The position numbers were made by a program, and so were the translations under genes. A stretch of DNA of 33,143 nt from Bacteroidales bacterium (GTDB lineage Bacteria; Bacteroidota; Bacteroidia; Bacteroidales; UBA1402): contig JAGDCW010000174.1 of assembly GCA_017958305.1 (NCBI GenBank), positions 1 to 33,143 on the forward strand, in the 5' to 3' direction. Each line of letters starts with the position of its first letter. Within the stretch, counting starts at the first letter, position 1. Under the pieces are notes generated by a model, which had not been told where the DNA came from, searched no databases, and saw only the letters and a program-made list of their open reading frames with translations. Below, in pieces: positions 1 through 33,143 of this stretch.

Positions 1-249
1 GACGAAGTGGTGCAGCTCTATGTACAGCGTCTGGGTAGCCAGCAGCGTGCCAAAGCCCTGAGAGGTTTCAGCAGGGTGTCTATCCCGGCTGGCAAGACGA
101 TAACCGTCAGTTTCCCCATCGATGAGGCTGCGGTCGGTTTCTTTGACAAGAACACCGGCGATGTGGCGGCCTTGAACGCCACCTATCTGCTGATGACGGG
201 CGGTAGTTCCCGTCAGGAAGATTTGCAGTCGGTCACCATCAACTGGTAA
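1..249 (+). CDS. GH3 beta-glycosidase, C-terminal fragment (fibronectin III-like domain)
   Basis: The reading frame is open at the left edge and codes for the last 82 residues, ending in TAA. The segment matches the fibronectin type III-like domain that closes many family 3 glycoside hydrolases: it starts DEVVQLYV, continues with a conserved LRGF, then an AG-T--V-F pattern, and ends in beta-strand sequence. In GH3 enzymes this domain packs against the catalytic domains and is not itself catalytic. The active-site part lies outside the window, so substrate (beta-glucoside, beta-xyloside or other) cannot be called. The stop lies 4 bases before the next gene, so the two are probably co-transcribed. 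Confidence 0.85.
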   Translation, partial: DEVVQLYVQRLGSQQRAKALRGFSRVSIPAGKTITVSFPIDEAAVGFFDKNTGDVAALNATYLLMTGGSSRQEDLQSVTINW

Positions 250-253
250 GCCT

Positions 254-736
254 ATGGATACTCCGGTCCTGAACGAACACAACAAGCAGGAATACCCGCC
301 CATGCATACGGCCGAGCATATCCTCAATGCAACGATGGTCAATATGTTCTCTTGCCCGCGCTCCAGGAGTGCCCACATTGAGCGGAAAAAGAGCAAATGC
401 GACTACGAATTGCCCCAAGCCCCTTCGGAGGAGCAGTTGGCGGCCGTTGAGCAGCGGGTCAATGAGGTGATTGCCGCCGACCTGCCGGTGACCGTTGAGT
501 TCATGCCCCGCGAGGAGGCTGCATCGATTGTTGATTTGAGCAAACTGCCTGACGATGCCAGTGCTATGCTCCGTATCGTACGTATCGGAACTTATGATGC
601 CTGCGCCTGCATTGGGGCTCATGTGAAGCATACGGGCCAGGTGGGCCGTTTCAAGATTATTTCCCACGACTACGAAAATGGGCGTCTCCGTTTGCGTTTC
701 AAACTGGAAGACTGTCCCTGGCAGGAAGACAAATGA
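254..736 (+). CDS. AlaX-like free-standing aminoacyl-tRNA editing protein
   Basis: A 160-residue protein with the two halves of the zinc site typical of the second additional domain (SAD) of alanyl/threonyl-tRNA synthetases. These are HxxxH (H18, H22 in HTAEH) and CxxxH (C119, H123 in CIGAH). Family members hydrolyse mischarged tRNA, for example Ser-tRNA(Ala), in trans in the cytoplasm. The protein is only the editing module: no aminoacylation domain is present. ATG 254 is used; an internal ATG (M17) lies immediately before the zinc motif and would leave almost no N-terminal strand. Its stop overlaps the mntP start as ATGA. The fold assignment is solid, but which mischarged tRNA it clears is unknown. 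Confidence 0.8.
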   Translation: MDTPVLNEHNKQEYPPMHTAEHILNATMVNMFSCPRSRSAHIERKKSKCDYELPQAPSEEQLAAVEQRVNEVIAADLPVTVEFMPREEAASIVDLSKLPDDASAMLRIVRIGTYDACACIGAHVKHTGQVGRFKIISHDYENGRLRLRFKLEDCPWQEDK

Positions 737-1296
737 GTCTGATCGAGATACTGCTGGTCGCCATCGGACTGGCCATGGACTGCTTCGCGGTGTCGGTGGC
801 CTGCGGATTGGTAATGAAACGCTTCCAGTGGTGGCCCATGCTGCGGCTGGCTTTCATGTTCGGCTTGTTCCAGGCCTTGATGCCCTGTCTGGGCTGGCTG
901 GCCGGCAGCCAGTTTTATGGCTATATCCACCGTTTCGACCATTGGATTGCCTTTGGCATCCTGGCATTCCTGGGAATGAGGATGATCTGGGAGAACTTGC
1001 ATCCCGGGCACAATGGTCGCAGCGTCATCGACCCTTATCGCTGGCGGACGGTGCTGGTGTTGGCTGTGGCCACCAGCATCGATGCCCTGGCTGTGGGGCT
1101 GTCGTTTTCATTGCTCGACATTTCCCTGTGGATAGCTGTGGCCATCATCGGCATGGTGTCGTTTGTCTTGTCGTGGGTGGCTTTGCTCCTGTCTTTGGCC
1201 ACCGGCGACAGGCTGACCAAAAGGGCTGAATTGCTGGGCGGCCTCATCCTGATAGCGATCGGCTTGAAAATACTCCTAACCCATCTGACCGCCTAA
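733..1296 (+). CDS. mntP: MntP manganese efflux pump
   Basis: A 187-residue inner-membrane protein of the MntP (DUF204) family, which exports Mn2+ and protects against manganese excess. It has about six hydrophobic segments. The two family-defining acidic motifs lie in the first helix of each repeat: AMDCFAVS near residue 15 and ATSIDALAVG near residue 115. Length is normal for the family. The start overlaps the stop of the editing protein (ATGA), which implies translational coupling. No upstream riboswitch of the manganese-sensing yybP-ykoY type is possible this close, so any Mn control would have to act further upstream or not at transcript level. Confidence 0.93.
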   Translation: MSLIEILLVAIGLAMDCFAVSVACGLVMKRFQWWPMLRLAFMFGLFQALMPCLGWLAGSQFYGYIHRFDHWIAFGILAFLGMRMIWENLHPGHNGRSVIDPYRWRTVLVLAVATSIDALAVGLSFSLLDISLWIAVAIIGMVSFVLSWVALLLSLATGDRLTKRAELLGGLILIAIGLKILLTHLTA

Positions 1297-1311
1297 GGTG
1301 TCCCTTGTAAC

Positions 1312-1342
1312 AAAAAAAGGGCCGGGAAAAGCATCCTGGCCC
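1312..1342 (-). terminator. Intrinsic terminator of the PUL operon
   Basis: Nine-base arms at 1319-1327 and 1334-1342 pair with one wobble around a 6-base loop. Read on the minus strand, the stem is followed by seven T (1312-1318 are A on the plus strand). It lies 22 bases beyond the GH105 stop. On the plus strand the stem is not followed by T residues, so it is a poor terminator for mntP. Confidence 0.8.
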
Positions 1343-1363
1343 GCTGGAAAAAACGATTTGTGA

Positions 1364-2536
1364 TTATTCCCGACAGAGCTTATAGACCTCGGAGCCGGCC
1401 ATCAGCAGGCAGCCCAGGGCATAGTCCTCGAAATCGGGTTCGTTGTCGTAGGTGACCGGTTGGCCTTCACTGGGCTGCTTGCCGGTGCCTTGGACATAGC
1501 CCAGGAAGCCGTTGGGATGGACGGCCTCTTCCAGGGCTTTCCAGCCTTTGACGACCACAGGCATGTATTCCTTGGCCGGCAGGATGCCTTGGCGGATACC
1601 CCAGGCCATGCCGAAGACAAAGAGGGCCGTGCCGCTGCTTTCCTTGCCGCCGAAATCGTCCGGGTCGGCCAGACTGGGATTCCAATAGCCGTCTTCGCGC
1701 TGCAGGGGCACCAAGGCTTTGGCCATGGCCTTGAAATCCTTGATGTACTGCTTGCGATGGGCTTCGTTGGCCGGCGTACGCTCCATATAGCGGGCCAGGG
1801 CGGCAAAGACCCAGCCGTTGCCCCTGGACCAGTAGCACTGCTTGCCGTTGGGGGTGACAAAGGGCGGGCAGAATGCGGCGTCGCGCCACCACAGGCCGTC
1901 TTTTTCGTTCCACAGACCGCCGCCGATCACGTTGCGGGTTTCGCTGTACATCTGCCAGGCTTTTTCCCAATAGCGTTCATCGCCGCTCACCTGTCCCATC
2001 AGGGCCAGGATGGGCATGCCCATCTGGATGGCGTCGATCCAGGTCCAGTCGCCGTTTTGGGGTGTATTGACGAGCATATCCATGCAGATGCGAATGTTCT
2101 TGATCTTGTCGGGTGTGGGTTCTATCTTGTAGAGTTCCAGATAGGTCTGGCCGGCGCACTGGTTGTCGGCATTGCGGGTGGTGTTGCCCCGGTGCAGGCC
2201 CCACTGGTGGGCATCGGCCCAGTCGGTGGCATATTGCAGGTATTCCTCACGCGGATTGATCTGGTGCAAGGACATCAGCCCTTCGTAATAGACACCACGG
2301 GTCCAGATATGGCTGGGACGTGTCACGCCGCGCACATGGCTCTGGGCGGCTACATCGGCATACTTGGTCATGAAGTAGCGGTTGGCCCGCTCCATGGTGG
2401 CCATCACGTCCTTGTACTTGAGTTGGTCGGTGCCCGTGGCTGCCGGCTTGGCGGCGGCGAGGGGCTGAACGCTGAGCATCAGGACGGAAAACAGTCCCGA
2501 AAACAGCAGACAGCAGAGGATAGTCGTTTTTTTCAT
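1364..2536 (-). CDS. GH105 unsaturated rhamnogalacturonyl/glucuronyl hydrolase
   Basis: A 390-residue secreted protein with a signal peptide (hydrophobic residues 5-28, AAA site). The (alpha/alpha)6-barrel of family 105 is recognisable from NADNQCAGQTYLELY around D124, WIDAIQMGMP around D168, and WSRGNGW at 236-242. D124 and D168 correspond to the two conserved Asp of YteR-type enzymes, one of which protonates the enol ether. The family removes the 4,5-unsaturated uronic acid that polysaccharide lyases leave at the non-reducing end, producing a keto sugar acid. It is the last gene of the SusCD operon, 21 bases after the small lipoprotein. No lyase gene is in the window, so the unsaturated ends must be made by an enzyme encoded elsewhere. 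Substrate (pectin rhamnogalacturonan, arabinogalactan, others) is undetermined. Confidence 0.9.
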   Translation of the reverse strand: MKKTTILCCLLFSGLFSVLMLSVQPLAAAKPAATGTDQLKYKDVMATMERANRYFMTKYADVAAQSHVRGVTRPSHIWTRGVYYEGLMSLHQINPREEYLQYATDWADAHQWGLHRGNTTRNADNQCAGQTYLELYKIEPTPDKIKNIRICMDMLVNTPQNGDWTWIDAIQMGMPILALMGQVSGDERYWEKAWQMYSETRNVIGGGLWNEKDGLWWRDAAFCPPFVTPNGKQCYWSRGNGWVFAALARYMERTPANEAHRKQYIKDFKAMAKALVPLQREDGYWNPSLADPDDFGGKESSGTALFVFGMAWGIRQGILPAKEYMPVVVKGWKALEEAVHPNGFLGYVQGTGKQPSEGQPVTYDNEPDFEDYALGCLLMAGSEVYKLCRE

Positions 2537-2557
2537 AAGAGCCTTGTTTAGATGATG

Positions 2558-3040
2558 TTATTCGGATTCCCCCGAATCGGGTTTTCCGCCCGAGAAGCTG
2601 ATGTCAAAAGTCTTGGTGCTACGGCCCTGGCGTATTTTCAGCTGGAAACTGGCCTGGGTGAGCCGGTCTTCCGAGATGCGTCCCGATATGGGCGATCCCA
2701 GCGTGTTGCCAGGCAGGTCGTTGTAAAAGACAAAGCCTTTGCCGGCAAAGGAAATGTTGACGACGGTGCCCGCGGAAATGCCGAGCGGTTCGCATTCAAA
2801 TTGGGCATGAGCCACATAGGCCGTGTCGGAGGCGGTAATGATGAGTTGCCCTTCCGCCGATTCGGGCTCTGCCGTGGCCGAGTTGGCCAGTATGCGTGTG
2901 AACGTGCCGACGTAGCTGCCTTGCGCCTCGATCTCGGGTGTGGAGGTAGGGGGATAGTCGGTATATTCTTCTTCGTTTTCCTTGTTGCCGCAGGCGGTCA
3001 AGGCCAGTATGGCGAGCAAGGGGAATAATACTTTCTTCAT
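2558..3040 (-). CDS. Small PUL lipoprotein, beta-rich, function unknown
   Basis: About 160 residues. The start MKKVLF gives a textbook lipoprotein signal with lipobox LTAC; an in-frame ATG three codons upstream (3049) is an alternative. The residues after the Cys are strongly acidic (NKENEEE), like the export signal of Bacteroidota surface lipoproteins. The rest alternates hydrophobic and polar residues and looks all-beta, somewhat like the calycin/lipocalin-like Bacteroidota lipoproteins, but I do not recognise the family securely. It lies between susD and GH105 in the same operon, the position often taken by a surface glycan-binding protein. That role is inference from position only. Confidence 0.75.
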   Translation of the reverse strand: MKKVLFPLLAILALTACGNKENEEEYTDYPPTSTPEIEAQGSYVGTFTRILANSATAEPESAEGQLIITASDTAYVAHAQFECEPLGISAGTVVNISFAGKGFVFYNDLPGNTLGSPISGRISEDRLTQASFQLKIRQGRSTKTFDISFSGGKPDSGESE

Positions 3041-3064
3041 ATCTTTCATTGCTTATCGTTATAA

Positions 3065-4885
3065 TTAATAGCCGGGGTTCTGGTCCTTTTCGGTGATGGC
3101 GATGTTGTTCTGGATCTCGGCGGCGGGAATGGGACGGTACCATTTCTGTTCGCCCAGCGAGTTGCACATGTCTTCGGCACTTTCGATGTAGTGGTTGTAG
3201 GCCACATTGTAACGAATGAGCTGACGGGTGCGACGCAGGTCCATCCAACGGGTGGTTTCCGCATAGAGTTCGCGGGCGCATTCGTCGAGGATGACATCCA
3301 GGGCGGTCAGCGTGCCGAAATCGTCGGGAACGGTGTAGGAGGGAGCATAGGCGCCGAAACTGGCGAGCGCGGAGGCATGGGAGCGCTGGCGGACATCATT
3401 GACCAGTTGCAGGGCCCGGGGCTCGTTGCCGGCCATCAACTGGGCTTCGGCAGCCACGAGATACATCATGCTCATGTGCAGCATCACCACATCCCGGAAA
3501 CCGGTGGCGTTGTCGATCTGCGGGGTGTTGGCATCGTCGAATTTCTTGACGGGCGGCACAGAAGCTGTCCGGTTGCCTTCCTTGATGTGTTCGAGATAAT
3601 CGACCGGATCTTTCAATTTGTCGGCACCGGTCGTCTGCTGGAAGGTGTAAAGCGTCGAAACGTTGTCGATGTGGAAGACCTGGGAAGCCTGTGGCATCCC
3701 GTCATAGACCAGGTTGCTGCGATGGCTGTTGATGAAGGTGTTGATTTCCGTCTCGGTGGCATACCAGGGGAAGTATTTGCAGGAGATGGGCATCGTCGCC
3801 TGCTCGGCAGCGGTGGTGTGATAGGCGGCGAAATAGCCGCTCTTGGGCCAGGTCCCTGTAAAGTTGTAGATGGTCAGCATGAAGGTGGCGGCATAGCGGT
3901 CGTCGCCCTGGTCCCACAGGCGGATGCTCTTCTGGCTGGGAGCCAGTTCTCCACAAGACTTCATACCGTTGACCTGGGGCGAGCCAAGGCCGGTGCCGTA
4001 GGTGCTCTGGCGGCTGTGTCCTCCTGTGAACTCATCACCGGGGAAACCGTTGCGCTCGTACTGTACGGCAAAAATCTCCTCGGCGTTGCCTTCGTTGAAG
4101 GGCGACCATTTGTCTTCGAACGACATGGTCAGGCTGTGGCCGCTGATGATGCTTTCGGCCATTTGGGCGGCCAGACCGAAATACTCGGTGCTATTGACCG
4201 TGTAGGTGCCCTGGACACCGTCGGTGAGGCTGGTCTGCAAATCCCAGCCGGCGGCCAGATAGACCTTGGCCAGCAGACATTTGACCGCCTGACGGCTGAT
4301 GTTGCCCTCGAGGTCGGTCTCGGGCAGGCTGCTGTCGTCGGCAATGCTCTCCAGTTCGGCAATGATGCTCTGATAAATGGTGGACAGCGGCGTGCGGGGA
4401 TAGTCCTGACGGCCGCTTTCGATGTATTCGGTCACGTAGGGGACGGCCCCGAACTGCTGGGTCAGGAGGTAGTAGCCGTAGCAGCGTACAAATTTGGCTT
4501 CGGCGACGTACTGGGCATTGGCGGCAGCGTATTTCAGCACACAGTTGGCGTTGTTAATCATCGTGTAGGCCGAAACATAATAGCTGCGGATGCTGGCATT
4601 GGAGGCATCGAAGGTGTATTTGTACAGCTGGTTGGGCTCGGAAGTACGGGTTTTGAGATACAGGTCGGTGCCGTACTCCGTGAGCTCGGTATTGCATACC
4701 ATGGGACGAAGTCCGTTGTAGAGCGACACACGAAGGGCGACCTGACCGTCTTTTGTCTGAAAGTATTCCTCGGCGTCGAGACTGGCCTTGTTGTCGGCGT
4801 CCAGGAAACTGTCACAGGAAACAAGGCACAGGGTGGACAGCATCAGCAGTGCTGCACCAAAGAATATGTTGTTTTTCTTTTTCAT
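3065..4885 (-). CDS. SusD/RagB family outer-membrane glycan-binding lipoprotein
   Basis: A 606-residue lipoprotein (signal peptide, lipobox LVSC, Cys24) with the SusD layout. There is an N-terminal helical SusD-like region (SFLDADNKASLDAEEYFQ), TPR-like helices, and a C-terminal RagB/SusD signature including MMYLVAAEAQLMAGN and ARELYAETTRWMDLRR, ending with a WYRPIP motif. SusD proteins cap the SusC pore and hand over oligosaccharide. It begins 19 bases after the susC stop and is followed by the small lipoprotein after about 24 bases, so all are co-transcribed. Length is in the upper normal range. The bound glycan cannot be read from the sequence. Confidence 0.95.
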   Translation of the reverse strand: MKKKNNIFFGAALLMLSTLCLVSCDSFLDADNKASLDAEEYFQTKDGQVALRVSLYNGLRPMVCNTELTEYGTDLYLKTRTSEPNQLYKYTFDASNASIRSYYVSAYTMINNANCVLKYAAANAQYVAEAKFVRCYGYYLLTQQFGAVPYVTEYIESGRQDYPRTPLSTIYQSIIAELESIADDSSLPETDLEGNISRQAVKCLLAKVYLAAGWDLQTSLTDGVQGTYTVNSTEYFGLAAQMAESIISGHSLTMSFEDKWSPFNEGNAEEIFAVQYERNGFPGDEFTGGHSRQSTYGTGLGSPQVNGMKSCGELAPSQKSIRLWDQGDDRYAATFMLTIYNFTGTWPKSGYFAAYHTTAAEQATMPISCKYFPWYATETEINTFINSHRSNLVYDGMPQASQVFHIDNVSTLYTFQQTTGADKLKDPVDYLEHIKEGNRTASVPPVKKFDDANTPQIDNATGFRDVVMLHMSMMYLVAAEAQLMAGNEPRALQLVNDVRQRSHASALASFGAYAPSYTVPDDFGTLTALDVILDECARELYAETTRWMDLRRTRQLIRYNVAYNHYIESAEDMCNSLGEQKWYRPIPAAEIQNNIAITEKDQNPGY

Positions 4886-4904
4886 AGTCGTAAACCTGTT
4901 TCAA

Positions 4905-7900
4905 TTAGAACTTGAGATTGACACCCAGCTGCCAGGTGACGGTGCTGGGGGCGTCGTTGGCCGAGGCGGCAGCGGCCCATTCGGGATCGTAACCCATGTA
5001 GCTGGTGAAGACCAGGGGATTGGTGACTGTCGCGTAGAGACGCATATAGGAGCAACCCAGTGTTTGAATCATCTGTTGCGGCATGACATAGCCCAGCGTG
5101 ATGTGTTTGACCTTGACAAAAGAGGCGTCCGTAATGGCGCAGGTGCCGCCTACCCACTTGTTGTTGCGGCCCGTGCCGCCGTTGTCGGCTGCGTTGTTGA
5201 CAAAGGGGTAGGTGCCGTAGTGGGTGCGGCGCTGATACTTCGGATTGATGTAGGTGCCGTTGGCGTCTATGCCGTCGCAGTCGAGCAGGGTGCCGGCGGG
5301 AATGTACCAGTCGGCATTGATCTTGTTGGCGCCGCGGTCGTCCAAGCGCAGGTAGTTGCTGTAGAAGTTCGAGAATACATAATAGTGCTGCTTGGCATAG
5401 ATGGAGAAGGAAAAATCGAAGTTTTTCCATTGCAGGTTGGAGGTGATGCTTCCCGTCCAGGCCGGGTCGCAGCTGTAGATGCGTTTGTCTTCGTCGGTGA
5501 AGCGTCCGTCGCCGTTGCGATCGACGGTGATGGGGTTGCCTTCGATCCATCCGTAGCACTTGTTGTAGTAGTCGTATTGCTTGACCGTCTCGCCGGGAGT
5601 GAATCCGCTCAGACGGGCGATCTCCGTATCAGGCACTTCCATGTCCTTGTCGCTGACGATGCCGTCCCATTCGTAGTAGAACAGGTTGTTGTAGGGCTGA
5701 CCCACGATGAGCCAGCCGGTGGCATTCTCGCCATTGGGGACGCGGTCGCCTATGCCGTTGATTTCCAATACTTCGTTGTGGTTGTGGGCAAAGGTGAAGC
5801 TGGTGGACCAATGCCAGTCGCGGGTGACGATGTTTTCGGTCGTCAGAGCCACTTCAATACCTTTGTTGCTGACAGATCCGACATTGGTGGTGAGCGTTTT
5901 GCCGCCCGTTTCGAGCGGCAGGTTGACGCTGTAGAGCAGATCGGTCGATTTCTTGTTGTACAGATCGACGCTGCCATGCACACGGTCGCCGAAAAACCCG
6001 AAATCGAGTCCCAGGTTGACCTCGTGGGCTTTTTCCCACTTGAGTCCTTTGTCAACGATGCCGCTGGGCAGCATGCCCTGGTAATAGGTGGTGCCGAAAG
6101 GATAATAAACCTGACCGCCGACCGTGAGCTGCGTGGCATAGGCGCCGACATTGTTGTTGCCGGTCACACCGTAGGATACGCGGAGTTTCAGGTTGGACAG
6201 CCAGTCGAGATCCTGCATGAATTCTTCTTCGGACACCCGCCAGGCGGCAGCAGCCGAGGGGAACGAGCCCCAGCGGTTGCCCGGAGCGAACTTGGAACTG
6301 CCGTCCCGGCGGATGGCGCCGGTGAGCATGTAGCGTCCCATGAAGGAGTAGTTTGCACGCAGGGCGTACGAAAGCAGGCTGGTCTCGCTGTAGCCGGTGC
6401 CGGATCTTTGGTAGTCATATCCCTGATCGGTGGTGCCGAGGGCCCACCAGTAGGTGCCGTCCAGGACTTTCTTGTAATAGGTGTTCTGCGATTCTCCGTT
6501 GCTGTAGGCGGAAGATACCAGTCCCATCACGTTGAGATGATGTATGTCGTCGATCAACTTGTCGTAGGTGACCATGTTGTCCCAGGTGTAGCCGAAACTG
6601 TGGGACGTGTTGCGGTGCGCCTCGTTCTCGGCGCTGGCCGAAGCATTGATTTTGGTGCCCATGAAGTATCCTTCGCGCGAATAGCTAAAGGTGGGCGAGA
6701 AGGTGCTCTTAAGCGTCAGGTCTTTCAGCGGCTTCACTTGCAAATATACATTGGAGATGGCTTGCCAGCTCTTTCTGTTCTTGAACTGGTCCTCCATGTA
6801 GATGAGCGGATTGTAGGTGTAGGTGGAAAACTGGTTGTTGTCGGTGCCATATACCTGGGAGGAACCCGGAGAAATGTACAGGTTGCCGTTCTCGTCCCAA
6901 GGCTGCATGAACATATTCACATTGAAAGCACGGCTCACAGCCTCGTCACTGGCATATTCGTGGTCGGTGTAGGCCATGTTCACGCTCAGACCGGCGCTGA
7001 ATATCTTGTTGATCTGGGTGTCCATGCTGCCCTTGATGGTGAACTTGCTCATCTCGTCGTTCTTGAAGATGCCCATTTCGTTCATGTAGCCCATGCCGAA
7101 GTGGTAGCCTGTCTTCTCATCGCCGCCGCTGACAGCCAGATAGTGGTTCTGCTGGCGACCGTCCTGCAGGACGAAATCTTTCCAGTCGAAAACCTTGCCC
7201 TGGGCCAGCAGGTCTTTCAATACATAGGGACTGCTGTAGTTGGTTTTCTCAACCTGCAGCAGGCATTGCCCCAAATCTCCTTGTGAGATGGACAGGACAG
7301 GCTGGCCGGTAAGGGTGCCGCCCGGGGCCAGCCCTTCGAATTTGAGGAAGCGGTACTGGTAGAATTCCCGGGCATCCATGAAGTCGGGCATGCGGGCCAC
7401 TTTGTCCACACCGTAGTAGCCGTCGTAGGAGATGGTGGGTTTCTGGGAACGTTTGCCGACTTCCGCACCGCTTTTGGTGGTGACCATTACGACACCGGCC
7501 GTGGCACGGGATCCGTAAATGGCAGTAGATGATGCATCTTTCAGAATATCAATGCGCTCAATGTCCTGTGGGTTGAGAAACTCGATGTCCGAACAAATGA
7601 CACCGTCCACCACGTAGATGGGATTTTGCGAGCTGTTGATGGAATTCTTGCCTCGTATTTCGATGTTCATGGTGCTGGCGGCACGACCTGTCGCCTTGGT
7701 GATGTTGACACCGGCCACGGCTCCCTGCAGCCCTTCCAGGATGGTGGGGGCACCTTTGGCATTGAGTTTCTCGTTGCCAATGGTGGCGACGGAACCCGTC
7801 AGGTCGTTCTTGCGGAGTGTGCCGTAGCCGACCACCACCACTTCTTCGATGGCCTTGCTGTCTTCTTCCATCGTGATGGACAACTGGCTTCGCTGGCCCA

Positions 7901-8141
7901 AGGTGAGGGTCTGCGTCTTGTAGCCCAGGAATGACAACTCCAGCTTTGAGGCGGGACTGGTGCCCGTCAGAACGAACTGGCCGTCCATGTCGGTGACGGC
8001 AACGGTCTTGCCATCGACAGAGATGGATACGCCTATCATGGGTTCTCCTTGGGCATCAACGACCTTGCCTCTTACAGTCTGTTGTGCCATGACGGTTGTC
8101 AAGGCGGTGAACATCAACAGGCAGGCAATGATTCTTTTCAT
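4905..8141 (-). CDS. SusC/RagA family TonB-dependent outer-membrane transporter
   Basis: About 1078 residues. A signal peptide (MKRIIACLLMF...VMAQ) is followed by a carboxypeptidase-regulatory-like beta-sandwich (VRGKVVDAQGEPMIGVSISV, about residues 21-100). Next comes the SusC hallmark EEVVVVGYGT leading into a plug domain (PIYVVDGV, GSRATAGVVMVTTKSG), then a 22-strand barrel ending WQLGVNLKF with a terminal Phe. It imports oligosaccharides into the periplasm using TonB/ExbBD energy and partners the SusD encoded next. I chose ATG 8141, which gives a canonical signal peptide; 8153 adds four residues. There is no N-terminal STN domain, so it does not look like a sigma/anti-sigma signalling SusC. 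The start lies only 27 bases downstream of a strong hairpin (8168-8205). Confidence 0.96.
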   Translation of the reverse strand: MKRIIACLLMFTALTTVMAQQTVRGKVVDAQGEPMIGVSISVDGKTVAVTDMDGQFVLTGTSPASKLELSFLGYKTQTLTLGQRSQLSITMEEDSKAIEEVVVVGYGTLRKNDLTGSVATIGNEKLNAKGAPTILEGLQGAVAGVNITKATGRAASTMNIEIRGKNSINSSQNPIYVVDGVICSDIEFLNPQDIERIDILKDASSTAIYGSRATAGVVMVTTKSGAEVGKRSQKPTISYDGYYGVDKVARMPDFMDAREFYQYRFLKFEGLAPGGTLTGQPVLSISQGDLGQCLLQVEKTNYSSPYVLKDLLAQGKVFDWKDFVLQDGRQQNHYLAVSGGDEKTGYHFGMGYMNEMGIFKNDEMSKFTIKGSMDTQINKIFSAGLSVNMAYTDHEYASDEAVSRAFNVNMFMQPWDENGNLYISPGSSQVYGTDNNQFSTYTYNPLIYMEDQFKNRKSWQAISNVYLQVKPLKDLTLKSTFSPTFSYSREGYFMGTKINASASAENEAHRNTSHSFGYTWDNMVTYDKLIDDIHHLNVMGLVSSAYSNGESQNTYYKKVLDGTYWWALGTTDQGYDYQRSGTGYSETSLLSYALRANYSFMGRYMLTGAIRRDGSSKFAPGNRWGSFPSAAAAWRVSEEEFMQDLDWLSNLKLRVSYGVTGNNNVGAYATQLTVGGQVYYPFGTTYYQGMLPSGIVDKGLKWEKAHEVNLGLDFGFFGDRVHGSVDLYNKKSTDLLYSVNLPLETGGKTLTTNVGSVSNKGIEVALTTENIVTRDWHWSTSFTFAHNHNEVLEINGIGDRVPNGENATGWLIVGQPYNNLFYYEWDGIVSDKDMEVPDTEIARLSGFTPGETVKQYDYYNKCYGWIEGNPITVDRNGDGRFTDEDKRIYSCDPAWTGSITSNLQWKNFDFSFSIYAKQHYYVFSNFYSNYLRLDDRGANKINADWYIPAGTLLDCDGIDANGTYINPKYQRRTHYGTYPFVNNAADNGGTGRNNKWVGGTCAITDASFVKVKHITLGYVMPQQMIQTLGCSYMRLYATVTNPLVFTSYMGYDPEWAAAASANDAPSTVTWQLGVNLKF

Positions 8142-8167
8142 GAGTGGATGCATCTTGAATTGATGAA

Positions 8168-8205
8168 TAAAAAACGGGGCGGACGCGACAAGGTGTCCGC
8201 CCCGT
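8168..8205 (-). terminator. Perfect hairpin with T tract between PUL leader gene and susC
   Basis: Arms 8175-8184 and 8195-8204 are perfectly complementary over 10 GC-rich base pairs (loop 10 bases). On the minus strand they are followed by six to seven T. It has the form of an intrinsic terminator for the gene at 8231-9079. No TAnnTTTG box is visible between it and that gene, nor in the few bases left before susC, so it may act as a partial terminator within a longer PUL transcript. Confidence 0.8.
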
Positions 8206-8230
8206 ATGGATGATAACGGTGAGTGACGAC

Positions 8231-9079
8231 TTATCTGGCGAAGTGTAACTGCCCGTTCTGGATGTAAATGCCTCTGTAGGACTCGTCTACGCGCTGACCA
8301 TTGAGGTTGTACATGACATCGTCGTTGATCTGACGGACAACGGTCGGCGTTTGGATGCCAACTATGAAGTTCTTCTGGCTCTTGTCCTTGCCAAGGCGGG
8401 GAGCTTCGGCGGCAGGAGCTGCAGCTGCGGCTTCAGGGGTGGTGTAGATTTCCATCCAGGCACGTTCCTGGTTGTTGCCGCTGAATACGAAACAGAAGCT
8501 GCCTTCGTAGGGTTCGTCGGTGAAATCGAGGGAAGCGAAGCAATAGCCGGCATTGTGGTAACAAGTGGTCTCATATGTGCCGGGGGCACTGGCGCTTTCT
8601 TTCACGTTCTCGGTAACGGCTACGCAGGGATCCAGCGGATATTTGGCCTGGTCGATGATGACAGTGTTGTCCATGATGCCGGTGCCGATAGAATCTGTCC
8701 ATTCCCATTCGGTCACCGTGGGACCGAAGGCATAGAGGTAGGTCCAGTTGTCACCCTGAGACCAACCGTAGAAGTTGATCTTATAGACTTTGGTGCCTTC
8801 GGGGATGACCAGTTCCTGGTTGGTGTTGTTTTTGAAGTTGAGCACCTTGCCGCAATCTTCGCGGATGGTCTGGGCCTGGGTGCGGCCGCCGGTGGGTTTC
8901 AGAATGAAACCGGTTTCGACACTGTCGGCATTGAGGAACTTGACGGCTGCCTGGTCTGCGGTATTGTCGCCGGTTTCGTTCTTCAGCATGGTGTCCCAGG
9001 AGAGCTCGACAACGCCGCTCTGGGCAATTGCAGCCAGACACAAGGCTGCCATGGCAATGGAAGTAAAGACTTTCTTCAT
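8231..9079 (-). CDS. Secreted protein of unknown function leading the PUL
   Basis: A 282-residue protein with a clean signal peptide (MKKVFTSIAMAALCLAAIAQ). The frame continues upstream to 9172, but those residues are not signal-like, and a promoter -7 box at 9149-9156 would put the transcript start inside the extension, so ATG 9079 is preferred. The body is rich in Trp, Tyr, Gly and acidic residues and looks beta-rich and carbohydrate-module-like, but I recognise no family. The C-terminus carries the Bacteroidales pattern YNLNGQRV...GIYI, which resembles the end of type A sorting domains used by the type IX secretion system. It precedes susC on the same strand, so a PUL role is plausible but not shown. 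Confidence 0.8.
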   Translation of the reverse strand: MKKVFTSIAMAALCLAAIAQSGVVELSWDTMLKNETGDNTADQAAVKFLNADSVETGFILKPTGGRTQAQTIREDCGKVLNFKNNTNQELVIPEGTKVYKINFYGWSQGDNWTYLYAFGPTVTEWEWTDSIGTGIMDNTVIIDQAKYPLDPCVAVTENVKESASAPGTYETTCYHNAGYCFASLDFTDEPYEGSFCFVFSGNNQERAWMEIYTTPEAAAAAPAAEAPRLGKDKSQKNFIVGIQTPTVVRQINDDVMYNLNGQRVDESYRGIYIQNGQLHFAR

Positions 9080-9148
9080 AATTTTTTTGTTTAGAAGGTT
9101 GATAAAATGTGTGATATAATCAGTTCGAATTTCCTCTCGTGTTTGTCG

Positions 9149-9156
9149 CAAAGATA
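9149..9156 (-). promoter_or_regulatory. Bacteroidota -7 box (TATCTTTG) for the PUL leader gene
   Basis: TATCTTTG on the minus strand fits TAnnTTTG, placing the transcript start near 9144 and a leader of about 65 bases before ATG 9079. A TTTG at the usual distance for the -33 box is absent (the nearest is 13 bases away), so it may be a regulated or weak promoter. Confidence 0.5.
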
Positions 9157-9203
9157 AAGAAATATTATTCAAAATGGAGGGACGCCACCCGGATTTTTTT
9201 TTA

Positions 9204-10619
9204 TTATTTCAAAATGATTTTGCGGACAATGGCTCCCTGGGCGGTGCTGATGCGGAGCAGGCATACCCCTGCGGGGCAACCGTCGAGGCTGAATTGTGCC
9301 CGGTTGTCGTGGGAAACGGCATGGAAACGCCTGATGCCCGAAACGTCATACACATCGATTGTCATATTGCCTGCCGGAGCATCGACCCACAGTTCACGAC
9401 CGTCCAGGCAAAACTCGGCTTGGCCGGCAATGGCTGTCTTTTCGATGGCTGTCAGGCGATCGAGGGGAATGCGCGTGTATTGGGCCGCCTCCTTGTTGGT
9501 GGAGTAGCTGACATAGAGCCAACCGTCGTGAACCAGTGCTTTGGGATAGCTGTAGCCCAAGGTCTTGGACTTGCCGTCATAGCGCAGGGCAGGGTAGTCG
9601 TCGCTCTGCCCGGAGCGCAGCAGGTAGGCGCGGTCGAAGGTCTTTCCGTCCTGGCTGAGCGCCAATGTGAGGGGAACGCGCCATGTCTTGCCGGCACTGT
9701 TGGTGACCCGGCCGGGATTGTTCACCAGAAAGGCGGTGCCGTCGGGCAGGTTGCCGGCGCACTGCTTGGCCCGGGAATCGGGCATATTGGTCTTGACCGA
9801 CTTGGTCCAGGTCCGGCCTTGGTCGCTGCTGACAGAAGCCAGCGTGAAATAGGACCCTTTTTGGTCGCGCATGACCATGACCAGTGTGCTGTCGGTCTGC
9901 TGAAAGAAACTAGGCTCCAATTCGACAGACTGGGATCCGTTGTCGGTGTATTGGAAGTCGCCCTTTTTCCATCCGGTGCGGCCCGTGGGGTCGTCGGTGT
10001 AGATGGGGCAGAGCTTGAGCCCCGGCTGGAAATGGGCCGCCCCGATGACACGGCCGCCGGCCAATGTGTGGGGATCCTGCTCGAAGATGCCGTTGAGCTG
10101 GGAACCATCCGCCATGGTGACATCCTGTGCCTCGGTCCACTGCAGCCCGTCGCGGCTCTCGACATAGCGGGTAAAGCCGCCGCTGTTGGCGATGTCCTGG
10201 GTGCGTACGTTGACAAAGCCTATCAGGAGACTGTCGGTGGAAAGCCAGCCGCCGGAGGCGCAATAGCCGTTTGAAACAGTGGGGCAGAGCACCATGGGCG
10301 CACTCCAGGTTTGTCCTCCGTCCTCGCTGCGGGCATAGGCCACCCAGGTGTCCTGGGCGTCTTCGTCCTTTTGCGAACTTTGCCACATGCAATAGAGCGC
10401 CCCCTTGAAGGCGGCCATGACAACGCCGTTGGCATAATGGTCGGTATTGTCCGTGGCGGAGAACACCGTGACGGTTTCTGCGCCGGGAGCCCGGTCGAGG
10501 CCCATGGTTTCTTTTTGTGATGCGTCGAACAGGCCGTCGGCGATTTGGAAGGGCGCATCATCGGCCATGACAGAGACACTGGCCAGCGCCAGCATGAGAG
10601 TGATCAGGTTCTTCTTCAT
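9204..10619 (-). CDS. Secreted sialidase-fold (Asp-box, BNR) beta-propeller hydrolase
   Basis: A 471-residue protein with a signal peptide (cleavage near VMA-DD, residue 19). Two good Asp boxes of the form SxDxGxTW (residues 98-105 and 264-271) and degenerate ones near 155-161 and 322-328 indicate a BNR/sialidase-type propeller. Residues of about 400-471 form a beta-sandwich ending (VYDVSGIRR ... PAGVCLLRI ... IVRKIIL), like a type IX secretion sorting domain. The RIP motif that supplies the first catalytic Arg of true GH33 sialidases is not visible near the N-terminus, so a genuine sialidase is doubtful. Propeller families such as GH145 or PL27, which act on rhamnose-glucuronate linkages alongside GH105, are possible alternatives. 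It follows rarA by 44 bases with no clear promoter of its own. Confidence 0.8.
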   Translation of the reverse strand: MKKNLITLMLALASVSVMADDAPFQIADGLFDASQKETMGLDRAPGAETVTVFSATDNTDHYANGVVMAAFKGALYCMWQSSQKDEDAQDTWVAYARSEDGGQTWSAPMVLCPTVSNGYCASGGWLSTDSLLIGFVNVRTQDIANSGGFTRYVESRDGLQWTEAQDVTMADGSQLNGIFEQDPHTLAGGRVIGAAHFQPGLKLCPIYTDDPTGRTGWKKGDFQYTDNGSQSVELEPSFFQQTDSTLVMVMRDQKGSYFTLASVSSDQGRTWTKSVKTNMPDSRAKQCAGNLPDGTAFLVNNPGRVTNSAGKTWRVPLTLALSQDGKTFDRAYLLRSGQSDDYPALRYDGKSKTLGYSYPKALVHDGWLYVSYSTNKEAAQYTRIPLDRLTAIEKTAIAGQAEFCLDGRELWVDAPAGNMTIDVYDVSGIRRFHAVSHDNRAQFSLDGCPAGVCLLRISTAQGAIVRKIILK

Positions 10620-10663
10620 ACATTCATTTGTTTTTTATGGACTGCAAACGGACGGACAATGGC

Positions 10664-11935
10664 TCAGAAGCGGTTTTTCCAGCGTTGGCGCAGGAAGTCG
10701 CGGAGTTTGTTCTCGGCGGGGTTGTCCTGGGGCTGCCAGACGGGGCGGCCCTGCATTTCGGGCGGCAGGTACTGCTCTTCGACGAAATGCCCCGGAAAAT
10801 CGTGGGGGTATTTGTATTCGGCGCCGTAGCCCAGGTTTTTCATCAGCTTGGTGGGGGCGTTGCGCAGGTGGAGCGGCACGGGCAGGTTGCCTGTCTGGCG
10901 CACGGTTTCCAGGGCACCGTCCACGGCCAGGTAGGCCGAGTTGCTCTTGGGGCTGGAGGCCAGATAGACGGTGGTCTCCGACAGGATGATGCGCCCTTCG
11001 GGCCAGCCGATCTTGTGGATGGCGTCGAAGCAGGCGTTGGCCAGCAGCAGAGCATTGGGATTGGCCAGCCCGATGTCTTCGGAGGCCAGGATGAGCAGGC
11101 GCCGGGCGATGAATTTGGGGTCTTCGCCGCCTTCGATCATGCGGGCCAGTCAATAGACGGCCGCATCGGGATCGCTGCCCCGGACCGACTTGATGAATGC
11201 CGAAATGATGTCGTAGTGCATCTCGCCGTTCTTGTCGTAGGCCATCGGGTTTTCCTGCAGCCGTTCCACGACAGTTTGGTTGTTGATGACGACGGGCTGT
11301 CCGGGATCCTCGGCCTGGCACATGAGCTCGATGATGTTGAGCAGTTTGCGGGCGTCGCCCCCGGCGAAACGGAAGAGATTGTCTTTTTCTTCGATGCGTA
11401 TGTCTCTTTCCTTCAGCTCTTTGTCTTCGGTGATGGCACGCTGGAGCAGGGCGTCCAGGTCGTCGTTTTCCAGGGGTTTGAGCACATATACCTGACAACG
11501 TGAGAGCAGGGGCGTGATCACCTCGAAGGATGGATTCTCGGTGGTGGCACCCACCAGGACGATGGTGCCGTTCTCGACGGCCGAGAGCAGGGAGTCTTGC
11601 TGGGCTTTGTTGAAGCGGTGGATTTCATCGATGAAAAGGATCGGGGTCTTGCCTTCGAAGAAGAGGCTGTTGCGGGCTTTCTCGATGACGTCGCGCACTT
11701 CCTTGACCCCGGAGGTGACGGCGCTCAGCGTGAAGAAAGGACAGGCCAGCTGGGTGGCCACGATGCGTGCCAGGGTGGTCTTGCCCACTCCCGGAGGTCC
11801 CCATAATATAAAGGAGGACAGCCGGCCGCTGTCGATCATTTTGCGCAAAACGGCTCCCTGTCCGACCAGATGCTGCTGGCCGACATAGTTGTCCAGGGAG
11901 GACGGACGCATTCTTTCCGCCAGAGGTTGCGACAT
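10664..11935 (-). pseudogene. rarA: rarA (mgsA) replication-associated AAA+ ATPase, interrupted by an in-frame TGA
   Basis: The frame from ATG 11935 to the stop at 10664 would give 423 residues, normal for RarA, which acts at stalled replication forks with SSB and resembles clamp loaders. Walker A GPPGVGKT is at 46-53, Walker B is LFIDEIHRF, and the C-terminal oligomerisation region (LILASEDIGLANP, HLRNAPTKLM, YKYPHDF) is complete. Codon 262 is TGA (11150-11152) in the conserved DAAVY-W-LAR stretch, where relatives have Trp. One base (T for C at 11150, plus strand) explains it. The frame is open on both sides, so nothing else is lost. As written, the product would end after 261 residues, lacking the C-terminal domain. 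A longer frame to 12007 exists, but MSQPLAERMRPSS is the family start. Sequencing error, recent mutation and readthrough remain possible. Confidence 0.85.
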
Positions 11936-11960
11936 GACTTTCCTTTCTATGACCGGTCTG

Positions 11961-11968
11961 CAAAAATA
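11961..11968 (-). promoter_or_regulatory. Possible -7 box (TATTTTTG) for rarA
   Basis: The minus strand reads TATTTTTG 26 bases upstream of the rarA ATG, matching TAnnTTTG. No TTTG stands at the right distance for a -33 box, so support is modest. Confidence 0.35.
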
Positions 11969-12027
11969 AGAATAATTTTGCGATTGCGACCCTTTGTAGC
12001 GGACCAAAATAATTATGGGAGGAAATA

Positions 12028-12058
12028 ATTGCCGAACGAAAATAAAGTTGTAATTTTG
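12028..12058 (+). promoter_or_regulatory. Promoter of the serC operon
   Basis: ATTG at 12028-12031, a 19-base spacer and TAATTTTG at 12051-12058 match the Bacteroidota -33/-7 arrangement with one mismatch. Transcription would start near 12063, giving a leader of about 40 bases before ATG 12105. Confidence 0.65.
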
Positions 12059-12104
12059 CTGCGCTTTAATCGCAAAAAAGAGGAATCATCAATTCAACCC
12101 AATC

Positions 12105-13178
12105 ATGAAGAAATACAACTTTTACGCCGGTCCCTCGATCCTGAGTGAGTATGCTATCAAGAAGACTGCCGAAGCGGTCATTGATTTTGCCGGAACCGGT
12201 CTGTCGCTGATGGAAGTGTCCCACCGTGGCAAGGAATTCACCGCCGTTATCAATGAGGCCCGCGCGCTCATCAAGGAGCTGCTGCAGATCCCCGAAGATT
12301 TCGATGTCGTCTTTTTGGGCGGCGGCGCCAGCATGCAGTTCTGCATGGCTCCCTACAACTTCCTGGAAAAGAAGGCCGCCTTCCTGGACACCGGCACCTG
12401 GGCCTCCAAGGCCATCAAGGAAGCCAAGATCTTCGGCGAGGTGAATGTCGTCGCTTCTTCCAAGGCCGACAACTACACCTATATCCCCAAGACTTACGAA
12501 GTGCCTGCCGATGTGGATTATTTCTACTATTGCACCAACAATACCATCTACGGTACGGAGACCCACAAGGACCTGTCGTTCGGCAATATTCCCGTTATCG
12601 CCGACATGTCGTCCGACATCTTCTCCCGTCCGATCGACTTCACGCACTACGACCTGATCTTCGCCGGTGCCCAGAAGAACCTGGCTCCCGCCGGTGTCAC
12701 CCTGGTCATCGTCCGCAAGAGTGCCCTGGGCCGTGTGAGCCGTCCCATCCCCACCATGCTCGACTACCGTACGCATGTGGACAAGGAATCGATGTTCAAC
12801 ACGCCTCCTGTGCTGCCCATCTTCACGGCACTGCAGACGGCCAAGTGGTATCAGCAGCTGGGTGGTGTGGAAGCCATCTACAAGATCAACATGGAAAAAG
12901 CCGGCATCCTCTACGATGAAATCGACAACAACCGTATGTTCAAGGGTACTGTCACCTGCAAGGAAGACCGTTCCATCATGAACGTCTGCTTTGTCATGGC
13001 CGACGAGTACAAGGACCTGGAGGAAGATTTCGCCAAGTTCGCCGCCGAGGCAGGTATGGTCGGTATCAAGGGTCACCGTTCGGTGGGCGGCTTCCGCGCC
13101 TCCATCTACAACGGCATGCCGCTGGCCGGTGTCCAGGCCCTGGTTGACACAATGAAGAAATTTGCTGCAACAAGATAA
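12105..13178 (+). CDS. serC: Phosphoserine aminotransferase
   Basis: A 357-residue class V, fold type I PLP enzyme. It converts 3-phosphohydroxypyruvate and glutamate to phosphoserine, the second step of serine synthesis, and commonly also serves PLP synthesis. It starts with the family signature [10 protein letters not shown]. It also has the substrate/PLP loop GGGASMQF, the [12 protein letters not shown] segment, the PLP lysine in [11 protein letters not shown], and the C-terminal [16 protein letters not shown] segment. Length is standard and there is no truncation. It is the first gene of the serC-serA-DUF1015 cluster, with 17 bases before serA. Confidence 0.97.
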
Positions 13179-13195
13179 CAGACTAACAAAACATT

Positions 13196-14116
13196 ATGAA
13201 GGTTTTAGTTGCTACTGACAAGCCTTTCGCCCCCGTGGCCGTGAAAGGCATCAAGGAAGTGCTCGACAAGGCAGGCTATGAAATGGTGCTGCTCGAAAAA
13301 TACGGTGACAAGGCCAATTTTGTAAAGGCTGCCGCCCAGGCCGATGCCATCATCATCCGCAGCGACGTGGTCGATGAGGAAGTGCTGGCTGCCGCTTCTC
13401 AGCTCAAGATCGTGGTCCGCGCCGGCGCCGGCTATGACAATGTCGATCTGGCCGCCGCCACCAAGCATGGTGTCTGTGTGATGAACACCCCCGGACAGAA
13501 CTCCAACGCTGTGGCCGAACTGGCCCTGGGCCTGATGGTCTATGCTGTCCGCAACCTCTACAACGGCACTTCCGGTACTGAGCTGAAGGGTAAGAAACTG
13601 GGTATCCACGCCTATGGCAATGTCGGTCGCAACGTGGCCCGCATCGCCAAGGGCTTCGGCATGGAAGTCTATGCCTACGACGCCTATGTGCCCGCGGAGG
13701 CCATGAAGCAGGAAGGCATCGTCCCCGTTGCCAGCGCCGAGGAACTGTACAGCACTTGCAACATCGTGTCGCTGCATATTCCGGCCACCGACGAGACCAA
13801 GAATTCGATCAATGCCGACCTGGTGGGCAAGATGCCGAAAAACGGCGTGCTGATCAACACGGCCCGCAAGGAAGTCATCGACGAGACTTCGCTGCTGATG
13901 CTCATGGAAAGCCGTTCCGACATCAAGTACATGACCGATGTCATGCCGGCTGCCGATGCCAAATTCGCCTCGAAGTTCCCCGACCGCTATTTCGCCACTC
14001 CCAAGAAAATGGGTGCCCAGACGGCTGAGGCCAACATCAACGCCGGTATCGCCGCCGCTTGTCAGATCGTTGATTTCCTGGAGAATGGCAACGAGAGATT
14101 CCGCGTGAACAAATAA
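13196..14116 (+). CDS. serA: D-3-phosphoglycerate dehydrogenase, short form
   Basis: A 306-residue NAD-dependent dehydrogenase that commits 3-phosphoglycerate to serine synthesis. It has the D-2-hydroxyacid dehydrogenase fold: substrate loop VRAGAGYDNVD, dinucleotide loop here written AYGNVGRNVA, and catalytic Arg224 in INTARKE. The C-terminal ACT and allosteric domains of E. coli-type enzymes are absent, so serine feedback through ACT is not expected. The usual catalytic His of the TPHxGAST motif is replaced: the segment reads TPKKMGAQT, with Lys271 aligned to the His. That is characteristic of the lysine-type short PGDHs known from Entamoeba and Bacteroidota. Directly follows serC. Confidence 0.95.
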   Translation: MKVLVATDKPFAPVAVKGIKEVLDKAGYEMVLLEKYGDKANFVKAAAQADAIIIRSDVVDEEVLAAASQLKIVVRAGAGYDNVDLAAATKHGVCVMNTPGQNSNAVAELALGLMVYAVRNLYNGTSGTELKGKKLGIHAYGNVGRNVARIAKGFGMEVYAYDAYVPAEAMKQEGIVPVASAEELYSTCNIVSLHIPATDETKNSINADLVGKMPKNGVLINTARKEVIDETSLLMLMESRSDIKYMTDVMPAADAKFASKFPDRYFATPKKMGAQTAEANINAGIAAACQIVDFLENGNERFRVNK

Positions 14117-14158
14117 AAACCGGTGGCACCTGCCCGGTGCGCCGCCAAAACCGAAAAT

Positions 14159-15400
14159 ATGGCAAAAGTAAAACCTTTCAGAGGTTGGAGGCCACCTGTC
14201 GACTTAGTCGAACAGGTGGTTTCGCGTCCTTATGACGTGTTGAACTCCGAAGAAGCCCGTCAAGAGGCTGGTGACAACGAAAAGTCACTGTATCACATCA
14301 TTAAGCCTGAAATCGATTTCCCGCAGGGGACCGATGAACACGACCCCAAAGTCTATGACAAGGCTGTGGAGAACTTCCGCAAATTCCGCGAGAAGGGCTG
14401 GCTCAAGCAAGACGACAAGGAGTTGTACTATATCTATGCCCAAACCATGAACGGCCGCACCCAATACGGCCTGGTGGTCTGTGCCAATGTCGAGGACTAC
14501 ATGACGGGCGTGATCAAGAAACACGAACTGACCCGGCGCGACAAGGAGGAGGACCGCATGAAGCACGTCCGCATCAACAGTGCCAATATCGAGCCGGTCT
14601 TCTTCGCCTATCCCGCCCAGGCCGAGCTGGACGCCATCGTGAGCGAATGGACTAAAAAACAGCCCGAATACGATTTCGTGGCCCCTGACGGCTTCGGCCA
14701 TCACTTCTGGGTGATTGACGACGATCGGACCATTGCCCGCATTACGGCTATTTTTGCCGCCATGCCTTCGCTCTATATCGCCGACGGCCATCACCGCACG
14801 GCGGCTGCAGCCTTGGTGGGCAACGAGCGCCGTCTGGCCAATCCCCATCATCGCGGCGACGAGGAATACAATTATTTCCTGGCGGTCTGCTTCCCCGACA
14901 ACCAGCTCAACATCATCGACTACAACCGTGTGGTGAAGGATTTGAACGGGCTGGACACCCAGGCTTTTCTCAAGGCCCTGGAAGCTGATTTTGAGGTGGA
15001 ATGCCAAGGCAAGGAGATATATCATCCCAAGGCTTTGCACAACTTCGCCCTCTATGTCGAAGGGCAGTGGTATTCGCTGACAGCCAAGCCGGGCCGTTAC
15101 GACGACCAGGATCCCATCGGGGTGTTGGATGTGACCATATCGTCCAACCTGATACTGGACAAGATTCTGGGCATCAAGGACCTGCGTAGCGACAAACGTA
15201 TTGATTTCGTCGGTGGCATCCGCGGACTGGGTGAACTGGTACGCCGGGTGGACAGCGGTGAAATGAAGGCAGCCCTGGCCCTGTATCCCGTATCGATGAA
15301 ACAGCTCATCGACATCGCGGACAGCGGCAACATCATGCCTCCCAAGACCACCTGGTTCGAACCCAAGCTGCGCAGCGGTCTGGTGATCCACACCTTCTAA
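14159..15400 (+). CDS. DUF1015 family protein in the serine cluster
   Basis: A 413-residue cytoplasmic protein of the DUF1015 family. The start is ATG 14159 (MAKVKPFRGWRPP, the conserved family start); an upstream frame extension to 14123 is not conserved-looking. The family core is present: VVSRPYDVLN near residue 20, KHELTRRDKEEDRMKH in the middle, and YIADGHHRTAAA with Asp209-Gly-His-His-Arg213. This last motif resembles the nucleotide-binding GxHR/GxRR box of the sulfiredoxin/ParB/free-serine-kinase fold. The biochemical function is not established. It lies 42 bases after serA; the serC-serA-DUF1015 order is a recurrent Bacteroidales arrangement, so a link to phosphoserine or serine metabolism is a reasonable inference. 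Confidence 0.88.
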   Translation: MAKVKPFRGWRPPVDLVEQVVSRPYDVLNSEEARQEAGDNEKSLYHIIKPEIDFPQGTDEHDPKVYDKAVENFRKFREKGWLKQDDKELYYIYAQTMNGRTQYGLVVCANVEDYMTGVIKKHELTRRDKEEDRMKHVRINSANIEPVFFAYPAQAELDAIVSEWTKKQPEYDFVAPDGFGHHFWVIDDDRTIARITAIFAAMPSLYIADGHHRTAAAALVGNERRLANPHHRGDEEYNYFLAVCFPDNQLNIIDYNRVVKDLNGLDTQAFLKALEADFEVECQGKEIYHPKALHNFALYVEGQWYSLTAKPGRYDDQDPIGVLDVTISSNLILDKILGIKDLRSDKRIDFVGGIRGLGELVRRVDSGEMKAALALYPVSMKQLIDIADSGNIMPPKTTWFEPKLRSGLVIHTF

Positions 15401-15423
15401 GCGCGCCGCAACAGCCAGCAGCC

Positions 15424-16026
15424 GTGTCGGACAGCTACCGGACCATAGCCGCTCCTTCGGAGGGCCTTTACAAGGACAAGGGCAGTCGCTTCCTGTCGTT
15501 CGCCTTCGAGGTGGACAGCCCCGGGCAGGCCATGGAACAGGTGAATGTCTTCCGCAAGAAATACCACGATGCCCGGCATGTGTGTTTTGCCTACAGCGTG
15601 GGCGTGGAACAACCCCAGACTCGCGCCGGCGACGACGGTGAGCCCTCTGGTACGGCCGGTCGTCCCATCCTGGGACAGATCAGTTCCTACGGCCTGAACA
15701 ATGTCCTCATCATCGTGGTGCGCTATTTCGGCGGTATCCTTTTGGGCACGGGCGGCCTGACGGTGGCCTACAAGACCGCGGCCTCCGAGGCCTTGGCGGC
15801 GGCCACCATAGTGGAAAAGACTGTGGAGACCACCTTGACGGTGAGTTGTGATTATCTCAGCATCAACGACCTGATGAAGTTGGTCAAGGAAGAGAAACTG
15901 CCGGTCACCGACCCGGTCTATGACCAGACCTGCCGTCTGGGCATCCGTTGCCCCCAATCGGAGCGGGACCGCCTGGTGGCCCGTCTGGAAAAGATTGAAT
16001 CATTGCGAATTGAGCATGAAAGTTGA
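15424..16026 (+). CDS. YigZ/IMPACT (UPF0029) family protein
   Basis: A 200-residue cytoplasmic protein starting at GTG 15424; no ATG is available between the previous stop and the conserved N-terminus. The UPF0029 signature is intact: [12 protein letters not shown] near residue 20, then [16 protein letters not shown], and [14 protein letters not shown] around residues 100-115. A small ferredoxin-like C-terminal domain follows. Bacterial members are structural relatives of the eukaryotic translation regulator IMPACT; their own role is poorly defined, perhaps in nucleic acid or ribosome biology. It lies 23 bases after DUF1015 and overlaps smpB by 11 bases, so translation of the two is probably coupled. 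Confidence 0.9.
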
Positions 16027-16480
16027 ACGCAACATACTGATCAAGAACAAGAAGGCTTCTTTCGACTATATCCTGCTGGAGACTTACACGGCGGGAATGG
16101 TGCTGACGGGAACCGAGCTGAAATCCATCCGGCTGGGCAAAGCCAGCCTGACGGACAGTTATGTCACGTTCTATGCCGGCGAGCTCTGGGCCAAGGGTAT
16201 CCAGATCTCGGTCTATGAAAACGGCACCTACAACAACCACCATCCCAAGCGCGACCGCAAACTGCTGCTCACGCGTCGGGAACTGCGCAAGATAGAGCGT
16301 CAGACCAAAGAAACCGGTTTTACGATTGTCCCCACCAAGATGTTTATCAACGATAAGGGATGGGTGAAACTGGAAATAGCCGTGGCCAAGGGCAAGAAAG
16401 CCTACGACAAACGTGAAACCCTCAAGGAAAAGGACGACCGTCGCCTGATGGACCGGGCTTTCAAGAGCCGGCTGTCTTAA
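16016..16480 (+). CDS. smpB: SsrA-binding protein SmpB
   Basis: A 154-residue tmRNA partner that brings SsrA RNA into stalled ribosomes for trans-translation. The start is ATG 16016 ([18 protein letters not shown]), inside the end of the YigZ gene; the frame upstream of it is not SmpB-like. The oligonucleotide-binding barrel is evident from [49 protein letters not shown] and the [18 protein letters not shown] helix. The basic C-terminal tail ([10 protein letters not shown]), which reads the empty mRNA channel, is complete. The tmRNA gene itself is not in the window. Confidence 0.97.
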
Positions 16481-16687
16481 TTTTAAGAAGGATATACACT
16501 CGTATTTGCAATTAACGTCGTCCTCGAAAGTATTATGTACTTATTACAGGGGGCATATTAATATTGTCTTAATTTTTTTTTTCTATTGCAAAATAGTCAT
16601 ATATTTTTTTTGTCCGATATATTTTTCTTAGTAGATTTACAGCCGAATAATTAGACGTGTTGTTTTATATATCATGAGGCTTGTTTT

Positions 16688-17221
16688 ATGAAGAACAGAA
16701 GTTTTTTATTCATTGTGGGGTTGTCACTAGTTGTTGGATTTCAATCTGTTTATGCTGAATCCATGTTTGGTAGATTCTTCCCGGAAGAGGGATATGAGGT
16801 CGCTTATCTTATTGAACCTGCATTTGGTCAGCCAGAAGGCTTTTCCATCAGTAAGAATAGTAAGGGATATACGCTAACAGTTAAAACTGTTTCGAATTGG
16901 AAAAAGGTCAATGACGAGGCCGATCGTCTCAGCAAAGAAACTGTCATCAGTATCAAAAGCACTCAATCTCTTAGCGCAGACGAGCAGCAGCGTATCCGCG
17001 AAAACAATAGGCAGGCCTTTAAGAACATCAGTAAAATGATAGTTTCTAAAATAAGAATCGAAGAAAAAGTGGTTTTTATCGGAGAAGAGACTGCACGAAA
17101 GATGATGGAGTTGTTAAAGGCTGAAGCAGAATCATCAGAACAAAATACCAATCGATTGGATGGCAATGTGATCACAATCGCTTATCCGAAAGATGGAGAA
17201 TACTGCAAAATATCATTTTGA
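16688..17221 (+). CDS. Secreted orphan protein in an AT-rich island
   Basis: A 177-residue protein with a signal peptide (MKNRSFLFIVGLSLVVGF ... VYA, cleavage near residue 24). No family is recognised. The mature part has a lysine- and glutamate-rich central helix-forming region (DEQQRIRENNRQAFKNISK) flanked by short beta-like stretches, and a single Cys close to the C-terminus. A GAGG sequence about 9 bases upstream supports the ATG. Base composition is clearly poorer in GC than in smpB before it and the M49 gene after it, and codons ending in A or T are common, which suggests acquisition or relaxed evolution. It stands alone; the facing M49 gene is on the other strand. Confidence 0.72.
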   Translation: MKNRSFLFIVGLSLVVGFQSVYAESMFGRFFPEEGYEVAYLIEPAFGQPEGFSISKNSKGYTLTVKTVSNWKKVNDEADRLSKETVISIKSTQSLSADEQQRIRENNRQAFKNISKMIVSKIRIEEKVVFIGEETARKMMELLKAEAESSEQNTNRLDGNVITIAYPKDGEYCKISF

Positions 17222-17320
17222 GAGTCTTGTGGCAAATAGCTGATACATCGTCAATAGCATAGGTTAGCCAGCGTTTTGTCATCATCGGGTTGTCCTTCAA
17301 ACATTAAAGGACACTGCTCA

Positions 17321-17352
17321 AATAAAAGAGGTCGACCTTTTGGTCGACCTCT
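17321..17352 (-). terminator. Terminator of the slyD-aroC-M49 operon
   Basis: A perfect 11-base-pair stem (17327-17337 with 17342-17352) closed by a TTTT loop. On the minus strand it is followed by TTTTATTT. It lies 22 bases after the M49 peptidase stop. Confidence 0.85.
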
Positions 17353-17374
17353 GTGCTTGATTCAATGCATTTGC

Positions 17375-19387
17375 TTATTCCTGCAGAGCAGGCAGTGTGG
17401 CATACTGCTTGGAATAGCGCAGATGTTGCTCTATGTAGCCTTCGTTGTAGTCTATCTTTACATCCACCAGTTTCTGGCCTTCATAGACGGGCTTGAAGAC
17501 CGGGTTGACAAAGCCCTTGTAGGCGGTCATGTCCAGTTTGGAGTAGCGCTCCAGGATTTCTTTGTGCAGCTCTTGGTCGATGTTGACGGCATAGGTCTCC
17601 ACCAGCAGCTGGGCAGCCTGATAATCGCCTTCCGACTTGCAGCGCTGGATTTCGGCCAGCAACTGGCCAAAGCATTCACGCAGGGCCTTGTAGTCGTGGA
17701 TATACATGTAGGTTTTGCCGTCGCGCTTGCGCAGCTCGGCCACTTTGGGACCGCCGTAGGTCAGCACCCAGTTGGCTACCAGCGCACGGTTGCGCATGTG
17801 GGCTTCTTCGATCTGGTTGCCCAATTCGATGCGGCGCAACTGGGTGAGCGCACCGTTCATCATGTATTCGTAATACTCGGCTTTGTAGGCTTCGTCGTTG
17901 GGCAGGATACCCAGCTCGACCAGTTTCTTGTCGCCCAGGAAGTAGAGGCCGAACAGATCGGCACGGGCTTCCTCCATGGTCGATTGATAGGATTTCATCG
18001 CGTTGGGGTCCACGCCGGGCAGCAACTGGCCGGAGGCATGGCCCAGGCACTCGTGCAGGTCGGTGTGCAGGTTGTCGGTGATGGAACCGTATTTGTTGTA
18101 GAGGGCGATTTCCTTCTTGCTCCACATGAACTCCTCGTTGTAGCCGCTGCCGATGGCTGCTTTGCTATAGGCATCGGTGATGTTCTCGATGGTGACCGAT
18201 TTGGAACCGTAGTCGCGGCGGATCCAGTCGGCATTGGGCAGGTTGATGCCGATGGGCGTGGTGGGGTAGCAGTCGCCGCCCAGCATGGCCACGGTGATGA
18301 CCTTGGCCGAAACGCCTTTCACCTCTTTCTTGCGGAAGCGGGGATCGATCGGGGCGTGGTCTTCAAACCACTGGGCGTTCTCGCTGATGACCTGCGTGCG
18401 GTGCGAAGCGGCCAGGTTCTTGAAGTTGACGGTGCTTTCCCAACTCGACTTGATACCGATGGGATCGCCGTAGTTTTCGATGAATCCGTTGACAAAATCC
18501 ACCTGCGACTGGGTGTCCTGCAGCCAGAGGATGTTGTACTGGTCGAAAGTGCGCAGGTCGCCGCTGCGGTAGTATTCAACCAGCTTGGCGATGGTGGCTG
18601 CCTGGGCCGGGTTCTCGGCCACGGTCTGGGCCCTTTCCAGCCAATAGACGATTTTTTCGATGGCAGGACTGTACATGCCGCCTACTTTCCAGACTTCTTC
18701 CTGGAGCCGGCCGTCCTTCTTGACCAAGCGGCTGTTCAGCCCGTAGGAGATGGGTTGGGGATCGTTGGGATCGGCCATGTCGGCATAGAATTTTTCGGCT
18801 TCTTTCTGGCTGACGTTCAGATAGTAGTTGTTGGCCGAAGTAAGCAGCAGATCTTCACCCTCTTTCTGGTTGACACGCTTGGCGGCCACCTCAGGATTGA
18901 AGATGATGGGCTCGAGGCAGACCAGCAGTTCGTCCGTGGGCAGGTCGAGCTGCTGCTGGGGCGTGGCGGCCAGGGCTTGGGCAAAGAACTCGGCCGAGAA
19001 ACCGGGTGTGAACTTGTCGGTGGCGTAGTGGTGATGGATGCCGTTGGATACCCAGACGCGCTTCAGATAGACGACGAAAGCGTCCCAGTCGTCGCCGCTC
19101 TTTTCGATGTCGGCATATTGGTAGATGGCTTCCAGGGTGTGGCGCACCAGCAGGTTGTAGCGGCAATTCTGGTCGTAGAGGATGTCGCGTCCGTAGAGGG
19201 CGGCCTGGCTCAGGTCGTAGATGAGTTCTTTCTGCCGCAGGGAGAGGTCTTCGAAACCAGGCACCTGGTAGTGCAGGATTTCCATGTCGGCGAAACGGTC
19301 GGCCTTGTAATTAAAGTCGTCTTTTGTGTTGTGCTGGCAAGCGCAGCTAATCAATGCAATCATGCTGAGGTAGAAAAGTTTCTTCAT
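17375..19387 (-). CDS. M49 family dipeptidyl peptidase III-like lipoprotein
   Basis: A 670-residue zinc peptidase. The motif HECLGH (His445-His450) has the HExxGH spacing found in bacterial M49 enzymes such as the Bacteroides thetaiotaomicron enzyme, and EEARAD further on supplies the third zinc ligand (EExxAD). Family members release dipeptides from the N-terminus of short peptides. The start MKKLFYLSMIALISCAC gives a lipoprotein signal with Cys at the cleavage region, so it is probably anchored in an envelope membrane; the longer frame from 19429 would bury that signal. It follows aroC by 41 bases on the same strand and ends at a strong terminator. Automatic annotation sometimes mislabels this family as dihydrofolate reductase; nothing of that fold is visible. 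Confidence 0.92.
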   Translation of the reverse strand: MKKLFYLSMIALISCACQHNTKDDFNYKADRFADMEILHYQVPGFEDLSLRQKELIYDLSQAALYGRDILYDQNCRYNLLVRHTLEAIYQYADIEKSGDDWDAFVVYLKRVWVSNGIHHHYATDKFTPGFSAEFFAQALAATPQQQLDLPTDELLVCLEPIIFNPEVAAKRVNQKEGEDLLLTSANNYYLNVSQKEAEKFYADMADPNDPQPISYGLNSRLVKKDGRLQEEVWKVGGMYSPAIEKIVYWLERAQTVAENPAQAATIAKLVEYYRSGDLRTFDQYNILWLQDTQSQVDFVNGFIENYGDPIGIKSSWESTVNFKNLAASHRTQVISENAQWFEDHAPIDPRFRKKEVKGVSAKVITVAMLGGDCYPTTPIGINLPNADWIRRDYGSKSVTIENITDAYSKAAIGSGYNEEFMWSKKEIALYNKYGSITDNLHTDLHECLGHASGQLLPGVDPNAMKSYQSTMEEARADLFGLYFLGDKKLVELGILPNDEAYKAEYYEYMMNGALTQLRRIELGNQIEEAHMRNRALVANWVLTYGGPKVAELRKRDGKTYMYIHDYKALRECFGQLLAEIQRCKSEGDYQAAQLLVETYAVNIDQELHKEILERYSKLDMTAYKGFVNPVFKPVYEGQKLVDVKIDYNEGYIEQHLRYSKQYATLPALQE

Positions 19388-19428
19388 ATTGTTGAATTGT
19401 TTTCGATAGACTGTTGCTAATTCTTTCA

Positions 19429-20499
19429 TTACGAGTGAATTGCCTTGTCTATTAGATAGGCGTCGAGCAGGGTGATGGCAGTCATGGCTTCCACTACGGG
19501 CAGGGCACGGGGCAGGACGCAGGGGTCGTGCCGGCCTTTGATTTGCAGACTGGCAGGCTGGCCGTCGGCGGTGACGGTCTGCTGTGGCTGGCTGATGCTG
19601 GCGATGGGTTTGAAGGCCAGGTTGAAATAGATGTCCTCCCCGTTGGAGATGCCGCCCTGTATGCCGCCGCTGTGGTTGCTGGCGGTGCGGATGCGTCCGT
19701 TGTCTGTGCAGAAGGCATCGTTGGCCTGGCTGCCGGGCAGGCTCACATCGAAGCCGCTGCCGTATTCAAAGCCTTTGCAGGCTGGGATGGACAGCATGGC
19801 GGCGGCCAGCATGGCCTGGAGTTTGTCATAGACGGGCTCTCCCCAGCCGGCAGGGACGCCTTTGACGATACAGTGCACCCAGGCCCCCAGGCTGTCGCCG
19901 GCCGCTTTGGCCCGGGCCAGTGCCTCGGTCATGGCCAAAGCTGCCTGGGCGTCGGGACAATGGAGTTCATTGCCGGCAGCGACGGCTGTGTCGAACGTAG
20001 TGCCGGAGGCCAGGCCGACGTTTCCTATGCGGGTGGTGAAGGCTTCGATGCTTATCTGTTTGTCGCGCAGTACCATCCGGGCAAAGGCGCCGGCTACGAT
20101 GCGGGCGGCCGTTTCACGGGCCGAGGCGCGTCCGCCGCCCCGGTGGTCGCGGATGCCGTATTTGCAGCTGTAGGTGTAGTCGGCATGGGAAGGCCGGTAG
20201 AGTTGGCGCAGGTTGTCGTAGTCTTCGCTGCGCGTGTTGCCGTTGCGGATGACAAAACCGATGGGCGTGCCGGTGGTGCGTCCTTCGAAGATGCCCGACA
20301 GCAGCTCCACCTGGTCGGCTTCGCTGCGGGCTGTCGTCAGGGCGGACTGCCCGGGACGACGCCGGTCCATCTCATGGCGAATCAGGTCGTAATCGACGGC
20401 AACGCCGGCCGGACAGCCGTCAATCACGCCGCCGATGGCCGGACCATGGGATTCCCCGAAAGTGGTCAGCCGGAAAATGTGTCCGAAAGTGTTGCCCAT
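19429..20499 (-). CDS. aroC: Chorismate synthase
   Basis: A 356-residue FMN-dependent lyase that makes chorismate from 5-enolpyruvylshikimate 3-phosphate, the last shikimate-pathway step. The conserved start GNTFGHIFRLTTFGESHG, the central DHRGGGRASARETAARIVAGA signature (recognisable at about residues 119-138), the GSGFDVSLPGSQ segment and RTASNHSGGIQGGISNG with IKGRHDPCVLPR are all present. Length is normal. It starts 3 bases after the stop of the SlyD-like gene, so it shares that gene's promoter. Confidence 0.97.
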   Translation of the reverse strand: MGNTFGHIFRLTTFGESHGPAIGGVIDGCPAGVAVDYDLIRHEMDRRRPGQSALTTARSEADQVELLSGIFEGRTTGTPIGFVIRNGNTRSEDYDNLRQLYRPSHADYTYSCKYGIRDHRGGGRASARETAARIVAGAFARMVLRDKQISIEAFTTRIGNVGLASGTTFDTAVAAGNELHCPDAQAALAMTEALARAKAAGDSLGAWVHCIVKGVPAGWGEPVYDKLQAMLAAAMLSIPACKGFEYGSGFDVSLPGSQANDAFCTDNGRIRTASNHSGGIQGGISNGEDIYFNLAFKPIASISQPQQTVTADGQPASLQIKGRHDPCVLPRALPVVEAMTAITLLDAYLIDKAIHS

Positions 20500-20502
20500 G
20501 AC

Positions 20503-21081
20503 TCAGTCACAATTGTCGCAACCGCAGTTGGAAGGACAGCCTTCGTCTTTGTTGCAGCCGCCTTGGCAGCCTTGGCAACCGCCCTGGCAGGGGTGGAGCA
20601 GCTGTTCCATCTCTTCGTCGGTGCTTTCCCTGACTTCGAGCACTTTGCCGATGAAGTGCAGGTCTTCGCCGGCCAGCGGGTGGTTGAAGTCCATCTTGAC
20701 ATGTTCGTCGGTGATCTCCATGACAATGCCGTCAAGACGCTGTCCGTCGGCGGTCATCATGGGCACCATCCGATCGACGGCGATGTGCTCGCTGTCGAAC
20801 TTTCCGTCGATCTCGAAAATACTTTTGGGCAACTGGGCGACATGCTCTTCCATGTACTCGCCGTAGGCTTGGGCGCAGGGCAGGACGAAATCGAAGCTGT
20901 CGCCTTGGCCGAGACCTTTGAGCCGGGCTTCAAATGCTTCGAGCATCATGCCCATGCCGAACACGAATGTCAGGGGCCGCTCGGCGGTGGCTTGTTCCAT
21001 CAGTTCGGGCTCGCTGCCTTCTTCTCCGCCCACGTAGAGGTCGTAAGAGAGGGCTACAAATTTCTTGTCTTCAATTTTCAT
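20503..21081 (-). CDS. SlyD-like FKBP peptidyl-prolyl isomerase with Cys-rich tail
   Basis: A 192-residue cytoplasmic FKBP-type isomerase/chaperone. ATG 21081 is chosen because the homologous start (MKIEDKKFVALSYDLYV) begins here and the promoter lies just upstream; the frame continues to 21201 but is not conserved-looking. The FKBP part has PLTFVFGMGMMLEAFE and AYGEYMEEHVAQLPKSIFE, interrupted by an insert-in-flap domain, and resumes at VKMDFNHPLAGEDLHFIGKVLEVRE. The last 30 residues hold eight Cys in a Gly/Gln-rich pattern (CxxxC, CxxC, CxC), in the place of SlyD's His-rich metal-binding tail, so it probably binds Ni, Zn or another thiophilic ion. It is the first gene of the operon with aroC and the M49 peptidase. 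Confidence 0.93.
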   Translation of the reverse strand: MKIEDKKFVALSYDLYVGGEEGSEPELMEQATAERPLTFVFGMGMMLEAFEARLKGLGQGDSFDFVLPCAQAYGEYMEEHVAQLPKSIFEIDGKFDSEHIAVDRMVPMMTADGQRLDGIVMEITDEHVKMDFNHPLAGEDLHFIGKVLEVRESTDEEMEQLLHPCQGGCQGCQGGCNKDEGCPSNCGCDNCD

Positions 21082-21108
21082 GGGGTGGGTATGTAATCGA
21101 TTACGAAA

Positions 21109-21140
21109 CAAAAGTACGGCAAAACGAGGGCTTTTGCAAA
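21109..21140 (-). promoter_or_regulatory. Consensus promoter of the slyD-aroC-M49 operon
   Basis: On the minus strand: TTTG (21137-21140), 20-base spacer, TACTTTTG (21109-21116). Both boxes match the Bacteroidota consensus. The start would be near 21104, about 22 bases before ATG 21081. Confidence 0.8.
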
Positions 21141-21146
21141 AAATCT

Positions 21147-21178
21147 TTTGCGATTGCGCGCGCCGGGAGTTATCTTTG
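21147..21178 (+). promoter_or_regulatory. Consensus promoter of the porin-ligA operon
   Basis: TTTG (21147-21150), 20-base spacer, TATCTTTG (21171-21178), a full match. The start would be near 21183, leaving a leader of only about 10 bases before ATG 21194. Its -33 box lies 7 bases from that of the divergent promoter. Confidence 0.85.
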
Positions 21179-21193
21179 TATCTCGTTTCGGAT

Positions 21194-25939
<4,746 letters not shown>

Positions 25940-25945
25940 AATCCG

Positions 25946-25953
25946 TATCTTTG
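25946..25953 (+). promoter_or_regulatory. -7 box (TATCTTTG) of the dapA operon
   Basis: TATCTTTG fits TAnnTTTG and lies 34 bases before the dapA ATG. The -33 region (CTTA/TTAA) is poor. Transcription would start near 25958, which supports ATG 25988 over the upstream TTG of the same frame. Confidence 0.55.
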
Positions 25954-25987
25954 CCGCTTGAATCAGAAGCTAGGCAAAACACATTCT

Positions 25988-26890
25988 ATGGAGTCTTCGA
26001 TCATCAGCAAGTTGACAGGCATGGGAGTCGCCTTGATCACTCCCTTCAGGCAGGATGACAGCATCGATTTCGATGCGCTCGGAAAGCTGGTGGATTACCA
26101 GATCCAGAACAAGGCCGACTATCTGGTCGTGCTGGGGACGACGGCCGAAACCCCGACACTGAGCAAGGAAGAGAAAGACAGTATCGTCGAGTTCGTCAAG
26201 CATCGCGTGAACGGACGCCTGCCCATCGTCCTGGGTTGCGGCGGCAACTGTACGGCCAATGTCGTCAAGGAATTGCAGACCGCCCATTTCGACGGCATCA
26301 CCGCCATCCTGTCGGTGACCCCCTATTACAACAAACCCTCGCAGGAGGGCATCTACCAGCACTACAAAGCCATCGCACAGGCCACGCCGCTGCCGGTGAT
26401 CATGTACAACGTGCCCGGCCGGACGGGCGTGAACATGACCGTGGAGACCACATTGCGCCTGGCCCGTGAATTCGACAATATCGTAGCCGTGAAGGAAGCC
26501 TCCGGCAACATCAACCAGATGAACAACATCATCAAGAACAAACCGCGCGATTTCATGGTGATCTGCGGCGACGACGGCATTGCCTTCCCTTTGCTCACCT
26601 TGGGCGCCGTCGGGGTGATTTCGGTGATCGGCAACGCTTTCCCCAAGGAATTCAGCCGCATGGTGCGCCTGGCTTTGAACGGCGATTTCGACAACGCCCT
26701 GCTCATCCATCACCGCTTCACGGATATGTTCGACCTGTTGTTTGTCGATGGCAATCCGGCCGGTGTGAAATGCATCCTCAGTGCCATGGGCTTTATCGAG
26801 AACAAACTGCGTCTGCCCCTGGTGCCGACGCGCCTGACCACCTACGAGAAAATCAGGGAGGTCCTGATGAGTTTGAGTATTAAATGTTAA
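25988..26890 (+). CDS. dapA: 4-hydroxy-tetrahydrodipicolinate synthase
   Basis: A 300-residue TIM-barrel aldolase that condenses pyruvate with aspartate semialdehyde at the start of the lysine/diaminopimelate pathway. Visible motifs: GVALITPF near the N-terminus, GTTAETPTLS (the substrate-binding loop, usually GTTGES), SVTPYYNKPSQEG with the proton-relay Tyr, YNVPGRTGVN, and the Schiff-base Lys in VAVKEASGNI. It has standard length. The gene is followed after 7 bases by pheT, so both are likely on one message. Confidence 0.97.
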   Translation: MESSIISKLTGMGVALITPFRQDDSIDFDALGKLVDYQIQNKADYLVVLGTTAETPTLSKEEKDSIVEFVKHRVNGRLPIVLGCGGNCTANVVKELQTAHFDGITAILSVTPYYNKPSQEGIYQHYKAIAQATPLPVIMYNVPGRTGVNMTVETTLRLAREFDNIVAVKEASGNINQMNNIIKNKPRDFMVICGDDGIAFPLLTLGAVGVISVIGNAFPKEFSRMVRLALNGDFDNALLIHHRFTDMFDLLFVDGNPAGVKCILSAMGFIENKLRLPLVPTRLTTYEKIREVLMSLSIKC

Positions 26891-26897
26891 GTTAGCT

Positions 26898-29348
26898 ATG
26901 AATATCTCCTATACCTGGTTGAAGGATTTCGTGAATTTCGACCTCAGTCCCGTCGAGACGGCCGATGTGTTGACCTCCATCGGTCTGGAAAACGGTCCTG
27001 TCGAGATGATAGAATCGGTCAAAGGCGGGCTGGAAGGCCTGGTCATCGGCAAGGTGCTCACGTGCGAGCCTCATCCCGATTCGGACCACCTGCATGTGAC
27101 TCGTGTCGATGTCGGGCAGGAAAGCCCTTTGGATATCGTCTGCGGCGCCCCCAATGTGGCTGCCGGCCAGAAAGTGGTGGTGGCCACCATCGGCACCAAG
27201 CTGTATCAGGGCGATGAGAGTTTCACCATCAAGCGTTCCAAAATCCGTGGCCAGGAGTCTTTCGGCATGATCTGCGCCGAGGACGAGATCGGTATCGGCA
27301 ACGACCATTCCGGCATCATCGTGCTGCCCGAGGAGGCTCCTGTAGGCATGCCGGCCAAGGAGTGGTACCATCTGGAGACCCAGGCTGTGTTGGAAGTCGA
27401 TATCACCCCCAACCGCGCCGATGCCACCTCCCATTACGGGGTGGCCCGCGACCTGTATGCCTGGCTCAAGTCGCAGGGCAAGGACGTCAAACTGACCCGC
27501 CCTTCGGTCGATGCCTTCAAAGTCGATAACCACGACCTGCCCATCTCGGTCAAGGTGGAAAACACCGAGGCCTGTCCGCGTTATGCCGGCGTGAGCCTGA
27601 CCCATGTCAAGGTGCATGAATCGCCCAAATGGCTGCAGGACCGTCTGCGCCTGATCGGGTTGCATCCCATCAACAATGTGGTGGATATCACCAACTACCT
27701 GCTGCATGAAACCGGCCAGCCCCTGCATGCCTTCGATGCCGACAAGATCAAAGGCCGTCAGATTGTGGTCAAGACCATGGGCGGTCGCAAGTTCACCACC
27801 CTGGACGGGGTGGAACGCACGCTCGACGAGCGCGACCTGATGATTTGCAACGCCGAGGAGCCGATGTGTATCGGCGGTGTGTTCGGCGGTCTTGATTCGG
27901 GAGTGACCGAAAAGACCACCTCTGTATTTATCGAGAGCGCCTACTTCAATCCGGTCTGGGTGCGCAAGACGGCCCGTCGCCACGGACTGAACACCGATGC
28001 GTCCTTCCGCTTCGAGCGCGGCATCGATCCCCACAATACCCTCTATGTCCTCAAGCGTGCAGCCTTGATGATGAAGGAATTGGCCGGCGCTGAGGTCTCG
28101 AGCGAAATCGAGGATGTGTATCCCGTGCCCATCGAGGATTTCCGTGTGACACTTAGCTACGAAAAGTGCCGCCGGTTGATTGGCAAGGATATCGAACACC
28201 AGGTCATCAAGAATATTTTGGTAGCCTTGGAAATCAAGATCCTGTCTGAAAAGGACGGCGTGTTGGAACTCCAGGTGCCCGCCTATCGGGTGGATGTGCA
28301 GCGCGATGTGGATGTCATCGAGGATATCCTCCGTATCTACGGCTACAACAATGTGGAAGTGGGCAACAGCGTCAAAAGCACGCTCTCATATACTTCTTTC
28401 CCCGACAGCCAGCGCCTGCAGAACCTGATTTCCGAGCAGCTGACCGCCTGTGGATTCAACGAAGTGCTGAACAACTCACTCACCTCGGCCGCCTATTACC
28501 AGGACGGTCAGACCTGGCCCGAAAGCCAGGCGGTGAAGGTGATCAACGCCTTGAGCCAGGATTTGAGCGTGCTGCGTCAGACCCTGTTGTTCGGCGGTCT
28601 GGAGAATATCGCCCGCAACCGCAACCGTCGCCAGAACGACCTTCGCCTCTACGAGTTCGGCGCCTGCTATCATTACCAGGCCGACAAGCGCAACGAAAAC
28701 TATGCCTTGGCTCCCTACAGCGAAGAAACCCATTTGGGTCTGTGGCTTTGCGGCGACCGTAGCGCCCAACGCTGGAACGTGGCCCAGGAACCCATGACCG
28801 TTTACGATCTGAAAGGCTATGTGCAAAACATTTTCCTGCGCCTGGGACTCAACGATTGGGTGATGGAGGAGCACGACAGCACCGATCTCTATCGTCACAG
28901 CCTGGTTTATAAGAACCGTTCCGGCAAGCTTTTGGCCCTGGTTGCCGCCGTGCATCCGACTGTGCTGGCCAAATTCGACATCGATGCACCGGTCTTCTAT
29001 GCCGACCTGGAATGGCCGCTTCTGATGAAGGCTTTGAAGAACCACAAGGTGACCTACAGCGAACTGCCCCGTTATCCCGAGGTACGTCGCGACCTGGCCC
29101 TGCTCATCGACAAAAACCTGCATTTCTCCGATATCGAGCGTATCGCCCTTGCCACCGAAAAGAAACTGCTCAAGAGCGTCAGCCTGTTCGATGTCTATGA
29201 GGGCAAGAATCTGCCGGAAGGGAAGAAGTCGTATGCCGTCTGCTTCATCTTGCAGGATGAGAACCAGACACTGACCGACAGCCGTATCGACGGCATCATG
29301 AACCGCATGATCGACAATCTGAAACAGATCGGAGCGGAATTGAGATAA
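26898..29348 (+). CDS. pheT: Phenylalanyl-tRNA synthetase beta subunit
   Basis: An 816-residue subunit of the (alpha-beta)2 enzyme that charges tRNA-Phe. Domain order is complete: EMAP/tRNA-binding OB fold at about residues 40-150 (VIGKVLTCEPHPDSDHLHV), B3/B4 editing region with VVDITNYLLHETGQPLHAFD, core region with FRFERGIDP, B5 region, catalytic-like core (SLTSAAYY ... RNRRQNDLRLYEFG), and the C-terminal anticodon-binding FDX-ACB domain (YPEVRRDLALLIDKNL). pheS is not in the window, so the two subunits are unlinked here. It starts 7 bases after dapA. Confidence 0.98.
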   Translation: MNISYTWLKDFVNFDLSPVETADVLTSIGLENGPVEMIESVKGGLEGLVIGKVLTCEPHPDSDHLHVTRVDVGQESPLDIVCGAPNVAAGQKVVVATIGTKLYQGDESFTIKRSKIRGQESFGMICAEDEIGIGNDHSGIIVLPEEAPVGMPAKEWYHLETQAVLEVDITPNRADATSHYGVARDLYAWLKSQGKDVKLTRPSVDAFKVDNHDLPISVKVENTEACPRYAGVSLTHVKVHESPKWLQDRLRLIGLHPINNVVDITNYLLHETGQPLHAFDADKIKGRQIVVKTMGGRKFTTLDGVERTLDERDLMICNAEEPMCIGGVFGGLDSGVTEKTTSVFIESAYFNPVWVRKTARRHGLNTDASFRFERGIDPHNTLYVLKRAALMMKELAGAEVSSEIEDVYPVPIEDFRVTLSYEKCRRLIGKDIEHQVIKNILVALEIKILSEKDGVLELQVPAYRVDVQRDVDVIEDILRIYGYNNVEVGNSVKSTLSYTSFPDSQRLQNLISEQLTACGFNEVLNNSLTSAAYYQDGQTWPESQAVKVINALSQDLSVLRQTLLFGGLENIARNRNRRQNDLRLYEFGACYHYQADKRNENYALAPYSEETHLGLWLCGDRSAQRWNVAQEPMTVYDLKGYVQNIFLRLGLNDWVMEEHDSTDLYRHSLVYKNRSGKLLALVAAVHPTVLAKFDIDAPVFYADLEWPLLMKALKNHKVTYSELPRYPEVRRDLALLIDKNLHFSDIERIALATEKKLLKSVSLFDVYEGKNLPEGKKSYAVCFILQDENQTLTDSRIDGIMNRMIDNLKQIGAELR

Positions 29349-29384
29349 TGACAAACAATATATAAATCGAAAAAACGAACCAAT

Positions 29385-30119
29385 ATGGGAAGAGCATTTG
29401 AGTATCGAAAGGCAAGAAAGCTGAAACGTTGGGGCAACATGTCCCGTACTTTTACGAAGATCGGCAAGGAAATCTCCAGCTGCGTCAAGGAAGGCGGTCC
29501 CGATCCCAGTTCCAATGCCCGTCTGCGTATCTTGATTCAGAACGCCAAGGCGGCCAATATGCCCAAGGAAAATGTGGAGCGCGCCATCAAGAAGGCCGTG
29601 TCCAAGGACTTCAGCGGTTATAAGGAAATGGTTTACGAAGGTTATGGTCCCTTCGGCATCGCCGTCCTGGTAGAGACCCAGACGGACAATCCCACCCGCA
29701 CGGTGGCCACCGTACGCAGCGCCTTCAACCGCTACAGCGGCACGCTGGGTACTTCGGGCAGCCTGTCTTTCATTTTCGAGCGCAAGGCTGTGTTCAAGAT
29801 CAAACCCAAAGAGGGCATGGACATGGACGAACTCGAACTGGAACTGATCGACCTGGGAGCCGATGATTTCGACCAGGACGAGGAAGAAATCGTCATCTTC
29901 GGCGCACCCGAGTCTTTCGCCAAGATCCAGAACTATCTCGAAGAAGCCGGTTACGAATTGATTTCTGCCGAATTCGAGCGTTTTGCCAACGACTACAAGG
30001 ACGTGACCCCCGAACAGCGCGAAACCATCAACAAACTCATCGAGAAGCTCGAAGACGACGATGATGTTTCGACGGTCTATACCAACATGAAGGAGGAGGA
30101 GTCCGAAGGCGAAGAATAA
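29385..30119 (+). CDS. YebC/PmpR family protein
   Basis: A 244-residue cytoplasmic protein of the YebC/TACO1 family. Members have been described as DNA-binding transcription regulators and, more recently, as factors helping ribosomes through difficult sequences. The family N-terminus is clear (GRAFEYRKARKLKRWGNMSRTFTKIGKEI), followed by NMPKENVERAIKK, the central YEGYGPFGIAVLVE and NPTRTVATVRSAFNR. The acidic C-terminal region (EELELELIDLGADDF-like) and an acidic tail (EEEESEGEE-like) are typical. It lies 36 bases after pheT with no promoter of its own visible. Confidence 0.95.
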   Translation: MGRAFEYRKARKLKRWGNMSRTFTKIGKEISSCVKEGGPDPSSNARLRILIQNAKAANMPKENVERAIKKAVSKDFSGYKEMVYEGYGPFGIAVLVETQTDNPTRTVATVRSAFNRYSGTLGTSGSLSFIFERKAVFKIKPKEGMDMDELELELIDLGADDFDQDEEEIVIFGAPESFAKIQNYLEEAGYELISAEFERFANDYKDVTPEQRETINKLIEKLEDDDDVSTVYTNMKEEESEGEE

Positions 30120-30132
30120 TTTCTCCCGGAAG

Positions 30133-30163
30133 TTTGCGTATTAGCAAATTATCTATACCTTTG
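30133..30163 (+). promoter_or_regulatory. Consensus promoter of the tRNA-Cys gene
   Basis: TTTG (30133-30136), 19-base spacer, TACCTTTG (30156-30163). Transcription would begin near 30168, about 25 bases before the mature tRNA. Confidence 0.8.
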
Positions 30164-30192
30164 CACTCGCATTTCGGAAACGGGTGCAACTT

Positions 30193-30266
30193 GGTTCCTT
30201 GACCGAGTGGCTAGGTAACGGTCTGCAAAACCGCTTACGGCGGTTCGATTCCGCCAGGAACCTCCA
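30193..30266 (+). tRNA. tRNA-Cys (anticodon GCA), CCA encoded
   Basis: A full cloverleaf can be drawn. The acceptor arms GGTTCCT (30193-30199) and AGGAACC (30256-30262) pair perfectly. The D arm contains the GG pair, the anticodon loop reads CTGCAAA with GCA, and the T arm is GGCGG-TTCGATT-CCGCC. The discriminator base is U (30263), the identity element of cysteine tRNAs, followed by a genomically encoded CCA (30264-30266). It stands alone, with its own promoter and terminator. Confidence 0.95.
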
Positions 30267-30306
30267 AAAGGAAACGCCGATCCATCAGGACCGGCGTTTC
30301 CTTTTT
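30267..30306 (+). terminator. Terminator of tRNA-Cys, probably bidirectional
   Basis: Perfectly complementary arms at 30266-30279 and 30292-30305 around a 12-base loop, with a run of five T at 30302-30306. The stem begins on the last A of the encoded CCA. On the minus strand it is followed by TTTT-GG after the stem's own T/C stretch, so it may also end the operon of the winged-helix gene, whose stop is 16 bases away. Confidence 0.85.
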
Positions 30307-30321
30307 CAATCAGAACGACGC

Positions 30322-30522
30322 TTAGCGCAGAGCAACAAAGATCTCGGTCTCTTCTTCGGTGAAATAGACTTTATCTTCGCGTGCCAGCCAACCCAGAGCG
30401 GCATACATGTCCTTCTCGGTCAGTTTGGTCAGTTTTTTCAGCTCCTTAAGGCTTTTGCGTTCTCCGGCAGCATTGAGCACGGTCCATACCGAACCGGCAT
30501 TGTTTCCAATTTTCTCAATCAT
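30322..30522 (-). CDS. Small winged helix-turn-helix protein (DUF2582-like)
   Basis: A 66-residue cytoplasmic protein that is almost entirely one winged-helix domain. It starts MIEKIGNNAGSVWTVL, continues with the helix pair KSLKELKKLTKLTEKDMYAALGWLARE and ends with the wing KVYFTEEETEIFVALR. This is the pattern of the short winged-helix family once called DUF2582, common in Bacteroidota. Whether it binds DNA or protein is not known. It follows the SPOR lipoprotein gene by 34 bases on the same strand, and probably shares its promoter. Confidence 0.85.
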   Translation of the reverse strand: MIEKIGNNAGSVWTVLNAAGERKSLKELKKLTKLTEKDMYAALGWLAREDKVYFTEEETEIFVALR

Positions 30523-30556
30523 AGTTTTAGGTGTTGTAAAAAAAAAGATAGTGTGT

Positions 30557-31009
30557 TTATTCCTTGATCAAAATCCACGCATCCGGGAATTTTGATTTCA
30601 AGTTCTTTACCATTTCCTGGGCATCGGGCTTGTTGTTGTAGAAGGCCACGATGACGCGGAACATCAGTTTTTCGTTCTGTGCGAGGACAGTCTGGGGAAA
30701 ACCTTCGTCAATCATTCTCTTCTGAAGGTTCTCGGCGTTGGTCCGGTTGATGAAACTGCCAATGACAACCCCGTAGGTGCCGTTGGCCACACCGGCAATG
30801 ATCTGAATGGATTCGGATGCTTCCTTGACATCACTCTTTTCCACCACTTCGATGGTTTCTTTCTGGGCCGGGGCAGTGGTCTGCTGTGCTTCCTGTTTGG
30901 CTTTGGCACGTTCGTATGCTGCATTGTAGGCTTCTTTGTTGGACTTGCAGCCCACGAAGAGCATCGAACACAGCAACATACCGGCCATCAGCATTTTTGT
31001 AGTCTTCAT
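30557..31009 (-). CDS. SPOR-domain lipoprotein
   Basis: A 150-residue envelope lipoprotein: signal peptide with lipobox FVGC (Cys21), a helical Ala/Lys/Glu/Gln-rich linker (AYNAAYERAKAKQEAQQ), and a C-terminal SPOR domain from about residue 76 (YGVVIGSFINRTNAENLQKR ... FRVIVAFYNNKPDAQEMVKNLKSKFPDAWIL). SPOR domains bind peptidoglycan strands stripped of stem peptides and concentrate at division sites. The protein is short, with no catalytic domain, so a structural or scaffolding role is likely. A full consensus promoter lies just upstream. Confidence 0.92.
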   Translation of the reverse strand: MKTTKMLMAGMLLCSMLFVGCKSNKEAYNAAYERAKAKQEAQQTTAPAQKETIEVVEKSDVKEASESIQIIAGVANGTYGVVIGSFINRTNAENLQKRMIDEGFPQTVLAQNEKLMFRVIVAFYNNKPDAQEMVKNLKSKFPDAWILIKE

Positions 31010-31031
31010 AGCAAATTTTTTTAATCTGCGG

Positions 31032-31063
31032 CAAAGTTACTACTTACTGCGAGCAAACGCAAA
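31032..31063 (-). promoter_or_regulatory. Consensus promoter of the SPOR lipoprotein gene
   Basis: On the minus strand: TTTG (31060-31063), 20-base spacer, TAACTTTG (31032-31039). It stands 22 bases upstream of ATG 31009. Confidence 0.8.
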
Positions 31064-31093
31064 TTATTTTTTGTACTGAAAGTGGTGATTTTA

Positions 31094-31124
31094 TTTGTAA
31101 GGGCGCTTTTCCTTATTATCTTTG
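31094..31124 (+). promoter_or_regulatory. Consensus promoter of the peptide/propeller unit
   Basis: TTTG (31094-31097), 19-base spacer, TATCTTTG (31117-31124). The start would be near 31130, about 25 bases upstream of the small ORF at 31156 and 138 bases upstream of the propeller gene. It diverges from the SPOR promoter. Confidence 0.8.
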
Positions 31125-31155
31125 CTAATAATTTTTGAAGATACATCCATGGATT

Positions 31156-31302
31156 ATGGTCCACGCTCCTTGTGTGTATTATGTGAAAAACAGTGGACAT
31201 GCTGGTGGAACTTATGAAGTAATGGGTACCCGCATGGAATGTAAGTTCAATCTATTCAATACATGTGATGTGTCTAAACAAACTGTTTGTGTCGAGAACT
31301 AA
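31156..31302 (+). CDS. Small Cys-containing ORF (48 residues), possible remnant peptide gene
   Basis: An uninterrupted frame from ATG 31156 to TAA 31302 encodes 48 residues with four Cys (positions 5, 28, 36 and 45) and a central HAGGTYEVMGTRMECKF. It begins about 25 bases after a consensus transcription start and overlaps the propeller gene start by 35 bases. Cys-bearing small peptides of the NVEALA group often sit beside 6-bladed propeller lipoprotein genes in Bacteroidota. This ORF lacks the NVEALA motif and any signal peptide, and a TAA stands in frame just upstream. It could be the C-terminal remnant of such a peptide, a leader ORF, or chance. Confidence 0.35.
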   Translation: MVHAPCVYYVKNSGHAGGTYEVMGTRMECKFNLFNTCDVSKQTVCVEN

Positions 31303-32455
31303 TATTGGCATGCTGATTTGTTTGGCATGGATAGCAGTTTATTCTTCCTGTTCTAAGAGGAAAAGCTCCATCGATTTGTATTATCAGAAAGATATTATAT
31401 CTGTATGGGATCGGCAGCCAGACGTGATGCTTGATACGACCCAATACTCTTTGGATTTGTTTGCTTTTTTGTCTTTTCCTTCTCAAATCAAGAACCTGAA
31501 ATGCGAGAAGATGGAGTATGTCAATGGCTTTTTTTATCTCTTGGATACAGAGTATAACAAGACGGTTTTTGTATTCGATTCTGATGGTAATTTTGTGTCT
31601 CAACTTGGACGTCGTGGACGAGCCTCTAATGAATATCTTGATAAACCGACAAATTTTTTTGTTCAAGCAAAAGATAGTCAGATAATGGTGTATGAGAGGA
31701 ATGCCCACAGAATCCATTACTATGATAATAAGGGGGGGCAAACAGAACTTCAAGTATTAAAGATTTGGCCGTATGATGCTGGTACTATGTTTGACGGACA
31801 CTTTGTGGCGGCATTTGATTACAAAGAAGCAGGAAGAGGTATGCAATTAGGGGTCTATGACAGCGATGAAAAGCTGGTTACACCAGTTATCGAACTTGGC
31901 GAAAACCACGTGTATGTGGATAACGAACGCTCATTCAAACTGTCAGGAGAGGATCTTTATCATATTCCTCATTTTTCAGATTCTGTTTATGTTTTTCATT
32001 CTGATACACTGAGCAAAATAATACATTTACGGTTCGAGTCTCTTTTTTTGCCATCTGAGATTATCAAAGAAGTCGATAAGGGAGATTTGGAAAAGTACAG
32101 AAGTTTTCGTGGAATTATGTATGTCTCTGACTATTACGAAACAAATGGATACGTGTCTTTTCTGTATTCCAAAAATCATGTGCGAAAGAAATGTATTATA
32201 GACAAAGCAAATAACAATCAGTATCACTTTACAAACGCTCCATTTAAAGGTTTGTTTCCCGGAGACAAATACGCAGTTGATGGGGAATCCATCTATTGGT
32301 TGGTTTGTGAGGATGATGTCGTTGATTTGAATTTTGCACTAGAAAACGAGGTGGTAAAGACAGAGTTGTCGCATACATATTCTCTTATTCGAGACATCAT
32401 TCAAGGGAAATATTCTCTTCCGCTTATAGTAAAAATTAATATTGAGCATCAGTGA
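31268..32455 (+). CDS. 6-bladed beta-propeller lipoprotein (DUF5128/BF3164-like)
   Basis: A 395-residue envelope protein. ATG 31268 (MCLNKLFVSRTNIG) gives a basic N-region, a hydrophobic stretch and a Cys at 28 (VYSSC, an imperfect lipobox); GTG 31265 and ATG 31310 are alternatives. The body carries repeating propeller blades: YVNGFFYLLDTEYNKTVFVFDSDGNFVSQLGRRGRASNEYLDKP is the blade typical of this family, with related blades at IMVYERNAHRIHYYDN and further on. The family is common in Bacteroidota and has no proven activity. Composition is AT-rich, in sharp contrast to pheT, yebC and folC, suggesting transfer. The promoter of folC overlaps its last bases. Confidence 0.85.
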   Translation: MCLNKLFVSRTNIGMLICLAWIAVYSSCSKRKSSIDLYYQKDIISVWDRQPDVMLDTTQYSLDLFAFLSFPSQIKNLKCEKMEYVNGFFYLLDTEYNKTVFVFDSDGNFVSQLGRRGRASNEYLDKPTNFFVQAKDSQIMVYERNAHRIHYYDNKGGQTELQVLKIWPYDAGTMFDGHFVAAFDYKEAGRGMQLGVYDSDEKLVTPVIELGENHVYVDNERSFKLSGEDLYHIPHFSDSVYVFHSDTLSKIIHLRFESLFLPSEIIKEVDKGDLEKYRSFRGIMYVSDYYETNGYVSFLYSKNHVRKKCIIDKANNNQYHFTNAPFKGLFPGDKYAVDGESIYWLVCEDDVVDLNFALENEVVKTELSHTYSLIRDIIQGKYSLPLIVKINIEHQ

Positions 32456-32472
32456 AATTTGGTGTATCTTTG
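32441..32472 (+). promoter_or_regulatory. Promoter of folC
   Basis: ATTG (32441-32444), 20-base spacer, TATCTTTG (32465-32472). The -33 box lies inside the end of the propeller gene, whose stop is at 32453-32455. The start would be near 32477. Confidence 0.7.
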
Positions 32473-32495
32473 AAGGTCATAGAATGAGTGTCGGT

Positions 32496-33143
32496 ATGAC
32501 CTACGAAGCGACATTGCAATATCTTTACAGTCAGGTGCCCCAGTTTCAGTTGACGGGGCAGAGCGCCTATAAGCCCGGACTGGACAACATCCTGAGTCTC
32601 GACCGTTTTTACGGCTCGCCCCATCGTCATTTTCCCTGTATTCATGTGGCCGGGACCAACGGTAAAGGCTCGGTCTCCCATCTGTTGGCCTCGGTGCTGC
32701 AGCAGGCGGGTTATCGGGTGGGTCTGTTCACTTCGCCGCATCTGAAGGATTTCCGTGAACGTATCCGGGTGAACGGGCAGATGATCGCCCAAGAGGCCGT
32801 GGTACGTTTTGTGGAGGCCTATCGGGCGCATTTCGAGACAGAGCAGCCTGATTTCCAGCCTTCTTTTTTTGAATTGACCACCGAGATGGCATTCTGCTGG
32901 TTTGCCGAGCAAAAGGTGGATGTGGCGGTCATCGAGGTGGGACTGGGCGGCCGGCTGGACAGCACCAACATCATCACCCCTGTCGTGTCGGCCATCACGA
33001 GCATCAGTTTCGACCATGTGGCTCTGCTGGGCGACACGCTCGAAAAGATAGCTGCCGAAAAAGCCGGTATCATCAAAGCCGGTGTCCCGGTGGCCGTGGC
33101 CCGCAATCCCGAAAATGTGTGCCGGGTGCTGGCCGACAAGGCC
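32496..33143 (+). CDS. folC: Bifunctional dihydrofolate/folylpolyglutamate synthase, N-terminal part
   Basis: The frame runs off the right edge; 216 residues are visible. It is the Mur-ligase-type enzyme that adds glutamate to dihydropteroate or folates. Visible motifs: the P-loop HVAGTNGKGSVSH, FTSPHLKDFRERIRVNG, the FELTTEMAFCWFAEQKVDVAVIEVGLGG segment with GRLDSTN, and the SFDHVALLGDTLEKIAAEKAGIIK region. The first in-frame ATG is 32484, but the promoter would then leave a leader of about 7 bases. The second, 32496 (MTYEATLQYLYSQVP), matches the usual family start, so I prefer it. Confidence 0.93.
   Translation, partial: MTYEATLQYLYSQVPQFQLTGQSAYKPGLDNILSLDRFYGSPHRHFPCIHVAGTNGKGSVSHLLASVLQQAGYRVGLFTSPHLKDFRERIRVNGQMIAQEAVVRFVEAYRAHFETEQPDFQPSFFELTTEMAFCWFAEQKVDVAVIEVGLGGRLDSTNIITPVVSAITSISFDHVALLGDTLEKIAAEKAGIIKAGVPVAVARNPENVCRVLADKA

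Follow-up and report, generated by a model that had tools for sequence, protein, structure and literature searches.

An AT-rich block in a Bacteroidales contig, in which a short reading frame with four Cys codons overlaps the start of a lipoprotein gene, raises the question of whether that frame is what survives of a secreted peptide gene or a stretch of leader that happens to be open. The DNA analyzed, referred to hereafter as the window, is the whole 33,143-nt stretch of contig JAGDCW010000174.1 (GCA_017958305.1, UBA1402 Bacteroidales), and is labelled G000 in the comparisons with other genomes. The first-pass annotation had described a GC-poor block with its own consensus promoter, a 48-residue ORF with four Cys residues and a propeller lipoprotein, and had proposed that the ORF could be a diverged or eroded peptide of the NVEALA type. 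Low GC content was confirmed, as it amounts to 37.2% in the block comprised between nucleotides 31076 and 32455, versus 55.2% in the whole window. As a second AT-rich block is present at about 16250–17500, this low GC content is not unique. The latter block includes, at 16688–17221 of the plus strand, a 177-aa ORF with a signal-like start (MKNRSFLFIVGLSLVVGFQSVYA) and no Pfam match; it is 98% identical in the related genomes G003 and G004 and has no counterpart in the three remaining genomes of the genus, a phyletic pattern that coincides with that of the propeller cassette described below.

The long gene of the block (31265–32455, plus strand) encodes, as had been claimed, a lipoprotein of the PF17170 (DUF5128) family, with a predicted six-bladed beta-propeller. 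The profile matches residues 80–324 with an E value of 2.4e-20 and a score of 73.4 bits, the curated cut-off being 22.9; the family is also found in the orthologs from G003 and G004, with which the protein was aligned, and there is one PF17170 match in the genome assembly to which the window belongs. The start codon is uncertain (candidates are 31265, 31268, 31289 and 31310). The N-terminus is lipoprotein-like (...AVYSSC-SK), the n-region, h-region and Cys of the signal having been judged by eye (...SRTNIGMLICLAWIAVYSSC-SK), and the residues SC-S[KR] align in all three orthologs. An AlphaFold2 model obtained from these three sequences only was poor (pLDDT 40, pTM 0.27) because the alignment is shallow. 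Family and signal suggest that the protein would be exported, receive a lipid at the Cys of its signal and thereby be attached to the envelope.

The block also has the promoter-like sequence that had been attributed to it. The consensus of the Bacteroides sigma-ABfr type comprises TTTG near -33 and TAnnTTTG near -7, about 19–20 nt apart (PMC7366714). The sequence TTTG-N19-TATCTTTG, located at 31094–31124 of the plus strand, matches this consensus exactly, with a spacing of 19 nt, and is the predicted promoter from which the propeller gene would be transcribed. A second exact match, TTTG-N20-TAACTTTG, is found on the minus strand at 31032–31063, just upstream of a divergent gene coding for a SPOR-domain lipoprotein, in a region that G003 and G004 have also conserved. 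In total the window contains six exact matches of this kind, versus 0.22 expected from shuffled sequences. A sigma-70 scan of the region was set aside as irrelevant here, and an Rfam search gave one chance sub-threshold miRNA match and nothing else.

The SPOR gene (30557–31009, minus strand; PF05036, E 8.7e-12) is the left edge of an insertion site. On the 3′ side of the propeller gene lies folC, recognized by its Mur ligase middle domain (Pfam), and the arrangement of the SPOR gene beside folC is conserved across the genus and in genus g2. In the more distant relatives G001, G006, G008 and G010 both genes are directly adjacent, with nothing between them, and hence the propeller cassette is an insertion in the subclade formed by G000, G003 and G004. 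When genome contigs were scanned for relatives, only G003 and G004 were found again. At the end of the window folC is cut by the end of the contig (32919–33143). Since nucleotides 3717–3941 of contig G000:C165 repeat 75 folC residues with 100% identity and the frame is open beyond them, both contigs probably join at this gene.

The first-pass annotation had asked whether relatives that retain the propeller gene also conserve the small ORF, and they do not. The ortholog in G004:C1 (MAG RGIG3412, goat reticulum) is 93% identical and occupies the same site, with a leader that lacks the small ORF. The ortholog in G003:C11 (MAG RGIG4402, roe deer omasum) is 60% identical, is located elsewhere and also lacks the small ORF. 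Downstream of this last propeller gene we observed a short lipoprotein-like ORF (L003 1310–1501, minus strand; MNTIRVISLMVLLTVSFVDCTGEQ...). Beyond it the reading continues, within the same frame region, in an ORF at 1102–1305 that has a C-x2-C stretch; together they look like a broken redoxin-like gene of the kind that usually accompanies such propellers.

Alignment with G004 shows that the two parts of the propeller gene have different histories. Over the propeller body (31429–32456, plus strand) only 8 of 1028 bases differ from G004 (L012 3847–4874), all of them at third codon positions, and both proteins are identical there. The propeller gene is real and its body is under purifying selection. 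The flanks are less similar, with 91.5% identity upstream and about 92–93% in folC, which argues that the body was recently exchanged between species, or homogenised. Both sequences come from metagenome assemblies; the presence of two switch points inside one contig makes a simple assembly chimera less likely. The preceding stretch (31076–31428, plus strand), which contains the leader, the small ORF and the first roughly 55 propeller codons, differs between the sister species and gives no BLAST alignment with G004, the heads of the two proteins being still recognisably related. We regard it as very improbable that this stretch was swapped as a unit while the body was kept identical, in which case the variable pair would consist of the head of the receptor and a Cys peptide without leader.

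In G003, the original site retains the upstream region with a -33-like TTTG, followed by 41 bp and then by unrelated sequence up to the folC promoter. The propeller gene is missing there. The 41-bp block is 90% identical to nucleotides 31261–31301 of the window (plus strand) and covers the 3′ end of the small ORF (codons for DVSKQTVCVEN) as well as the opening codons of the propeller (NKLFV-RT). Its retention in G003 shows that this stretch of leader already existed before the two species separated. The block has four differences, of which three are synonymous in the frame of the small ORF and residue-changing in that of the propeller; the fourth converts a Cys into Gly in the small-ORF frame. 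The three synonymous changes hint weakly that the small frame could once have been translated; the block, probably a remnant, differs at too few sites to decide which frame was constrained.

The 48-codon ORF itself is present as described, with four Cys residues, from ATG 31156 to the stop at 31302 (plus strand), and runs over the start of the propeller gene in the +1 frame; as a gene it is no more than putative. Its product is MVHAPCVYYVKNSGHAGGTYEVMGTRMECKFNLFNTCDVSKQTVCVEN, beginning with MVHAPCVYYVKNSGH. The first ATG after the promoter is a different one and opens, in another frame, a 22-codon ORF (MDYGPRSLCVLCEKQWTCWWNL; 31149–31217, plus strand) with no Pfam match. When the 237-nt leader was subjected to 5000 dinucleotide shuffles, an ATG-initiated ORF of at least 48 codons appeared on the plus strand in 6% of them, and composition predicts 3.2 Cys per 48 codons, versus the four found. 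Both features are therefore near chance: the ORF is slightly longer than usual and has about the predicted number of Cys. Codon statistics of the ORF do not depart from those of shuffled sequences (p 0.16–0.20), a test that has no power because known NVEALA peptides do not pass it either.

Similarity searches did not provide the ORF with relatives. Its product matched nothing in Pfam, NCBIfam or PADLOC, and no homologs were found in IMG/VR or in 393 genomes of the order, where the weak hits lie inside or antisense to unrelated genes or are broken by stops. The profile search against NVEALA (PF14055) and related families that had been suggested gave no match, for PF14055 up to an E value of 10. 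In 22 genomes rich in or carrying NVEALA-like peptides, no NVEALA peptide was hit; several of the hits obtained there share one region within ORFs of 360–411 codons, which probably encode a single conserved protein rich in Cys. When the product was compared pairwise with 32 NVEALA peptides, no similarity was significant (best p 0.015 before correction). As the annotation had noted, the ORF has neither an N-terminal signal nor an NVEALA-like junction. In-frame stops lie just upstream and only 80 nt separate the conserved SPOR upstream region from ATG 31156, so that no decayed leader is visible. PF14055 has no match in the window's own genome assembly either; as this assembly is 82% complete, a peptide partner could be missing from it.

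The adjacency of NVEALA-type peptides and propeller lipoproteins to which the annotation referred does hold in related genomes. Among 28 NVEALA-like peptides across the order, 22 have a long same-strand ORF no more than about 210 nt behind them, nearly all of these ORFs with a lipoprotein-type start. Within the same family, the better PF14055 matches are those at loci L043 (G004:C64) and L053 (G006), each immediately 5′ of a long lipoprotein ORF, and at L044, also from G006, immediately 5′ of a PF17170 gene (partner E 1.3e-26). Pfam was run on the two family-level partners of L043 and L044, the former giving a weak TolB_like match below its cut-off; most order-level partners were identified as long ORFs only. 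At L043, the peptide ORF extends into the beginning of the partner gene. Of the propeller relatives at order level, the three analysed best (L084, L085 and L086) are all preceded immediately by a peptide with a signal, and on their 3′ side lies a gene that is redoxin-like or codes for a short lipoprotein (AhpC-TSA, E 5.5e-5 in L085). On contig G004:C64, which includes L014 and L043, several lipoprotein genes follow one another in the company of an NVEALA peptide. The lipoprotein ORF L014 5214–6254 begins with MNKKSLTASAVVCTLGVLSMITLFSC, the same signal as in the NVEALA peptides L042 and L043, and hence peptide and lipoprotein may have been fused or may have a signal in common.

Compared with these loci, the window gene shares with the PF17170 lipoproteins of Bacteroidota the profile match, the lipoprotein-type N-terminus and the AT-rich stand-alone cassette, but lacks a redoxin-like gene 3′ and a recognisable secreted peptide 5′. 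The NVEALA pairs L043, L044 and L053 resemble it in that a short Cys-containing ORF immediately precedes a lipoprotein gene, and at L043 also overlaps the start of that gene; the window ORF differs in that it lacks both signal peptide and NVEALA motif and is not detectably similar. By eye, its tail, C-x7-C-D-V-S-K-Q-T-V-C, bears a suggestive resemblance to C-x6-C-I-V-S-N-Q-D-P-C in the peptide 5′ of the L086 propeller and to C-x6-C-N-I-H-D-Q-E-P-C in L090; in pairwise comparison, the motif C-x-V-S-x-Q-x-x-C that it shares with them is not significant.

How, then, did the small ORF arise? Erosion of an NVEALA-type pair would mean that a formerly secreted peptide lost its signal and NVEALA leader by deletion, and that its mature tail, rich in Cys, persists as a leaderless remnant fused to the promoter. 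This origin would fit the occurrence of true NVEALA peptides in the genus, with L043 arranged as in the window, as well as the likeness of the tail to those of L086 and L090 and a spacing of 22 residues to the first Cys, versus 20–21 in L042 and L043. We consider it unlikely, since against the 32 NVEALA peptides these likenesses are not significant (p 0.20 for the L087/L086 type, 0.07 for L090), neither the profile nor any NVEALA peptide of the 22 genomes matches the ORF, and the 80 nt upstream, with their in-frame stops, hold no trace of a leader. The proposal of a diverged or eroded peptide is not supported by profile, by homologs in the order or by pairwise comparison.

Two further explanations keep the ORF functional in the cytoplasm. 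It could be a leader ORF whose translation, terminating 37 nt past the propeller start, would set the rate of propeller synthesis by coupling. The ORF does begin about 30 nt after the promoter and stops within the propeller start region, but in G004 the same protein is produced although its leader contains no ORF of this kind, the ORF is not conserved and the earlier ATG at 31149 opens another frame, all of which renders a regulatory role quite unlikely. Even less probable, and in our opinion hardly tenable, is a leaderless Cys-containing small protein working in the cytoplasm and encoded in an operon with the propeller. The open frame and the synonymous nature of three of the four differences to the G003 remnant speak for such a protein; it has no relatives, it is missing where the propeller is kept (G004 and G003), and its codon statistics are like those of shuffles, though known peptides are not separated by this test either.

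The explanation that we favor, and hold to be reasonably probable, is that the window carries an orphan propeller lipoprotein on a horizontally moving AT-rich single-gene cassette, and that the 48-codon ORF is most likely a leader opened by chance rather than a surviving peptide gene. The cassette would have moved into the site between the SPOR-domain lipoprotein gene and folC, and the propeller would be the orphan of a module, common in Bacteroidales, composed of secreted peptide, propeller lipoprotein and redoxin-like protein. The propeller may bind a ligand; in intact modules this role would fall to the secreted peptide with Cys residues that is encoded next to it. The small ORF would be a stretch of 5′ leader that overruns the propeller start and lacks a function of its own, or at most a leader ORF affecting initiation. 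What counts against this explanation is that the small ORF, just 5′ of the propeller and overlapping its start, occupies the position of the peptide gene in L043; the incomplete genome, the three synonymous differences in the block shared with G003 and the low pLDDT of the propeller model are further points against it.

Pairs of a secreted peptide and a propeller lipoprotein are common in Bacteroidales. The locus analyzed here would be one such pair that has lost its recognisable peptide; it would have moved between species while the body of the receptor stayed the same, and a sister genome would have deleted it. Rather than evidence for a new class of peptides, it may be taken as a small case study of cassette turnover.
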